Shown: in pieces, positions 1 through 64,000 of the stretch
Layout of the letters: each line of letters starts with the position of its first letter
How positions within the stretch are numbered: the first letter of the stretch is position 1
Assembly: GCA_023135165.1 (NCBI GenBank)
Contig: JAGLTS010000024.1
Location: 1 to 64,000, forward strand
Length of the DNA: 64,000 nt
Source of the DNA: Phycisphaerales bacterium
Lineage (GTDB): Bacteria; Planctomycetota; Phycisphaerae; Phycisphaerales; JAGLTS01
Direction of reading: 5' to 3'
Position numbers and translations under genes: made by a program
The notes under the pieces: generated by a model
What the model saw: only the letters and a program-made list of their open reading frames with translations
Databases searched by the model: none
Told to the model about the DNA's origin: nothing

Positions 1-253
1 CCGCCAGGTTGGGTTCGCCGGACTCGCCTGCGGCGGTCCATACGCCGGTCATGAGCAGGTTGCCTTCGATCGCCGCCATGATGCCGTGCGTCCAACACGT
101 GCCGCCCTGCTGGCTCTTGACGGATGTGACGTAGTCCTCGCCGGCGACATCGCGCAGATCAAACGATGCGGGCGGGTCGGCGAAGGCTGTGGCGCACAGC
201 GCTGCGGCTGCGAGCGAGGCGAGTCGAGTGAAGCGGCAGGGAACGGGGTACAT
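1..253 (-). CDS. Secreted papain-family (C1) peptidase, N-terminal part, cut by window edge
   Basis: Reading from 253 the frame starts [20 protein letters not shown], a signal peptide that probably ends near ATAFA. It continues with [20 protein letters not shown] and then GGTCWTHG, which matches the active-site cysteine region of C1 (papain) peptidases, especially the lectin-like branch (typical V-K-x-Q-x-x-x-G-T-C-W). GGAGGA lies about 8 bases before this ATG. A second ATG at 261 is in another frame and gives no recognisable protein. The catalytic His and Asn would lie beyond position 1, so activity cannot be judged. It is the first of three C1-type proteins here, all on the minus strand. 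Confidence 0.75.
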
Positions 254-419
254 CGTTTCATCCTCCAACAGGTGACAGGACTGCGACGCCGGGCTGATCG
301 TGAGGCGTCGTCTGGACGAACGAGCGCCGTCCAACCCCATTATGCCCCATATCGTGCCGAAAGGAACTGCGGATCGGCGGATTCGGCAAGTCCGCGGTGA
401 ATCGACGCAGCTCGATACG

Positions 420-449
420 AAAACGCCCCGCCGTGTGAGGGCGGGGCGT
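420..449 (-). terminator. Rho-independent terminator of the 485-3817 gene
   Basis: ACGCCCCGCC at 423-432 pairs with GGCGGGGCGT at 440-449 around a 7-base loop. On the minus strand the stem is followed by TTTT. It lies about 35 bases past the stop codon of the upstream gene. The same ACGCCCC stem start recurs in the terminators at 4068 and 6395. Confidence 0.85.
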
Positions 450-484
450 GGTGTGCATGATTGTGAGCAGCCTACCGGCTCCGG

Positions 485-3400
485 TTACGGGCAGGGGATC
501 TCGTACACCGCGAGGAAGATGCCCAAGTCGAACTGGGTGACACAGCCGTCACCGTCGAGGTCGGCAGCGGGGGCGTAGTACGGGTCGCCTTCGCACATGT
601 CATAGGATGCGAGCAGGATGCCCAGATCGTTCTGGTCACGGTCCCAGTCACCATCCATGTCACCGACGCACTCCGTCGGCCCGCCAGTGAGTGTTGCGAC
701 GTATGCGTCGTTCTCACCGCAGTTGATCAGCGATGTGAACTGCGGCGCGACAAACAGCCAGTACGTGCCGGCCGGCAGCGTCGCACTCGTGACGGTGTCC
801 TCGTCGCACGGACTGAGAAGCAGGTATGGATCCACGGAGCCTGTGATGTCAGCGCAATCGCCCGACCCCTCGCTGCCCGGTATATAGGCGATAACGCCCA
901 TGAGCACATCGAACTCAGCCTCAACGGTCCATGTCAGTTCCGCAGGCTCTGTGAGCACGACTTCGTACCAGTCCGTGTCTCGCGTGCTGCTGTTGTACCA
1001 CGCTGTGCCACAGACCGTCTCACCGAAATCGATCGACGTGAACTGCGGCGTCGCCATGTTGCACCCGCCGTTGGTGTCATCACCACAAGGCTCAGGCTCG
1101 TCGAACGCGTCGGGCGGGCACTCGACAAAGCACGGCGCCGGTGACAGGCAGACCGACAAGTCGTAGTCCTGTACGAACCCCGCGCCGTTGTCGTCGAACC
1201 ATGATGTGCCGTCGCCGTCATCGGAGCTCATCCACATGAACCAGCAGTCCACCGGATCGCTGATGCCGCGAACCGACACCCAGCCGTTGTGGAGTGTGCA
1301 TGGCGCATCGAGATCGACTGTGTACCGAAAGAGCGTGAAGTCGAGGCCGGTCCCGTACGTATAGCCCGTGTCCACACCGGTAGCGACGACGGTGTACTCA
1401 CACGCCAACGCGCCCGGCTGCCCGCCGTCGTCGTAGTAGAAGCCGATCTCGAACTCCATCGGGTTCTCAACGCACTCCTCCCATCCCCCGGTATCCAGGA
1501 ATGCGTTGAGCCCCCACCACTGAATGCTGCCGATGTCCTGACCGACGATGTAGTTGTCGAACCGCGTGTATCCCTCTCCCACATCGCTGTTCCCGGCAGT
1601 CCAGGCATCGATGGGGCTATCCGGGAGTTGACTGAACATCGAGTTACCGGGGCAGTCCTCATCAAAGATAAAGGTAGTCTCAATGATCAACACGAAGTCA
1701 CAGCAGTCCGGCGACGGCCACGTATCCACCATGATGTAGTACGTGCCCGGTGTGAGTTCCAACCCCGTGATCACATCGGGGTCAGCGCTGCTCGTCGCCG
1801 TCGCGACGCAGCCGTCCGGCCCGGTCGGGCACTGTGAGAACACGCCGACGCCTGCCCAGTCCGTATCCGCGTCGAGCGTGATGTCCACTGTCACGGTCGA
1901 CGTCACGGTGAGTTCATAGATGATATCCTCACCGCCGTCGTAGTAACCCATGCACGAGTTGTTGTAGTCATCCAGTCGGCCGCAGGTCGTATTCACGTCA
2001 TAGTACGGCAAGGCCGCGGGCAACGTGATCTCAATCGGGACGTCGCAGTTGTCACCCTCCTGGGCATTCGCGCCGTCGATCCGGTCGAACCACGGGATGC
2101 GATCGCCCAGTCCGTCAATGTAAGTCATGCCGTACCCGTATGCACCCGACCCGCCCATCAGCGGCGGCAGCCAGTTGATCGCGGTCCATGAGTCACCGGC
2201 CACGTCGTAGTCGTTGATCTGAACCGGGGCATCCCAGTTCGCACTCGTGTATGACGATCGGTACCTGACGAAGACCGGGTCCACAGCGCCCAGCTCCTGC
2301 TGATACATCAGCGCGATCCCGCCCCCGCCGCGCGCCGTAGCGTCCGCCATGGCGTAGAACTCTCCGGCAACATCGGGAATCGCGATGTCGCCTTGGAACC
2401 AGGTGCCTTCGCCGCCATCATAGCTGATCTTATACCTGATCCCATAATCCTCGGTGTACATGTGCTCATATGCGACAAAGACGGCATCCGCGTATGCGCT
2501 GATGGCTGTTCGCGTGTTGTAGCCTGAGAACGTGAACGACCCGCACTCCTCCCAGACGGAGTAGATGCGCTCCACATGGACGTACCCATCCGTACCGATA
2601 TAGGAGAGGAACAAGAACCAGGTTGTGGGGTTGTCGTTCCAGTGCAGGTCGATGCCGCCCGCCGCATCCGTCACAGCCGGAGAATTCTCGTGGAAGATCG
2701 ACACATTCTCATCCGCCCTGCCGTAGAAGAGCTGAAGCGCGCCATTGCTCTTCCGGAAGAGGTAGTAGACACGATTGTCGTAATCATCGACGTTCGTCTC
2801 CAGGGCGATGTCGGTGATCGTCTCCGGGCTGACATCCGCCACGGTCTTGTAGTTGTAGACGCCGTCGATCACCCCGTTGGAGACCGAGCAGCGACGGATT
2901 CTGGCGATGTCCTCCATGTCGACATGGACATAGCCGACGTAGATATGGGCGCCCATGACGGCCGCGTCGATGTCCACCAGGCCGGGGCCGCTGTAGTAGG
3001 TAAACGTCTCCGCCCATGATGTGCCGTCGTCGTACGAGATGTTCATCGTCCAATACTGGGGCCACGACGCGACGACGAAGCAGTTCCCCGAGGCGGCGTC
3101 GTAGTCGACGACCGTCAGGAAGGCCCCGGTTCGAGTCCCGCCGATCCGCACATCCGTACCGCGCAGACCGAACTGGCCGGGGTTGTCCGGGTCGCGCCAT
3201 GTGATGCCCATCCCGGCGACAGCGCCCTCCGCTTCGAGCGCCGAGAGCAGGGAGACCGCGTCGTCGAAGGCGCCGCCGTTCCACAGCGTCTCAATGTAGT
3301 TCGCCGTGTCCTCCTGACCGGCAGTCGGTGATGCGCCCAGGTCGATCTTGAGGATCGCGGAGAAGCGGATCGACGGATCGATGTCCGCCAGTCGTGTGTG

Positions 3401-3817
3401 CAGGGGAACAGGCTCAAACGCAGCCTGCTGCCCGTCGGTTTCGCGCGTTTGCGTGCCCATGGAGCGCGCCGGGATCGTCTCGCTGTCATCCCACGGAAAA
3501 GCGCTCGTGCTCGCTACGGATGAACGAGTCGGTTTCCTCACGCTGTACTCGCAGATCTCCACACCCGGCGGCAACTGCCAGCGGTCGTCGGCGCTGATCC
3601 TGGATGGATCAAGCAGCGACAGCGTCTCAACCTCATTTGCACGCGTCCGGACCGAATCACCGCCGATCGCGTCCGACACAGGTGCGCCGCTCACCGCCTC
3701 ACGACTCGCCTCAGCCCCCTGGCTTGGGTCCGCAGCGAGTCCGAACGTCGCTGTTCCAATCACCGCAGCGCTCGCACAGACGAGCATCACAGCGGTTCGC
3801 GTGTGATGTAACTTCAT
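485..3817 (-). CDS. Large secreted protein with PPC-like domains and C-terminal dockerin-like cassette
   Basis: This 1110-residue protein starts with a signal peptide (MKLHHTRTAVMLVCASAAVI). Residues about 230-600 form a repetitive beta-rich region with an Asp-box-like stretch (SYDDGTSW), which hints at a beta-propeller. Two stretches resemble bacterial pre-peptidase C-terminal (PPC) domains, each with an LPAGTY- or LTPGTY-like motif. The last ~60 residues hold two EF-hand-like loops (DMDGDWDRDQND and DLDGDGCVTQFD), each followed by DLGIxLAxY, as in dockerin-like tails of planctomycetes, and the protein ends IPCP. GGAGG sits 6 bases before ATG. No catalytic domain was recognised. A cell-surface or extracellular role is inferred. 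Confidence 0.85.
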   Translation of the reverse strand: MKLHHTRTAVMLVCASAAVIGTATFGLAADPSQGAEASREAVSGAPVSDAIGGDSVRTRANEVETLSLLDPSRISADDRWQLPPGVEICEYSVRKPTRSSVASTSAFPWDDSETIPARSMGTQTRETDGQQAAFEPVPLHTRLADIDPSIRFSAILKIDLGASPTAGQEDTANYIETLWNGGAFDDAVSLLSALEAEGAVAGMGITWRDPDNPGQFGLRGTDVRIGGTRTGAFLTVVDYDAASGNCFVVASWPQYWTMNISYDDGTSWAETFTYYSGPGLVDIDAAVMGAHIYVGYVHVDMEDIARIRRCSVSNGVIDGVYNYKTVADVSPETITDIALETNVDDYDNRVYYLFRKSNGALQLFYGRADENVSIFHENSPAVTDAAGGIDLHWNDNPTTWFLFLSYIGTDGYVHVERIYSVWEECGSFTFSGYNTRTAISAYADAVFVAYEHMYTEDYGIRYKISYDGGEGTWFQGDIAIPDVAGEFYAMADATARGGGGIALMYQQELGAVDPVFVRYRSSYTSANWDAPVQINDYDVAGDSWTAINWLPPLMGGSGAYGYGMTYIDGLGDRIPWFDRIDGANAQEGDNCDVPIEITLPAALPYYDVNTTCGRLDDYNNSCMGYYDGGEDIIYELTVTSTVTVDITLDADTDWAGVGVFSQCPTGPDGCVATATSSADPDVITGLELTPGTYYIMVDTWPSPDCCDFVLIIETTFIFDEDCPGNSMFSQLPDSPIDAWTAGNSDVGEGYTRFDNYIVGQDIGSIQWWGLNAFLDTGGWEECVENPMEFEIGFYYDDGGQPGALACEYTVVATGVDTGYTYGTGLDFTLFRYTVDLDAPCTLHNGWVSVRGISDPVDCWFMWMSSDDGDGTSWFDDNGAGFVQDYDLSVCLSPAPCFVECPPDAFDEPEPCGDDTNGGCNMATPQFTSIDFGETVCGTAWYNSSTRDTDWYEVVLTEPAELTWTVEAEFDVLMGVIAYIPGSEGSGDCADITGSVDPYLLLSPCDEDTVTSATLPAGTYWLFVAPQFTSLINCGENDAYVATLTGGPTECVGDMDGDWDRDQNDLGILLASYDMCEGDPYYAPAADLDGDGCVTQFDLGIFLAVYEIPCP

Positions 3818-4142
3818 GTCTTTCCTCCATTTAGCTCATTCGTGAGATCGGCGAGATGGCCTCGCGCCCTCGGTCACGTATGCAACAACGCCGCTTCGCC
3901 GAAAGGCGATCGACGCACTCTACCTCCGAATTCCACATCAGGGTGGAGCGTATCCATGTCCATTGTGACCGCGCACCTTCCCCGTGCAAGGCAAAATGCG
4001 CAAATCGGTGAAGGACGCCACAGCACAACGAACCCGCCAAGGTGATCGGCTGCATCCGCCGCCACACGAAAACGCCCCACTCCGATCCGTGGGGCGTGTG
4101 TCGTGTCGTTATGTCATCAGGCATCCAGCCGCGCGCGGAATG
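3818..4142. other. Intergenic region between two secreted-protein genes
   Basis: About 325 bases without a credible gene. It carries the terminator at 4068-4098 and presumably the promoter of the minus-strand gene that starts at 3817. No clear -35/-10 pair was found. Confidence 0.6.
4068..4098 (-). terminator. Rho-independent terminator of the 4143-6125 gene
   Basis: ACGCCCCAC at 4072-4080 pairs with GTGGGGCGT at 4089-4097. On the minus strand the stem is followed by TTTTCGTG. Confidence 0.85.
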
Positions 4143-6125
4143 TCACGGGCACGGCACGTCATACACGGCAAGCAGCGCGCCGAGGTCCGCTTGATCCGTG
4201 TCGCCGTCACCGTCGATGTCGCCGCCCGCATCAAGCTCGTATGACGCAAGCAGGATACCTAGGTCCGCTTGATCGCGCTGCCCGTCGCCGTTCAGGTCGC
4301 CGGGACAATCCATATCCTCACACGAAATGCGCCGTACTTCGAACGCGTCGACGCCCGCCTCAACCACCGAACCATCTTCCAGATCCGATGCTTCAAAGCG
4401 CACTCTGACCTGGGCCGTCGGTGTCACGAAGTCCGCGGCGAGGAACGAATGCACGACCCAACCGCTGGACGTGCCCGGCCCGACGGTTTCCGCAAGCACC
4501 CAGGATGCACCGTCGTCGTTCGAAACATATGTCTTGAAAAGGTCGTTGTGCGGATCATTGCCGAAGTGATTCGTATACCACAGCGCGTAGCGGATCTCCG
4601 CATCGCCCTCGCTGAGATCGATCGTCGGCGATGCGAGATAGGTGTACCCGCCGTCCACATCAGAGTCACCATAGGCGTTTCCGGTGAGGTAGCAGCGCGC
4701 GGACCCGTCGTAGTCGGTCGGCGGGTCGCCGCGGTCGCCGCCCCCGGCCGGGATGCCCCGCTCCCACTGGCCGGCCGAGGCGTCGCCGCTGACACTCCAG
4801 CCCAGGTCGGTCTCGAAGTCGTTAGCAAACACGGTGATCAATTCTCCAACAAGCGCGGCGTACGTCTCGGCGGGCGCTCCGGCGGGGTCGTACACCACGC
4901 CGCAGCTTGCCCCTTCCGCACTGAAGTAGAACTCCGGGCCGTCATCGCATGAGGCGGCCGGCAGCAGCGCCTCGTACAGCCCGCCGCCCAACGATGTGAA
5001 CGGCTCGCTCAGCCACATCCCACCATCATAACGGTACGTTACTGCTCCCGTTTCCGGAATGTAGGTGTCGCCAATTTCGTCGATCCGCACTGTGATCGTA
5101 GTGGGTTCTCCGGGCGTCAGGGCCTCCGGCGGGCCGTCGGGCAGACTGATCTCGATGCGGATCGTCGGCGAGTACTCCACATAACACGCGGCGTAGCCGA
5201 TGTCCGAGCATTCGTACTCGATGCGCATGTAGCCGCCGTCTTCACCCCAACTGGGTCCCCAGGAGTTGCGCAGAAACCACACGCCGCTTGATCCCTGACT
5301 GTCATCCCAACCGGTCAGCACGACGACATGGTTGATCCACTCGTTCTCGCATGCGTTAAACACGCCGCCGGTGTACGCCTGAAACGCGCTGTTCACGTAG
5401 ACGCAGACTGCGATCGGGCCGTGGTCGTAGATCGCCTGCTTGAGTTGGCCGACGTTCGGCGTGCTCGACTGGTCGCCGACGAACGCCCAGTTGTCAAGCC
5501 AGTAGGAATGGATGTACGGGCAGTTACACGGCAGGTCTTCCGCCTCATACATGAAGTGCTGCTCGAGCACCGCGCCGTTGTCGCTGCACGGATCAGTCTT
5601 CCCACCGGTCGCCATCATGCTCAGCGCATCGTAATGCCAGCCGCCGCCACACCCCCACCCATCCTGGTTGCAGCTTACAATCCACTGCTCGGACAAATCC
5701 ACTTCTCCGCCGTCCGCGTACAGAATGGCATACTCGACAGCCCCGACCGCACCGAACGCCCAGCAGCTCCCGCAGCTGCCCTGGTTCCGGATCGTGAGTT
5801 GGCCTTGATCGCGCCAGTCGAAGTACGGAGGCAGGCCGCGCGTCGGCATGCACGGATCGAAACGACCCTCCTCTCGCCAATTCGGCGGCTCGACGGTTCC
5901 GCATAACTCACCGATCGACCGACCCGTCGCTTCGCTCGGCCCGACGGTGAACGTCCAGCCTGCCGACTCGCCCTGCTTGCGCAGCGCATCGATGTCCGCA
6001 TCGGTAAGTTGCGCCGCAGTTGGGGCCGCGGCGAATGATGCCGTCATGATCACCGCCGGAGCGAGGACCGCGCGAACGGCGCCCGCTAAGCGACAACCGA
6101 TCCTGTTCATGGTCGTGTACTGCAC
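4143..6125 (-). CDS. Secreted papain-family (C1A) cysteine peptidase with dockerin-like tail
   Basis: The 660-residue product has a signal peptide (around [20 protein letters not shown], ending PTAAQ) and a pro-region ([19 protein letters not shown]). A complete C1A core follows: oxyanion Gln and nucleophile in [12 protein letters not shown], His in [12 protein letters not shown], Asn in [11 protein letters not shown] beta-sandwich-like region comes next, then a dockerin-like tail ([20 protein letters not shown]) ending VPCP. The start is ambiguous: AAGGAG is 7 bases before GTG at 6125 but 22 bases before the in-frame ATG at 6110, so GTG is preferred. An out-of-frame ATG at 6127 opens a six-codon ORF that overlaps the 6110 ATG by four bases. 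It is paralogous to the next gene. Confidence 0.9.
4145..4311. repeat. Direct repeat encoding dockerin-like tail, copy 1
   Basis: Matches 6468-6634 at a constant offset of 2323 bases, with about 8 mismatches by eye over 167 bases. All mismatches are silent: the encoded last ~55 residues are identical. Confidence 0.9.
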
Positions 6126-6465
6126 ATTCAGTCTCCTTCGTGCTGCTCGGGAACCCGAGACTTGCGGCCGCTCTCGGACTGCACCAGCCAGCGCCTCCCG
6201 GGAGCGTGGCGTCGTCGCCGCCGCCGCCGTGATGGCTGCCACCAGCGAGAACCGCGTGGCTGCCTTGCTTTCATTCTACTCCGAACCCGCCGATATGCCT
6301 GAAAATCTGTCATATCGGCGCCGGTTGATCGGTCGTTATCCTATCCGCACGAGCACGCCGGCCCGGTTGGGGCGTTCCGCCGACCCACTCCATGAAAAAC
6401 GCCCCGTCCAATCGAACGGGGCGTCGTGTTGCAGCAGATTCTGATCATTCACAAGACGAGCATTC
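6126..6465. other. Intergenic region upstream of the first full C1 peptidase
   Basis: 340 bases. It holds the ribosome binding site near 6133-6138, a six-codon leader-like ORF (6127-6107), and the terminator of the next gene at 6395-6425. No other gene is supported. Confidence 0.6.
6395..6425 (-). terminator. Rho-independent terminator of the 6466-8889 gene
   Basis: ACGCCCCGT at 6399-6407 pairs with ACGGGGCGT at 6416-6424, and the minus strand continues TTTTTCATG. It is the third terminator of this design in 6 kb. Confidence 0.85.
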
Positions 6466-8889
6466 CTACGGGCACGGCACGTCATACACGGCAAGCAGCG
6501 CGCCGAGGTCCGCTTGATCCGTGTCGCCGTCACCGTCGATGTCGCCGCCCGCATCAAGCTCGTATGACGCGAGCAGGATGCCTAGGTCCGCTTGGTCGCG
6601 CTGCCCATCGCCGTTGAGGTCGCCCGGGCAGTCCTGCTCGAAGTCAACATTCACATCGAGGCTGAATTCGTGCAGTTCGCCGCCGGTGTGGTGTGCCGTT
6701 GACGTGCCAGTGACGCTCAACATCGTTCCCGATGTGACCGTGAATCGGCCGACCGTGTACGTCCCATTCCCGATGTTCTCCGTATCGAACCACACGGCGC
6801 TCATCGAGTCGTTCGTGACGCTCGGCATCTCGGCGAAACTGGGCATGCTGAAGTCGTACGCGCTGAAGAAACTGTCGAACTCGATCGACGGGTGCGCCGC
6901 CCACCACGTCGGCTGCGGCGTGTCCATGTCATACGTCGGATGCTGATAGAACGATCCATCGATGCTTGCAACCGCGTCGGTCGATGTCCAATCGTCGTCA
7001 TCGGTCATCATCACTTGCAGGTCGAACGTCTGAGCATGCGCCAGTGCTGGATCGTCGGCGATTGCCGCAGCGCTGATCGGCACTTCGACAAGCTGATGGT
7101 CGATGCTGGGGACGGGCGGCGAACCACCCAGCGCCCAGATCTCGATGTTGTCGATGTTCCAGCCGCAATACCGCCGGAGGTTGTCGGTCGTTCCCATCGT
7201 CCAGCGGACATACACGGTGGACTGATGATCCGCGACGGCGGAGATATCCAACTCGATGCGCTGCCAAGTGCTGTCAGTGATCTCGTCATCGTTCTCCCAG
7301 ACGGTCGTCCAGTTCACGCCGTTGTTGCTGACGCGCACGTAGGCATGGTCGTCGCCCGGATCTTCAACACCGAGCCACCGCCGGAACTTAAGCGTGACGT
7401 CGTGGTACTCGGAGCAGTCGATCGCAGTGGTGGTCAGGTGCTGTTCCGACAGACCGTTCGGGTAGTCGCCGTTGAGGTTGTAGCCGTATACGTTCAGGCC
7501 GAGGTACCCTCTCGTCGGATCGGGCGAGCCGTACTGCCCGCCGTCACCCGTCGGTTGGCCAAACGCCCAATCGCCCTCAGTGGTCCAGCCGGGATCGGTT
7601 GACAGGCCCCAACTGTAGATCAAACGCTGGATGCCGACCGTCAACGCGACATCGCGCGTCGTGTCGCCGATGGACGTGCTGCTCGTGAACGACAGCGTGT
7701 CGAAGTAGTCACCCTCGGGCAGCGCGTTTGTGGCCGAATTGACGGAAACGGTGACGTCGGTCGAATCGTGAGCCTCGAGGTATCCCGTCGCGCCGGTGAG
7801 CGTGAGCCACGGCTGCGTCTTGGTGACCTCGTATGTGAAGCCCGTGTCGCCGACGTTGTAAAGCGTGTACGTCTTGCTCTCAGGCGAGAACGGCCCACCT
7901 TCATCACCCAACGGTTCAAAGGCGGCGGTGGTGGGCTGAACGACCAGACCCTCACCACCGCTGTAGTTCACATACAACGCCGCGTAACCGATCTCCGAGC
8001 AGCCGTACGGGATTCGCATGTAGCCGCTCTCACCCCAGCCGCCCCAACTGTTCCTCATGAACCAGATGCCATTGCTGCCCTGATCGTCATCCCAACCCGT
8101 CAGGACGACGACGTGGTTGACCGACCCGGTCGAACAGGCGTTGAAGATGCCACCGCTGTACGCCTGGAACGCTTCGGTCACACGAACGCACACCGCGATC
8201 GGCCCGTGATCGAGAATCGCCTGCTTCATCTGCTCCACGGTCGGCGTGCCCCAATGCGGGCCGACGAACAACCAGGAATCCATCCAGTAGTCGTGCGGGT
8301 AGGGACACTCACACGGCGCATCGCTCGCTAAGTAACCGTAGTACTCCTCCAGCACCGCTCCATTGTGTCCGCACGGATCGGTGTATCCGCCGATCTCCAT
8401 GTACTCGCACGCCTCGTCGTGCCATCCGCCGCTGCAACTGCCTGCATACGTGCAGCTCACAAGCCACTGCTCGGACAGATCCACATCGAGGCCGTCCGCG
8501 ATCTTGATCACCGCCTCGAATGCGCCGACAGCGCCGAACGCCCAGCAACTCCCGCACCCGCCTTGATTGCGAATCGGCGTCACGCCGTCCACATCACGCC
8601 AGTCGAAGTAGTCCGGCAACCCGCGCAAGGGCATCAGATCGTCGAACCGATCCGGATCGCGCCAGTCCACCGGCTCAACGGCGCCGGCGAGGTCCTCAAG
8701 CGCATACCCCGTCGCGTCGTTGTGCCCCACGGTGAACGTCCAACCCTCCTCTTCACCCTGTTTGCGCAGCCGCTCGATATCCTCATCGGTGAGCTGCGCC
8801 GCTACCGGCCGAGCCGTGATGCACGCAGCCGCGGCAAGCAGAAACACGATAAATCCACAGAGCCAGCCCTTCTTCGCGGGAGTCGTCAT
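6466..8889 (-). CDS. Secreted papain-family (C1A) cysteine peptidase with dockerin-like tail
   Basis: The 807-residue product begins MTTPAKKGWLCGFIVFLLAA (signal peptide ending RPVAAQ), then a pro-region nearly matching its neighbour (QLTDEDIERLRKQGEEEGW). The C1A residues are intact: [24 protein letters not shown] and RNSWGGWGESG. Downstream is an Ig/ASPM-like stretch, a jelly-roll-like region, and the dockerin-like tail identical to that of 4143-6125. ATG at 8889 is preferred because GAGAGG lies about 9 bases upstream and it gives a normal signal peptide; the longer frame to 8937 does not. It probably digests extracellular protein while bound through its tail; that role is inference. Confidence 0.9.
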   Translation of the reverse strand: MTTPAKKGWLCGFIVFLLAAAACITARPVAAQLTDEDIERLRKQGEEEGWTFTVGHNDATGYALEDLAGAVEPVDWRDPDRFDDLMPLRGLPDYFDWRDVDGVTPIRNQGGCGSCWAFGAVGAFEAVIKIADGLDVDLSEQWLVSCTYAGSCSGGWHDEACEYMEIGGYTDPCGHNGAVLEEYYGYLASDAPCECPYPHDYWMDSWLFVGPHWGTPTVEQMKQAILDHGPIAVCVRVTEAFQAYSGGIFNACSTGSVNHVVVLTGWDDDQGSNGIWFMRNSWGGWGESGYMRIPYGCSEIGYAALYVNYSGGEGLVVQPTTAAFEPLGDEGGPFSPESKTYTLYNVGDTGFTYEVTKTQPWLTLTGATGYLEAHDSTDVTVSVNSATNALPEGDYFDTLSFTSSTSIGDTTRDVALTVGIQRLIYSWGLSTDPGWTTEGDWAFGQPTGDGGQYGSPDPTRGYLGLNVYGYNLNGDYPNGLSEQHLTTTAIDCSEYHDVTLKFRRWLGVEDPGDDHAYVRVSNNGVNWTTVWENDDEITDSTWQRIELDISAVADHQSTVYVRWTMGTTDNLRRYCGWNIDNIEIWALGGSPPVPSIDHQLVEVPISAAAIADDPALAHAQTFDLQVMMTDDDDWTSTDAVASIDGSFYQHPTYDMDTPQPTWWAAHPSIEFDSFFSAYDFSMPSFAEMPSVTNDSMSAVWFDTENIGNGTYTVGRFTVTSGTMLSVTGTSTAHHTGGELHEFSLDVNVDFEQDCPGDLNGDGQRDQADLGILLASYELDAGGDIDGDGDTDQADLGALLAVYDVPCP
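6468..6634. repeat. Direct repeat encoding dockerin-like tail, copy 2
   Basis: Partner of 4145-4311. The identity stops sharply at the start of the tail cassette, so the tail behaves as a module exchanged between genes. Confidence 0.9.
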
Positions 8890-9162
8890 TGCTGTTTTCC
8901 TCTCTTCGCTCTCATCGTGTGCCCGAACGGGCCACATCGCCGGAATCGGCGTTCACAGAGCATATCCGTAGCAAGCCGCCAGCGGATCGCCTGACTTCCC
9001 TCATTCTAGGGATAATCTCCCCCTCAACGTACGAAAATCCCGCGATACCGGACGTTTCCCCCCACTTCCACCTCCCCCAAGCCGATGCGCAGGTCACCAA
9101 AGGCGACGCAGGCTCCGCGTCTCCGCCCCGACTGACGCGCTCGACGAAAGCCCGAAAAAACC

Positions 9163-9191
9163 TTGCCTCACGTGGGATGCTGAGTCATACT
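9163..9191 (+). promoter_or_regulatory. Sigma-70-like promoter candidate
   Basis: TTGCCT at 9163-9168 and CATACT at 9186-9191 are separated by 17 bases. It points to the dockerin fragment that begins 58 bases downstream. Confidence 0.4.
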
Positions 9192-9248
9192 GGCGATTGA
9201 GGGTGCCGAAGTGGGTTTCCGCACGAGGCATGCCACGCTGGCCGACGG

Positions 9249-9362
9249 ATGAGTGCGCCCAAGCCTGTGCACATCCGATGCGGCTTGGATGACCTCGACG
9301 ACGGTGATACCGATCAATCCGACCTCGGCATCCTCCTCGCCAACTACGGCACCGGAGGCTGA
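9249..9362 (+). pseudogene. Dockerin-like remnant (37 codons)
   Basis: ATG at 9249 opens a frame ending ...DLDDGDTDQSDLGILLAN then YGTGG and a stop. This is the second EF-hand half of the dockerin-like tail seen in the three neighbouring secreted proteins, but on the opposite strand and without a carrier protein. It is best read as the last scrap of a lost secreted-protein gene. A promoter-like site upstream leaves open a small expressed peptide. Confidence 0.6.
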
Positions 9363-9406
9363 CGGCGCCGTAGCACACATTCACACCCACGCTCACTCCC
9401 CCCAAG

Positions 9407-9428
9407 CCGCAGGAACTCGTTCCTGCGG
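9407..9428. repeat. Palindromic hairpin, dispersed family A
   Basis: CCGCAGGAA, loop CTCG, TTCCTGCGG. There is no T-run on either strand. The reverse complement of 39841-39871 is nearly the same sequence, so it is a dispersed element and not only a local hairpin. Confidence 0.7.
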
Positions 9429-9440
9429 GAACGCGCCCGA

Positions 9441-12260
9441 TCAGTCCGCATCCAGATCATTCAGCAGCCTCTGAGCCGCTTCCGCATTCTCCTGATCCCC
9501 AAGTGACGCAAACATGTCTCGCGCCGCCTCCAGAAGAACCCGCGCTGACTCCTTCCGTTCGCTCCGGCCGCACGCGTCCCCGAGCACGGCGAGCGTCCAT
9601 GCCTTGATCGATGCCTCCTCCTGATCGAGCCTTCGCACATCCTCGACAAGCGCCGCCGCCTGGTCGCGCGTGCCGGTCCGGTCAGAGCAGAACGCAGCGG
9701 TGCCCTCCCACACCACCTGCCTTGTCTCCTCAGCGACATCTGCACCATACGCGATGAGAAGCGCTGCAGCGAAATCGACTGCGGCAGGCGCGCATTGGTC
9801 AAACCCAACAGCGACTGCTGCTCCTCGCCCGATGTGCGCCAGCGCTTTCTGCTCCGCTGGCGCATCCTTCATCTCGATGACCGCCGTGTAGTCCGCGATC
9901 GCCTTCTGTGTCTGCGGCGGTGTGAGCATGCCGTACCTCACGCCACGGGCAAGAAACGCCTGCGCCTTCAGATCCGCTGGCGCATCCTTCATCTCGATGA
10001 CCGCCGTGTAGTCCGTGATCGCCTTTTTCATCTTCGGCGGTGTGAGCATGCCGTAGCTCACACCACGGTTGAAAAGCGCCTCCGCCTTCAGATCCGCTGG
10101 CGCATCCTCCATCTTGATGACCGCCGTGTAGTCCGCGATCGCTTTCTGCGTCTGCGGCGATGTGAGCATGCCGTACCTCACACCACGGTTGTAGAGCGCC
10201 CCCGCCAGCGCCTGAACCAAACGCTCGGGGCGCGCCGTGCCGCTCTCTGCACGCCCCTGGATCGCGTCGCGAAGCAGCGTCAGCAGCGTCTTGGTCATCG
10301 CCTCGCCATCGTCGTCAAGTGCGGAGGTAATCAGTAGCTGCATCACGCTGGCAACCGTGTACGCCCACGCGTCAATCGGTTCCCAACCGTCCGAATCACG
10401 CCACAGACCACCCTGCGGCATCGGAGCGCTCTCTCCGCCGGGCGGATTCTCTAGCAGCACCGACAGACTCTCGTGCTTCGGGAAGTCCCGCGCGCAGCGC
10501 AGCACGAACTCACCCATCATCTGTCCCTCGTGCCGCCACGCCTGCTCAACGAGACGGCGCGCGGCATCCCTCAAGTCATCCGATTCACCGTAGTCGATCG
10601 TGAAGCGCCGCTCACCGGCGAGCCGACCCAGGACAAACGCCTCGCCGAAGACATCCGGCTCGATCGGCGACATCCAGAACGCTCCGCCTCGCTGATCCTC
10701 ACGCCGACCCGCGAACGCGATGAGCCGATCACGCTGCGTCTGCTTGCTGTCACCCTGCTGCGGAATAACCCCGGCAAGTTCCGCATCCGTCAGGTACGCC
10801 TGCCCCTTGTGAACCCCACGCACCATCGTGGCGAGCATCAGAAGATTCGCATGCTTCTCGTTGATGCGAGGCTCACGCTCACGCCAGGCGCTCACCTCCC
10901 GTTTCAGGAGGTCATCAACAATGTTCCCTTGCGTCCATGACGCCACATCCGGCGTCTCGCCACGCTCCAGACAGTCCGCGTACACATCTGCGATCAGCGC
11001 CGCGTACAACGGCCGGCACTCCGGGTCGATCGTCTTGATCCGATCGAGCAACTCCTCTGAGTGCTCTGTCGGTCGCCCACGTGCGTCGAGCACCCACCCA
11101 AAGCAGTTCCACAGCGCATCATCGTGGAGCGGTTCGAGCGCGACGTGCCCACCTGATGCGCCATACCGTCCGTGCCGTGTCCGGTGAAGCGCCTCTCGGC
11201 GATCGCTCGTACCGATCAGATCCCGTTTCACCCACTCGCCCGCATCTCGCTCAAGGAGGAGGAACCGGACGCGGCACCCCTTCACGCCGGCGCTCTCGCG
11301 AGTTCGGCGGATCATCTCGCCGACCACCGATGCCCGAGATTGGGTGTAGTCGACGATGACAAGTGTCGGGCGCTCCAGATCCCAGCGCTCCCACTCGTTG
11401 AATGGCTCCGTCGTCGAGAGAAACCCCGTGCACCAGCCGTTGGGCGATGTGTCGTTCTTGAACCTGCGAGCGCGCAGGCAAAGCTCGTGCGCCAGGCGCG
11501 TCTTGCCGGCACCCGCCGATCCCGTCCACAACCACCACAGGACCTCCTCGGGCGCATCCAGAAACGCCTCCAAACTGGCCATCTCACTGGATCGACCCAG
11601 GAGCGGCACACGCCGAACGCTGTACAGGAACGGGTTGCCCGGCGTCTCTGCGGGATCCCAGATGTCCAGCCCGAGGTTGGGCCTGCGCTCCGTCCGCTCC
11701 AGCAATGTGGCGAGGTCGTCGTCGAGGTCGCGGTCTCGCTTGTACTGCAACGCATCGACCGCCTCACGAATGCTGCGCAGCTCCGTCAGCCCGATGCGGA
11801 TGTGCTCCGGCAGCGCAGCGAACCGCTCGTAGCGATGGGTGATGTAGTCGGCGATGGCGAGGTACGTCCGGTCATCCTCATTCCGAAGCGCCTCTGCGAT
11901 GCCGTCGCTCTTCGCCGCAAGCAGTTCCGCGAGCATGACGATCGGCGAGTCCTTGGTGTCTGTACCAACGCCGAGTTCACGAGCGAGATCCCCAAGCGCG
12001 ATGACCTCACCACGCCGGCGCGATGAAAGCTCATCAAGGCGCTTCGTGACCGCATCCAGGTCGTTCTTGCGTGCCCACGTGCGCCAGACGGATGCCGCTG
12101 CCGTCCCCGCCAGCGCACAGATCAACGCCGCAACAATCGGCACACCTGCCCCCGCCCCAACCGCCGCAGGCACGATGGTGATACCCGCCGCGCTCACAGT
12201 GACACTGTCACGAGCACAGTCCACGAGCTTCGCAATGGAGTGGTTGACACCCACACACAC
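9441..12260 (-). CDS. Membrane-anchored STAND-type NTPase with TPR-like tandem repeats
   Basis: The 939-residue product has an N-terminal hydrophobic segment at about residues 22-58, a helical linker, and a P-loop NTPase domain: Walker A GSAGAGKT at 247-254 and Walker B-like PTLVIVDYTQ at 298-307. After a long helical region, residues about 687-803 hold three near-identical 40-residue repeats (each with GVxYGML and ITDYTAVIEMKDAPA-like segments), encoded by exact 120 bp units; these resemble TPR or Sel1-like helices. The architecture fits STAND sensors (NTPase switch plus repeat sensor), several of which act in anti-phage defence. No effector domain was recognised. GTG at 12260 is the start used; other GTG codons are close by. 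Confidence 0.8.
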   Translation of the reverse strand: MCVGVNHSIAKLVDCARDSVTVSAAGITIVPAAVGAGAGVPIVAALICALAGTAAASVWRTWARKNDLDAVTKRLDELSSRRRGEVIALGDLARELGVGTDTKDSPIVMLAELLAAKSDGIAEALRNEDDRTYLAIADYITHRYERFAALPEHIRIGLTELRSIREAVDALQYKRDRDLDDDLATLLERTERRPNLGLDIWDPAETPGNPFLYSVRRVPLLGRSSEMASLEAFLDAPEEVLWWLWTGSAGAGKTRLAHELCLRARRFKNDTSPNGWCTGFLSTTEPFNEWERWDLERPTLVIVDYTQSRASVVGEMIRRTRESAGVKGCRVRFLLLERDAGEWVKRDLIGTSDRREALHRTRHGRYGASGGHVALEPLHDDALWNCFGWVLDARGRPTEHSEELLDRIKTIDPECRPLYAALIADVYADCLERGETPDVASWTQGNIVDDLLKREVSAWREREPRINEKHANLLMLATMVRGVHKGQAYLTDAELAGVIPQQGDSKQTQRDRLIAFAGRREDQRGGAFWMSPIEPDVFGEAFVLGRLAGERRFTIDYGESDDLRDAARRLVEQAWRHEGQMMGEFVLRCARDFPKHESLSVLLENPPGGESAPMPQGGLWRDSDGWEPIDAWAYTVASVMQLLITSALDDDGEAMTKTLLTLLRDAIQGRAESGTARPERLVQALAGALYNRGVRYGMLTSPQTQKAIADYTAVIKMEDAPADLKAEALFNRGVSYGMLTPPKMKKAITDYTAVIEMKDAPADLKAQAFLARGVRYGMLTPPQTQKAIADYTAVIEMKDAPAEQKALAHIGRGAAVAVGFDQCAPAAVDFAAALLIAYGADVAEETRQVVWEGTAAFCSDRTGTRDQAAALVEDVRRLDQEEASIKAWTLAVLGDACGRSERKESARVLLEAARDMFASLGDQENAEAAQRLLNDLDAD
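9851..10210. repeat. Three 120 bp in-frame tandem repeats in the STAND gene
   Basis: Units begin at 9851, 9971 and 10091 (at TCCGCTGGCGCATCC). Spacing is exactly 120 bases and divergence is low, so copy number could change by recombination or slippage. Confidence 0.95.
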
Positions 12261-12669
12261 AGGATATCAGATCACCCCTACACGACACGCGCAACGCCGC
12301 TTTGCGGCTTCGCGCGACCGTTAGCAAAACGCGTGCCGCGCTGAATAACCCGCGATTGCGATGTCAATCAGCGTGCGCAATAACCAAAAACCGGACGCTC
12401 CAAAACCGGCCAAAACCGCAGCAAAACTGACCGAAACTGATCCAAAACCGCGCGAAACCGCTCCAAAACACGCCAAAACCGACCGGTTTTGACACCGCAT
12501 ACCACGACGCATGCGCATGAACCAAGCACGCAGTGAGCGCGAACCAGCTTGCTGTACTGCAATCAGGGATCGCCCCCAGAACGACCACGCCAAAAAGCCC
12601 GTGCGCACGCTGCGATTCTTTTTCACGGACTTCGTCTTTTGTGCTGCAAGCTCGTGCCGGTGATGAAGC
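12261..12669. other. Intergenic region with phased A-tracts
   Basis: 409 bases upstream of the STAND gene. A hairpin (GCCGC-TTT-GCGGC near 12297-12310) is followed by the A-tract array at 12385-12490. Short frames here only reflect the array period and are not genes. Confidence 0.7.
12385..12490. repeat. Helically phased A-tract array, copy 1
   Basis: AAAA or AAA runs start at about 12386, 12402, 12412, 12423, 12434, 12444, 12455, 12465 and 12475, so spacing is 10-11 bases apart from the first. This is the helical repeat and predicts strong intrinsic curvature. The array matches 34675-34790 in reverse orientation, sharing GTTTTGGATCAGTTTC. Confidence 0.85.
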
Positions 12670-13137
12670 CTACTCCGCGACGCGCGCGAACGATCGGCCT
12701 GTTCCCGGGGCATCGCCAGGCTGAAAGCCGCGGGCCTGCCATCGGGACAGAATCCCCAGCGGCAGCAGACGCTCGCCCTGCGCTGTGGGCACACGGCGAA
12801 GCTCAGCGGGTGGCCCGCCGAGCCCGCCCGTCAGGTCGGCTTCACTTGTCAGCGTGATCCCGGTGCGGTCTCCTTGCCACGTTCCCGCATCCCGCTCCGG
12901 CTCCTCGCCCGGTCGCGACCGCTCCCATTCGTACGCGCCATCCCCGTACACGATCAGCATCTCCCGACCGGCCCAGTGCGGATAGACCCACGAGCCGACG
13001 ACCCATGCCGTCGGATCGGGATCGACGTGCCGGTCGAGGTACCACGCCTGCTCGTCGAACGCAGGCTCCGCCGGCCCACAGCCGGCGATGGCAGTTGAGA
13101 GGATGGCGACGGCAAGTGCGATACTGTGACTTCGCAT
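12670..13137 (-). CDS. Small lipoprotein of unknown function
   Basis: From ATG at 13137 the 155-residue product starts MRSHSIALAVAILSTAIAGC, a lipoprotein signal with lipobox IAGC. GGAGGT precedes the ATG, so the longer frame to 13329 is not used. The mature part is rich in Trp and Gly (VVGSWVYPHWAGREMLIVYG, then TWQGDRTG), which suggests a small lipocalin-like or DUF-type beta domain. No family was recognised. It probably sits on a membrane leaflet facing the periplasm. Confidence 0.75.
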   Translation of the reverse strand: MRSHSIALAVAILSTAIAGCGPAEPAFDEQAWYLDRHVDPDPTAWVVGSWVYPHWAGREMLIVYGDGAYEWERSRPGEEPERDAGTWQGDRTGITLTSEADLTGGLGGPPAELRRVPTAQGERLLPLGILSRWQARGFQPGDAPGTGRSFARVAE

Positions 13138-13375
13138 CAGAAGACCTCCAGGCCAACGGAACGACACAGTGTAGATCTGCGACGAAAGGATGACGAACGA
13201 GCGTGCAACTCGAATGCACCAAACAAGCGACAACTTGGCCGGGGTGACAGCCCGATCCGCCGCGACGCTGCACGCACCCTCAGGAACATGGCGTGGAGCC
13301 GATCGCTCGCATACTGTTTGGGTATGCATGAAAGCAGAGCTGACATCCTCTCACAGGCGAAAAACGAAGAAAAGC

Positions 13376-13411
13376 TTTACAAATTCCGATTTTTTCTTAG
13401 AATCATTCTAA
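13376..13411 (+). promoter_or_regulatory. Sigma-70 promoter with palindromic operator over the -10
   Basis: TTTACA at 13376-13381 and TAGAAT at 13398-13403 are 16 bases apart. A perfect palindrome TTAGAAT-C-ATTCTAA (13397-13411) covers the -10 hexamer. The surrounding 13340-13440 segment is AT-rich in a GC-rich genome. It faces the sigma factor gene and leaves a leader of about 170 bases. Confidence 0.6.
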
Positions 13412-13579
13412 TAAGAGGGAACAATAACCTGAGAGAGGAGTACTTCTCTTGGGAACAACACTGAAGTGCGGCTGCGGCGAGTTCGCCCGCATCAGTGCAA
13501 GGAGGCGGACACACCCGCCACGTTGGTATGCGGGACGAACCGCCGAGCCGATACGCCGGTAACGGAGCCACGACGCACC

Positions 13580-14653
13580 ATGAACCGAAGAACGGCCAAC
13601 TTCTCACCGCTCGACCAGGTTCGTTCGAGGAATCGGATGAGCTTGCGTGCCGGGAGGCGCGGCGCTGATCGCCTGCGCCTCAACCCCGCTGACGAGCGAA
13701 CGCTCAAGCGACTGGTCACGACGCCCGTCGGGTACATCGACAGTCCCGCATACGCGAAGCCGGACGCCGAGGATGTGATCTTCGGCCGGGCACCGTCGAT
13801 CCCCAAGCCGGACACGACCTGGTATCACCCGCTGATGGATGATCCCGGCTCATCGCGGTCGCGCGATCTGCAGCGTCGCGCCAGCGTGCTTCTCACCGCC
13901 AATGAAGAGGGCATCCTGTTCCGCCAGTTCAACTACGCCCGTTACCGCATCCGAGAGATCCAGAACCAGCTCGGCATGATGGAGGATTCCCCGGCGAAGC
14001 GCGAGCCTGCCGCCGATCAGGCTGAGGAAATGCTCCACTGGCATCGTCGGGCCGGTGCGCTGCGCGAGCAGATCGCGGAGACGAACCTCGCGCTCGTTTT
14101 GGCGATGGCCAAGCGCACACGGATGAGCGAGGTGGACTTCGCGGACCTCATCAGCGAAGGGAACATGGCCCTGCTCCGGGCGATCGACAAGTTCGACGCC
14201 GACCGCGGGTTCAAGTTCTCGACGTATGCCTGCCGAGCGATTCTCAAGGCATTCAGCAGACAGGGCATGAAGCTGAGCAAGTACCGCCAGCGTTTCCCCG
14301 CTGACTTCGACCCGCTCATGGAGCGATCCGACAACCTCGAAACGCGCAGGCGCGACATTGAGCAGGACTCGGCAGCCCGCGTCGGCGAGATCGTACGGAC
14401 CAACCGCTGCGATCTGACCGACATCGAGCAGATCGTGATCGAACACCGCTTCGGCCTGAAGAGCGGCAATGACAAGCCTGCCATGACGCTTGAGCAGGTC
14501 GGCCAGATCATCGGCGTCACCAAGGAGCGTGTCCGCCAAATCCAGAACAAGGCGCTTGAGAAGGTCCGCATCGACCTGGAAGAGAACTTCCTCTCTCGAG
14601 TTCAGCCAGATCAGGAGCAGCCCGAGCACCAACTACTGGTTGCGGTGAACTAA
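13580..14653 (+). CDS. RNA polymerase sigma factor, sigma-70 family (RpoD/RpoS-like group)
   Basis: The 357-residue product carries region 2 (NLALVLAMAKRTR, DLISEGNMALLRAIDKFD, FKFSTYACRAI) and region 4 with a helix-turn-helix (LEQVGQIIGVTKERVRQIQN). The level of similarity fits group 1-3 sigma factors, not ECF factors. The N-terminal ~100 residues are basic and do not look like a full region 1.1, so an alternative (group 2-like) sigma factor is likely. ATG at 13580 is preferred over 13466, which adds a low-complexity extension. Expression probably depends on the palindrome-covered promoter at 13376. Confidence 0.9.
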   Translation: MNRRTANFSPLDQVRSRNRMSLRAGRRGADRLRLNPADERTLKRLVTTPVGYIDSPAYAKPDAEDVIFGRAPSIPKPDTTWYHPLMDDPGSSRSRDLQRRASVLLTANEEGILFRQFNYARYRIREIQNQLGMMEDSPAKREPAADQAEEMLHWHRRAGALREQIAETNLALVLAMAKRTRMSEVDFADLISEGNMALLRAIDKFDADRGFKFSTYACRAILKAFSRQGMKLSKYRQRFPADFDPLMERSDNLETRRRDIEQDSAARVGEIVRTNRCDLTDIEQIVIEHRFGLKSGNDKPAMTLEQVGQIIGVTKERVRQIQNKALEKVRIDLEENFLSRVQPDQEQPEHQLLVAVN

Positions 14654-14679
14654 CGCCACCCGCTCAGGGAATTTCATCC

Positions 14680-14716
14680 GCCGGGCGACGTCTCACAGGC
14701 GCAGCCCGGCTTTCTC
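14680..14716 (+). terminator. Terminator-like hairpin after the sigma factor gene
   Basis: GCCGGGC at 14680-14686 pairs with GCCCGGC at 14704-14710, followed by TTTCTCTT. The loop of 17 bases is long, so confidence is moderate. On the minus strand 14693-14890 is an open frame (ending EAIAHVLQARLAQEKAGLRL) but has no usable start codon. Confidence 0.5.
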
Positions 14717-14894
14717 TTGCGCCAATCTCGCCTGCAGCACATGTGCGATCGCCTCGAAACGGTCGTCCTGGGGACGGATCTCGACCGTCGCGCAGCGCAG
14801 CCCTGAACAGGCATCGCGTGGCGAAGCGGCTGTCGCCTCCCACTGATGAGTTGTGCATGAAACTGTGGCTGGGAAGAGCGTGAGGACCGGGGGG

Positions 14895-15188
14895 TCAGGC
14901 GGTGGCCTTCTCGCGTGGGACGAGCCAGTGCGGACGCGGCATGTCGGCGTCGGCGGGCACGATGCTCACACGGTTGTTCTGGAAGAGCACCTCGCCGTCG
15001 CAGAGTGCGAAGAGCGTGTCATCCCTGCCCCTGCCCACCTGGAAACCCGGCCGGTAGTGCGTGCCGGTCTGGCGAACGAGGATATTGCCCGCGACGACGG
15101 TTTCGCCGCCGTAGCGCTTGATCCCGCGGTACTGCGGGTTGGAGTCGCGACCGTTGCGTGTGGAGCCTTGTCCCTTTTTATGTGCCAT
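14895..15188 (-). CDS. rpmA: 50S ribosomal protein L27 (bL27)
   Basis: The 97-residue protein begins [20 protein letters not shown] and continues with [20 protein letters not shown] and GRDDTLFAL, the standard bL27 core that reaches the peptidyl-transferase centre. The length is normal and no N-terminal cleaved extension is present. rplU is usually next to rpmA, but no L21 gene is found beside it here; the upstream gene is a secreted hypothetical protein. Confidence 0.97.
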
Positions 15189-15320
15189 CAGTCGTACTCT
15201 CGCAGCGGATGTATCTCGGTCAATCCCGCCTGTTCGGTTGGATCAGGCACCAGCGTGGGTGTGCAACACCGCCCGAAGAGCGCCTCTCGCTCCAGCGCGG
15301 GCGAGAAGTGTAGCAGGGAT

Positions 15321-15944
15321 CTATCGCATGATCCAGAGGAGGTCATCCGGCTCGCTGATCGCTCCCACCGCGAGAAGCTGGATGACCTCACCGGGCGTCT
15401 CGTAGCTGACGGCCAGCGTCTTCCGCAGGACGACCGGCTCGTTCGTGGCCGGGTCGGTCTCGATCACCGCCTCGCCGGAGATGTTGCCGACGAAGATCGT
15501 GATGCGGTCCACCGCAGCGGAGGCCACAGGCCAGATCACGACGCCCGACTTGGCGTTGGCCTCGCCTTGCAGGAGCGTGCCGCCGATCGACAGTTCATCC
15601 TCGACCAGCGGGTCATCGAGCAGGGCCAGGATTCCTCGCGTCGCCTCGGCGGGGGCACCGCTCTGCCGAAGATCGCCCTCGCTGTCGTACATCACAAACG
15701 ACGGCGCGTACTGAAGGTCCTTGTCGGTTTCGTTCGTGACGGTGTAGGTGAAGTACCAATACGCTTCGCGCTCGCCGTCTTCGCCGGTCGGCAATGTAGC
15801 GATCCGAAGTTCGCCGATGTCACATGCGAACTCCCACCGCGTGGCGACGGGGTCGGGAATCGGGTAGGCGGGGCATTGCACAGCCGCCAACGCTGCCATG
15901 AGCGTGCAGCACACGATGGTCGTCCGGTGGGTGATGGCTCGCAC
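15321..15944 (-). CDS. Secreted protein of unknown function
   Basis: The 207-residue product starts at GTG 15944 with AAAGG about 6 bases upstream. It has a signal peptide (CTLMAALAAVQCPAYP) and a soluble beta-rich body (YWYFTYTVTNETDKDLQYAP), a pattern of envelope proteins that modify intermolecular contacts in planctomycetes. A Cys near the signal end (AAVQC) allows a weak lipobox reading. No catalytic motif was seen and no family was recognised. Confidence 0.75.
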   Translation of the reverse strand: MRAITHRTTIVCCTLMAALAAVQCPAYPIPDPVATRWEFACDIGELRIATLPTGEDGEREAYWYFTYTVTNETDKDLQYAPSFVMYDSEGDLRQSGAPAEATRGILALLDDPLVEDELSIGGTLLQGEANAKSGVVIWPVASAAVDRITIFVGNISGEAVIETDPATNEPVVLRKTLAVSYETPGEVIQLLAVGAISEPDDLLWIMR

Positions 15945-16109
15945 GGGGGCCTTTCCAGCGTTACGGGGACTCGTCGGGCGGGAAACGAGTATTCTACGAG
16001 CCGATCAGTGCCCGTCAATCATCAACACCCGCCAAGAACACAACCCCCACCTGCCCGCCGCAAGAACCAAGTTCCAAGAGTGCTGCTTTGCCGCTCACGG
16101 TGATACGAA

Positions 16110-17087
16110 ATGACGGCCGCCGATACATCCAACCCCACGACCCCCGCCACCCCCACTCCGCCCCTTCCCGCCGGTGCCCGTCTGCTCCAGGCGACCGGGC
16201 AGTGGCTGCATCCAGCCGTTGGGCTGATCGTCGCACCCGACCAGCCGCCTGACGGTGAGCACATCCGCAGCTTCCTCGAGTTCGCCGACACCAAATCGCT
16301 GGACCTTTCCAACATCTGGGCGGTCGTCGACGCATCCGACGTGATGATCGCATCCGCGCTGGCCATCCCATCGCCCGGGCGAACGGTCATGTTGTTTGTG
16401 AGTCAAGCAACGGATGTGCGAACCCGGCAGTGCGCAGCTGCGGCAGTTGAACGCGCTTCGCGTTCTCCCGGGCAGGCGGACTTGGCGCAGGCGCTGGTCG
16501 AACCACACGACAAGAAGCAGGTGCAGGTGTTCCTGGCAGGGGACTTCAGCAGGCTCGCAACGCTCAGCTACCTGGAGTGCCCGCTCCCCGGTCGGCCGAC
16601 CTGCCCGGCCCCGGACTGGCCCGAGGGGATCACGATCGAGGGCTGGCGGACCGGTCAGGAGCAACGGTTCTGTCAAGCACTCGAGGCGAGTTATGAGGCC
16701 ACGCTCGACTGTCCGGGCCTCTGCGGGCTGCGCCGGACGGAGGATGTCCTGGTCGGTCACCGTGAGACCGGGCTTTTCATCCCCGAGTTGTGGACGCTTG
16801 TGTGTCATCACGACAAGCCGGCCGGCGTGCTGCTCTTCAGCCCGATTCCCGAACGAGAGACAATCGAGCTGGTCTACATCGGCCTGTCGCCGGCCATCCG
16901 CCGCATGGGGCTTGGCCGGGCGCTGATGCGCCATGCGATGCGGCAACTCGCCGGTCGGGACGCCAAGACGATCAGTCTGGCTGTGGATGAGGTCAACGAG
17001 CCCGCACTGGCGATGTACCGCGAGTTCGGCTTCGCGCGCGTCGGCCGGCGCATCGCCCTGACGCGCGATGTTCGCAAGTTTTCCTAA
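16110..17087 (+). CDS. GNAT-family N-acetyltransferase
   Basis: The 325-residue protein has its GNAT core in the C-terminal half: a beta strand ETIELVYIGLSPAIRRMGLG followed by the acetyl-CoA loop R/Q-x-x-G-x-G/A (RRMGLGRAL) and NEPALAMYREFGFARVGRR. The N-terminal ~150 residues form a second, degenerate GNAT-like or unrelated domain. The substrate is unknown. It is the last gene before a 500-base gap and the dnaA-like gene. Confidence 0.88.
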   Translation: MTAADTSNPTTPATPTPPLPAGARLLQATGQWLHPAVGLIVAPDQPPDGEHIRSFLEFADTKSLDLSNIWAVVDASDVMIASALAIPSPGRTVMLFVSQATDVRTRQCAAAAVERASRSPGQADLAQALVEPHDKKQVQVFLAGDFSRLATLSYLECPLPGRPTCPAPDWPEGITIEGWRTGQEQRFCQALEASYEATLDCPGLCGLRRTEDVLVGHRETGLFIPELWTLVCHHDKPAGVLLFSPIPERETIELVYIGLSPAIRRMGLGRALMRHAMRQLAGRDAKTISLAVDEVNEPALAMYREFGFARVGRRIALTRDVRKFS

Positions 17088-17589
17088 CGAAGTAGTTCCG
17101 CTGACCGGATTCGGTGATGCGTTCTCTGTCCACATTTTGGCCCCACTTGGTCGCGGGCATGGTGGATAGAATCTTTGCGCGCTCCAAACCCTTTCTTGAC
17201 AAGGGCCGACGAACGCGGGGACATGTCGGCGCAAAAAAGGCCCTTATCGGGCGTCTATTCCGGTGTACGATCCAAGCCGGCTCATGGATGAACTGAGACA
17301 CGCGATGCGCGACGGCGCGCTTCGGCACAAGGCAACGGACGCCCGGGCGCTTTCCTGCTTATCTCTCACTTCCGCGGGAGCTGACAATGCCTGGACGAGT
17401 ACCAGCACGCCTCGACAACCGCAGTCGATTCACTTTCTTCCCTCCACTGGCCCGCCACTGGATACCACCGACCCGGCAGTAGCTCATGCCGCTTGATGCC
17501 GGATGTGGGCGCAACGCGGATCTCCGCTCGCGCATGGTATTGCTGCGGTTTGGCTCCCGATGCCGTTCGGGTCGTACTGGGAAGGAAAG
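17088..17589. other. Intergenic region upstream of dnaA-like gene
   Basis: About 500 bases. A nested inverted repeat (AAGGGCC near 17202, GGCCCTT near 17244, with an inner CCGAC/GTCGG stem) follows TTGACA. No cluster of DnaA boxes (TTATCCACA) and no AT-rich unwinding element was found, so this is not supported as an origin. Confidence 0.5.
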
Positions 17590-19125
17590 ATGGTGTCCAC
17601 GACTGACTCCAACAGCTCCGTGTGCGAGCGAATCTCTGAGCGTCTGGCTGAGCAGGTCGGGCGCAACCGATACGGCCGGCTCTTCGGCGATTCGGCGGGG
17701 CTGCGCCTCGACGGCGACACGCTCAATCTGCACGTGCGAGACAGCTTCTTGGCCGACTGGATCGGTCGTCACTTCGGCGACGTCATCCGTCGCGCCGCAC
17801 AGGATGAGACGGGAAATGCTGTACAACTCCAGATACGCGTGCATCCCTCCGAGTCGGATGCTCCCGTTTCGCGCGAGCACACCCGCCGACACGCCGCCGA
17901 CCATGAAGCCGAGCGGCCTGCCCGCAAAGGCGATGACACGCGTCCCGCACCCGCCGCCCGCGGTGACGATCGCGCACGCGCACACCGGCCGCACAGCCCA
18001 ACCGACGCCCCGCCGAGGCGAGCGCCCCAGGCCCAGCCCGATCATCGTTACCGCCTCGACACATTCGTCCTCGGGCAGACCAACAGGCTTGCACACCGCG
18101 CCGCCATCCAGGCGGCCGAATCCCAGACCGCGCGCGATCTGAATCCCCTGTTCGTCTACGGCACGTGCGGCGTCGGCAAGACACATCTGATGCACGGCAT
18201 CCTGCATCGGCACCGCGACCGGCAGACGCACCTCAAACGCTGGTACACGACCGGCGAACAGTTCACCAACGACTACATCGCAGCGCTCAAGACGGGGCGC
18301 ATCGAGGCCTTCCGTCGCAGGCTCCGCAAGCTCGATCTGCTCTGCATCGACGATGTGCACTTCCTCTCCAACAAGCACGCCACGCAAGCAGAACTCCTGC
18401 ACACGCTCAAGGCGATCGACCTGAACGGCGCACGTCTGATCCTCGCATCCGACGAGCACCCGCATCAGATCCGGCGATTCACCGATCGACTGGTCTCGCA
18501 CTTCATGTCGGGGATGGTCGTTCAGATCGACCGGCCGGATGTGTCAATGCGCGAGGAATTGATCTCGGTCTTCGCCGACCGGCGCGGGCTTCGGCTTGAT
18601 CGCCCGGTCGTCGCCGCGCTCGCTCGCCGCTTCACCAACTCCCCTCGTGAGCTGGAAGGCGCGCTGATGAAGCTCGAGGCGGTTCATCGCCTGCTCGGAC
18701 CCTCCGCCGGTTCGACGTTTGCGCCCGCTCAGGTGGGGATGCACTGCTATCACCGCGCGTTTGACGGGTCGAACACGGCACCGCGCAAGCCGATCCGCGT
18801 CGATGACATCATCGAGCGCGTCTGCGACCGGCTCCACGTGGATATCAGCGATGTGCTTGGGCGCAGCCGACACCGCAGGGTTGTGGCTGCCCGGTCGCTT
18901 GCCGCCTACCTCGCTCGGGATCTGACGACGCTCAGCTTCCCGGAACTCGCCGACCGCATGAGCCGGCCGAACCACTCGACGATCGTGACCGCCTGCCAGC
19001 GCGTCGCAAGACTCATCAAGGAGGGAGCGCAGGTGTACAGCGGCCGCGACGGTGCGAATGTGCCCATCGAGGCGCTCGCCGACGAACTCAAACGCGAGAT
19101 CCTCAACCATGCCGGTCGGGCATAG
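17590..19125 (+). CDS. dnaA: DnaA-type replication initiator ATPase (divergent)
   Basis: The 511-residue product starts at ATG 17590 behind GGAAGGA. Residues 1-85 resemble domain I, followed by an Ala/Arg/His-rich linker (domain II). The AAA+ domain III shows NPLFVYGTCGVGKTHLMHGI (Walker A) and LDLLCIDDVHFLSNKHATQA (Walker B). Domain IV carries the helix-turn-helix ending RPNHSTIVTA where canonical DnaA has a GRDHSTV-like signature, so the conserved Asp is Asn. dnaN, recF and gyrB are absent nearby. It could be the main initiator in a lineage with scattered replication genes, or a DnaA paralogue. Confidence 0.85.
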   Translation: MVSTTDSNSSVCERISERLAEQVGRNRYGRLFGDSAGLRLDGDTLNLHVRDSFLADWIGRHFGDVIRRAAQDETGNAVQLQIRVHPSESDAPVSREHTRRHAADHEAERPARKGDDTRPAPAARGDDRARAHRPHSPTDAPPRRAPQAQPDHRYRLDTFVLGQTNRLAHRAAIQAAESQTARDLNPLFVYGTCGVGKTHLMHGILHRHRDRQTHLKRWYTTGEQFTNDYIAALKTGRIEAFRRRLRKLDLLCIDDVHFLSNKHATQAELLHTLKAIDLNGARLILASDEHPHQIRRFTDRLVSHFMSGMVVQIDRPDVSMREELISVFADRRGLRLDRPVVAALARRFTNSPRELEGALMKLEAVHRLLGPSAGSTFAPAQVGMHCYHRAFDGSNTAPRKPIRVDDIIERVCDRLHVDISDVLGRSRHRRVVAARSLAAYLARDLTTLSFPELADRMSRPNHSTIVTACQRVARLIKEGAQVYSGRDGANVPIEALADELKREILNHAGRA

Positions 19126-19250
19126 GCGAGGCGGCACATCACACCACCCACCTGCGGCAACGGGCCGGTGAGCCGGGTACACTTTGTGCAAAGCACTACG
19201 ATGCTTGGAAACGGCCCGGCGCACGTTTGCACATCGACATTGGAACGCAC

Positions 19251-20417
19251 ATGGCAAGCGATGAAATCCCACTGAGCAGGCCGGATGTCACCGAACTGGA
19301 GATCGAACTCGTCGCGGCGGTGCTTCGAAGCGGCAGGCTCGCACTCGGCCCGATGCAGGAGCGATTCGAGCAACTCGTCGCGGACCGGGCAGGCTGCGAG
19401 TACGGCATCGCCGTGAGCAGCGGGACGGCCGGGCTGCATATGGCGCTCCTGGCGCTGGGGATCGGTCCGGGTGATGAGGTCATCACGACACCCTTCTCCT
19501 TCATCGCCACAGCCAACGCCATCCTCTACGTTGGCGCCACGCCCGTCTTTGTTGACATCGACCGCGTGTCGCTCAACATGGACCCACACAAGATCGAGCA
19601 GGCGGTCACGCCACGGACCAAGGCCATCCTCGCCGTCGAGGCGTTCGGCAACCCAGCGCAGATGGACACCATCGCCGCCATCGCAGGCAAACACGAGATC
19701 CCGCTCATCGAGGACTGCTGCGAAGGGCTCGGGGGCAGCCTCAAGGGACGCCCGATCGGATCGTTCGGCCGAGTCGGCGTCTTCAGCTTCTACCCCAACA
19801 AGCAGATCACGACAGGCGAAGGCGGCATGATCGTCACCGACGACGATCGGCTCGCCGATATCTGCCGATCGCTTCGCAACCAGGGTCGCGGCGCCAAGGA
19901 TGTCAGTTGGCGCAATCCGACCGGCGCGTGGCTTGAACATGTTCGCCTCGGCTACAACTACCGGATGAGCGAGATTCACGCGGCGCTGGGCGTCGGCCAG
20001 ATGCGCCGCCTCGATGTCATCCTCGAAGGGCGCGAGCGCGTCGCTCGCCGCTACTTCGAGCGGCTCATCGGCAACTCCGACATCATCATGCCCACCATCT
20101 CGCCGTACACGCGCATGTCGTGGTTCGTCTTCGTCGTCCGCCTCGCCAGCGACTTCACCGCCCAGGAGCGCGACCGGATCATCGCGGACATGCGTCGCCA
20201 CGACATCGGGGCCGCCAACTACTTCCCGCCGATCCATCATCAGCCGCTCTATCGTGAACTCCTGTGCGACGCACCCCCGCACCTGCCCGTCTGCGAGTCG
20301 GTCAGCCAGCGTACGCTCGCCCTGCCGTTCCACAGCCAGCTCACGGACCGGGAAATCGATCTGGTGATCCAGACGCTTGAGGTCATTCTCCGTCGTGAGG
20401 GGTTGAGACGGATGTAG
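19251..20417 (+). CDS. DegT/DnrJ/EryC1/StrS-family PLP-dependent aminotransferase
   Basis: The 388-residue enzyme (ATG 19251; the TTG at 19227 is less likely) contains SSGTAGLHMALLALGIGPGD, PFSFIATANAILYVGATPVF, the Asp-containing IEDCCEGLGG, and the lysine motif SFYPNKQITTGEGG, where the Lys should form the PLP aldimine. Such enzymes transaminate keto-sugar nucleotides for amino-sugar parts of surface polysaccharides. No other sugar-nucleotide gene is adjacent, so the sugar is unknown. Confidence 0.93.
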   Translation: MASDEIPLSRPDVTELEIELVAAVLRSGRLALGPMQERFEQLVADRAGCEYGIAVSSGTAGLHMALLALGIGPGDEVITTPFSFIATANAILYVGATPVFVDIDRVSLNMDPHKIEQAVTPRTKAILAVEAFGNPAQMDTIAAIAGKHEIPLIEDCCEGLGGSLKGRPIGSFGRVGVFSFYPNKQITTGEGGMIVTDDDRLADICRSLRNQGRGAKDVSWRNPTGAWLEHVRLGYNYRMSEIHAALGVGQMRRLDVILEGRERVARRYFERLIGNSDIIMPTISPYTRMSWFVFVVRLASDFTAQERDRIIADMRRHDIGAANYFPPIHHQPLYRELLCDAPPHLPVCESVSQRTLALPFHSQLTDREIDLVIQTLEVILRREGLRRM

Positions 20418-20569
20418 AGCCGGCCTGGCAGCCTCCCTCTCACCGGACCGACATCACGCTTAAGCACGTGCCGCGAGCGTCCGATGGCTGACGCATGAGG
20501 TACGCTGGCATCTGCTCTGATCCACGTGGCCAGTCCGATATCGCGGGGCGATGGGGCTCCACAGCGTCG

Positions 20570-20923
20570 ATGCGTCGTGGGTTCACCTTGGTTGAACTGA
20601 TGATCGTGGTCGCGGTGCTCGCGATTCTCGCCTCGCTCGTCCTGCCTTTGGTGAATCGAAACGTCGACACTGCGGGTCGGAGTGCAGCCGTGATGACCGA
20701 GCGGTCCATCCGCAGCGCTGCCGACCTTTACAAGAGCGAGAGCGGGCGATGGCCTGTCGAATTCACCAGTGGGATGTTCCAGGCCGGTGAGATCCCCCGC
20801 ATGCCCCCGGGCTACCTGCTCGCCTTCAACACCTACGACGGTGAGACGGCTCTCTACGACCCGGATAACCCGCCCGGCGCGATCGGCGACCCCTGGATCG
20901 TCGTCGCGGACGGCACCGAGTAG
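20570..20923 (+). CDS. Type IV pilin-like (prepilin) protein
   Basis: The 117-residue product from ATG 20570 has a class III prepilin leader MRRG followed by FTLVELMIVVAVLAILASLV, with peptidase cleavage expected between Gly and Phe and the conserved Glu at mature position 5. The C-terminal part ends IGDPWIVVADGTE, resembling small GspG/GspH-type pseudopilins, which planctomycetes encode in many copies. It stands alone without assembly genes. The longer frame from 20495 is less likely because the leader would be atypically long. Confidence 0.85.
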   Translation: MRRGFTLVELMIVVAVLAILASLVLPLVNRNVDTAGRSAAVMTERSIRSAADLYKSESGRWPVEFTSGMFQAGEIPRMPPGYLLAFNTYDGETALYDPDNPPGAIGDPWIVVADGTE

Positions 20924-21008
20924 CGCCCGCACCCCGGCCTACCTCCTCGCCCCCAAAACAACCGGCTTCGCCGAACGACGCGCCTGTTTCCGTTACCATC
21001 GGCGGCGC

Positions 21009-22814
<1,806 letters not shown>

Positions 22815-22854
22815 CGCTGCGCGGCGCTCGATCTGCGCGCTGCGGCAAGTCCGG

Positions 22855-24063
22855 CTACTCTTTGGTCTCGTAGGTCATTCCCTTGCTCGCTGCCTGTTCG
22901 TGGAGGATCTCCAGGATCTTTGCATCGAAGGAGTCGCCGGTGCCCTCCTCAGCCAGCCGCTTATGCTCCTTGTCGATGTACACCCGTCGCGCGTTGAGCA
23001 GTTCGCTGATGCGCGCCTGGATCGCCGTGCGCCGGGCACGCTTCGCTTCGATGTGGGCCTGCAACTCGCCCGGATTCATCCCCTGAAGCTCCTCGGGAAG
23101 TTCATCAGCCTCCACCTTATCCAGCGTGATCAGCTCCCGGTCGATGGCGTCAATGAGGTCGCCGCCCCCCTGCACAATGCAGTCGGTCGCGGCGTTGTAG
23201 ACGAGGCGAGCGGGAGCGACTTCCGGCGCTGCTTCTTCGGATGCCGTCTGCTTGGCCATCACGCCGCGGCGCATCTCGGTGGTGCCGTATGCGATGATCG
23301 TCTCGCCGATCGCGACATTCAACTCGGCGAGTTCCGCATCCATCGGCGTCGAGATGGCGGTCATGCCGCCGCTCTGCTCAATCGCTGCGTATGACCCGCC
23401 GGTCGCTTGTGCGATCTCACGCCAGATCTCGCCGGTGCCAGCCATCGTCCCGCATTGCACGGTGTTGATGATGATGTCACTGGACCGGGCTGCGCCGCAC
23501 GTGTCGTGGTACTTCACATCATCGGGGTAATCCATGTGAGGCGGAGCGTCACCAACGAGGAAGATGAGCCGCAGCGTGCTCTCGCCATCGTCCCACGCGA
23601 TCTTCTCAACCGCTTCCCGCAAAGCCTGGTTGACGGACTCCGGGCCGTCGCCGCCGCCGTCCGCAGTGAAGCCCGTAAGTGTGCCGTACACAGCATCCAT
23701 GTCGCTCGTGAGATCAAAGACCGCAGTCACATACTCATCGCCGCGATCACGGTAGGCGAGCAGCGAGATCTCAAGCCGGGGCGTCGGCTCAGCCTCGATG
23801 ATCTGGTTGGCGATCGACCAGATCTTGCGCTTGGCCCCTTCGATCAAGCCGCTCATCGAACCAGTCGTGTCGAGCACAAAGCAGACTTGCACGCGAGGCT
23901 GCGCGACTGCGATCGGTGCGTCTGGTGTGACGAGCGTGACGGGCATCGGCTCAACCGACTGATCGGCATTCTGCGTTGCGGGATCAGGCGCTGCGCCAAT
24001 GCACGAGCCGGCAAGGATGGCGATCAGCGCTGCGACTCGGAGATACTGGGGGTTGGTTGTCAT
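22855..24063 (-). CDS. Secreted von Willebrand factor A (vWA) domain protein
   Basis: The 402-residue product (ATG 24063 behind GGAAGGA) has a signal or lipoprotein-like leader (VAALIAILAGSC). Residues about 60-230 form a vWA domain with MIDAS FVLDTTGSMSGL, the Thr/Asp loop near TLTGFTADGGGDGPES, and FLVGDAPPHMDY. The C-terminal third is a charged coiled coil (ELQAHIEAKRARRTAIQARI). It probably binds protein or metal outside the membrane. The partner is unknown. Confidence 0.88.
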   Translation of the reverse strand: MTTNPQYLRVAALIAILAGSCIGAAPDPATQNADQSVEPMPVTLVTPDAPIAVAQPRVQVCFVLDTTGSMSGLIEGAKRKIWSIANQIIEAEPTPRLEISLLAYRDRGDEYVTAVFDLTSDMDAVYGTLTGFTADGGGDGPESVNQALREAVEKIAWDDGESTLRLIFLVGDAPPHMDYPDDVKYHDTCGAARSSDIIINTVQCGTMAGTGEIWREIAQATGGSYAAIEQSGGMTAISTPMDAELAELNVAIGETIIAYGTTEMRRGVMAKQTASEEAAPEVAPARLVYNAATDCIVQGGGDLIDAIDRELITLDKVEADELPEELQGMNPGELQAHIEAKRARRTAIQARISELLNARRVYIDKEHKRLAEEGTGDSFDAKILEILHEQAASKGMTYETKE

Positions 24064-24332
24064 GGGCGTGGCTCCTTCCATGAGAGTTCGTCAGGTCCGA
24101 TGTGGGCGAGGCGACGCCGATCCGGTCAACGACCGGGACGGGCCTGCCTACCGTCGGTTGTCATTTCTTCAGCCGTCAGGGCGGTCAGACGCACGACACG
24201 CCGACCGGTTCCCGCGAGCGAGCGAAACCGGTATCTCTCACCCGAGGCGCGGAAGACGCGTGCTGCATACCGCGGTGAGACGGTCTCGCCAACTAGGCTG
24301 TGGCCGGCGATCATGTTATTCCTATGGGTGGT

Positions 24333-25478
24333 ATGAAGTGGGATGGGCTGCAATTCCGATGGGCCTCAGTGCTGGCGTGGATGCTCTTGCTGATCCAGGC
24401 GGGCTGTTACCCCACACTTGGACCCTTGGCTCGCTTGGGCCGGCACCGAGGCGCGGTACCGATCGAGGAGACGGCCCCGCTACTGCGCATCGGGTCGCTT
24501 CCCTATCCCCGGCCCCTGCTTCCCGTGAAGGCCGTCGACCCGAGCGACCTCGGTAGACATGTCTACGAAGCCGGTTTCGCGCCCTTCTGGCCCGGTGAGG
24601 TCAGCCGGGGCATCGTCTACACGCAGCGCGGCGGCTTTCTCGACATCGCTCACATCCGCAACTCTGCGGACCTCACGCGCTATGTCTTCATACACATCCA
24701 CCAAGCCTTGCAGGAGCAGCGGGCTGGCGTCATCCTCGTCAGCGCTGAACCCAGCCTCTATCACATCTTCTTTCAGTACCCGGATGAGTGGTGCGCCATG
24801 TCGCCGGAAGACCGAGCGATTGCTGAGCACGAACTCGCCATCCGGCTGAGTCAGCGCCTTGCTTACCTGATGAGCACCTGGCACGAGATCATCACCTGGT
24901 ACTGGTATCGCGCGCTGCCCCCTATCTCGGAGAGACAATCAGCATTCTCCTACGACGATCCGCCTTCCCATATGGTCGGTATCCAGCTTGCAGGTGAGGT
25001 GTTGCGCGAGAATGCCGATCACTACGACGAGGCGCTCACAGTTGCGCTGCGGGATGAGCTGACGCGGCTCGGTGCTGTCGAACCGATGCGCACGCATCAA
25101 GCCGTTGACGCCGTTCGTGACAAGTGGTGGGATGGGAGAACATATACGCTTCGCCTGCGCCTTGTGCATAGTGGGATAGACGGGGAAGTACTCCGGTCCT
25201 GGCTCGTGGAACTCGACGAGGATCGTGATGAGGAGTCGGCGCCTGTCATCTGGATGCTGCCTTCCCTCCGTGACATCGATGGGCGAGATTGGTCGCGACT
25301 TGCCGAGGTCGAGATTGAGCCCAACATCTGGGAAGAGGAAGCGATCCGTCGAGATCTGACGCTCCCCGAGGGGAACATCCGGCCGGATCGTGACTTCCCC
25401 CGGCTTGCCGCTGTGATCATCGCAGCCGAAGAGGAACGACTTCAGCGTGAAACAGCGGAAGCGAGGGATGCTCAGTAG
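24333..25478 (+). CDS. Lipoprotein of unknown function
   Basis: The 381-residue product from ATG 24333 starts MKWDGLQFRWASVLAWMLLL then IQAGC, a lipoprotein signal with lipobox. The mature part is 360 residues, Glu/Asp/Arg/Trp-rich and mixed alpha/beta. A DUF4056-like reading (secreted proteins with HxxTWYWYR-like motif; here TWHEIITWYWYRALPP) is possible but not certain. Earlier GTG/ATG starts at 24300 and 24324 cannot be excluded. It is divergent to the vWA gene. Confidence 0.75.
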   Translation: MKWDGLQFRWASVLAWMLLLIQAGCYPTLGPLARLGRHRGAVPIEETAPLLRIGSLPYPRPLLPVKAVDPSDLGRHVYEAGFAPFWPGEVSRGIVYTQRGGFLDIAHIRNSADLTRYVFIHIHQALQEQRAGVILVSAEPSLYHIFFQYPDEWCAMSPEDRAIAEHELAIRLSQRLAYLMSTWHEIITWYWYRALPPISERQSAFSYDDPPSHMVGIQLAGEVLRENADHYDEALTVALRDELTRLGAVEPMRTHQAVDAVRDKWWDGRTYTLRLRLVHSGIDGEVLRSWLVELDEDRDEESAPVIWMLPSLRDIDGRDWSRLAEVEIEPNIWEEEAIRRDLTLPEGNIRPDRDFPRLAAVIIAAEEERLQRETAEARDAQ

Positions 25479-25628
25479 TGCTTGCCGCTTGCAGCCGCAC
25501 TATCGTCACGCGCTCGTCCGAAGAGATGTCAAGTGCGGTCGCCACACGATGCCTTACGAAGCGACGCGGTCTACCGCGTTCCTCTGCGCGAGCTGTGGCG
25601 TCCCCGCCCGTGGTGAGGCGCGTGCAGT

Positions 25629-26312
25629 TCACGAACCCGCATGATTCGTCGCGTGGGCACGGATCGCTGCTCGCGCTTCTGGCGCCGTCTCGTCTCCGTG
25701 CGGTCTGCCCTGCCATGTGCGCCGACGGACGAGCAGGAAGATGAAGACGGACCAGGGGACGGCTGCGAGAACCAGAATCGGCCACATCAAGCTGTAGTAG
25801 CTCCGCCACAGCGAGAACTCATCTTTGGCTTCCTCGTACGCAGGGAGGACTTCCGCAGAGATGGGCGAGAGAGCGCCAAGATCTGAGATCACAAAGGACT
25901 TCACGGTTGGCGCGTGGTATTGGTTCTTCTCAGGCGTCGGATCGACCATGAGTTGGAAGAGATCCCCGCTCTCCGTCTCCACGACGATCTCGGAGAAGTT
26001 GACATCATCCCAGTCATAGAGAATGACCGTTGCTTCGCCGGGCTCGACGATGAAGCCGCCGAGTTGTCTGGAGCAGGTGGCAGGCGCTCTTGTCGCATAG
26101 ATCGGTAGCGGCTGACGCTTTGCCTCCCGGCCGGTCGCCCCGATAGGCGTGACCTTGATCGTCTCCTCCGTCCGGTTGGCGATGGTGATGTCAGTGATGA
26201 AGCCAATCTGCATCGGGTTGATGCTGTTGATGATCGGCAGCATCGCCAGCAGCGGCAGCAAGGGCAGGAGGACCACCGAGATCACGAACACGATTGTGTA
26301 CGAGCGTTTCAT
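25629..26312 (-). CDS. Membrane protein with two transmembrane segments
   Basis: From ATG 26312 the 227-residue product has an N-terminal TM helix (SYTIVFVISVVLLPLLPLLA), a ~140-residue extracytoplasmic beta-rich domain (ITIANRTEETIKVTPIGATG), and a C-terminal TM helix (LMWPILVLAAVPWSVFIFLL) with a basic tail. No known family was recognised. AAAGG lies 10 bases before this ATG. It converges on the lipoprotein gene, separated by 150 bases. Confidence 0.75.
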   Translation of the reverse strand: MKRSYTIVFVISVVLLPLLPLLAMLPIINSINPMQIGFITDITIANRTEETIKVTPIGATGREAKRQPLPIYATRAPATCSRQLGGFIVEPGEATVILYDWDDVNFSEIVVETESGDLFQLMVDPTPEKNQYHAPTVKSFVISDLGALSPISAEVLPAYEEAKDEFSLWRSYYSLMWPILVLAAVPWSVFIFLLVRRRTWQGRPHGDETAPEARAAIRAHATNHAGS

Positions 26313-26382
26313 GTTGCTGGGGCCTTTCATCTTTGGATCGGGTCCATTCGATGTTCCGCATAGCTGTAGCGACGCCGCCGAG

Positions 26383-27195
26383 TCACGATTCGAGAATGCT
26401 CCTCGCTGCTTCGACGTTGTGGCGCAGGTGGTCGGGGTTGATCGTGCCGGCGATGACGCTTGTCACGCCGGGCCTGCGGAAGACAAAACGCAGCACAGCC
26501 AGGACCGGATCATCGCCCGCCGAGAGAAGGGGGTCAGACCCTTTTTTCTCGGTGAGGTGACCGCTGGCGAAGGCCTTTTTGATGAGAACGCCGATGTTGC
26601 GACGCGCCGCTTCGTCAATTGCGGGTGCGTCATCCGTCATCACCGGGTTGTATGTGAGCATGAGCACATCACAGCGCTCAGCAGCAAGCAGCGCGCCGCT
26701 CGTCGTCTTCGTGGACATGCCGAAGCTGCGGATGTCGCCGCGGGCTTTCAGCTCGGCGAGGGCGTCAAGCGTGCCGAGGTTCTTGACGATGTGCTCGTCG
26801 CTGCCGTCGGAATGAACGAGCACGCAGTCGAGCCGATCGGTACGCAGTCGTTTCAGACTGCGCTGAACGCTCGCGATGACAGCCTTGGGCGTGAAGTCGA
26901 AGCGGGATTCGCCGTCGACGAACTCCTCGCCGACCTTCGCGACGATGACCCATCTGTCGCGATCGCGGGCGAGCATCGGGCCGAGGCGCTCTTCGCTCGT
27001 TCCGTATGCGGGCGCTGTGTCGATCAGGTTCACGCCGAGATCAATCGCGGTGTCGAGCAGTTGGCGAACCATTTCATCCGACGGCAGGTCATACGGCTGG
27101 GGGTACTTCACACCACGGTTGCGGCCGATCTTGACCGTACCCAACCCGATCGGCGAGACGTGAATACCTGTGTTTCCAAGCGGTTTCAGGTCCAT
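26383..27195 (-). CDS. Aldo/keto reductase
   Basis: The 270-residue enzyme keeps the AKR tetrad: Asp in LIDTAPAYG with Tyr, Lys in VIVAKVGEEF, and His in LDCVLVHSDG. The C-terminal NADPH-binding part includes PGVTSVIAGTINPDHL. The length is slightly short for the family but the barrel appears complete. Its start overlaps the end of the upstream FAD oxidoreductase gene by 10 bases, so the pair is translationally coupled. The substrate is unknown. Confidence 0.93.
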   Translation of the reverse strand: MDLKPLGNTGIHVSPIGLGTVKIGRNRGVKYPQPYDLPSDEMVRQLLDTAIDLGVNLIDTAPAYGTSEERLGPMLARDRDRWVIVAKVGEEFVDGESRFDFTPKAVIASVQRSLKRLRTDRLDCVLVHSDGSDEHIVKNLGTLDALAELKARGDIRSFGMSTKTTSGALLAAERCDVLMLTYNPVMTDDAPAIDEAARRNIGVLIKKAFASGHLTEKKGSDPLLSAGDDPVLAVLRFVFRRPGVTSVIAGTINPDHLRHNVEAARSILES

Positions 27196-28424
27196 TCTCG
27201 ATCAAACTCCTCCCAGGGCGGGACGGCGACCGACGGCACGGGCCAGTCCTTGGCAGCTTCCAGATCGGGCGCTGTTGGCTTGATCCCGGCAGACTCGATC
27301 ATCTTGACGACATCACCGGCCAGACGCGGCGCGAAGGCGAGCTTCGTCGGCCAAGCGGTGATGACGTTGCAGGCCCGCTTCGCAAACGGCACATCCGGCC
27401 GCCGCCCGCCGGGCTGTCTCGGCTCGGCGCGATCAACCATGCCGCTCGACAACCTGATGGACTCGAAATCAACCCAAGGCAGCGATCGCTGCAACTCACG
27501 CCGACATGCATCACACTGCTCGTTCGGCGAACGCGCGATACCGACCTCCGCCAGCTCACCGCCGACGTTCCACACCGTTTCGCCATCCCTCGCCTGGACG
27601 CTCGTGATCGTCAGACGCGGTTTGTCGGAAAGCCCGCCGATGCAATGCCCAAAGAGCATCGGGAGCCGCCCCTTGACCAGAACTTGGTGCAGCGGCCTGC
27701 GCTGCATCACCTCGCCATCGACGCCGAGTAATCGGCAGAGCGATTCGTTTCCAGCACCGGCGGTGAGCACGACGCACGACGTCACGATCCGAAGCGATCG
27801 GCCGGCCTCATCTCGCAACTCGATCGCGCGAACCAAACCGTCGGATGCCTGCTCAAACTGCACGCCGTCGGGCTCATCGATCTTGAGCAGCACCTGAGCG
27901 CAGGGACGGCGCAGCGCTTCGAGAAGCAGCGCCATCGCAAGCACCGGTTCATCCATGCGGTAGATCGACACGCCCGGCGGGGCATCATCGAACGGCGCAG
28001 GCCGTGCAGCCGAATCGACAGGCCGGGGCGCTGCGCGCAGCACCTTGCTCGCGGCGAATGCGCCGAGCTTCGAGGCGATTCCTTTCGACGTCCACAGGTA
28101 CTGGTGGTCGGAGAGAACCTGTGCCGCAGTCAGGTCGATCTCCCCCCCACCATTCAGGCAGTCGCGCCACACACCGGGCATCTCCGCAATCATGCGGGCG
28201 GCGCGCGTCATCTCACCGGTGAGCGCATACTTCATGCCGCCGTGAATGATGCCCTGCGACCAGATCGTCTGGCCCGTACCCAGCGCATCGGCTTCGAGCA
28301 GCACCGTGCTGTAACCCGCCGAAGTCAGCCGATTAACAAGCCACAAGCCGGCACACCCGCCACCGAAGATGACGACATCGACTCGAGCGGTTGGGACATT
28401 CGCATTCGACTCATCATGCATCAT
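27186..28424 (-). CDS. FAD-dependent oxidoreductase (DAO / glycerol-3-phosphate dehydrogenase-like)
   Basis: The 412-residue product has an N-terminal Rossmann FAD motif (VDVVIFGGGCAGLWLVNRLT, then VLLEAD) and GQTIWSQGIIHGGMKY, a DAO-family FAD-contact region. The C-terminus is typical of deaminating or dehydrogenating flavoproteins. The reading frame extends to TTG at 28472, overlapping the LysM gene by 4 bases, but ATG at 28424 is more likely. It sits between a LysM-domain gene and an aldo/keto reductase on the same strand. A redox pathway with the reductase is plausible. Confidence 0.88.
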   Translation of the reverse strand: MMHDESNANVPTARVDVVIFGGGCAGLWLVNRLTSAGYSTVLLEADALGTGQTIWSQGIIHGGMKYALTGEMTRAARMIAEMPGVWRDCLNGGGEIDLTAAQVLSDHQYLWTSKGIASKLGAFAASKVLRAAPRPVDSAARPAPFDDAPPGVSIYRMDEPVLAMALLLEALRRPCAQVLLKIDEPDGVQFEQASDGLVRAIELRDEAGRSLRIVTSCVVLTAGAGNESLCRLLGVDGEVMQRRPLHQVLVKGRLPMLFGHCIGGLSDKPRLTITSVQARDGETVWNVGGELAEVGIARSPNEQCDACRRELQRSLPWVDFESIRLSSGMVDRAEPRQPGGRRPDVPFAKRACNVITAWPTKLAFAPRLAGDVVKMIESAGIKPTAPDLEAAKDWPVPSVAVPPWEEFDREWT

Positions 28425-28468
28425 GTCGGCGTGTGGGGGGGTTGCGTGGGTCGTGAGGGTCGTTGGGG

Positions 28469-29083
28469 TCAATCGAAATCCGGCGGGATCACCAGGCGCA
28501 TCCCCGGCCGGACATCCTCAGCTTTGTTGATCTTGTCGCGATTCGCCGCCAGGATCACCGGCCATTTGCTCGCTTTGCCATAGTACCGAAGCGCGATATG
28601 CCCGAGCGTCTCATTCTTGCGGACAACGTGGATCGTCTCCTGCTGCGGAAGCTGCTCGACCGGCTCATACCCGCCCGGTCGCTCGTAGTCCAGCGGCGGA
28701 AGACGCAGCTTCGTGCCCGGCCGAAGCTTGACCGGATCGACCAACGGGTTCTCGTGGGCGATCACTTCCCACTTTGACGTGCTGCCGTAGGTGTGCTCAG
28801 CGATGGATTCCATCGTCTCGCCCCGTGCCACGACGTGCAGCGTGAATCCAGGCGGCAGCGGGAAGTCATCCTCGCGCGGGGCGTCGACGCCATCATGCTC
28901 GGCCATGAGCGGATCGATAATTCCCGACAACGGATCAGCGGGTTGAGCATCACGCGGGACGACGGCATCGGCATCACTGCTGACGCCCGCTTCCCGTCCG
29001 GCGAACGGCGAGAAGTGGTACATCAGCAGAACGATCCCGACAAGGATGATTCCGCCCAGGATGGCCTTGGGTCGGCTCCGCAT
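28469..29083 (-). CDS. Membrane-anchored protein with two LysM domains
   Basis: The 204-residue product has one N-terminal TM helix (AILGGIILVGIVLLMYHFSP) and two LysM motifs: FTLHVVARGETMESIAEHTY... at about 80-130 and IHVVRKNETLGHIALRYYG at about 145-200. Both include the KLRLPP or RLVIPP ends. LysM modules bind N-acetylglucosamine polymers such as peptidoglycan. It lies 23 bases after secDF and overlaps the start region of the FAD oxidoreductase gene. Confidence 0.9.
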   Translation of the reverse strand: MRSRPKAILGGIILVGIVLLMYHFSPFAGREAGVSSDADAVVPRDAQPADPLSGIIDPLMAEHDGVDAPREDDFPLPPGFTLHVVARGETMESIAEHTYGSTSKWEVIAHENPLVDPVKLRPGTKLRLPPLDYERPGGYEPVEQLPQQETIHVVRKNETLGHIALRYYGKASKWPVILAANRDKINKAEDVRPGMRLVIPPDFD

Positions 29084-29106
29084 GATGAACCTAACCTGTC
29101 CGGCGT

Positions 29107-32100
29107 CTAGTCCGTAGCCGGTGCGAACGCAGCTTCCCGGTCATCCTCCAACAGCGCGCCGCCTGCACGCCGCGCCTCCTGTCGATCCGCCTTGCGCGAG
29201 TAGACGAGCGGTGCAGCGACGGCAATCGACGAGTACGTACCCACGACGACACCGCACAGCAGCGCGTAGCTGAACGACCGGATACCCGTTCCACCGATGA
29301 TGTACAGCGTCAAGACCGCGACGAACGTCGTACCCGACGTGATCAACGTTCGGCTGATCGTCTGGTTAATCGACCTGTTGATGACCGCAGCGGATGCGTA
29401 TGCAAGCTTGCCTCGGTTCTCACGGATGCGGTCGAGGATAACGATCGTGTCGTTGAGCGAATACCCGATGATCGTGAGCAGCGCCGCGACAAGCCCGAGG
29501 TCGATCTTGAACGGCTCGATCTGCAACGCATTGGCGACGGCGGGCATGCTGTGGAAGATGATCTCGGCGAACGCAATCAGCCCGATCACCGCGAGCACGT
29601 CGTGAACCAACGCGACGATGGCGGCGAGCGAGTACCGCAGTGAGCCGAAACGCAGCCAGATGTAGATCAAGATCCCGGCGAAGCTCAGCGCGACGGAGAC
29701 AATAGCGCGTGCCTTGAACGATCGCGCGATGGCGGAATCGAATGACTGCACGCCCGCGAGCGTTGTCGTCCGCGTCATCGCCTCGACCGTGAGATGCCAT
29801 TCGCTCTCGGCCAGGCCGGCCCACCACACCTCATCCTCCGCCGTGAAGATGCTCAAGTTCTCATCCGTCACGAGGATGGCTGCGGAGCGGTACAGCCCTT
29901 CGCCATCCGCTGCAAGGTCCAACCCGACGACGTCGTAGGATCGGCCTCTCGTGGAGGCGAAGTCCGGCTGGTTGCGAATGCGCTCGATGCGCTCACGCAG
30001 ATTATCCACGTTCACCGCCGGGCTGATCTCCTCAAGCAGAATCGCCACACCGCCCTGGAACTGCGTCACATCATGGCCGAAGTGTTGGCTGGTCGTATCC
30101 GTCAGGTTGTCGCCGATCCTCGGCTTCATGATCGGGAAGCACGGCGCATCGCGCGCCGTCGCAATGTCGCTCCCCGCGAAGCGAAGAGGGGTCTTCTCGT
30201 CGAGTTCATCCTTGAACTTCAGAATCAGCGCATCGCTCAACAGGTTGAAGTTCTCAACCGTTGTCTTGATCTGGAACGTGTTGGCGATGACGCCTGTCGC
30301 ATCCGTATCGCCGACCGTCAGCACGTCGAGCGAGCCGCGCAGCTTGTCCAGCTCTTCGTTGTCCGGATCATCATCAGCCATCGCCTCATCCGCGATCTGG
30401 AGAATCCGATCCTGCACATCCTGGCGCGTCATCGTGACCGGGACGAGTGCGAACGAGCCGTCCGGCTGCTCGACGCGATTGCTCTTCAGTCGGAGCGTGA
30501 CAGCCGTGCCGCCTCGGAACTCGGTGTCGAGCATCTCTTCACCCTGATGGAAGATCATGCCGAAGCCCAGCGCGAGGAAGCCCGCGGAAATGAGGATGAA
30601 GATCGGCCGAAGCTTCAGCCAATTGATGTTCGGTGTGAGCACGCGCTGAATCACGGGCAGGACCATCGCCAGCATCGAAAGCGACCGGACCTTGAAGATA
30701 TCCGTGTAGAAGCTGAAGATCACTCGTGTGACGAAGAGACACGAAAAGAGCGTGGCGATGATGCCGATACCCAGCGTCACGGCAAAACCCTTGACCTCCG
30801 TCGTCGCCGTGTAGCCGAGCACGAAACAGATGATCAGGTTCGTGATGTTCGCGTCGATGATCGTGGACGTCGCCTTTTCGAAGCCGAGGCGCACGGCGGC
30901 GCGCAGGTCCGCGCCGTCAGCCAACTCCTCGCGGATGCGTTCGTAGATCAGCACGTTCGCATCGACCGCCATGCCGAATGTGAGCACGATTCCCGCGATG
31001 CCCGGGAGCGTGAACGACGATTCGTTCATCGCCATGACGCCGAGGATGATGATGGCGTTGCAGAGGAGCGCGAAGTCAGCCACGAAACCGGCGAGGAAGT
31101 AGTACAGCGCCATGAAGATGCACACGGCGATGATGGCGATCATGCCCGCTTCGAGACCGCGACGCAGGTTGTCCTTCCCCAGCGCCGGGCCGAGCGTGTT
31201 GATGCTGATCGGTTCCGTGCCGAGCCGGGCCTGCAGAGACCCGGAGCCGAGCACGCGTGTGAGGTAGCGAATCTCCTGGTCGCTGAACTTTCCAGTGATG
31301 CGCGTACCGCTGCCGAGCACCGACTGGATCGTGGGCGCGGTGTAGACCTCCTTGTCGAGCGCCACGGCCATGGCCCGCCGGATGTTGTGCTTGGACATCT
31401 GGCGGAGGAGCCGTTCGCCAACGATGTCGAGGTTGAATCGGACGGCCGGCCTGCCGAGATCGTCACTCGTGACGCCCGCGCCGGTGACTCGCCAGTCCCC
31501 GCTCGCCGACGTCATACTCATGTCGGTGGTCATCCACATGAGCAGATAGACGTCGCCGCCGAACGCTTCCGCCACAAGCCCGCCCGCCTGCGTGCCATAG
31601 CGCTCCGCGAAATAGCTCGCGGCGTCCGCGTCGATCATCCTCTTCTCAGCCTGCCGCTCGTACCAGTTCTCGATCTTGTTGATCTTAAACCATGCGACAT
31701 CCGGGCTGGAGATGTTCGTCGGGCCTCGTTCACGCAACTCCTCGCGCAACTGCGCGATGTCAGTGCGCTCGTCCGTCGCGACGGCGATGTGCAGTGTGAG
31801 CACGCCGGCGCCACGCAACAGCCGCATCAAATCCGCCGGGTCGTCCAGCGTCTTGCGGTCCGCCTTGTATGTCTCGTGCGCCGCAGCAACGCGATCGATC
31901 GCTTCCGCCTGCGATGCGTGGGACGCCTTGAGCTGGATAATGCCCTGCTCTCGCCGCGACGGCAGCGGAATCCACCGGCTCTGGTCGTCCTTGATCTGCT
32001 GCGCTTCCGTCGATGCCTCGAGCACCTGCTCCACCTGCAGACGGTCGATGTGCGTCGAAACGGCTTTCTCGCGGGCCTGTTCCTCCTCGATCATCTTCCA

Positions 32101-32655
32101 CGCCGCTGCTTCTTCGAGCGCGTCGTACTGCGGGTCGCCCAACTCAACAGCCTCAGCAACGGCAATCACCTCGGCTGTGTCCTGCTGCGCTCCCACCACC
32201 TCGTTGAATAAGCCTTCAATCTCAGGTGAGCCTTCCGAGAACTCGCTGATCAGGTCCGCTCGCCGTTGCTCGGATGCTGCCAGAACCTGTTCCAGCTCGA
32301 AGTCAGTCACAGCCGATGTGATGAGCGCCTCAAGCTCCTGCCGGTAGCCGTCGCGGAGCGCCAGCACATCCGCGGAAGGCAGCGGCATCGTGATCTCAAG
32401 CCTGCCTCCCCCCATCGGCGTCATCGTGATGTCGAGCGTGCCCGTCGGGTTGATCCGCTGTTGGAGCACGTCGATGATCTGCGGCATGACTTCCCGCGGG
32501 TCATCCTTCGGATCGATGTTGACGACGTAGACCAGGCTCGTGCCGCCCGCGAGATCCTTGCCCAGACGCAACCTCTCCTGCGGGGGGAAGATCGCATACA
32601 GACAGAGAAGCAGGACGACCAGAACGATGGCGGCTTTGAAGAAGGTTATTTTCAT
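29107..32655 (-). CDS. secDF: Bifunctional protein-export membrane protein SecDF
   Basis: The 1182-residue fusion (ATG 32655, MKITFFKAAIVLVVLLLCLY) uses the proton gradient to finish protein translocation by SecYEG. The SecD half has LRLGKDLAGGTSLVY, an enlarged periplasmic region (about residues 80-470, longer than in E. coli and Glu/Gln-rich), and six TMs with TFGMAVDANVLIYERIREE. The SecF half has DTEFRGGTAVTL and GYSLNDTIVILDRIREN. The order tgt-yajC-secDF is widely conserved. The long antisense frame 29794-32211 is only a shadow. Confidence 0.96.
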   Translation of the reverse strand: MKITFFKAAIVLVVLLLCLYAIFPPQERLRLGKDLAGGTSLVYVVNIDPKDDPREVMPQIIDVLQQRINPTGTLDITMTPMGGGRLEITMPLPSADVLALRDGYRQELEALITSAVTDFELEQVLAASEQRRADLISEFSEGSPEIEGLFNEVVGAQQDTAEVIAVAEAVELGDPQYDALEEAAAWKMIEEEQAREKAVSTHIDRLQVEQVLEASTEAQQIKDDQSRWIPLPSRREQGIIQLKASHASQAEAIDRVAAAHETYKADRKTLDDPADLMRLLRGAGVLTLHIAVATDERTDIAQLREELRERGPTNISSPDVAWFKINKIENWYERQAEKRMIDADAASYFAERYGTQAGGLVAEAFGGDVYLLMWMTTDMSMTSASGDWRVTGAGVTSDDLGRPAVRFNLDIVGERLLRQMSKHNIRRAMAVALDKEVYTAPTIQSVLGSGTRITGKFSDQEIRYLTRVLGSGSLQARLGTEPISINTLGPALGKDNLRRGLEAGMIAIIAVCIFMALYYFLAGFVADFALLCNAIIILGVMAMNESSFTLPGIAGIVLTFGMAVDANVLIYERIREELADGADLRAAVRLGFEKATSTIIDANITNLIICFVLGYTATTEVKGFAVTLGIGIIATLFSCLFVTRVIFSFYTDIFKVRSLSMLAMVLPVIQRVLTPNINWLKLRPIFILISAGFLALGFGMIFHQGEEMLDTEFRGGTAVTLRLKSNRVEQPDGSFALVPVTMTRQDVQDRILQIADEAMADDDPDNEELDKLRGSLDVLTVGDTDATGVIANTFQIKTTVENFNLLSDALILKFKDELDEKTPLRFAGSDIATARDAPCFPIMKPRIGDNLTDTTSQHFGHDVTQFQGGVAILLEEISPAVNVDNLRERIERIRNQPDFASTRGRSYDVVGLDLAADGEGLYRSAAILVTDENLSIFTAEDEVWWAGLAESEWHLTVEAMTRTTTLAGVQSFDSAIARSFKARAIVSVALSFAGILIYIWLRFGSLRYSLAAIVALVHDVLAVIGLIAFAEIIFHSMPAVANALQIEPFKIDLGLVAALLTIIGYSLNDTIVILDRIRENRGKLAYASAAVINRSINQTISRTLITSGTTFVAVLTLYIIGGTGIRSFSYALLCGVVVGTYSSIAVAAPLVYSRKADRQEARRAGGALLEDDREAAFAPATD

Positions 32656-32747
32656 ACCGGAGCAGTCCGTGCAGCGTGGGGGTGGCAGTGCGTACGGCGG
32701 GCAGGCTCGTCGCAATCAGGCGGCGAAGGCATCGGTGGGCTTGACCG

Positions 32748-33188
32748 CTACTTCACCTCAACCGGCGTATTGTCAGTCAAAATGCGCTGGATCGCCGACC
32801 GCGCGAAACGCATCTTCGTGTTCGTCGCCTCATCGACCTTCAACACGATCTCCGCATCTTTCACCTCGACGACCGAGCCGATCACGCCCCCGACGGTCTG
32901 CACCTTGTCGTGCTTGCTGATCGCCGCGAGCATCGCAGCGCGACGCCTCTTCTCCTTCTTCTGCCCGGAGGAGCTGAAGATCATCAGCATCACGATCAGA
33001 ATGATCGGAACGATGAGGATCATGCTGCCGAACGGGCTGCGGGCGCCGCCGCCGGTTCCACCCGGCGCGCCCGCTGCTCCGGGGTCCTGCTGAAGCTCGC
33101 CGGGCACGGTCTCGCCGGGGGGTGGCGGCGTGCCGACGCCGTCCTGCGCCAGCACCACGTAGGGATGGTTGATCTGCAAATTGCCCAT
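32748..33188 (-). CDS. yajC: Preprotein translocase subunit YajC
   Basis: From ATG 33188 the 146-residue product has a Gly/Pro-rich N-terminal part, a TM helix (SMILIVPIILIVMLMIFSSS), then the YajC core QKKEKRRRAAMLAAISKHDK followed by VQTVGGVIGSV. YajC accompanies SecDF. The extra ~50 residues before the TM segment are longer than usual. The frame up to 33323 lacks a ribosome binding site. Confidence 0.93.
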   Translation of the reverse strand: MGNLQINHPYVVLAQDGVGTPPPPGETVPGELQQDPGAAGAPGGTGGGARSPFGSMILIVPIILIVMLMIFSSSGQKKEKRRRAAMLAAISKHDKVQTVGGVIGSVVEVKDAEIVLKVDEATNTKMRFARSAIQRILTDNTPVEVK

Positions 33189-33261
33189 GATCGTTGCGTA
33201 TCCTTGCGGGAATGAAACTTCCGGGACGCAGACCGTCCCGTTGATCGGCTGCGGGAATGAC

Positions 33262-34530
33262 TCACGTTGGCGCCAAGCGCACACCAGCACCCTCACCGTC
33301 CGGGCCTGACTCGCGGCGCACACCGCGAATCACCGGCCAACGGTCGGCCAGCGCTGACCACGTATCATCATGGATTGCGCACCGGATGTCCAACATCAGA
33401 CGCTGGAAGTGCCGGATGTTGTGCAGGCTCACGAGAATCGGGCCTAACATCTCCCTGCTCTGGAACAGATGACGCAGGTACGCACGGCTCGCCGCAGCCC
33501 CACCCCACCCGTGCTCGCTTGGTCGGCAAGCCGGGCAGTCGCACGACTCGTCGATCGGCCGGGGGTCGTCGGCAAACGCGGTGTTACGCAGACGAATCTG
33601 CCCCGTCGGCGTGAAAGCATTGGCGTTCCTGCCGTTGCGCGTCGGCAGCACGCAGTCGAACATGTCCACACCCGCCTGTACCGCCGTCACGAGATCCCGC
33701 TCATACCCCACGCCCATCAGATACCGCGGCTTTTCCTCCGGCATCAGCGGGGCTGTGTGCTGAACCACCCGGGCGATGTCCTCAGGGCCTTCGCCGACCG
33801 CGACGCCGCCGATCGCGTAGCCGGGCAGGTCGATCGCACAAATCCGCTGCGCCGACCACGTGCGTCGATCCAGATCCGCCCCACCCTGGATGATGCCGAA
33901 GAGCGCTTGGCTCTCGGTCCGGTTGTGGGCTGCCTTGCACTGCTCCAGCCAGCGGACCGTCCGTTCGTTCGCCTCGTCAAGCCGCTCTGAGTGGTCGTAA
34001 CCTCGCTGCTGAGCACGCTTTGCCTGACCGGAGAGACGCTTGCGCGTCTCGCTGAAGAGCTTCGGGTCCACCGCAGGCGGGCAGTCATCCAGCGCCATGA
34101 TGATGTCCGCACCGAGCTGGTGCTGCACAGCCATCGCGCGCTTGGGTGTCAGCCAAACCGCCGACCCGTCGACGATCGACCTGAACGTCACACCCTCATC
34201 ATCCACCGCGTTAATGTCGGCCATCGAGAAGGCCTGATACCCGCCCGAATCCGTCAAAATCGGCCCTGGCCACCCCATAAAGCGGTGTAGCCCACCGAGC
34301 GTGCCGATCAGTTCCGAGCCGGGGCGGAGCATCAGGTGGTACGTATTGCCCAGGAGAATCTCACTGCCCGTCCGGCGAACCAGTGCGGGCAGCAGCCCCT
34401 TGACGGTCCCCTGCGTGCCGACCGGCATGAACGCGGGCGTCTCGAACGACCCGTGCAGCGTCGTCACCCGTCCGGTGCGGGCAGCGGTCATCCGGGAGCG
34501 GTGCAGGATGTCAAAAGTGATGGCAGACAT
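33262..34530 (-). CDS. tgt: tRNA-guanine (queuine) transglycosylase
   Basis: The 422-residue enzyme exchanges guanine-34 for preQ1 in GUN tRNAs. It has PVGTQGTVKG, the catalytic Asp region LTDSGGYQAFS, the second Asp in DMFDCVLPTRNGRNANAFT, and the zinc site CDCPAC with the downstream His in SLHNIRHFQ. It is first in the tgt-yajC-secDF cluster. A TAGACT hexamer lies 10 bases upstream of the ATG on its own strand. Confidence 0.97.
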   Translation of the reverse strand: MSAITFDILHRSRMTAARTGRVTTLHGSFETPAFMPVGTQGTVKGLLPALVRRTGSEILLGNTYHLMLRPGSELIGTLGGLHRFMGWPGPILTDSGGYQAFSMADINAVDDEGVTFRSIVDGSAVWLTPKRAMAVQHQLGADIIMALDDCPPAVDPKLFSETRKRLSGQAKRAQQRGYDHSERLDEANERTVRWLEQCKAAHNRTESQALFGIIQGGADLDRRTWSAQRICAIDLPGYAIGGVAVGEGPEDIARVVQHTAPLMPEEKPRYLMGVGYERDLVTAVQAGVDMFDCVLPTRNGRNANAFTPTGQIRLRNTAFADDPRPIDESCDCPACRPSEHGWGGAAASRAYLRHLFQSREMLGPILVSLHNIRHFQRLMLDIRCAIHDDTWSALADRWPVIRGVRRESGPDGEGAGVRLAPT

Positions 34531-34674
34531 GCGCCCGGGGAGTCTATCCAGTGCACATCAAAGCTGACTCGCTGCGTCGGTTTTGTCCGCCAGATCCAGC
34601 CGATCGACTTCGGTTCTACACTCAGCGCGCGCACCACGGCGGGCATCTTGGCCCCAAATGCGCACGGATCGCTC

Positions 34675-34790
34675 GGTTTTGTGTTATCGGACTAGAGTTT
34701 TGGGCGAGTTTCAGCCGGTTTCAGCGAGTTTCGGCGCGTTTTGGATCAGTTTCAGCCCGTTTTGCGTCGGTTTTGAGCGACATTTTGAGG
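34675..34790. repeat. Helically phased T-tract array, copy 2
   Basis: TTT/TTTT runs start at about 34675, 34698, 34709, 34719, 34729, 34739, 34750, 34760, 34771 and 34783, with spacing mostly 10-11 bases. It is homologous to the inverted array at 12385-12490, sharing GTTTTGGATCAGTTTC. Strong curvature is predicted. It lies just upstream of tgt. Confidence 0.85.
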
Positions 34791-34880
34791 CTCGCTCGAG
34801 ATCGCGCGCGCATCGGCGAGGATGTGCGACGAAGAGCCGCGAGGACCGCAGTGGCGCGCATGTCGCGTGCGATGCGTGCG

Positions 34881-34929
34881 GTGCGTGGGGGTCGCCGTTG
34901 GTCCGCCACGGGCGGATTTCGATCAACCG
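34881..34929 (+). repeat. Dispersed palindromic element family B (TCCGCC-N3-GGCGGA), copy 1
   Basis: The core TCCGCC-ACG-GGCGGA at 34902-34916 is preceded by GTGGGGGTCGCCGTTGG and followed by TTTCGATCAACCG. Related copies lie at 37352, 43998, 44041 and, inverted, 47481. Confidence 0.75.
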
Positions 34930-34935
34930 ATTCCC

Positions 34936-34970
34936 AAAGCCCAGGGAAAGCTTTCCCTGGGCTTTTTCTC
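34936..34970. terminator. Perfect palindromic terminator
   Basis: AAAGCCCAGGGAAAG is followed directly by its exact complement (34936-34965) and then TTTTTCTC on the plus strand. It is bidirectional in principle. No gene ends just before it on the plus strand, so it may insulate the tgt promoter region or mark a lost gene. Confidence 0.8.
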
Positions 34971-35061
34971 ATCCCCCCGCACACTCACACCCCCACCACC
35001 TCCATCGCCCGCGACGTGCATCCCCTGGTCGTCGCGCGAGCCCGGCTCGGCACGAGCCGGC

Positions 35062-35172
35062 TGGCACGCCCGTTCCGTCCACACCTCGGCCGACCCTTGG
35101 CGAGGATGGTCACACGACTTCGACCCGCCTCGATGGGCGTCACGTACAATGCAGCCAAGCCGAGGCCGGTCC
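35062..35172 (+). repeat. ~115 bp promoter-like repeat, copy 1
   Basis: Matches 37466-37582 in the same orientation, with a conserved core TTGGCGAGGATGGTCACACG, then GACTTCG-N-CCCGCC, and the hexamer TACAAT at 35143-35148. The two copies bracket the membrane protein and prenyl-synthase-like genes. Confidence 0.8.
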
Positions 35173-35479
35173 TTGACCTGTCTGTCTCCGGGCCGGCCGC
35201 ACGTGGTGTCTGCTTTCCGCTCAGCAACCGTCAATCATGTACTTGTCCCCCCTCTTTCCCCTCTGTGCTGGCTGCGGCCTCGGTAGACGGACAACCCCGA
35301 CAGAACTTGACAATGCCCTGACCAATGCAAGACAATCCCATGCCCAAACTGCTTCACTCTGGTGGGCTGGAGAGTGGGCTTGCTTCCGAAAGGACCCCAG
35401 CGGATAACAAGGCCTAGCCCGTATGACGTCCTCTGCTGGCCCAGAGAGGCCGCTCCAGACCGTGGCCTGGGAGGTGATC

Positions 35480-36067
35480 ATGGTCCCGGACACACATCCC
35501 AGACGTCTCTACCGCACCAGGCACGGTATCTATGCTGGCGTCGTCAGTAACGTATTCTACATTCTTGCCGCCTTAGCTATGGGCTGCTTTTGGTATTACA
35601 ACTCGGACGAGGAGGTTCCCCTTCCGCCCGGCGCTCTACTCTTCGCAGGCGTCGCGATCGCCCTGTGTCTTCTCCTTCTGACCGGTGCTGGCTATTGTCT
35701 CCTGGCCCGCCGGCCTACCAGCACCACGAGAAACGGCGTGCTTCTCGTGCTGTCCGCATTCATCTGGGCAGTGCCATTATTCAACTGTGTCCTGTGCTCC
35801 GTTTCAGGTGGTGCTGACAACAGCCCACTCGTCCCGTTGTTCTTAAGTTCAGTCGCTGTAATCCTCGCATTCCTGCGTCGCCCCCTCGATATCATTCGAT
35901 TTGCTCTCATCATATTCGCCATGTATGCCCTCTCAGGCTGTTGGGAGCGCAATTGGCTTTCGGCGCTTTCGCCCGGCTTTCTAACGGTGCTCAAGTACAT
36001 CACCGTGGGAGCCTCGATCCTCATCGCGGCCTTCGTGACACTGCGTGCCACACACAACAAGGAGTAA
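35480..36067 (+). CDS. Polytopic membrane protein of unknown function
   Basis: The 195-residue product starts at ATG 35480 behind GGGAGGTG (the in-frame ATG at 35423 lacks this). It has about five hydrophobic helices (GVVSNVFYILAALAMGCFWY, ALLFAGVAIALCLLLLTGAG, VLLVLSAFIWAVPLFNCVLC, SVAVILAFL.. and YITVGASILIAAFVTLRA). No family was recognised. It ends 6 bases before the prenyl-synthase-like gene, so the two form an operon. By eye, base composition is less GC-rich than the flanking core genes. Confidence 0.75.
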   Translation: MVPDTHPRRLYRTRHGIYAGVVSNVFYILAALAMGCFWYYNSDEEVPLPPGALLFAGVAIALCLLLLTGAGYCLLARRPTSTTRNGVLLVLSAFIWAVPLFNCVLCSVSGGADNSPLVPLFLSSVAVILAFLRRPLDIIRFALIIFAMYALSGCWERNWLSALSPGFLTVLKYITVGASILIAAFVTLRATHNKE

Positions 36068-36073
36068 CGGCAG

Positions 36074-37129
36074 ATGCAGCCGCCGCCCACCCTATCTTCG
36101 AACTCCTCGCAGCAGGCGGATCATCATTGGCATAGTCGCCTTCCCCAGGGACTGACATCGTCTGCGCGACTTGCTGATACTCTCCTTGAGGATTGGTGTC
36201 TCGACAATCGCGTGCCTCGCCCACTTCTGCCAGCTGCCCGACTGGCTCTCTTCCCTGGATCCCGAATTCGTCCGGCTATCCTCCTTGCACTTTGCCGCGA
36301 AATAGGCGCTGCGCCAATGCGCCATCTTGCGTTGTCCATCGAACTGCTTCATCGTTCGAGCCTCGTCATCGATGACATGATCGATAGCGCGACAACCCGC
36401 AGCAACCACCCGACTGTTTGGGCGGCATATGGCTCCGAGACTGCAGCGTTGTTGTCACATTACCTCGTGGGACAGGCGCTTGCCAACTCCAGTACATATC
36501 TCCTTGCTGCGTACAACCAGATGATCTCCTCGGAATCGTTCGATCTCGCCGACGCAGGACTGCATCCATCGTTCGGGAGATACTGTTCGCTTATGTCTCG
36601 GCGAGTTGGGTCACTTTTCGATGTGGTCGCGACCACACCGTTCCACGAGGTCGGGCACTCGCGCGAGAAGCTCCGTCCTATCCGGAGAGCCGCTCGTCTT
36701 TTGGGAGTGCTGTATCAAGTGGTTGACGATCTTGACGATAACCCGATAACATCTGCCTCCGACCGAGAATGGCAAATCCCCGTGCGCGCCTGTGATCGCT
36801 GGAATATGCTCGAAGTAGCGCGACGAGTGTCGGCCTCACGTTATCAAAGCAACCGGGCCAACAGCGCGACAATGAACGGTGACCTTGCGCCCCTTAGCTA
36901 TGAGACTGCAATACAAGTGTCCGTGCGCGTCGCCGGCCAGTGGTTAGAACGTCTAGAACGGCATCTCGGATCTTCTGATGCCCAAATGTCATCGCTCTGG
37001 CAGGCTGTGAGATTCGTGCAGTGCCGACTGGAGGAGGCTGCGACCGGAGCAACTTCGAGGATCGAGCCCGCTATGGCGTTGGCTAGCCGCGATCGACATG
37101 TCCTCGTCCCAGGGCTCGCGAATGCGTAG
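36074..37129 (+). CDS. Divergent isoprenyl diphosphate synthase-like protein
   Basis: The 351-residue protein keeps both aspartate-rich motifs of trans-isoprenyl diphosphate synthases: DDMID at residues 100-104 and DDLDD at 218-222 (context YQVVDDLDDN), plus RIRPAILLALC where the family has GKRxRP. Differences from active enzymes are visible: the Lys of GKxxRP is Ser, the RR pair after the first motif is reduced to TTRS, and the K-T motif reads RVGSLF. It could make an unusual prenyl diphosphate, act as a terpene-type enzyme, or be inactive. It is coupled to a membrane protein and bracketed by repeats, unlike a housekeeping ispA. Confidence 0.78.
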   Translation: MQPPPTLSSNSSQQADHHWHSRLPQGLTSSARLADTLLEDWCLDNRVPRPLLPAARLALFPGSRIRPAILLALCREIGAAPMRHLALSIELLHRSSLVIDDMIDSATTRSNHPTVWAAYGSETAALLSHYLVGQALANSSTYLLAAYNQMISSESFDLADAGLHPSFGRYCSLMSRRVGSLFDVVATTPFHEVGHSREKLRPIRRAARLLGVLYQVVDDLDDNPITSASDREWQIPVRACDRWNMLEVARRVSASRYQSNRANSATMNGDLAPLSYETAIQVSVRVAGQWLERLERHLGSSDAQMSSLWQAVRFVQCRLEEAATGATSRIEPAMALASRDRHVLVPGLANA

Positions 37130-37351
37130 GGCAGATCGTAGACCAGCGCCTGTTCGAATCGGCGGCGGACAAGGTGGCAGGCTCCTCTGGTTGATGTCCG
37201 AGGCGGCAAGGGGGTAAATACAGCATTGACTCGCGCCGGTGAGGTGACTTGCATTCTCAATGATTGTGCGACACGGCTCGGCGGCGGCGGCCAGCGGGTT
37301 AGCGATTAGGGGAACAGCGTGGGTGCGGATTGGACCCGCGCGGCGGACGCG

Positions 37352-37402
37352 GTGATCGTGGGTTCGCCGGAGGCGGATTTGGCTGTGCTCAAGGCTGTGG
37401 GG
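37352..37402 (+). repeat. Dispersed palindromic element family B, copy 2
   Basis: GTGGGTTCGCCGGAGGCGGA is followed by TTTGGCTGTGCTCAAGG, close to the copies at 43998-44080. Confidence 0.7.
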
Positions 37403-37465
37403 ATGTCCAAAGCTTCGGTCGCTCTTGGCGACGTGCTGGCGAGGAAGACAAGGCTGCAGGCAGGA

Positions 37466-37582
37466 CAGCTGGCCGACCCGTCTGGCCCCAGCCTTGGTCG
37501 GCACTTGGCGAGGATGGTCACACGACTTCGTCCCGCCCCGATGGGCTTACGCGTACAATGCCCGCAAAGCGAGGGTGGTCCT
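37466..37582 (+). repeat. ~115 bp promoter-like repeat, copy 2
   Basis: Direct repeat of 35062-35172, with TACAAT at 37554-37559 and the following GC-AAGC-GAGG-GGTCCT segment conserved. It may promote the small gene at 37660. Confidence 0.8.
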
Positions 37583-37659
37583 CGCCCACACAACTTCCGG
37601 AAAACCCAGTTTTGAAAGACGGTTAGCTCAGACGTTCGGAGAAGAGAAGGAGTTAGCCC

Positions 37660-38022
37660 ATGTGCGACCAGGAGTTCACACTCGACACGCCAGAACAAGG
37701 CAAGCTGTGGCATGCACTCGATGCCGTCGGACGCCGTGTTTTTGAGCAACATCCAGCCAAGTTCGGGCGGCCCACGCCAGAAACCCGCATGTCACCTCAA
37801 CTCAAGAACGCTCTCTGCATTCGTTGTCGTCCGGCACGCGAGCAAGTGGCGCCATGGCTCCGACCCGATGGCTCTGGGGGCATACTGGCCGTAGACCGCA
37901 GCCAGCTTCAGGAGGAGGACATTTTCGTGTGGACCCAGACTGGTGACATCCATGTGCGAGCTTCTGCTGCTGTCGCGGCGGGAACGATTGTCCCTGAAGA
38001 CTCCGAACCAAGCGCTGAGTAG
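37660..38022 (+). CDS. Small protein of unknown function
   Basis: The 120-residue product has an excellent ribosome binding site (AAGGAG, 7 bases before ATG). It contains a CIRCRP motif and an Asp/Glu-rich C-terminal half (LQEEDIFVWTQTGDIHVRAS). No family was recognised. It lies between two GTTAGCT sequences (37622 and 38084), a layout like a gene cassette, although attC-type ends are not convincing. Confidence 0.65.
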   Translation: MCDQEFTLDTPEQGKLWHALDAVGRRVFEQHPAKFGRPTPETRMSPQLKNALCIRCRPAREQVAPWLRPDGSGGILAVDRSQLQEEDIFVWTQTGDIHVRASAAVAAGTIVPEDSEPSAE

Positions 38023-38100
38023 CGAATTGAGAGTGCGCCACCGGAGTTGCTTGAGAGCACTTTGCCTGAACTCGGCGGCGGCGTGTTAGCTGGAAGCAAG

Positions 38101-38133
38101 ACCCGAAAGCGGGTATATTTGGAAACCATATAC
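38101..38133 (+). promoter_or_regulatory. Inverted repeats upstream of the MltR-like gene
   Basis: ACCCG-AAAG-CGGGT (38101-38114) is followed by GTATAT-N9-ATATAC (38113-38133), an operator-like AT-rich palindrome 24 bases before the ATG at 38157. Confidence 0.4.
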
Positions 38134-38156
38134 ATAGAAGTCAAACGGATAAGATC

Positions 38157-38774
38157 ATGGCCAAGGACGATTGCATCTCAATCGACTTTCTAGAACGGGT
38201 TTCCGATGCGCTTTCCGAGGAATCTGATCGGGCATGCGTTATCCTGGTGGCGTCCTGGATCGCCCACTTTCTCAGAATCAAACTCGCTCAGGAGTTCTCC
38301 AAGGGGAATTCGGAGGCTCGCCATGCCCTTTTCTCCTTCAACGGTCCTTTCGCGACCGTCTCTGCGAAGTTGAATGCCGTGTTTTGCGCCGATTGGATCG
38401 ACAGCGATGTGTATCACGACCTGCAGGTGATCCGAAAACTGCGGAACACATTCGCGCATTCGATTGACAGCCACACGCTTCATGAGGAGCCGTTCCCTGC
38501 CATGGTAGCGAAGCTCCGGGTGCCCAAGCGCCAGTTCCACGACTGGGGACAATTGAGTGCGGCGACAACCGACACCGGAGTGGTGTTTTTCACAGGTGAA
38601 CGACCCGACGAGGCGACAGACGATCTTGATGTGAGCAAGATCAGCTTTCGTATGGGTGCCTCGGTAATCATCGCGGTCCTTGTTGCCAATCTCGGCATAC
38701 ACGTCGATGCTGATGGATTAGCCGGTACTGTCCTATTCGAACTTCCCGAGCACATGCGGGAGATCTCGGAATGA
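38157..38774 (+). CDS. MltR-family (DUF4145-like) protein
   Basis: The 205-residue protein matches the MltR pattern: ALSEESDRACVILVASWIAH, FNGPFATVSAKLNAVF, and DLQVIRKLRNTFAHSID. In E. coli MltR represses the mannitol operon without a DNA-binding domain. Relatives are often encoded alone in mobile regions, where the Arg-Asn-x-x-(A/S)-H motif is also typical of HEPN-like folds. No mannitol gene is nearby, so a sugar-related role is not supported. Confidence 0.82.
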   Translation: MAKDDCISIDFLERVSDALSEESDRACVILVASWIAHFLRIKLAQEFSKGNSEARHALFSFNGPFATVSAKLNAVFCADWIDSDVYHDLQVIRKLRNTFAHSIDSHTLHEEPFPAMVAKLRVPKRQFHDWGQLSAATTDTGVVFFTGERPDEATDDLDVSKISFRMGASVIIAVLVANLGIHVDADGLAGTVLFELPEHMREISE

Positions 38775-38814
38775 ACCTCTCCTTCAGCGGGGGAGGGAGG
38801 GGATAAGTACATTA

Positions 38815-38906
38815 GATGGACGCGCATCGTGCAACCGTGTGCGTGTTGCAATTCGGGGGTGCACCGGACTCACAGAGTCCGGCTCTCTCCGTTGCGAAGT
38901 CGGGTG
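38815..38906 (+). repeat. Direct repeat flanking the M50-like gene, copy 1
   Basis: GATGGACGCGCATCGTGCA, then TCGGGGGTGCACCGGACTCA and CAGAGTCCGGCTCTCCG-type sequence. It contains the hairpin CCGGACTC-ACA-GAGTCCGG. It matches 39611-39722 in the same orientation. Confidence 0.85.
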
Positions 38907-38963
38907 CCTGTTGCTTGTCTCTGCCCGGGTGATGGCGCACGTGAACGGATGACGCACGATTCG

Positions 38964-39548
38964 TCAGGCCCATGTGTATGCGAACTCAGCGATGAGCAAC
39001 AGACCCGCAATCGCTGCTGTGGTGTAAGCCACACGAGCGTTGACGCGACCATGACTGGAAGCGAGGCCGAATGAAGGACCGAGGCCGTTCCATAGGATGA
39101 ATCCAGGCGGCACGGTGATGGCGCCGAATAACCATAGCTGCCATGGGGCCGCTCCGTAACAGAGCAGGTCGCCTGCATCACCTGCATGCATGAACGAGCC
39201 GACACCGAGGTAGAGCCCGTTGACGATGAGGCAGAAGCCCGTGAAGAAGAGCACGACATAGAGACCCTGGGCGTGAAGAAACCGACAAGCGACCGCAATC
39301 AGCGCAGGAATCGCTGAGCCCAACACTGCGCCGCACCATGCAACGACAAGCGGATGAGGATTGACGGCAAGGTCTGTGCGAGAAAACTCCAGGGGATTCA
39401 GGACCACCGCAGAGATACGGCCACCGGTTGCGAGCGCGCCCAGGACGTGCCCAAGTTCGTGAACCACTTGCATGCCGAGCCACGACAGCACGATCGTGCT
39501 GCCGATCAGCACGAGTTGAGCGAGCGACATGCCTTTGGGGAGTGCCAT
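38964..39548 (-). CDS. M50-like membrane metalloprotease
   Basis: From ATG 39548 the 194-residue product has about five TM segments. It carries the zinc motif HELGH inside MQVVHELGHVLGALATGG and a later loop GSFMHAGDAGDLL whose Asp may be the third ligand, as in the M50 (S2P-like) group. The frame runs open far upstream to 40679, but that part is antisense to 39975-40733. The gene is enclosed by direct repeats and appears transferred as a unit. Confidence 0.78.
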   Translation of the reverse strand: MALPKGMSLAQLVLIGSTIVLSWLGMQVVHELGHVLGALATGGRISAVVLNPLEFSRTDLAVNPHPLVVAWCGAVLGSAIPALIAVACRFLHAQGLYVVLFFTGFCLIVNGLYLGVGSFMHAGDAGDLLCYGAAPWQLWLFGAITVPPGFILWNGLGPSFGLASSHGRVNARVAYTTAAIAGLLLIAEFAYTWA

Positions 39549-39610
39549 CTGACAGCTGATTGTGCGGTTGAGGCACACCCCGTCAAGTGGCGCGGAACGG
39601 GCTGAATTAA

Positions 39611-39722
39611 GGTGGATGCGCATCGTGCAGGTGTGCGCGATTGCGAACGCGTGTGAGCGTGTTGCTGTTCGGGGGTGCACCGGACTCACAGAGTCTGGCG
39701 CTCTCCGTTGCGTAGTCGAGCG
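39611..39722 (+). repeat. Direct repeat flanking the M50-like gene, copy 2
   Basis: Begins GGTGGATGCGCATCGTGCAG and includes TCGGGGGTGCACCGGACTCA and CTCTCCGTTGCG. It lies about 800 bases from copy 1. A partial third copy follows at 39785-39812. Confidence 0.85.
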
Positions 39723-39840
39723 CGTGATGACAGGAACGGTCAGCGCTCCGCTGCGCGTCGCGGCTACACGCGAACGCGAAGCGATGCGCGGCGGACTCTG
39801 TGTTGCGAAGTCGGGCGCGTGTGCGTCGTGCAGGTGGTAG

Positions 39841-39871
39841 GTTCCCGCAGGTACAAGTTCCTGCGGCTTTG
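39841..39871 (-). repeat. Palindromic hairpin, dispersed family A, copy 2
   Basis: The reverse complement reads CCCCAAAGCCGCAGGAACTT then GTACCTGCGGGAAC, nearly identical to 9401-9433 but inverted. Confidence 0.7.
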
Positions 39872-39974
39872 GGGAAGCGGCGCGTGGGGTTTCCGTCGGG
39901 TTCACCGGACTTGCTCGACCGATGCTATGCTGGGCGGTGCGGTGCGATGCGGCGCCGATCGAGGACTTGTGACC

Positions 39975-40733
39975 ATGGCGACCAGTTACGGCGCACTGTG
40001 CAGCGACTTCTACATCAACCAGAAGTTCGCGCTTAAGATGGACCTGCCGACCGCGCGCGAGACGGTCCTGGACCTCTTTGACCGCATTCGCAAGACCATC
40101 CCATCCATGGACCGCTTCCGGCGATACGACGGCGAACTGTCGCTGGAAAGCCCCGTCGTGGGCGGCCAATATGCGTGGGTCGGCCTGCGTGAGACGTGCG
40201 TCAAGAGCGGGTACGTCAACCCGGACAGCCTGGATGACGCCTACGGCTTGCACCTGCTGCTGCTTGAGATTTGCCCGTACTTCCTGTCGATCAGCCCGCT
40301 TGATGTGGACTACGTGGAACTGGTTTTCGGGTTTGATCTGGAGGCGAGGGGCAATCACGACGCGATCGTGTACGAGGCGCTCATGCGCGACACACCCGTG
40401 GGGCGATTGCTGGACACGAGCGAGACGCAGCCGATCGACGTGCAGCCGTTCATCGGGATGAGCCTCGATGCGGCGTGCGATCTGCAAGCGTACTTCGAGG
40501 TAAAGACGCGGACGCCGACCCGTGATGTGCGTGCAGGGGAGTACCACCCCGAGCCGATCAGCGTGTATCTCACGGTGCGGAAGTACGGTGCGGTGGATCG
40601 GCGTGAGGATCTGGCAGAGACGTTTGAATCGGTGCGCAGGCAGGCGGAGCAGTTGGTGGAGGATCGCGTGTTGCCGCACCTGGTTGCGCCGTTGCGTCAG
40701 GCGATCGAGACGGCTGGTTTCCAGGCGGGCTGA
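39975..40733 (+). CDS. Protein of unknown function
   Basis: The 252-residue soluble protein from ATG 39975 (MATSYGALCSDFYINQKFAL) has no signal peptide. It shows PISVYLTVRKYGAVDRREDL and long acidic helices. Its codon usage and GC match core genes. No family was recognised, but the clean frame, strong 3rd-base GC and close spacing (28 bases) to the next gene support a real product. Confidence 0.8.
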   Translation: MATSYGALCSDFYINQKFALKMDLPTARETVLDLFDRIRKTIPSMDRFRRYDGELSLESPVVGGQYAWVGLRETCVKSGYVNPDSLDDAYGLHLLLLEICPYFLSISPLDVDYVELVFGFDLEARGNHDAIVYEALMRDTPVGRLLDTSETQPIDVQPFIGMSLDAACDLQAYFEVKTRTPTRDVRAGEYHPEPISVYLTVRKYGAVDRREDLAETFESVRRQAEQLVEDRVLPHLVAPLRQAIETAGFQAG

Positions 40734-40761
40734 TCGGACGATCGCGGAGCGAGGTGCTGAG

Positions 40762-41052
40762 ATGTTCGGTAGAGAGAGCGAGCAACACCGGCAACGGGCT
40801 GATCGCTTTCGCGCGTGGTGTCATGCGAGGAGCGGGCTGGCGCTCGCGTCGGCGTTCCTCGGTTTCATCAGCCTGCCGGACTGCGTGATCGTTGTTCCCG
40901 GCATCGCGGCGATCGTCACGGGCATCCTCGGCTTGCGCGACCTGAAGCGCAGGCCGCACCTCACAGGCGCTCGCCTGTGCTACTTCGGGATCGTGTGCGG
41001 TTCATTCAGCCTGTTGTTCGCTGCGGTGGTCTACAGCTCGCGCTACTGGTGA
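40762..41052 (+). CDS. Small DUF4190-like membrane protein
   Basis: The 96-residue product (ATG 40762, GAGGT 8 bases upstream) has two TM helices: SGLALASAFLGFISLPDCVI through VPGIAAIVTGILGLRDLKRR, and CYFGIVCGSFSLLFAAVVY. The GI(L)GLRD-(R/L)K pattern between helices is typical of DUF4190 proteins. The function is unknown. It follows the previous gene closely. Confidence 0.72.
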   Translation: MFGRESEQHRQRADRFRAWCHARSGLALASAFLGFISLPDCVIVVPGIAAIVTGILGLRDLKRRPHLTGARLCYFGIVCGSFSLLFAAVVYSSRYW

Positions 41053-41078
41053 GCGTGATGCGCGGCCCGCAGTGTCAC

Positions 41079-41219
41079 CTACGACGCGAGGATGCTCGCC
41101 TTCCGGCCGAGGCGGCGTCGAGCGTTGATGATCTTCCTGCCGTTGCGCGTACGCATGCGGGCGCGGAATCCGAACTTCCGGCGTCTTTTGACGTTGCTCA
41201 CTCGGCGGGGATAGTGCAT
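41079..41219 (-). CDS. rpmH: 50S ribosomal protein L34 (bL34)
   Basis: A 46-codon gene: MHYPRRVSNVKRRRKFGFRA then RMRTRNGRKIINARRRLGRK. This is the bL34 core (K/R-R-x-R-K-x-G-F-R-x-R-M-x-T-x-x-G-R). AAGGAG lies 6 bases before ATG 41219. The usual partner rnpA is not next to it: the following gene is convergent. The N-terminus (MHYPRRVSN) differs from the common MKRTYQPS form. Confidence 0.93.
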   Translation of the reverse strand: MHYPRRVSNVKRRRKFGFRARMRTRNGRKIINARRRLGRKASILAS

Positions 41220-41357
41220 CATCAACTCCTTGACCCGAACACGACCCTCACGCGGGGCCGGTCGGATTCACCACATCGGCCGAAGTATGGGCGGGGAGGC
41301 CCGATCGGCGGTCCGGGAGTGTAGCGAACCGCATTGACATTGCCAACACCGGCTCGG

Positions 41358-43976
41358 CTACCCGGGCCAATCCGGGGCGAGACGCAGCTTCGTCGCCAGG
41401 GCCAGGGCGTGAAACGTGTAGTGCTCGTTGTCGTACGTCGCCACTGCAGCGTCGAGCCAGAGCAGCGCCTGGTCCCGATCACCCCGCGCTGCGGCTGTCA
41501 CGCCGGCAAAGAACAGATCGGACGGCGAAGGCGAATCGAGCGATGTGGGTGCGGTCGTCAGTGGGTCAAACGACACGAGCTGGTCCTCCACGGGTTCGCC
41601 GAGCAGCAGCCGCGTCGCCATCAGCACCCGTGCGGCTTCATCACCAGACGTCCCGTGCGACGATTCGTACGCGGCGAGTTGCTCATTTGCCTTGGCGGGC
41701 TGATCCCACTCGCGCCACACGAGGGCTGGGTACATCGCCGCCATGAAGGGGTCTTCCGGGGCGAGCATGTGCAGCGCTTCGAGATCCCACATCGCGCGGT
41801 CGAGCTGGCCCGTCCACCACTCCAATCGGAAGCGGTACTCGTGCACTTCCATACGGGTCTGCCGGGCGGTTTCGTAGCGGAACGCGCTGTCCCATGCGGA
41901 GATTGCTGCGTAGTGGTCGCCTTGCTTTTCGAAGTACTCCGCCTCGGCTGCGTATCCGCGTCCGGTGGTGGGTGCGATTCGCTGGGCGTGCTTCGCCGAC
42001 TCGTACGCTTTGGCCCACAGCCGCCTGGCCTCGGCACGATGCTCTTCGCCCGGCGTCTGATCCGTCGCCCGCGCGTCGGCAAGACGCTCGTGCGTCTCGG
42101 CTGCGAGTCGGTACGCAAGCGAGAGCAGGTAGCGCGGGTACGCCCGGTCCGGCCGAAGCAGGCACAGCGATTCCAGGCACGTCGTCTGTTCGGACAGGTG
42201 ATCGAGCTTGCGGTTGTAGTAGAGCCACTGGTTCAGCGCCCGACCGAGGTGAAGCAGCGCCTGTGTGAAGTCCGGCCGAAGTGCGATCGCCTGCCGAAGG
42301 TTGCCCATCGCCTCTTCGATGTGAATCTGCAGCGCTGCGATGCCGCGCAGGAAGTACTCCTCCGCACCGGCCGGCTTGCCGATCTCATCGGCCCTCGCCA
42401 GCCAGCGTTCGGCATCGGCCTCGTCACCCTCCATGCGCGTGATCCACGCAAGCAGGTACATCGCTTTGTGGTGATTCGGCTGACGGGAGAGCACGGCTCG
42501 CAGCTCATCGGCCGCCTGCTCGGGCGTCCTGCTGATGCGCGTGATGGCCCTGGCAACATGGAAGTCCGTCGAGTCGCATCCGAGCAGTTGCGCGCGAGCG
42601 AGCAGCGGCCGAACCGGTTCCAGCTCGATGTACGTCTCGTGCAAGAGCAGGTCGAGCGCATGGGCGACGAGGCGTCGTGCCTCGCTGCGCCGCAGGCGAT
42701 TCAGCCACCAGCCGCCGAACAGGAGGAGCGCCAGCCCGGCTGCGAGGAGCACGTACTGGCTGGTCACGACGAGCGCGCAGGTGAGCACGACCGACGCGAC
42801 GGCAAGCGTGGCCATCGCCTGATGCACGGTTGCCCATCGCACGGCACGCTCGATCAGCCCCGGCGATCGTGTCTTGACCGGCGCGCCGACAGCGATGTTA
42901 CGAAGCTCCTGGGCAAGCTCAGCCGCGGATTGGAACCTCTTGTCCGGGTCCTTGCGGATCGCGCGAAGGATGACCGCCTCCATGTCCCGGCTGATCGCCG
43001 GATTGATTCGTCGGGGCGGGGCGGGGTCTTGCTCAGCGATTTGGCGCAGCAGTTCCGCCATGCCCTCGGCGCGGTGCGGGAGTTCGCCGGTCAGGATTTC
43101 GTACAGCGTGACGCCGAGCGCGTAGATATCCGAACGATGATCGCCCGCGCTTCCGTGAAAGGCGGCGCGCGCCGTTCGTTGCGTGATATCCCCAGCCGAT
43201 GATCCGACCGCGGCGCCGACCTGCTCCGGCGCGAGGTAGCCGGGCGTGCCGACCATCTGTCCCGTGATGGTCAGGCCGGGCACATCGACGATGCGCGCGA
43301 CGCCGAAGTCGAGGATGTGGAGCCTGTTCTCCGGATCGAGGATCAGATTGGCGGGCTTGACATCGCGGTGGTAGACGTTGTTCCTGTGTGCGTGGTGCAA
43401 GGCCTCGGCGATGTCGGCGAAACGGTCCGCCCACTCGCGGCTCATATCCGGTTCACCCTTGCCGCCGGGCCGCTGCGCATCGCCCTGTGCAGGCAAATGA
43501 TCGAGCGATTTACCCTCGACGAGTTCCATCGCGTAGTACAAGAGCGAGCCGTGCTGTCCTTGCGCGTAGATCGGCACGATGCTCGGGTGACTCAGCTTCG
43601 CCACCGCCAGGCATTCGTTGCGGAAGCGCATGAGCCGATCGGGCTGCTCGGTGAAGTCCGCTGCGAGCAGTTTCAGCGCGACCATACGGTTGAGCGAGAC
43701 CTGCTTGGCGCGAAAGACGACGCCCATGCCGCCGCGCCCAAGCTCGGTGAGCAACTCGAAATCGCCGATGCGATCGCCCGGCTTGGGTGGGCCTATCGCC
43801 TGCTCACGATCATCCGTGCGATGCGCATGCGTGAGCGAATCACCGGCCGGCTCGATGCCGCTCCGCCCCATCGCTTCTCGCAGTTCAGCTTCGAGCGAGC
43901 GCATCACTGCTGCGTCGGCATCAGCCTCGTCAGCGCTTCGATGCGGATGATCCTGCTCGCTCAACGGTTGACTCAT
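41358..43976 (-). CDS. Serine/threonine protein kinase with TM segment and TPR-like repeats
   Basis: The 872-residue protein has a Hanks-type kinase at about 70-360: P-loop LGRGGMGVVF (79-88), Lys102 in VALK, HRDVKPAN catalytic loop, ILDFGVAR, and a GTPGYLAPEQ activation end. One or two TM helices follow (MATLAVASVVLTCALVVTSQ through LLAAGLALLLFGGWWL), then ~440 residues of helical TPR-like repeats. Planctomycetes pair such kinases with ECF sigma factors, and an ECF gene lies just upstream on the same strand. Confidence 0.95.
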   Translation of the reverse strand: MSQPLSEQDHPHRSADEADADAAVMRSLEAELREAMGRSGIEPAGDSLTHAHRTDDREQAIGPPKPGDRIGDFELLTELGRGGMGVVFRAKQVSLNRMVALKLLAADFTEQPDRLMRFRNECLAVAKLSHPSIVPIYAQGQHGSLLYYAMELVEGKSLDHLPAQGDAQRPGGKGEPDMSREWADRFADIAEALHHAHRNNVYHRDVKPANLILDPENRLHILDFGVARIVDVPGLTITGQMVGTPGYLAPEQVGAAVGSSAGDITQRTARAAFHGSAGDHRSDIYALGVTLYEILTGELPHRAEGMAELLRQIAEQDPAPPRRINPAISRDMEAVILRAIRKDPDKRFQSAAELAQELRNIAVGAPVKTRSPGLIERAVRWATVHQAMATLAVASVVLTCALVVTSQYVLLAAGLALLLFGGWWLNRLRRSEARRLVAHALDLLLHETYIELEPVRPLLARAQLLGCDSTDFHVARAITRISRTPEQAADELRAVLSRQPNHHKAMYLLAWITRMEGDEADAERWLARADEIGKPAGAEEYFLRGIAALQIHIEEAMGNLRQAIALRPDFTQALLHLGRALNQWLYYNRKLDHLSEQTTCLESLCLLRPDRAYPRYLLSLAYRLAAETHERLADARATDQTPGEEHRAEARRLWAKAYESAKHAQRIAPTTGRGYAAEAEYFEKQGDHYAAISAWDSAFRYETARQTRMEVHEYRFRLEWWTGQLDRAMWDLEALHMLAPEDPFMAAMYPALVWREWDQPAKANEQLAAYESSHGTSGDEAARVLMATRLLLGEPVEDQLVSFDPLTTAPTSLDSPSPSDLFFAGVTAAARGDRDQALLWLDAAVATYDNEHYTFHALALATKLRLAPDWPG

Positions 43977-43997
43977 CCTGATCCACCGTAATCCGGC

Positions 43998-44080
43998 GTG
44001 GGGGCGTGGGTCCGCCAGAGGCGGATTTCGCTGCGCTCAACCGCGCCGGAGGCGGATTTCGCTGCGCTCAAGGTTGGGGG
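43998..44080 (+). repeat. Dispersed palindromic element family B, two tandem copies
   Basis: TCCGCC-AGA-GGCGGA at 44011-44025 and GCCGGAGGCGGA at 44045-44056 are each followed by TTTCGCTGCGCTCAA. Both lie between the kinase and ECF genes. Confidence 0.8.
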
Positions 44081-44114
44081 TCTCTCGCAACGTCGCTGCA
44101 TGCTGAAGCGCCAG

Positions 44115-44702
44115 TCACAACTCTTCGTTGATCTCTTCCAGTTCGATGCGCAGCCGATCCATCAGGCGGTGCTTGATCTGATACAGGTTGTCGTGCGTGA
44201 TGTTCATCTTCTCGCACACCGTTTCGACAGGCTGCTCATCGAGCACGTGCATGGTGAACGCTTCGATCGTCTTGGCATCCACGCTCTCCGCGATGCGCTC
44301 CATTGCCTGGCGGATGCGATGGTGGCGCCACTGCTGCTCCCAGACCTCATCCTGCTGGTCTTCCTCGACGAGGATGTAGTCTTGCTCAGTCGGGTCGATG
44401 CTCTGCGGCGCGCGTTTCGCTCGGGCTGCGCGCCGATTGAGGGCGTTGGCGACGGCCCGTCGAAGGTAGCCGCGAAACCTGCCCTTGCTTACGTCGTAGT
44501 CGAAGTTCCCGATCGACTTGAAGATCGCGAACTCCACCTCCTGCACGACCTCTTCCGCATCGTCGTGCGACGCCCCCTTCGCCCTGGCGTAGCCGTACAG
44601 CAGCCGATGATAGCGCGCGTCGAATTCCGCCCAGCTCACCTGATCCGTCTGGTCTTTGAGGCGCAGCAGCAACGTCGCGCGCGTGACATCATCCATTGAC
44701 AT
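44115..44702 (-). CDS. ECF-type RNA polymerase sigma factor
   Basis: From ATG 44702 (or 44696) the 195-residue product has sigma region 2 (YARAKGASHDDAEEVVQEVE) and region 4 (PVETVCEKMNITHDNLYQIK). Its family resembles the planctomycete ECF group found next to Ser/Thr kinases. It is upstream of the kinase with ~140 bases between, including family B elements. The longer frame to 44726 starts inside an upstream promoter-like stretch. It probably responds to the kinase or a signal shared with it. Confidence 0.9.
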   Translation of the reverse strand: MSMDDVTRATLLLRLKDQTDQVSWAEFDARYHRLLYGYARAKGASHDDAEEVVQEVEFAIFKSIGNFDYDVSKGRFRGYLRRAVANALNRRAARAKRAPQSIDPTEQDYILVEEDQQDEVWEQQWRHHRIRQAMERIAESVDAKTIEAFTMHVLDEQPVETVCEKMNITHDNLYQIKHRLMDRLRIELEEINEEL

Positions 44703-44810
44703 CAGTCTATCCGATGGGGAGCGCACAGGCCTCGCGGCTCAGCGATCCCCCCAGGGCAATCGCAAAGTCGCGGTTGATGAGGTGTGAGGGTTGTCGAAGC
44801 GGTGAGCCTC

Positions 44811-45818
44811 TCACCCAGCGGGCTCGTCTCGCTGCTGCTCCTCGGATTCGGGACGCTCACCGCTGGAGGCTCCCGCTTCGTCGCCCGGTTCCGCCTGCTC
44901 GGGAAACCCGGCCAGAAACGTCAGCACCCGCCGCGTCGGCACATCGCCCGCCTCTCCAAACTCGCGGTTGAGCGTCGCGTGCGTCTTGTCCGGCGCATGG
45001 ATGACATCGGCCCGCACACCCGCGCGGCGCAAAGCCCGGGCCAGACGTCTGGTTTCCTGTCTCGACAGAACTCGATCGCCGGCATGGAAAAGCAGGAAGG
45101 GCGCAATGCCCTTTCCCCGATCGACGTGGTTGATGGGCGATGCATCATCCCAGCCTTCTCGATCCGACCCGAACGCGGCCCGGCACGGCATGGGGAGCGG
45201 ACCGCCTCTCATGTCCGCCATGCCTGCGATGTCGTAGGCCGCCCCGTCGAGCAGCACGACACCCTTGATGGTGGTGAGCGGCAGATCCCATTCGGCGAGC
45301 CGCCGGTCATCCGTGGCGACAAGCGCTGCGAGATGCGCGCCCGCCGAATGGCCCATGATGTAAATCCGATCAGGATCACCGCCGTACTGAGCGACATTCG
45401 CATGCGTCCACGCAACGGCGGCTGCGACATCCCTGACGTGCTCGGGATGCGCCACGGCTGGGGACAACCGGTAGTTGATCGAGATGAAGACGTACCCCTC
45501 GCCGACGAAGGCTGCGGGCTTGGCTCCCACGCGCACCTTGTCGCCGATCCGCCACGCGCCGCCGTGGATGTACACGAGGACCGGGTGATCTTCGCCGATG
45601 GTTGGGGCGTAGATGTCAAGGCTCGTCAACGCGTCATCCGCGCCGTCCTGCTGAACATAAGTGATGTCCAGATGCGTTTCGATCGGCGCCACATCGCCGA
45701 GCGGTTCCTCAGCAAGCTCGGGCGGCGCCTGCGCGGAACACACACCGGCAAGCGCGAGAAGCCAGACCACCGGGGTCCAAGTCCCGAATCCTCGTGCATT
45801 GATCGTTCTGGAAGGCAT
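44811..45818 (-). CDS. Secreted alpha/beta hydrolase (carboxylesterase-type)
   Basis: The 335-residue product (ATG 45818 behind GAGGAGG) has a signal peptide (WTPVVWLLALAGVCSAQAPP). The fold shows the oxyanion motif YIHGGAWR, nucleophile GHSAGAHLA, and a later Asp/His pair (APFLLFHAGDRVL; ...HAPDKTHATLN) consistent with the HSL/BD-FAE group. The C-terminal tail is charged and probably disordered (ASSGERPESEEQQRDE). It acts on carboxyl esters outside the cytoplasm; the substrate is unknown. Confidence 0.92.
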   Translation of the reverse strand: MPSRTINARGFGTWTPVVWLLALAGVCSAQAPPELAEEPLGDVAPIETHLDITYVQQDGADDALTSLDIYAPTIGEDHPVLVYIHGGAWRIGDKVRVGAKPAAFVGEGYVFISINYRLSPAVAHPEHVRDVAAAVAWTHANVAQYGGDPDRIYIMGHSAGAHLAALVATDDRRLAEWDLPLTTIKGVVLLDGAAYDIAGMADMRGGPLPMPCRAAFGSDREGWDDASPINHVDRGKGIAPFLLFHAGDRVLSRQETRRLARALRRAGVRADVIHAPDKTHATLNREFGEAGDVPTRRVLTFLAGFPEQAEPGDEAGASSGERPESEEQQRDEPAG

Positions 45819-46104
45819 GGGCTCCTCCTCACATGCGTGGATGTGGCAAGATCATCATCGCACCTGATCGTTCCAACGCCCATGCACCGACTGGATTGCA
45901 TGCTCGCGTAACCGTTCCGATGAGACGGTGCGCAGCGAGGCGAAGGCTGGGAGACGTGCTGCGAACGGCGATCACTGACGCGGTGAGGAAGATTGGGTGA
46001 CAGAGACACAGAGAATTCGCAAAAAGTGAGATTGCGCTACGAATCCCCGTCTGGGCGACGTAGAAGACGATGGAGGACGCTGACGACTGAGGAGGAACCG
46101 GATC
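45819..46104. other. Intergenic region
   Basis: 286 bases. A short GACAGAGACACAGAGAATTC segment near 45998-46017 resembles widespread low-complexity intergenic repeats. No gene is supported. Confidence 0.5.
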
Positions 46105-46362
46105 TTGCCGGATGGCGCCACATCACGACCCGCTGCTTCACCGCCGACTGTCGCCGTCGCGCTGACGGGTGATGATCTCATTGTCATCCGCCGCCTGCTG
46201 GAGCACCGGCGCGGCGACGTCGAGGATCGCTACCACACGCGTCTCCGCGACCACTCCACCGAGGAGAACGCTACCGATCTCTTCCAAGAGTTCGAGATGC
46301 TCAATGGCCTGGTCGGCCGGCTGCGTGCCGCCCAGCGCAAGTTCGGTCCCACTGCGGTCTGA
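46105..46362 (+). CDS. Small protein of unknown function (tentative)
   Basis: The 85-residue product starts at TTG 46105 with GGAGGA 8 bases upstream. The body (DDLIVIRRLLEHRRGDVEDR then ATDLFQEFEMLNGLVGRLRA) is a predicted helical hairpin. No family is known. The uncommon start codon is balanced by the strong ribosome binding site. Confidence 0.5.
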   Translation: MPDGATSRPAASPPTVAVALTGDDLIVIRRLLEHRRGDVEDRYHTRLRDHSTEENATDLFQEFEMLNGLVGRLRAAQRKFGPTAV

Positions 46363-46586
46363 CGCTCACCTCCTTGCGAGTTTCAGCGGTGGGTGGACCA
46401 TCTCCGACCTCACACGCAAGACGAGACTGCGACGTGGTGGTACCGACGCAGTTCATGGGATTGGATTGCATGCTCACATGACCGCTCCGAAGAAGGAACG
46501 CGCGGCGCGCCGAATGCGGCGATCGGCCGTATCCTCTGATCCGCTCGCCCCACCGGATGACCGGCGAGCCACACGGAGCGCAGCCC
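46363..46586. other. Intergenic region
   Basis: About 220 bases before the UbiA-like gene. No gene, hairpin or clear promoter was recognised. Confidence 0.45.
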
Positions 46587-47474
46587 ATGCAGCCGATGCG
46601 AACGATGCTGAGCAACCATGCCGAGCTGTCGCGCATCGCGGACCTGCCCCCGATCGTCACAGCGGTCCTCGTCGGCTGCGCGACGACGGTTCCCCCCGGC
46701 ACGGACCCGGACTGGCAAACGGGTGTCGCGGTGCTCATCACCGCTGTCGCCGTCTCGCTGCTGCACATGGGCGGGTGGGCGCTCCGGCAGGCGCTCGCGG
46801 CCGAGACCGACTTCACCGAGCATCCCGAGCGACCCATACCGTCCGGCCGACTCAGCGCGGGGGCAGCGCTGCGGTTCGCCGTCATCGTCATGATCACAGG
46901 CTCGGGTGTGCTGGCGTTCCTGAGCTTCCGTGCGCTGATCTTTGGCGAGTTGCTCGTCGCCGGCCTTGTCATGCACGCGGTCGCGCGCCGCAGATTAGTT
47001 GTGTCCGCTGCCGCGATCGGCGCATGTCGCGGGCTTGTCTGCGTCATTGCCGCAGCCGCCTGCTCAGAGACGATGCACTGGCCCATCGTCGTGTGGTTCG
47101 CCGTTGCGATGGCCTGCACCGTCACGCTTCGCACACTGGCAGCCCCACCAGCGACCAGCCACCACGCCTCGCTCCGCGATCGATTGCTCGTCGGCATCCT
47201 GATCATCGCGGCAGTCCCCATCATCGCCATCCAGCCCGACAACTGGCTCATCGCAGGCCTGCTCGGCGCGCTCGCCGTCGGCTGGACTGTCCAGGCCGGA
47301 ATACACACGCTCGCCGAGCCGAACCGGGCTCGCCGTATCGCCGCCGACCTCGCCGGGTTGTGCCTGATCGACGCCTTCTATCTCGCGCTGCTGGACCAGC
47401 CCATGGCAGGCTATCTCGCCGTGGCCGGTGCGCTCATCACCACCAAGGCCCACCACCGCTTCCCCGCAACGTGA
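46587..47474 (+). CDS. UbiA-family prenyltransferase-like membrane protein (motif-degenerate)
   Basis: From ATG 46587 (GGAG 8 bases upstream) the 295-residue protein has 8-9 TM helices and the EboC/UbiA-like landmark HPERPIPSGRLSAGAA. The first catalytic motif that normally reads NDxxDxxxD aligns to RQALAAETD, so only the last Asp is left, and no clear second Asp motif is seen. It may have lost prenyl transfer or bind lipid in another way. No other ebo-type gene is near. Confidence 0.82.
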   Translation: MQPMRTMLSNHAELSRIADLPPIVTAVLVGCATTVPPGTDPDWQTGVAVLITAVAVSLLHMGGWALRQALAAETDFTEHPERPIPSGRLSAGAALRFAVIVMITGSGVLAFLSFRALIFGELLVAGLVMHAVARRRLVVSAAAIGACRGLVCVIAAAACSETMHWPIVVWFAVAMACTVTLRTLAAPPATSHHASLRDRLLVGILIIAAVPIIAIQPDNWLIAGLLGALAVGWTVQAGIHTLAEPNRARRIAADLAGLCLIDAFYLALLDQPMAGYLAVAGALITTKAHHRFPAT

Positions 47475-47480
47475 TCCCCA

Positions 47481-47533
47481 CGACCTTGAGCGAAGTCCGC
47501 CCCTGGCGGACCAACGGCGGACCCAACCCCCAC
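47481..47533 (-). repeat. Dispersed palindromic element family B, inverted copy
   Basis: The reverse complement shows GGGTCCGCCGTTGGTCCGCC, AGGGGCGGA, CTTCGCTCAAGG, as in the copies at 34881 and 43998. It lies between the convergent UbiA-like and CPBP genes. Confidence 0.75.
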
Positions 47534-47578
47534 ACCGGTGCGCAGGTTACCTCGGCGACCGAAGCTCCGGGTATCCCC

Positions 47579-48406
47579 TCACCGTCCTGTCGTCAACGCA
47601 GGCAACACCACGAGCACGACCGCGTCGTACACCGCGTGCACCGCGACGACGACCCCGAACCCTCGCAACAGAAAGACGCTCCCGAGGTACAGCCCCGATG
47701 CGACATAGAAGCTCAGCGCGAGCCAGTCGAGCGCCCCGCCGTCACCGTGCGGATGGTGATACATCGCGAACAGCACCGCTGAGAACAGCACCGCGATCGT
47801 GTTGCCGAGCCACGGCCTGGCGCGAAACAGATCGACGACGATCAGCAGGATCGCTCCGATCGTGACCATCCGGAAGAGCAACTCCTCATACAGGCCCGCG
47901 CCCAATGCGACGAACAGCCGCTGCTGCCACGTGTACTCCGCCCACGTCAGTCCAGGGCCGACAAGCGCCGCATCGCCCGCCGACGCACGCGCGATGAGTT
48001 GGCTGAGCACCAAGAGCGGCAGTGCCAGCGCGATCGACTCGACCCACATGAGCAGCACGACGGCCGGGCGAACACGCCACGTGTGCCGAGCGCACACATG
48101 CCACGTGAGCAGCACCGCGATCAGCGCGATGCCGGGCAGGTACAGCCCCGTGACGCCGAACCAGCCGAAGAAGTCCGCGAGCATCTGGCACGCGCTGATC
48201 GGCTGCATGGAGGCGCCGACCTCGCCGACGAGGTAGCGATGCGATCCCAGCTCGTACACGATCAGCAGCGGCAGCAGAAACGCGAGCACGTACATGGGCC
48301 GCTTCGACGCCGCTGCGTACATGCGCAGCGACACCGGCCGGTGGGCGTCATGGGGAGATCGCAAAGCTGAATCGGAGGAATCGACCATCGCGAGCTTCGG
48401 ACTCAT
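47579..48406 (-). CDS. CPBP-family intramembrane metalloprotease
   Basis: The 275-residue product (ATG 48406; 48388 is also possible) has seven to eight TM helices with the three CPBP motifs: EExxxR as YEELLFRM, a conserved MYHHPHG, and HAVYDAVVL. The family includes Rce1-like prenyl-protein proteases and bacterial bacteriocin-immunity or maturation proteins. No substrate gene is adjacent. Confidence 0.88.
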   Translation of the reverse strand: MSPKLAMVDSSDSALRSPHDAHRPVSLRMYAAASKRPMYVLAFLLPLLIVYELGSHRYLVGEVGASMQPISACQMLADFFGWFGVTGLYLPGIALIAVLLTWHVCARHTWRVRPAVVLLMWVESIALALPLLVLSQLIARASAGDAALVGPGLTWAEYTWQQRLFVALGAGLYEELLFRMVTIGAILLIVVDLFRARPWLGNTIAVLFSAVLFAMYHHPHGDGGALDWLALSFYVASGLYLGSVFLLRGFGVVVAVHAVYDAVVLVVLPALTTGR

Positions 48407-48490
48407 CGCAGAGCATACCGCACCCGCGCGCAGGCATCGCCCTGATACGTGTGGATCCACAAATGGAGGAAGTCAACCCGAGGATCGGTG

Positions 48491-48766
48491 CTATGCCGTC
48501 ACTTGCGTTTTCGCCTTCAGCCTCGCGGAGAGGCGTGACTTGGTGCGTGCCGCCATGTTGCGATGGATGACGCGCTTGGAAGCGGTTTTGTCGATGATCG
48601 AGCATGCGGTGCGGAACGAGGTCCGCGCTTCGTCGTCGGTTCCGTGTGAGATCGCTTGCAGGCACGATTTGATCGCGGTGCGCATGGTGATCTTCCGCCA
48701 GCGGTTGCGAGCCTGGTTCTTGACGTTCTGTCGGATGCGTTTCTTTGCGGAGAGCGAATGAGCCAT
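48491..48766 (-). CDS. rpsT: 30S ribosomal protein S20 (bS20)
   Basis: The 91-residue protein from ATG 48766 starts MAHSLSAKKRIRQNVKNQAR and is a normal bS20 (KTASKRVIHRNMAARTKSRL). The frame open up to 49069 is not part of the gene. It is divergent to purB with about 200 bases between. Confidence 0.96.
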   Translation of the reverse strand: MAHSLSAKKRIRQNVKNQARNRWRKITMRTAIKSCLQAISHGTDDEARTSFRTACSIIDKTASKRVIHRNMAARTKSRLSARLKAKTQVTA

Positions 48767-48912
48767 GCGTTGTCTCGATCTTGTCCTAGGGTTGTTCGGG
48801 TCCCGCCGCCGGGTCGCGTAGTATCCACATTTTGCATCGCCGATGCAAGCCGGGGGTCGCAGCGGGCTCGCCACCATCCATGTCCAGGCCGTTGTGGGCT
48901 CAGCGGTCACGT

Positions 48913-48946
48913 CGCCGGACCGGGGCTGCGTAGCAACCCGGCTGCC
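48913..48946 (+). repeat. Palindromic element family C, intergenic copy
   Basis: CGCCGGACCGGGGCTGCGTA then GCAACCCGGCTGCC; the arms GGGCTGC/GCAACCC flank GTA. It matches the copy inside rsmA at 60270-60300. Confidence 0.75.
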
Positions 48947-48951
48947 TGACG

Positions 48952-48966
48952 TATCATGAGGGCATG
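48952..48966 (+). promoter_or_regulatory. Leaderless-type -10 before purB
   Basis: TATCAT (48952-48957) is followed by exactly six bases and the ATG, with no ribosome binding site. The same spacing occurs at mgtE and nadB. Confidence 0.55.
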
Positions 48967-50394
48967 GATGCACATGATCGCTATCGCAGTCCGTTGGTGA
49001 CCCGCAATGCGTCGGCTGAAATGCTCGCTGTCTGGTCGCCGCGGCGGAAGTTCTCGACGTGGCGCACACTCTGGCTGGCGCTGGCTAAGTCGCAGCAGAC
49101 GCTCGGGCTGCCCATCACCGATGAGCAGATCGACGAACTGCGGGCACACCTCGATGACATCGACTTCGACGCGGCGGGCGACTACGAGAAACGGCTGCGA
49201 CACGATGTCATGGCGCACATCCAGGCGCTCGGTGATGTCGCGCCGACCGCTCGGCCGATTGTTCATCTCGGGGCGACGAGCCAGTTCGTCGGCTGCAACA
49301 CGGACCTGATCCTGCTCCGCGACTCGCTGGACATCATCGCAGCGAAGACGGCGGCGGTGATCATTCAGCTCACGGACTTCGCAACCCGGCACCGTGACAC
49401 GGCGACGCTGGCCTTCACGCACTTTCAGCCCGCCCAGCCGACCACCGTGGGCAAACGGGCGACGATGTGGGCACAGGATCTGGTGCTCTGCCTGGAACGC
49501 ATCGAGCGCACTCGGGCAGATCTCCAGTTCCGCGGCATCAAGGGCACGACGGGCACGGCGGCGAGCTTCCTGCATCTCTTCGACGGCGATCACGACAAGG
49601 TCAAAAAGCTCGACGCGATGCTCTGCGAACGCTTCGGCTTCGAGCGATCCTACGCAGCGACGGGGCAGACATACCCGCGCGTCGTCGATGCGATGATCCT
49701 GAGCGACTGCGCCTGCCTGGCTGCTGCGATTCACCGGATGTGCAGCGACATTCGGCTGCTCGCGCATCGCAAGGAGATCGAGGAGCCGTTCGAGGCGGAA
49801 CAGGTCGGGTCGAGCGCGATGCCCTACAAGCGCAATCCGATGCGCTGCGAGCGGGCGACGGGACTGTGCCGATTCGTCATCAGCTTGGTGCACAACGCCT
49901 ACGACACGGCTGCGACGCAATGGCTCGAACGGACGCTCGACGACTCGGCGAACCGTCGGCTCAGCCTGCCTGAGTCGTTTCTCGCGCTCGATGGCGTGCT
50001 GGACATCTGCCGAAACGTCACGGCTGGGCTGGTCGTGCATCAGCAGGTCATCCGCGCGAACCTGCTGGCCGAGCTGCCGTTCATGGCGAGCGAGAACCTG
50101 ATGATGGAGGCGGTCAAGCTCGGGCGGGATCGGCAGGCTGTCCACGAGGCGATCCGTCAGCACGCGCAGGCGGCGGCGAAGCGCGTGAAGGAGGAGGGAC
50201 TACCCAACGACCTGCTCGATCGGCTCGCGCGCGATCCGCTCATGGCGGGTGTGAACTTCGACGAGACGCTCGATCCGGGGGCGTACGTCGGCAGGGCGCC
50301 CGAGCAGGTCGACGAGTTCGTCATGGAGATTGTCGAGCCGATCCGCGCGCGGTACGCAGGGAAGCTCGACGAAGCGCCCGACCTCTCCGTCTGA
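48964..50394 (+). CDS. purB: Adenylosuccinate lyase
   Basis: The 476-residue enzyme carries out two fumarate-releasing steps of purine synthesis. It has HLGATSQFVGCNTD, the His/Thr region FTHFQPAQPTTVGKR, and the fumarase-superfamily signature GSSAMPYKRNP. The length and layout match the larger (eukaryote-like) PurB type. A family C palindrome lies just before its promoter. The next gene, the CaCA antiporter, follows after 50 bases on the same strand. Confidence 0.96.
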   Translation: MDAHDRYRSPLVTRNASAEMLAVWSPRRKFSTWRTLWLALAKSQQTLGLPITDEQIDELRAHLDDIDFDAAGDYEKRLRHDVMAHIQALGDVAPTARPIVHLGATSQFVGCNTDLILLRDSLDIIAAKTAAVIIQLTDFATRHRDTATLAFTHFQPAQPTTVGKRATMWAQDLVLCLERIERTRADLQFRGIKGTTGTAASFLHLFDGDHDKVKKLDAMLCERFGFERSYAATGQTYPRVVDAMILSDCACLAAAIHRMCSDIRLLAHRKEIEEPFEAEQVGSSAMPYKRNPMRCERATGLCRFVISLVHNAYDTAATQWLERTLDDSANRRLSLPESFLALDGVLDICRNVTAGLVVHQQVIRANLLAELPFMASENLMMEAVKLGRDRQAVHEAIRQHAQAAAKRVKEEGLPNDLLDRLARDPLMAGVNFDETLDPGAYVGRAPEQVDEFVMEIVEPIRARYAGKLDEAPDLSV

Positions 50395-50444
50395 TCCCAC
50401 CCGAACCGCCGAGCGGATGCGAAGCTGCTACGCTCTGAACTCCG

Positions 50445-51485
50445 ATGACGATTACCCTCTCCCTGCTGGTTCTCATGGGCGGTATCGTCCTGCTGCTCAC
50501 GGGCGGCGAGCTGCTCGTGCGCGGGGCGGTCACCTTCGCCGACCGGTTCGGCGTCAGCCCGCTGCTGATCGGACTGACGGTCGTCGCTTTCGGCACCAGC
50601 GCCCCGGAACTGGCGCTCAACACCATCGCCGCAGCGCGCGATCAGACCGACCTGTGTTTCGGCAACATCGTCGGCTCGAACATCGCGAACATCGGCCTGA
50701 TCCTCGGGCTGACCGCGCTGATCCGCCCGCTGACCGTGCATTCGCAACTTATTCGGCGCGAACTCCCGATGATGATCGGCGCGTCGGTCCTCCTGTGCAT
50801 CTTCGCCGTCGCCTGGCTGCGTCTTGTCAGCCCGTCGGATGACGGTCCCAGCGCCCTGTTCGGCAGCTTCGACCACGCTGAGGGCATGGCGCTGTTGCTC
50901 CTGTTCGTCATGTTCTTCGCGTACCAACTTCGCGTGGGGCTGCGAGGCAGCCGATTCGACCAGCGAACCAGCGAGGTGACGGCACAGGATGAGATGCGCG
51001 AGGCGGGCGAGCGCGATCGCGTCGGCTCGCTGGCGCTGGCAGGGGTTTTCTTCATCGTCGGGCTCGGGCTGCTTCTGCTCGGCGGCGATCTGGCGGGCAG
51101 GGGCGCTGCGGACCTCGCTGCTGCGCTGGGCATGGGGCAGGATCTGATCGGCCTGACGGTCGTCGCCCTCGCCACCAGCCTGCCCGAGCTTGCCACATCG
51201 CTCGCCGCCATCCGCAGACGCCAGACGGACATCGCGGTCGGCAACATCATCGGCTCCAACCTCTTCAACATCCTGATGGTCATGGGCGTCACGACGACCA
51301 TTCGGCCGGTCGCGCTGCCGGACCGGGGCGGCATCACGCTTGCGGTCATGCTTCTGCTCAGCGTCCTGATCTGGCCGATGAGTCGAACGAAGAGCCAGAA
51401 CATCAGCAGGCTGGAGGGTTCAGTGCTGCTGGCGATCTACGCCGGCTACATGGCATGGTCCGTCCTGACCCGCCCCGGCGCGTGA
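50445..51485 (+). CDS. Calcium/sodium antiporter (CaCA family, YrbG-like)
   Basis: The 346-residue protein has ten TM helices in two inverted halves with the two alpha-repeats: FGTSAPELALNTIAAARDQT with GNIVGSNIANIGLI, and LATSLPELATSLAAIRRRQT with GNIIGSNLFNILMV. The acidic residues that bind Ca2+ and Na+ are kept. The central loop is charged (RFDQRTSEVTAQDEMREAGE). It exchanges Na+ for Ca2+ across the inner membrane. Confidence 0.95.
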   Translation: MTITLSLLVLMGGIVLLLTGGELLVRGAVTFADRFGVSPLLIGLTVVAFGTSAPELALNTIAAARDQTDLCFGNIVGSNIANIGLILGLTALIRPLTVHSQLIRRELPMMIGASVLLCIFAVAWLRLVSPSDDGPSALFGSFDHAEGMALLLLFVMFFAYQLRVGLRGSRFDQRTSEVTAQDEMREAGERDRVGSLALAGVFFIVGLGLLLLGGDLAGRGAADLAAALGMGQDLIGLTVVALATSLPELATSLAAIRRRQTDIAVGNIIGSNLFNILMVMGVTTTIRPVALPDRGGITLAVMLLLSVLIWPMSRTKSQNISRLEGSVLLAIYAGYMAWSVLTRPGA

Positions 51486-51577
51486 TCGGAGGGACGGAAG
51501 GCACAAAGGGGCAGAGGCAGAAAGGCACAGAGGCAGATGGGTGGCATCACACCCGAACCGAAAAGTGCCAAACCCCA

Positions 51578-51599
51578 GCCACTGCTCAAGAGCAGTGGC
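51578..51599. repeat. Palindrome GCCACTGCTC-AA-GAGCAGTGGC
   Basis: A perfect 10 bp stem with a 2-base loop and no T-run on either side. Such sequences are common REP-like intergenic elements. Confidence 0.7.
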
Positions 51600-51639
51600 A
51601 CCCGGCCCCTTCCGCGTCGCACGCAAAGGTGGTGGCGTC

Positions 51640-51760
51640 TTGTGAGGATCAGGCTCCGAGCGAAGGCCACGCTGTAGTCCTTGTAGCCCTTCATCGCCGT
51701 GAGAATCTCGTTTTGCCGGGCCGGCTTGACGTACGTCAGCAAGAGAATGTGCGTCCCGGA
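51640..51760 (-). pseudogene. Remnant of a RepB/ParB-like partition protein
   Basis: On the minus strand the frame reads LLTYVKPARQNEILTAMKGY and on to KDYSVAFARSLIL. From memory of the RepB family C-terminal domain this aligns without gaps to its KPxRQxE...NNYTxxYAxALL pattern. The rest of the protein is missing and the frame turns into low-quality sequence. A plasmid or integrative element once present here would explain it. Confidence 0.4.
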
Positions 51761-51807
51761 CGCACCGATTCCAGGCGTACATTGAATGGTGCGTCAAGGG
51801 ACGCACC
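51749..51807. repeat. Two GTGCGTC/GACGCAC palindromes
   Basis: GTGCGTCC-C-GGACGCAC at 51749-51765 and GGTGCGTC-AAGG-GACGCACC at 51788-51807. Both are REP-like. The second could also terminate herA transcripts, but no T-run is present. Confidence 0.7.
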
Positions 51808-51833
51808 TTAGGCGGCTGGATGGAAAGGACCGG

Positions 51834-53597
51834 TCAGTGCCGCTTCATACCGTCGAGCACGCTTCCAAAGGGTAGGTCAGCCCAGTCCTTGCGCCACTCC
51901 TGGAGAACCGCGATGTCGTGGGAGTGTGGCGTGTCGGTGATCTCGGCAACACGGAGCAGCGTGGGCACCTGGATACACTCGCCGAGCACAAGTGCCTCGC
52001 GCTGCGCGAGCGTTGGTAGCGCCTCTGTAAGTCCTCCGATCGCGTCCGGTAGCAACCGCCTGACGTAGTTTTGATCCGTCGGATTCGTCAAGCGCATGAC
52101 CACGAAGCTGTTGCACTGCGAGAAGACCGTCTCGGAAATCTCTGATGGTCGCTGGCTGACGATCATCAGTGACACGCCGTATTTTCGGCCCTCCTTGGCG
52201 ATTCGCTCGATCGATCGCGTGACCGAGCGGAATCTCGCAAGTGGGCTGTTTGGTACGTAGTTGTGCGCCTCCTCATAAACGATGAGGAAAGCCACCTCGG
52301 TTTCCTTGGGCTTACGCTTCCGATAGAAGCCGACCTGAAAGATGATGCGGCTCAGCAGTGAGACGACGAGGCTGTGCACCTCGAACGGAACACCGTGAAG
52401 GTCGATGATCGTGATATTGCCCTTCTTCTCGCCATACCCCACGATCCCTTCGATCAGCTCTTTCATGTCTTCTGTCTTGTACGGCTTTCCGGCGGCCTTC
52501 TCGGGCTTGAACAAGAAGGCGAGTCTCTCGCTGTCAAGTGTCGTGCGTAGGCGCAGAACGAATCTGTCGAAGTCACCCATGAACGGACCTTTGGTGGCTT
52601 TCTCGTTCTTAGAGGTGCTCTGAACCACGAACGCATGCTGTTTGTGGAAGTAGACATCTTCTCTTTTCGACACGAGGGTTCCATCGGCGAGCTTCGGAAC
52701 ACCCTCACCTTCTGTCCTGCCGATGACCTCGGCGTTCATATTACATATGTAATTATAAACCTCCTCAATGCTGAAATAGACCGCCGAGTCGTAGGACACG
52801 TGAATGCAGGAGTTGTGTTTGCGTTTGTTAGCTTGAACGGCGTGTCTGAACTGCGACACTTGGTTGTGCGAGCTTTCCTCGCGGCTTTCAATGAAGATCT
52901 CCTCCAGTTCCTCGGCCGTCATGAGCCAGTAGGGCACTTTCAGCGTTTTGACGTCCAACACGCGCGCGCCCGGGAACGCTGTGGCGTATTCGCCGTGGAG
53001 GTCGAACACGATCACGTGGGCATTGTTCAGGACGGCGCGTGTTTCTTGATCGTCGGATTGCCGACGGCCCTCCTGTACGATCTTCGCGACGGCGCAGGAT
53101 TTCCCCGAACCGGTGGACCCAACAACCGCTATGTGCTTGCCGAAGAACACGTCCCCGTCGATCGGAACTTCGACGGATTGATCGTGGGCCAGAGTGCCGA
53201 TTGAGAGCGCGCCTTCCGGTTTGGTCGAGGAGTACAGCGCGGCGAGCGTATCGCTATCCGCGATCGACACGTGTGTCGGAGGAATCGCAATCTGCTGTCC
53301 GCCACGTTGGAACTTACCGTCCTTGTCGAGGTAGCCCAACGGATACGCGTCCATGACGAACGATGGTGTCGACGGCTCAGCCTGTGCGTCCGAAGAGGCC
53401 GGATCCTTGATGCGATATGCCTGGACGATGGCAATAACCGCGAGGCCGTCGTCATCGGCGATTTTAAGATATGTGCCGATTGTCAGTCGCTGTTCGGGTT
53501 GCTTCTTCAGTTCCGCAGGATCGAGGATTTCGATCTGGATCAGATTCTGCGAAACGCTGATCACCTTGCAGATGTCGCTGAGATCGGATGCTGACAT
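51834..53597 (-). CDS. HerA-type hexameric ATPase/translocase
   Basis: The 587-residue protein has a HAS-barrel-like N-terminus, Walker A VVGSTGSGKS (residues 158-167), VIVFDLHGEY (195-204), an inserted helical arm (about 230-400), Walker B FLIVYEEAH (437-445) and sensor-like SQRPSE (481-486). HerA-family ATPases pump DNA. In defence systems they form a hexamer with a nuclease or Sir2 partner. TAG-GAGGCAAC-ATG links it to the upstream gene (8 bases apart), so the two are translated together. Confidence 0.9.
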   Translation of the reverse strand: MSASDLSDICKVISVSQNLIQIEILDPAELKKQPEQRLTIGTYLKIADDDGLAVIAIVQAYRIKDPASSDAQAEPSTPSFVMDAYPLGYLDKDGKFQRGGQQIAIPPTHVSIADSDTLAALYSSTKPEGALSIGTLAHDQSVEVPIDGDVFFGKHIAVVGSTGSGKSCAVAKIVQEGRRQSDDQETRAVLNNAHVIVFDLHGEYATAFPGARVLDVKTLKVPYWLMTAEELEEIFIESREESSHNQVSQFRHAVQANKRKHNSCIHVSYDSAVYFSIEEVYNYICNMNAEVIGRTEGEGVPKLADGTLVSKREDVYFHKQHAFVVQSTSKNEKATKGPFMGDFDRFVLRLRTTLDSERLAFLFKPEKAAGKPYKTEDMKELIEGIVGYGEKKGNITIIDLHGVPFEVHSLVVSLLSRIIFQVGFYRKRKPKETEVAFLIVYEEAHNYVPNSPLARFRSVTRSIERIAKEGRKYGVSLMIVSQRPSEISETVFSQCNSFVVMRLTNPTDQNYVRRLLPDAIGGLTEALPTLAQREALVLGECIQVPTLLRVAEITDTPHSHDIAVLQEWRKDWADLPFGSVLDGMKRH

Positions 53598-53605
53598 GTT
53601 GCCTC

Positions 53606-54808
53606 CTATTGAGCGAGTATCCTGGCCAGGGAACCCAGACTGTCCGTGTCAGTGATTCGAAAGACCTGCGCATCTTTGGGGGCTGCGAGATTCGTCGCGT
53701 GCGAATCCCCAGCAATGATGAACGTGTCGGGCGAATCGATTTGCGTTGCGTGTGCCTTGTAGGTGTCGGCGCCAATTACGGCAATGCGGTAGGAAGCGTT
53801 CGACACCTTGTCAGTGGCCTTGCCACCATGGTCAGCCTTCTTGTTGATGATCGGCCGTTCGTTGAACAAGGCAGGCTGGAACGCGATCCCTTCGTAGCCG
53901 GTATTGAGTCGTATGCCCGCAGCGAGCAGTCGTTGCTGCACGTCCTTTATTTGTTCCAGCGGGCGTTCGATGATAACAGTCACGGGCTCCGCATCATAGA
54001 GCACCTTGCCAAGCTCGAAATACTGATCGGCTAGCTTTCGACAGAATGTCGCGATATCCACGGTTCGGAGGTTTGACGCGAAATCGTCCGTCAAATAAAC
54101 GAACCGCCTCTTGTTGGACCTGAGCGCGTCCGCTGCCTTCAGGCTTTCACGAACGTGTTTGACGTAGTTCTTCTGCCCCCTCATTTCTGCGAGCCATCGC
54201 CGGAAGATCACCCGCTTCTTATCGATTGCCGCGACAAAACCTCGGCGCGTCGTTGTGCGACTCTTGACGTCGGCTTGACGGGCGAGCCGGAAAACCTCGT
54301 GCAGCGCGTTACCATAGTAATACTGCTCGCAGTCGGCGCGCGGGGCACTCATGACGCTACCAAGCTCTGCAAGGACGGCTTGCTGCTGGGTGTCGATGTC
54401 GTCGGCATCCTCGTAGCGGAAATGGTCCTTCAAGAAGAGTCTGAGCTTGCGGTCGCTGAGTTTCAAGGCCGTCCTCTCCTTGCCGAGGATCGCCTTCAGT
54501 TCAGGAAAGCCAATGGGCTTGAAGTTTCCTGGGTCGCGAAAGTGGGCGTAGAGCGTATACCGGTGCTGGCCACCGTCGTCCCGGTAGTGCTTCAGGAATG
54601 CTAGCAGCGGCTTCCTAATCGCTGACGGCTGATACCGCTGTGCCGCATGGTACTTGCACTGAATGCACTCGCCTTCGACGTCGACATCCTCGATGTTTTC
54701 AAGCGCAATGCGCGCCGTTGGCCTTGCTCGCAGGATTTCGAGGATGGACTTGTCGAACTGGTAGTGATATCCAGCAATCGTGTGATGCGCCGAGCGGGTT
54801 TTCGACAT
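53606..54808 (-). CDS. HerA-associated nuclease-like protein (DUF4297/Cap4-type N-terminus)
   Basis: The 400-residue product opens HTIAGYHYQFDKSILEILRA, then IALENIEDVDVEGECIQCKY with Glu40, Asp41/43, Gln50 and Lys52. This order matches the PD-(D/E)XK nuclease core of DUF4297/Cap4 effectors (Glu-Asp-x-Asp ... Gln-x-Lys). The C-terminal half is a helical-beta region of unknown fold. Pairing with a HerA ATPase is the known HerA-DUF4297 defence layout, in which the complex degrades nucleic acid after phage infection. The match is inferred from motifs by eye, not from a profile search. Confidence 0.78.
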   Translation of the reverse strand: MSKTRSAHHTIAGYHYQFDKSILEILRARPTARIALENIEDVDVEGECIQCKYHAAQRYQPSAIRKPLLAFLKHYRDDGGQHRYTLYAHFRDPGNFKPIGFPELKAILGKERTALKLSDRKLRLFLKDHFRYEDADDIDTQQQAVLAELGSVMSAPRADCEQYYYGNALHEVFRLARQADVKSRTTTRRGFVAAIDKKRVIFRRWLAEMRGQKNYVKHVRESLKAADALRSNKRRFVYLTDDFASNLRTVDIATFCRKLADQYFELGKVLYDAEPVTVIIERPLEQIKDVQQRLLAAGIRLNTGYEGIAFQPALFNERPIINKKADHGGKATDKVSNASYRIAVIGADTYKAHATQIDSPDTFIIAGDSHATNLAAPKDAQVFRITDTDSLGSLARILAQ

Positions 54809-54862
54809 CTCCGAACCTCGTTAAGTTACCTATTGCTCCACACGGCCGTTCTACTCGCTATT

Positions 54863-54872
54863 GCGAATTCGC
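54863..54872. promoter_or_regulatory. Palindrome GCGAATTCGC upstream of the defence genes
   Basis: A 10-base perfect palindrome inside TTGCGAATTCGCGA, 55 bases before the 54808 start codon. It may be an operator. Confidence 0.3.
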
Positions 54873-54880
54873 GATTATGC

Positions 54881-55002
54881 TCACACCCCGATCGTCGCGC
54901 TGGCGGTTTCGCTCCAGAGTCCCTTCTTGCTGGTCCTGGCGACCCAGCGGAGCATATATTGCTCGGTCTTACCGCCATCTCTTGGAGATACGTCCGCCCC
55001 CC
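54881..55002 (-). pseudogene. Detached C-terminal piece of the HU-like gene
   Basis: In another frame than the 55003-55464 gene, the minus strand reads GGKTEQYMLRWVARTSKKGL then WSETASATIGV and a stop. A RWVxxxGxxGPWSExxxAxI end is common in this protein family, so these bases look like the original 3' end cut off by a frameshift within the stem-loop array. Confidence 0.5.
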
Positions 55003-55215
55003 TCAGTGAGATAGCGTCCGCGCCTCGGTGAGGTCGAGCGCCCATCCCGGTAAGGTACGGTCCGGACCTCGGTGAGGTCGGGGCCGAGTAAGCACGGTAT
55101 CGGGACCGAGTAAGCAGCTTACGCGGTCCCGATACCTGTTGAGGTCGACGCCGACTCCCAGCTTGAGTGCGGGCGCCTGCGCCAAGTAAGGCGCGGGAGT
55201 CGATCTCAGCTTGGG
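55000..55215. repeat. Dense stem-loop array inside the HU-like gene
   Basis: Units CCTC(A/G)GTGAGGTCG at 55001, 55023 and 55067. Hairpin GACCTC-GGT-GAGGTC at 55065-55079. A 41-base hairpin GGTATCGGGACCG / CGGTCCCGATACC (55096-55136) with inner GTAAGC-A-GCTTAC. A nested hairpin CGACTCCC / GGGAGTCG (55152-55202) with inner GCGCC-AAGTAA-GGCGC. Confidence 0.85.
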
Positions 55216-55464
55216 ACCGGGTTTTGCTGGGCTTACACCACCGCATAAGTTATCCAAAATGCCCTGGTCGACCCGCCGCTGGCAGGCCAGCTTGAGGGCG
55301 GCGGTCACTGCCAAGATGTCCGGCTTGTTCACCGTCGAGCCCTGGCCGACGATGTCCTGGACGAGATCGTCGCCGTCGGCACTGCCGCTGATCTGGACCA
55401 TGGCTGCGTAGTCGTCTGGGCCGGAGGTGATGTTGTTCTCGAAGAGGGCGTAAGCGATGGGCAT
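55003..55464 (-). CDS. HU-like DNA-binding domain protein with overrun middle
   Basis: The 153-residue product (GGGAGGA 8 bases before ATG 55464) begins MPIAYALFENNITSGPDDYA, then GSTVNKPDILAVTAALKLAC. This resembles the HU/IHF-like N-terminal domain of Bvu_2165-type proteins (PDDYxA ... ST(V/L)TxxDILAVL). After about residue 75 the sequence becomes low-complexity and follows the stem-loop repeats of 55000-55215. The expected C-terminal end is found downstream in another frame. The gene is therefore probably broken, although the N-terminal domain could still be made. Confidence 0.6.
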   Translation of the reverse strand: MPIAYALFENNITSGPDDYAAMVQISGSADGDDLVQDIVGQGSTVNKPDILAVTAALKLACQRRVDQGILDNLCGGVSPAKPGPKLRSTPAPYLAQAPALKLGVGVDLNRYRDRVSCLLGPDTVLTRPRPHRGPDRTLPGWALDLTEARTLSH

Positions 55465-55607
55465 CGGTCAGTCCTCCCGGTCTGTAACCTTGCAACTCAG
55501 TGTACGCGGGCAGGGGCAGGCGTCAAGGCTGCGAGAACCGGGCCGTTGCGGCCATCTGTGCGAAGACGTGCGACACACGCCGTGCTCACGCGCTGCGGAC
55601 GCCCCGG

Positions 55608-55622
55608 TAGAATGCCCGCGTG
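55608..55622 (+). promoter_or_regulatory. Leaderless-type -10 before mgtE
   Basis: TAGAAT (55608-55613) is followed by six bases and the GTG start at 55620. No ribosome binding site is present. There is no room for an Mg2+ riboswitch. Confidence 0.55.
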
Positions 55623-57023
55623 ACTGACGAGCACAAGATCATCGACCCGGATCTGCCGGACCCTCATGACGAGCGTGTGGAGGAAATCCTCGAACACACG
55701 ATCGATGTCAGCGCGCTGGCGCCTGAGGTGTCGCAGCAGGAGCCGGTCGATGCGGCGGACACGCTGGAACGCCTTGAGCCGGAGGAACGGTCCGAGGTGC
55801 TCGACCTGATGGAGGATGAGGCGGCGGCTCTGGCGCTGTCGGAGATGGTGCCGCCCGTCGCCGCGATGGCGGTCGAGGATCTCGCCCCGGCTGACGCTGC
55901 GAAATACCTGGGCTTGATGGACCCCGACGATGCTGCCGACCTGCTGCAGGAGCTGGATCAGGAGCTCATCGACGCTGTCATGCCTCACCTGCCCCGCGAT
56001 GTCGCTGAGGCGCTCATCACGCTCGCCACATACGACGCGGACACGGCAGGCGGCATCATGACCACGGAGTTCGTCTCCGTGCGCGACAGTGAGATCGTCA
56101 CTGACGCGATCGCAGCGCTCCGTGAGAGTGAGCATCTCGACGACGACACGACGTACATCTTCGTAACCAGCGACGGCGAGCACCTCGTCGGCGTCGTCAG
56201 CCTCCTTGACCTGCTCCTGGCCAACCGCGCTGCTCGCATCGATGAGATCATGGACACGGAGGTCGATGCGATCCGCGCCTCGCTCGACCAGGAGGATGTC
56301 GCCACCGAGTTCGATCGGCACGACCACATCGTCCTGCCCGTGCTCTCCGATGACGATCGGCTCGTGGGCATCATCACCGTCGATGACGTCATCGACATCA
56401 TCCGCGAGGAGAACACGGAGGACACGCAGAAGATGGTCGGCGCCGCGGCGGGCGAGGCGGTCTACACGGGGCTGTGGCAGAAGCTGACCGGCCGATTCCC
56501 GTGGCTGATGGTCAATCTCGTCACATCCTTTGTCGCGGCGATCGTCGTCCTGCAGTTCAGCGATCTGATCGGGCAACTCGCGATTCTGGCGGTGCTCATG
56601 CCGGTCATCGCGAACCAGGCGGGCAATGCGGGGCAGCAATCGCTCGCCGTCACGTTTCGCGGTCTGGTGCTCGGCGAGGTGAGGTCCGAGCGTGTTTGGC
56701 CGTTACTCGGCAGGGAAATGGCGCTGGGGTTTATTACGGGGCTGTTCGTGGGCGGGATCGTCGCCTTGATGATTTTCGCAGCGCACGCGGTCTGGCCGGA
56801 GGCAAGTTGGCAGCTCGGCATCGTCGCCGGCGTCGCCATGACCGGGGCGCTGACCGTCGGCTGCCTGGTCGGGACGGGCATCCCGCTCCTGATGAACCGG
56901 CTCGGCTTCGACCCTGCCACCGCCTCGACGATCTTCCTGACCATGATGACCGACAGCATCAGCTTCCTGACGTTTCTCGGACTCGCCTGGCTGCTGCGGG
57001 GCTGGATACCCGGCGGCGCATGA
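55620..57023 (+). CDS. mgtE: Magnesium transporter MgtE
   Basis: The 467-residue protein has the MgtE N-domain (superhelix with repeats LERLEPEERSEVLDLMEDEA and LGLMDPDDAADLLQELDQEL), two CBS domains (about 145-270; TAGGIMTTEFVSVRDSEIVT and VVSLLDLLLANRAAR) and five TM helices with the pore motif GNAGQQSLAV. CBS domains gate the pore by Mg2+ binding. The GTG start is six bases after a -10 hexamer. Confidence 0.95.
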   Translation: MTDEHKIIDPDLPDPHDERVEEILEHTIDVSALAPEVSQQEPVDAADTLERLEPEERSEVLDLMEDEAAALALSEMVPPVAAMAVEDLAPADAAKYLGLMDPDDAADLLQELDQELIDAVMPHLPRDVAEALITLATYDADTAGGIMTTEFVSVRDSEIVTDAIAALRESEHLDDDTTYIFVTSDGEHLVGVVSLLDLLLANRAARIDEIMDTEVDAIRASLDQEDVATEFDRHDHIVLPVLSDDDRLVGIITVDDVIDIIREENTEDTQKMVGAAAGEAVYTGLWQKLTGRFPWLMVNLVTSFVAAIVVLQFSDLIGQLAILAVLMPVIANQAGNAGQQSLAVTFRGLVLGEVRSERVWPLLGREMALGFITGLFVGGIVALMIFAAHAVWPEASWQLGIVAGVAMTGALTVGCLVGTGIPLLMNRLGFDPATASTIFLTMMTDSISFLTFLGLAWLLRGWIPGGA

Positions 57024-57321
57024 GCAGGCGAGGAACATCCGTGCCGAAGCCTCATATCGACCGACATCCATCTTCGGCTTGCCATCCCCGGCGAGTCGTT
57101 CAACTGGCGCCAACGCACCAAATCGGCTGCCGGACGGGAACCACACGCCGGGCCTCGGCGAATGCGGTGGTGCACGGCGGTTGACCGGGCGAGCGCGTTT
57201 CGGGACACTGCCCCCCCTACGTTGACCGCCAAGTCCCCGTTCGTCCCGCAGGTCGGCCCATGCGGGTGTCACTGGACTGCGGCGGCTGACCAATGATGAC
57301 CCACGCGAGGAGGTTCACAGT
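57024..57321. other. Intergenic region
   Basis: About 300 bases between mgtE and the coiled-coil gene. No gene, hairpin or clear promoter was recognised. Confidence 0.5.
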
Positions 57322-58701
57322 ATGGCATTGCGTTCCAGTACGAGCGTCGGCGCAGGTGTCGCCATCGCCCTGCTCAGCATCCTGACGCTGGGGCTTTTTG
57401 TCCTTTCCGTGGTGTTCTACGGCAAGTACAAGGACACTAATCAGCGGCTGACCGATGCCAATGTCGATTACAGCGAGATCATCCGAGACAACGAGCGCAT
57501 CAACAACCCGAGGATCCAGCCGCTCATGACACGGGCGGGCGAACAGCGAGGCACCAGCCTCGTCGGATACCTCGCTGACCAGTTGGGCAGCACGATGCAG
57601 CTCGTCGGCGGCGATCGGAACATGACGTTCAGCCAGCTCCAGACGGAGCTTGCCCAAGTGCCCGGCGCCGACCAAGGCGTTGTGATCCGCTTCATCCGCG
57701 AACAGCGACGGACGATCACCGAGTCCGAACAGACCCAAGCTGATCTCCAGGCTGCGATTGACGAGGCGCATCGACGGGCTGAGGAGGATGCCGACCGCTA
57801 CGAAGCGCTCGACGCACGGCGCCGCGATGAGGTCGCGTCACAGCAGCAGCTCGTCGGCCGATACGTCGATGATGTCAAGCAATATGACGCCCAGGTGCGC
57901 GACACGATCGATCAGATGCAGGGTCGTGTGGATGTCATCAGCGAGGACTACGAGAACGAGATCGCGGCGCTCCAGGCTGACATCGAGAACCTCAACGAAC
58001 AGATCATCGTCCAGACGGGCCAGATCACCGAGCTGCGCAAGGAGGCCGCCAGCGCGACTGTCGGCCCGCAGGATGAATCGGCGCTTGTGGACGCGACCGT
58101 CATCGGCACGAACCCGGCCTCGCAAACCGTCATCCTCGACAAGGGCAGGCGTCACAACATCGTCCTCGGGATGAACTTCGAGGTCTACGCCAGCGCCGCC
58201 CTCATCCACGATGCGGACAGCCAGAGGCTGCTTCGCGGCAAGGCCAGCATCGAAGTCATCAGCATTGAGGAGCAGACGTGCACCGCGCGCATCATCCGCG
58301 CCAACGTCGCCGACCCGATCCTCGACACCGATGTCTGCGCCAACCCCGCATATGACCCCAACAAGCGCTACCGCTTCCTTGTCTACGGCGAGTTCGACAC
58401 CGACTTCGACGGCCGGCCCAGCAGCCGTGAAGCGGACGACATCAAGTCGCTCCTTGAGCAATGGGGTGGAAAGATCGTCGAGTCGATCGAGGACAATGTT
58501 GACTTCCTCGTCCTCGGCGCGAAGCCGATCGTCGGCCCAACGCCCGGCCCCCACCAGCCGTTCCCGCTCATCGCCGAGTGGCAGCGGCGGAAGCGCGCAG
58601 CCGACCGATACGACAACCTGTTCAACACCGCCAGCGCCACGAGCATCCCGGTCCTCAATCAGAATCGCCTCTTCACGCTCATCGGCTACTTCGAGCGTTG
58701 A
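57322..58701 (+). CDS. Membrane-anchored coiled-coil protein with BRCT-like C-terminal domain
   Basis: The 459-residue product (GGAGG 8 bases before ATG) has one TM helix at about 10-33 (VAIALLSILTLGLFVLSVVF), a long coiled coil (about 125-255), an SH3-like stretch (ILDKGRRHNIVLGMNFEVYA), and a C-terminal part with DDIKSLLEQWGGKIVESIED, VDFLVLGAKP and SIPVLNQNRLFTLIGY. The last follows the BRCT pattern (GGKV, TDYLVAG, I-P-I-L-x-E-x-x-F). A BRCT-like domain on an anchored coiled coil is unusual. The role is unknown. Confidence 0.8.
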   Translation: MALRSSTSVGAGVAIALLSILTLGLFVLSVVFYGKYKDTNQRLTDANVDYSEIIRDNERINNPRIQPLMTRAGEQRGTSLVGYLADQLGSTMQLVGGDRNMTFSQLQTELAQVPGADQGVVIRFIREQRRTITESEQTQADLQAAIDEAHRRAEEDADRYEALDARRRDEVASQQQLVGRYVDDVKQYDAQVRDTIDQMQGRVDVISEDYENEIAALQADIENLNEQIIVQTGQITELRKEAASATVGPQDESALVDATVIGTNPASQTVILDKGRRHNIVLGMNFEVYASAALIHDADSQRLLRGKASIEVISIEEQTCTARIIRANVADPILDTDVCANPAYDPNKRYRFLVYGEFDTDFDGRPSSREADDIKSLLEQWGGKIVESIEDNVDFLVLGAKPIVGPTPGPHQPFPLIAEWQRRKRAADRYDNLFNTASATSIPVLNQNRLFTLIGYFER

Positions 58702-58719
58702 GCCTCGCTGATTCGCGCC

Positions 58720-59622
58720 ATGCCCAGCCCGATCCAACTGATCCGTCAGGCGAAACGCGCACGCAAGGATGCGCGCAACGCGCGGTGGCGCGGCGGCGAC
58801 TACATCTCACAGGCCGGCCCGATCATCATCGGCGGCTGTCCGCGCAGCGGCACCACGCTCATCCGCGTCATCCTCGACACGCACCCGAGCATCGCCGCCG
58901 GACCGGAGACGGCTGTGTTCCGCACCGGGCTGCGCAATCCCAAGCGCCTGGCGTCGCTCCTTGACCTGCCCGAGGCCGATGTCGCTTCCATGCAGAAGCG
59001 GGGCGAGTCACAGGCGCGGTTCATCGACGAGCTCTTCGCTGCGTACTGCGATGCCGCCGGCAAAGCCCGCTGGGCGGAGAAGACGCCGGAGAATATCCAG
59101 CACGTCAACTTCATCTTCAAGCACTTCCCGAACGCGCGATTCATCCATGCCATCCGCGACGGGCGCGACACCATCTGCTCGCTGCGAACGCATCCTCGCC
59201 ACAAGGTCGTTGACGGCAAGATCGTACCCATCGAGACGAACAACCCGATCGACCAGTGCATCGACACGTGGATTGCACAGGTCAGCCTCGGCCTGCCGCT
59301 GCGCGACGATCCGCGTTGTTTCGAACTGCGTTACGAAGACCTCGTACTCGACAGCGAACCGGTGCTTCGCAGGCTGTTTGATTTCCTTGACGAGCCGTGG
59401 GATCCGCGTGTGCTCGCTTTCCATGAGGTCAAAGGGGGGTCGCGCGATGCGGCGAAGTTCCCGCAGAATCCCGAGGCCACGCAGCGCATGTCCGCCAAGT
59501 CCATCGGCCGATGGCGCGAGCAGCTCAGCCGGGATGATCTAGATCTGTTCTACGAACGTGCGGGTGCGCTGATGCAAACGTTCGGCTATGACATTACAGC
59601 CGACGCGCAGGCGCGGTCCTGA
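58720..59622 (+). CDS. Sulfotransferase-family protein
   Basis: The 300-residue protein has the PAPS-binding 5'-loop as PIIIGGCPRSGTTLIRVILD, a central acidic helix region (ARWAEKTPENIQHVNFIFKH), the Arg/Ser-type 3'-phosphate region (RFIHAIRDGRDTICSLRTHP), and ELRYEDLVLDSEPVLRRLFD. It transfers sulfo groups to an unknown acceptor. The stop lies 3 bases before rsmA, so the two are cotranscribed. Confidence 0.92.
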   Translation: MPSPIQLIRQAKRARKDARNARWRGGDYISQAGPIIIGGCPRSGTTLIRVILDTHPSIAAGPETAVFRTGLRNPKRLASLLDLPEADVASMQKRGESQARFIDELFAAYCDAAGKARWAEKTPENIQHVNFIFKHFPNARFIHAIRDGRDTICSLRTHPRHKVVDGKIVPIETNNPIDQCIDTWIAQVSLGLPLRDDPRCFELRYEDLVLDSEPVLRRLFDFLDEPWDPRVLAFHEVKGGSRDAAKFPQNPEATQRMSAKSIGRWREQLSRDDLDLFYERAGALMQTFGYDITADAQARS

Positions 59623-59625
59623 CCG

Positions 59626-60498
59626 ATGCAGACGCTCACCGAGATCAAGTCGCTGCTCGCCGACCGCGGGCTGCATCCCAGGCATCGGCTCGGGCAGAAC
59701 TTCCTGCACGATCACAACCTGCTCCGCAAGCTCGTCGATGCTGCGGATATCACGCCCGGCGACGTCGTGCTCGAAGTCGGGCCTGGTACGGGCACGCTCA
59801 CCGAGGCTCTGCTCGATGCCGGCGCCCATGTCGTCGCATGCGAGATTGACCAGCGTCTGGCGCAGATCGTCCGCGACCGGTTGGTCGGTTGCGATGCGCT
59901 GACGCTCGTTGTCGGCGACTGCCTCGCATCCAAGCACGCCCTTGCCGACGAGATGCTCGATGCGCTGCGCGATGCGGGTGGCGAACATTGCTTCACGCTC
60001 GTCGCCAACCTGCCGTACCAGGCAGCCAGCCCGCTGCTCGCCACGCTGCTCGTTCACCACCCAGCTTGCATCGGCATGTTCATCACGATCCAGAAGGAGG
60101 TCGCCGACCGCATCACCGCGCAACCGGGCGGCAAGGAGTACGGCACGCTCAGCGTTCTCGTGCAGGCGCTCGCAACCGTTCAGCGCATCGCCGACTGCCC
60201 TCCCTCCTGCTTCTGGCCGCAGCCGAAGGTGACGAGCAGCATGCTCGCAATCCGGCGCCGATCGTTCGACGCCGGGCCTGGGCTGCGTAGCAGCCCGGCT
60301 ATTGCGCCCTTCGACCCCATCGCTCTCTCGCAGCTTCTGCAGCGCCTCTTCTCCAAGCGACGCAAGCAGCTCGGCTCAATCCTCGGGCGAGATGTGCATT
60401 TCCCCGCGGATATCGACCCCGCGCAGCGTCCCGAACAGCTCACCGTCAATCAGATCATCACACTGCTTAACGTGATGCCCCCACGACCTCGGAGCTAA
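59626..60498 (+). CDS. rsmA: 16S rRNA dimethyladenosine transferase
   Basis: The 290-residue enzyme dimethylates two adenines near the 16S 3' end. It has GQNFLHDHNLLRKLVD, the SAM motif LEVGPGTGTLTEALLDAGA, and the catalytic NLPYQAASPL. The C-terminal helical part is KRRKQLGSI. Between RRRSFDA and APFDPIALSQ the sequence GPGLRSSPAI is encoded by a family C palindrome (60270-60300), an in-frame insertion. It starts 3 bases after the sulfotransferase gene and its 3' end overlaps the methyltransferase gene by 32 bases. Confidence 0.95.
   Translation: MQTLTEIKSLLADRGLHPRHRLGQNFLHDHNLLRKLVDAADITPGDVVLEVGPGTGTLTEALLDAGAHVVACEIDQRLAQIVRDRLVGCDALTLVVGDCLASKHALADEMLDALRDAGGEHCFTLVANLPYQAASPLLATLLVHHPACIGMFITIQKEVADRITAQPGGKEYGTLSVLVQALATVQRIADCPPSCFWPQPKVTSSMLAIRRRSFDAGPGLRSSPAIAPFDPIALSQLLQRLFSKRRKQLGSILGRDVHFPADIDPAQRPEQLTVNQIITLLNVMPPRPRS
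60270..60300 (+). repeat. Palindromic element family C inside rsmA
   Basis: GCCGGGCCTGGGCTGCGTAG followed by CAGCCCGGCT; arms GCCGGGC/GCCCGGC and GGGCTGC/GCAGCCC. It matches 48913-48946, but is within a coding sequence and keeps the reading frame. Confidence 0.8.
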
Positions 60499-61354
60499 AC
60501 ACCCAACCGTGGAATGTCGGCTTGGCGAACGCGAGGCGCTTCGCCATCACGCGCATCGCTTCCTCGTTGTTGTCCACGAGCACGGCGCTTCGGCCGTTGC
60601 GGATCGCGGCTTCGCCGATCGTGCCGCTGCCCGCGAAGAAGTCGAGGAGCCGATCTCCCGGATTGCTGTGGACCCGCACGATCCGATTGATGATGCCCAA
60701 CGGTTTCTGTGTCGGGTAGCCGGTCTTCTCCTTGCCGTTCGGACTGACGATCGTGTGCCACCACGTGTCGGTGGGCGTCTTGCCGCGCGCCGCCTTCTCC
60801 TTCGTCACCAAGCTGGGAGCCATGTATGGGATGCGGTCGATGTCGTCGTAGCGATATGTGTACCGGTCCGGCGTTTTTACATACCAAAGGATGTTGTCGT
60901 GCTTGGTCGACCATCGCTTCCGCGTGCGCGCCCCGTAGTCGTACGCCCAGACGATTTCATTGATAAACGAATCCCGCCCGAAGATCGCATCCAAGAGCAC
61001 TTTGCAGTAGTGAACTTCTCGAGGGTCGATGTGGAGGAAAAAGCTGCCATCGGGTTTGAGCAGTCGCTTCGCCTCCACCAGGCGCGGCTCGATGAAGCCC
61101 ATGAAGTCATCGAAGCTGTCAGCGAACGCCTTGGTCCCGACTCGAACGGTTCGGTAGCGATGCCCCTTGAAACCCTCGCGATCGCCGGCCTCATCGCGGA
61201 CGGTGCGGATCTGCGTGCGAGCCTGCACCCGTCCCGTGTTGAACGGAGGATCGATGTAGATCAGATCGAAGGACTCGTCAGCAAAGCCCTCGATGATGGG
61301 GAGGTTGTCGCCGCAGTGGATGTCCAGCGTCGGGATGCTCGTGGGGGCGGTCAT
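60467..61354 (-). CDS. Site-specific DNA methyltransferase (N6-adenine/N4-cytosine, beta-type order)
   Basis: The 295-residue enzyme carries motif IV as DLIYIDPPFNTG at about residues 30-41, ahead of motif I (LLDFFAGSGTIGEAAI) near residue 245, so it is the beta-class order of SAM methyltransferases. The target base (DPPF fits N6-adenine or N4-cytosine) cannot be decided. GAGG lies 6 bases before the ATG. There is no restriction endonuclease gene nearby, so it is an orphan enzyme, possibly CcrM-like in regulation. It converges on rsmA with a 32-base overlap. Confidence 0.92.
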   Translation of the reverse strand: MTAPTSIPTLDIHCGDNLPIIEGFADESFDLIYIDPPFNTGRVQARTQIRTVRDEAGDREGFKGHRYRTVRVGTKAFADSFDDFMGFIEPRLVEAKRLLKPDGSFFLHIDPREVHYCKVLLDAIFGRDSFINEIVWAYDYGARTRKRWSTKHDNILWYVKTPDRYTYRYDDIDRIPYMAPSLVTKEKAARGKTPTDTWWHTIVSPNGKEKTGYPTQKPLGIINRIVRVHSNPGDRLLDFFAGSGTIGEAAIRNGRSAVLVDNNEEAMRVMAKRLAFAKPTFHGWVFSSEVVGASR

Positions 61355-61378
61355 GGAAGTCCTCGCGTGTCCACCTTA

Positions 61379-62383
61379 TCACATCCCGGGATGAACAATG
61401 GTCCGCTGCGAGTTCACCGGATCGTCAATCATCACGTCGAGCGAGGCGAGGACCGTTTCGATGTTCGGCGCGCAGCGGATCGTCTCCTTGAGCGTCTTGA
61501 CGTGGCCGAGCGATGCGCCATACCGGCTGATGCGCTGGCGGATCACGGCCAGCGCACGGCGTTCGCCGCGTAGTGTCGTCATGTTCTCCACGTGCTGCCT
61601 GATGGCGAGCAACTTGTCGCGCACGGTGAGCGGCTCCAGCGCCGTGCCGGTTAGTTCAGCGTGAAGTTCGCGGAAGATCCACGGTCTGCCGATCGCGGCG
61701 CGCCCGATCATGATCCCCGCGCAGCCCGTTGCGTCGATCATGTGCTGCGCATCATCCGCTGACTTGATGTCGCCGTTGCCGATGACCGGGATGCGCTCCG
61801 TCGCTTCGACGACGTGACGGATGCCCACCAGATCGACATGCCCGCTGAAGCGCTGCTCCGCGGTTCTGCCATGCACGATCACAGCGTCGATGCCCGTCTT
61901 CTCGAAGTCGCGCGCGAACCCGGGAGCGACCAGGCTGCCGGCATCCCAGCCCAGGCGCATCTTCACCGTGACGGGCACATCGACCGCGGCACGGACAGTC
62001 TCGACGATGCGGCGGGCGAGGCGGGGACTGCGCAACAGCGCCGCCCCGCCGTTCCTCCCGGTGACCTTCTCGACGGGACAACCCATGTTCAGATCGACGA
62101 GATCGGCGCCGTGGTCAACCGCCCATTTTGCCCCGTCTGCCAGAAGCGCCGGATCACACCCGTACAGTTGCATGGCGACCGGGTGCTCTCGCTCGTCGAT
62201 CCGCGCGAGCACCAGGCTGCCTGCGGACTCGTCGAGCAGACCGCGTGGATGGAGCAGCTCTGTGCATGTCAGCCCCAGCCCGCCGAGCGAACGGCAGACG
62301 AGGCGGAACGCCAGATCGCAGTGACCCGCGATCGGGGCGAGCAGCAGGTTCGTCTCGAGATGAACGTCGCCGATGGCAAGCAT
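61379..62383 (-). CDS. tRNA-dihydrouridine synthase (DusB-like)
   Basis: The 334-residue flavoenzyme reduces uridines in the tRNA D-loop. It has LLAPIAGHCDLAFRLVCRSL (FMN region), MQLYGCDPALLADGAKWAVD, VDLNMGCPVEKVTGRNGGAA (catalytic Cys as NMGCP), VTVKMRLGWD, HGRTAEQRFSG and IPVIGNGDIKSADDAQHMID. A TAGCAT hexamer lies 9 bases before the ATG. It is divergent to nadB across 92 bases. Confidence 0.93.
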   Translation of the reverse strand: MLAIGDVHLETNLLLAPIAGHCDLAFRLVCRSLGGLGLTCTELLHPRGLLDESAGSLVLARIDEREHPVAMQLYGCDPALLADGAKWAVDHGADLVDLNMGCPVEKVTGRNGGAALLRSPRLARRIVETVRAAVDVPVTVKMRLGWDAGSLVAPGFARDFEKTGIDAVIVHGRTAEQRFSGHVDLVGIRHVVEATERIPVIGNGDIKSADDAQHMIDATGCAGIMIGRAAIGRPWIFRELHAELTGTALEPLTVRDKLLAIRQHVENMTTLRGERRALAVIRQRISRYGASLGHVKTLKETIRCAPNIETVLASLDVMIDDPVNSQRTIVHPGM

Positions 62384-62463
62384 GGCGTGCTCATGCTAGG
62401 CGGCGGGGTGGGAGGATGCGACGCGGGCGCGAAGCCGCGAGCGGCGGCGGCGAGTGAATCGCC

Positions 62464-62478
62464 TACAATGCAGCCATG
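62464..62478 (+). promoter_or_regulatory. Leaderless-type -10 before nadB
   Basis: TACAAT (62464-62469) is followed by six bases and the ATG at 62476, with no ribosome binding site. The geometry is the same as for purB and mgtE. Confidence 0.55.
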
Positions 62479-64000
62479 CACGCGCTGTTCAATGACCGTC
62501 GATATCTGATCCCGTTCCGCTCGACGCTGTTGCCTCAGATCTTCACGGACACGCTCGTCATCGGGGCGGGCGTCGCAGGGGCGAGGGCGGCGATCGCAGC
62601 GGCGGAGCACGGCGATGTCATCATCCTCTGCAAGCAGGAGCTTGAGCAATCCAACACCGCTCGCGCGCAGGGCGGCATGGCGGCGGTGCTCACGGATGAC
62701 GACTCGCTCGACTCACACATGAACGACACGATCGCAGGCGGCGCGGGGCTGTGCGACCTTGCTGCCGTCCGCCACATCCTCGGCGGCATCCCCGATCGAG
62801 TCCACGAACTCATCAACTGGGGAATGCGTTTTGACCGCGAGGAAAACGGCGAACTCTCGTTCGGCCTGGAAGGAGCGCACAGCCATCGCCGCATCCTCCA
62901 CGCGGATGGCGACGCCACGGGCAAGGAACTCGTCCGCTGTCTCGGCGAACGGATCACCCAGCACGAGCGCATCCGCGTCTTCTGCGAATGTTTCGCCCTC
63001 GATCTCATCACGCCACAGACCAACGGCAACGGCCCCGTCATGGGAGCGGTGACGCACCATCCGACGCACGGCTTGCAGATGATCTGGGCGAAGGCGACGA
63101 TCATCGCCACGGGTGGGGTGGGCCAGATCTTCCGCGAGACCACGAATCCCAACGTCGCCACGGGTGACGGCCTGGCGATGGCGCACCGAGCCGGCGCATC
63201 GCTCGCCGACTTGGCGATGGTGCAATTCCACCCGACCACGCTGTACGTCGCGGGAGGCAGCCGATCGCTCATCAGCGAGGCGGTGCGAGGCGAGGGCGCT
63301 CATCTGGTCGACCGCTCCGGCTATCGTTTCATGGTCGATGAACACAAGCTGGCTGAACTCGCCCCGCGCGATGTCGTCAGCCGAGCGATTATGCGCCACA
63401 TTGCGAAAACAGGCGAGACACACGTGTTCCTCGACGTCAGACCCATCGGCCTGGCGCGCTTTGTCCAACGATTCCCCGCCATTTCCGACGTGCTGGAACA
63501 GTTTGGCATCAAGCCGGGCGTGGACCTGATCCCCGTTCACCCCGCAGCGCATTTCATGGTCGGCGGCATTTGGGTTGACCGGTACGCGCGCTCCGATCTG
63601 CCGGGCCTGTACGCCTGCGGCGAGGTCGCATGCACCGGCCTGCACGGCGCGAATCGGCTCGCGAGCAACAGCCTCAGCGAGAGCCTCGTCTGCGGCGCCG
63701 TCGCCGGAGCAACCGCCCGCGAAATGCAGGAACCGACCAACGGCTGGGGCGTTCCGGCCCGGCCCGCACCTACCGCCGTCATCAGCGATATCCCCATCAG
63801 CGAGCACGGCGAACTCGACCTCGCCGACGTTCGCCAGAGCCTGCGATCCGTCATGTGGCGCAACGTCGGCATCGAGCGCCACGGCGCCAAGCTCGCCGAC
63901 GTGCTCGACATGTGCGACTTCTGGGCGCGCTACACGCTGGACAAAATCTTCGACGAACCGGCCGGCTGGGAAACGCAGAACATGCTCCTGCTCGGAGCGA
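62476..64000 (+). CDS. nadB: L-aspartate oxidase, 3' end beyond the window
   Basis: The first 508 residues are in the window. NadB oxidises L-aspartate to iminoaspartate for NAD synthesis. The FAD site TLVIGAGVAGARAAIAAAEH, RAQGGMAAVL, and the succinate-dehydrogenase-type signature with SHRRILHADGDATGK, REMTNPNVATGDGL-like region (RETTNPNVATGDGLAMAHRA) and HPTTLYVAGG are present. The C-terminal HPAAHFMVGGIWVD and ACGEVACTGLHGANRLASNS are complete. The frame is open at 64000. Confidence 0.96.
   Translation, partial: MHALFNDRRYLIPFRSTLLPQIFTDTLVIGAGVAGARAAIAAAEHGDVIILCKQELEQSNTARAQGGMAAVLTDDDSLDSHMNDTIAGGAGLCDLAAVRHILGGIPDRVHELINWGMRFDREENGELSFGLEGAHSHRRILHADGDATGKELVRCLGERITQHERIRVFCECFALDLITPQTNGNGPVMGAVTHHPTHGLQMIWAKATIIATGGVGQIFRETTNPNVATGDGLAMAHRAGASLADLAMVQFHPTTLYVAGGSRSLISEAVRGEGAHLVDRSGYRFMVDEHKLAELAPRDVVSRAIMRHIAKTGETHVFLDVRPIGLARFVQRFPAISDVLEQFGIKPGVDLIPVHPAAHFMVGGIWVDRYARSDLPGLYACGEVACTGLHGANRLASNSLSESLVCGAVAGATAREMQEPTNGWGVPARPAPTAVISDIPISEHGELDLADVRQSLRSVMWRNVGIERHGAKLADVLDMCDFWARYTLDKIFDEPAGWETQNMLLLGA

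Follow-up and report, generated by a model that had tools for sequence, protein, structure and literature searches.

The array of T-tracts at positions 34675-34790 of the window (the whole 64,000-nt stretch of Phycisphaerales DNA that was analyzed) makes up the core of an element of ~205 bp, delimited by alignment of its copies to positions 34658-34862. The element is discrete and multi-copy, its geometry is fixed and its boundaries are exact, and other genomes hold orthologous counterparts. The conserved features are geometric, namely the tracts, their phase, and the short boxes that bound them; such conservation fits a site of DNA wrapping or looping.

Anatomy and genomic copies of the element

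The window copy contains nine T-runs with starts from 34698 to 34783, at successive spacings of 11, 10, 10, 10, 11, 10, 11, and 12 nt, plus a tenth run at 34677, two helical turns upstream of the others. When the 64-kb window was shuffled under a dinucleotide model, chains of T-runs reached three at most. Likewise, the three-tract pattern GTTTYN{5,6}GTTTYN{5,6}GTTTY had 12 matches in the window, every one inside this array or the related first array described below, and none in 100 shuffles; a chance origin of the array is ruled out by these shuffles. The T-run periodicity described in an earlier, sequence-only reading was thus borne out, as nine phased runs with an outlier. The limits given there for the array are those of its core, and the element reaches past them on both sides. 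Its parts, together with the first array, are as follows.

34658-34665, plus strand: left box ATGCGCAC (G/ATGCGCAC form; ATGCGCACGGA in the window copy; family consensus GTGCGCACGGA), from copy alignment and box position
34677-34680, plus strand: outlying (tenth) T-run, two turns before the phased array, from the sequence
34681-34697, plus strand: anchor GTGTTATCGGACTAGAG, strongly conserved among copies, from copy alignment
34698-34786, plus strand: nine phased T-tracts (GTTTY), predicted to be strongly curved, from spacing, alignment, and a curvature model
34803-34812, plus strand: second box CGCGCGCGCA, whose GCGCGCGC core follows the left box by 146 bp, from alignment and box distance
34854-34862, plus strand: third box GCGCGCATG (consensus GGTGCGCATG), less conserved, at the right end of the alignable element, from copy alignment
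12402-12478, minus strand: first array, a divergent subfamily of the same element, from nhmmer (E=8e-7)

Read from left to right, the element consists of the left box, a variable linker, an anchor (GTGTTATCGGACTA), the nine phased T-tracts, a second linker, the box CGCGCGCGCA, and the looser third box GGTGCGCATG. The copy alignment revealed another variant of the left end, which reads GGAAAACG where the window copy has its outlying T-run. Of 34 copies, 32 place the second box 146 bp after the first. By direct reading, purines and pyrimidines alternate strictly in GTGCGCAC, GCGCGCAC, and CGCGCGCGCA. We found 38 occurrences of GTGCGCAC in the sampled intergenic DNA and none in 271 kb of coding DNA, where the avoidance is modest (0 observed vs. 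5.1 expected under synonymous shuffling). When palindromic octamers were compared, the excess in intergenic DNA was centered on GTGCGCAC and the CG-alternating octamers of box 2 and did not extend to alternating octamers generally. Past the ends of the element the aligned flanks diverge and hold other dispersed repeats. One of these, AAAGCCCAGGGAAAGCTTTCCCTGGGCTTTTT, forms a perfect hairpin at 34938-34965 and adjoins the window copy and several others; a second, CCGGCTCGTGCCGAGCCGGGCTCGCGCGATGACC, also recurs next to copies.

A 131-bp query matched at least 40 places in the window's own genome, on both strands and at 86-96% identity; this number is a minimum, as the 3.9-Mb assembly is a draft of 119 contigs and several copies fall at contig ends. 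A pattern search of the genome gave 228 matches compared to 18 for a reversed control. These counts rule out a local two-copy duplication. All 43 sampled arrays were intergenic, with 77% of the window called coding by a simple codon-usage script. Flanking genes were arranged in tandem (13 and 5 in the two directions), convergently (8), or divergently (~10), and no consistent relation of the copies to promoters was found. A position upstream of tgt, pointed out in the sequence-only reading for this copy, is not a recurrent property of the family. The closest pair of copies differed by 7.6%; thus, the family is not the product of a fresh expansion.

The first array had been described as an inverted, homologous copy 22 kb away. 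Its inverted similarity is genuine (48 nt at 81% identity, including GTTTTGGATCAGTTTC) and the two arrays are related, but they are two among many, and the first belongs to a divergent subfamily instead of being a close copy. It has the anchor GTCGTGGTATG and box-like sequences at 12373 (GTGCGCAA) and 12511 (ATGCGCAT). Other members of this second subfamily, recognized by the same anchor, are two inverted copies on contig C6 and one on contig C38. On C6, the two arrays lie in a ~250-bp inverted repeat (locus L085, 3000-3300 and 5330-5620) that resembles a composite element and brackets sulfate adenylyltransferase-like and acetyltransferase-like genes.

Conserved geometry and counterparts in other genomes

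Comparison of nearest copy pairs showed differences at 4 of 408 T-core positions (1.0%) and at 94 of 645 spacer positions (14.6%; Fisher p=1e-16), making the T-cores ~15-fold more conserved than the spacers. The G that precedes each tract was conserved about as well as the T-core, and the first 14 bases of the anchor differed by 2.9%. A wedge model put the end-to-end length at 0.42 of the contour; at the family median, the predicted curvature exceeded that of all 412 window tiles. With T-runs recurring at every helical turn, strong curvature is predicted between the two fixed short boxes.

No close relative turned up when 40 genomes of the order were searched at the DNA level, and an exact-spacing scan of GTDB genomes returned three unrelated single matches. 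Nonetheless, the same architecture occurs with different sequence in another family of the order, in genomes G038, G054, and G048. In a survey of 301 genomes for the three-tract pattern, G038 stood out and G054 did so more weakly. G038 has ~10 array loci with their own sequence and spacing and the same box-array-box order; one of its copies carries exactly two extra 10-bp units, placing its boxes 155 instead of 135 bp apart. Box pairs separated by 138-162 bp numbered 118 in G054 and 35 in its congener G048, compared to none in either genome for a reversed-pattern control. A box-pair excess was also seen in four genomes of family f2, where the inspected matches were GC-rich, coding-like, and devoid of phased T-tracts, and these were rejected.

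In the G054 and G048 units, A- and T-tracts are mixed and in phase with the helix. For 34 non-redundant units, helical phasing of the tracts was 0.20, relative to a shuffle maximum of 0.029, and in units of 146-150 bp the periodicity was strongest in the middle and weakest at the boxes. Each box is an octamer close to a palindrome, flanked on one side by a conserved AAA; the boxes are inverted in many units and direct in others, the core itself being palindromic. Box distances cluster at ~149, 159, 205, 215, and 227 bp, and a helical quantization of these distances (p ~5e-12) fell to p ~0.02 once related units were collapsed, so that whole-turn steps are only suggestive. Placement beside terminators in these two genomes (8 of 160 outermost boxes vs. 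14 of 800 random positions) was too weak a signal.

Of 26 G048 loci, ten had flanks in common with loci of the element in G054, and for eight of these the homology was supported at the protein level; given the genome fraction sampled, ~0.2 would be expected. The box distance is retained in only some of the eight orthologous pairs; the others differ in layout. At L207/L232 the distance is 215 bp in both genomes, and at L269/L224 a 149-bp unit aligns without indels at ~60% identity. The clearest orthologs keep tracts and spacing while the remaining sequence changes. In G015, which belongs to the same genus as G038, no array was present downstream of the two orthologous genes tested, and the element is sporadic, being missing from most of the order. 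Taken together, the loci shared by G054 and G048 and the absences in G015 indicate that the element has been retained across some distances and has come or gone across others.

The sequence-only reading had held that the arrays are a dispersed element kept for its shape, and not chance, with a nucleoid-protein, supercoiling, or domain-boundary site as candidate roles. Retention for shape is well supported by the at least 40 copies, the conservation of the T-cores, the 146-bp box distance in 32 of 34 copies, and the diverged counterparts elsewhere. The alignment that it had proposed, of copies in the genome and in relatives, showed tracts and box distance to be kept while spacers vary, and the same architecture to exist at diverged sequence; a family of just two copies with spacing that drifts freely in relatives is not what was found.

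A proposed DNA-shaping role and its alternatives

We give an even chance to the proposal that the element is a chromosomal DNA-shaping site, in which box-bounded curved DNA forms a wrap or loop. Two alternating purine-pyrimidine boxes (G[T/C]GCGCAC type) would hold the ends of the curved stretch, and A/T-tracts placed once per helical turn would bend the DNA between them toward a loop or superhelical wrap. A putative box-binding architectural protein could exploit this pre-bent DNA to set up a fixed loop or wrap in intergenic gaps, which would probably serve to organize or insulate the chromosome. The dispersed, sequence-diverged counterparts suggest such a role, and recognition by a protein is suggested because the G054 and G048 boxes have a one-sided AAA flank; no protein that binds the boxes was found. 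We infer protein binding, looping, and a function for the site.

The idea that phased A-tracts shape bacterial nucleoids is an old one, framed mostly in terms of a diffuse signal. Genome-wide A-tract periodicity has been tied to intrinsic curvature and nucleoid structure (PMC3940949); that periodicity is a diffuse statistical signal, whereas the element in the window is discrete and bounded, with boxes and copies. More tentatively, and at well under even probability, the units may represent an undescribed class: box-bounded, nucleosome-sized (~147-bp) curved units in tens to more than 100 copies, conserved in geometry instead of sequence and read by a putative dedicated wrapping or looping protein. 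No description of such an element was found in the open-access literature searched. The element would offer a handle on the identity of the protein that recognizes intrinsic curvature in these bacteria, and a way to ask how such sites affect chromosome folding, supercoiling, or gene insulation.

The main rivals are a MITE-like repeat, old and immobilized, and a strong site for DNA gyrase. Under the first, which we judge unlikely though deserving of serious weight, the element is a non-autonomous MITE- or REP-like mosaic in which the boxes serve as transposase ends and the curved core aids the transposition complex, the copies being old and inert. Dispersed intergenic repeats of the BIME/REP and MITE types may have DNA-bending or protein-binding functions (PMC2817692, PMC10969869), and they share with our element, as do MITEs such as Correia elements carrying IHF sites, a high copy number, intergenic location, and mosaic structure. 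Its lineage-specific families, the inverted box pairs of many G054 units, the two empty orthologous sites in G015, the other dispersed repeats in its mosaic flanks, and the inverted pair around the sulfate adenylyltransferase-like gene on contig C6 are all consistent with mobility, and a MITE origin is plausible. Two marks of one were not found, however, namely target duplications and recent identical copies: no target-site duplication was detected among 27 copies, with flank matches in no clear excess over mispaired controls at any boundary offset, and the 7.6% between nearest copies leaves no sign of a recent burst. In addition, no long, transposase-bearing version occurred among the loci retrieved, eight G054/G048 loci are at shared positions, and T-tracts are conserved even in the nearest copies, although this conservation could also be needed for transposition of a source element. 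REPs are palindromic hairpins of 20-40 bp (PMC3733652), whereas in our element phased tracts fill a ~150-bp core bounded by boxes; alignment folding revealed no conserved hairpin of the REP/BIME type and no covarying structure on either strand, the boxes being palindrome-like over 8-10 bp only. Also in contrast to REPs and MITEs, the architecture is kept across genomes without sequence identity.

As a strong gyrase site, an improbable reading, the phased A/T modulation would wrap DNA on the gyrase C-terminal domains and localize supercoiling activity. Gyrase is one of the proteins that bind BIMEs. These repeats are reported to be sites for several proteins (PMC2817692). The Escherichia coli gyrase motif is a degenerate 130-bp sequence with GC content varying every 10.75 bp in both arms, around a center of ~36 bp that lacks periodicity (PMC6379681). 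Unit lengths of ~147-149 bp and periods of 10.2-10.75 bp resemble this motif, and the motif and strong gyrase sites (Mu, pSC101) are similar to our element in being ~130-150 bp long, helically periodic in A/T, and dispersed (PMC6379681). The periodicity of our units, however, peaks in the center, the opposite of the gyrase motif, to which GYGCGCAC boxes are also foreign.

Two further readings have little to recommend them. It is very improbable that the element responds to supercoiling without a dedicated protein, its boxes forming Z-DNA on either side of a curved segment at plectoneme tips: the strict purine-pyrimidine alternation of the three box sequences and the strong predicted curvature agree with this, but the excess is confined mainly to GTGCGCAC and the CG-alternating octamers of box 2, and the one-sided AAA flank suggests protein recognition. 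Least probable is a minus-strand promoter for a small RNA or a flanking gene, with curved A-tracts upstream of it, since despite minus-strand A-tracts that precede a conserved CTAGTCCGATAACAC stretch and hairpins in some left flanks, the window had no Rfam match at gathering thresholds, covariation in the copies did not exceed column shuffles, and flanking gene orientations are mixed. A structured RNA is unsupported on the same two RNA criteria.

ParR/parC-type plasmid centromeres have phased 11-bp iterons. They resemble the proposed DNA-shaping site in that short units recur with each helical turn and are read from a single face of the DNA, and differ from it in that the element in the window has many chromosomal copies, spacers free to vary, and flanking boxes.

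Other features of the window

A predicted 939-aa protein without a Pfam match (9441-12260, minus strand) contains three tandem 120-nt repeats (9837-10196). Two adjacent large predicted proteins (4143-6242 and 6466-8937) are related, with several stretches 77-95% identical. Coding scores are low across 5.4 kb downstream of the array (34531-39926), save for a polyprenyl-synthetase-like gene at 36074-37129; this segment is possibly acquired DNA or has atypical codon use. Further dispersed intergenic repeats, of the GGCGGATTTCGCTGCGCTCAA type, were found at 37365-37401, 44013-44080, and 47486-47527.
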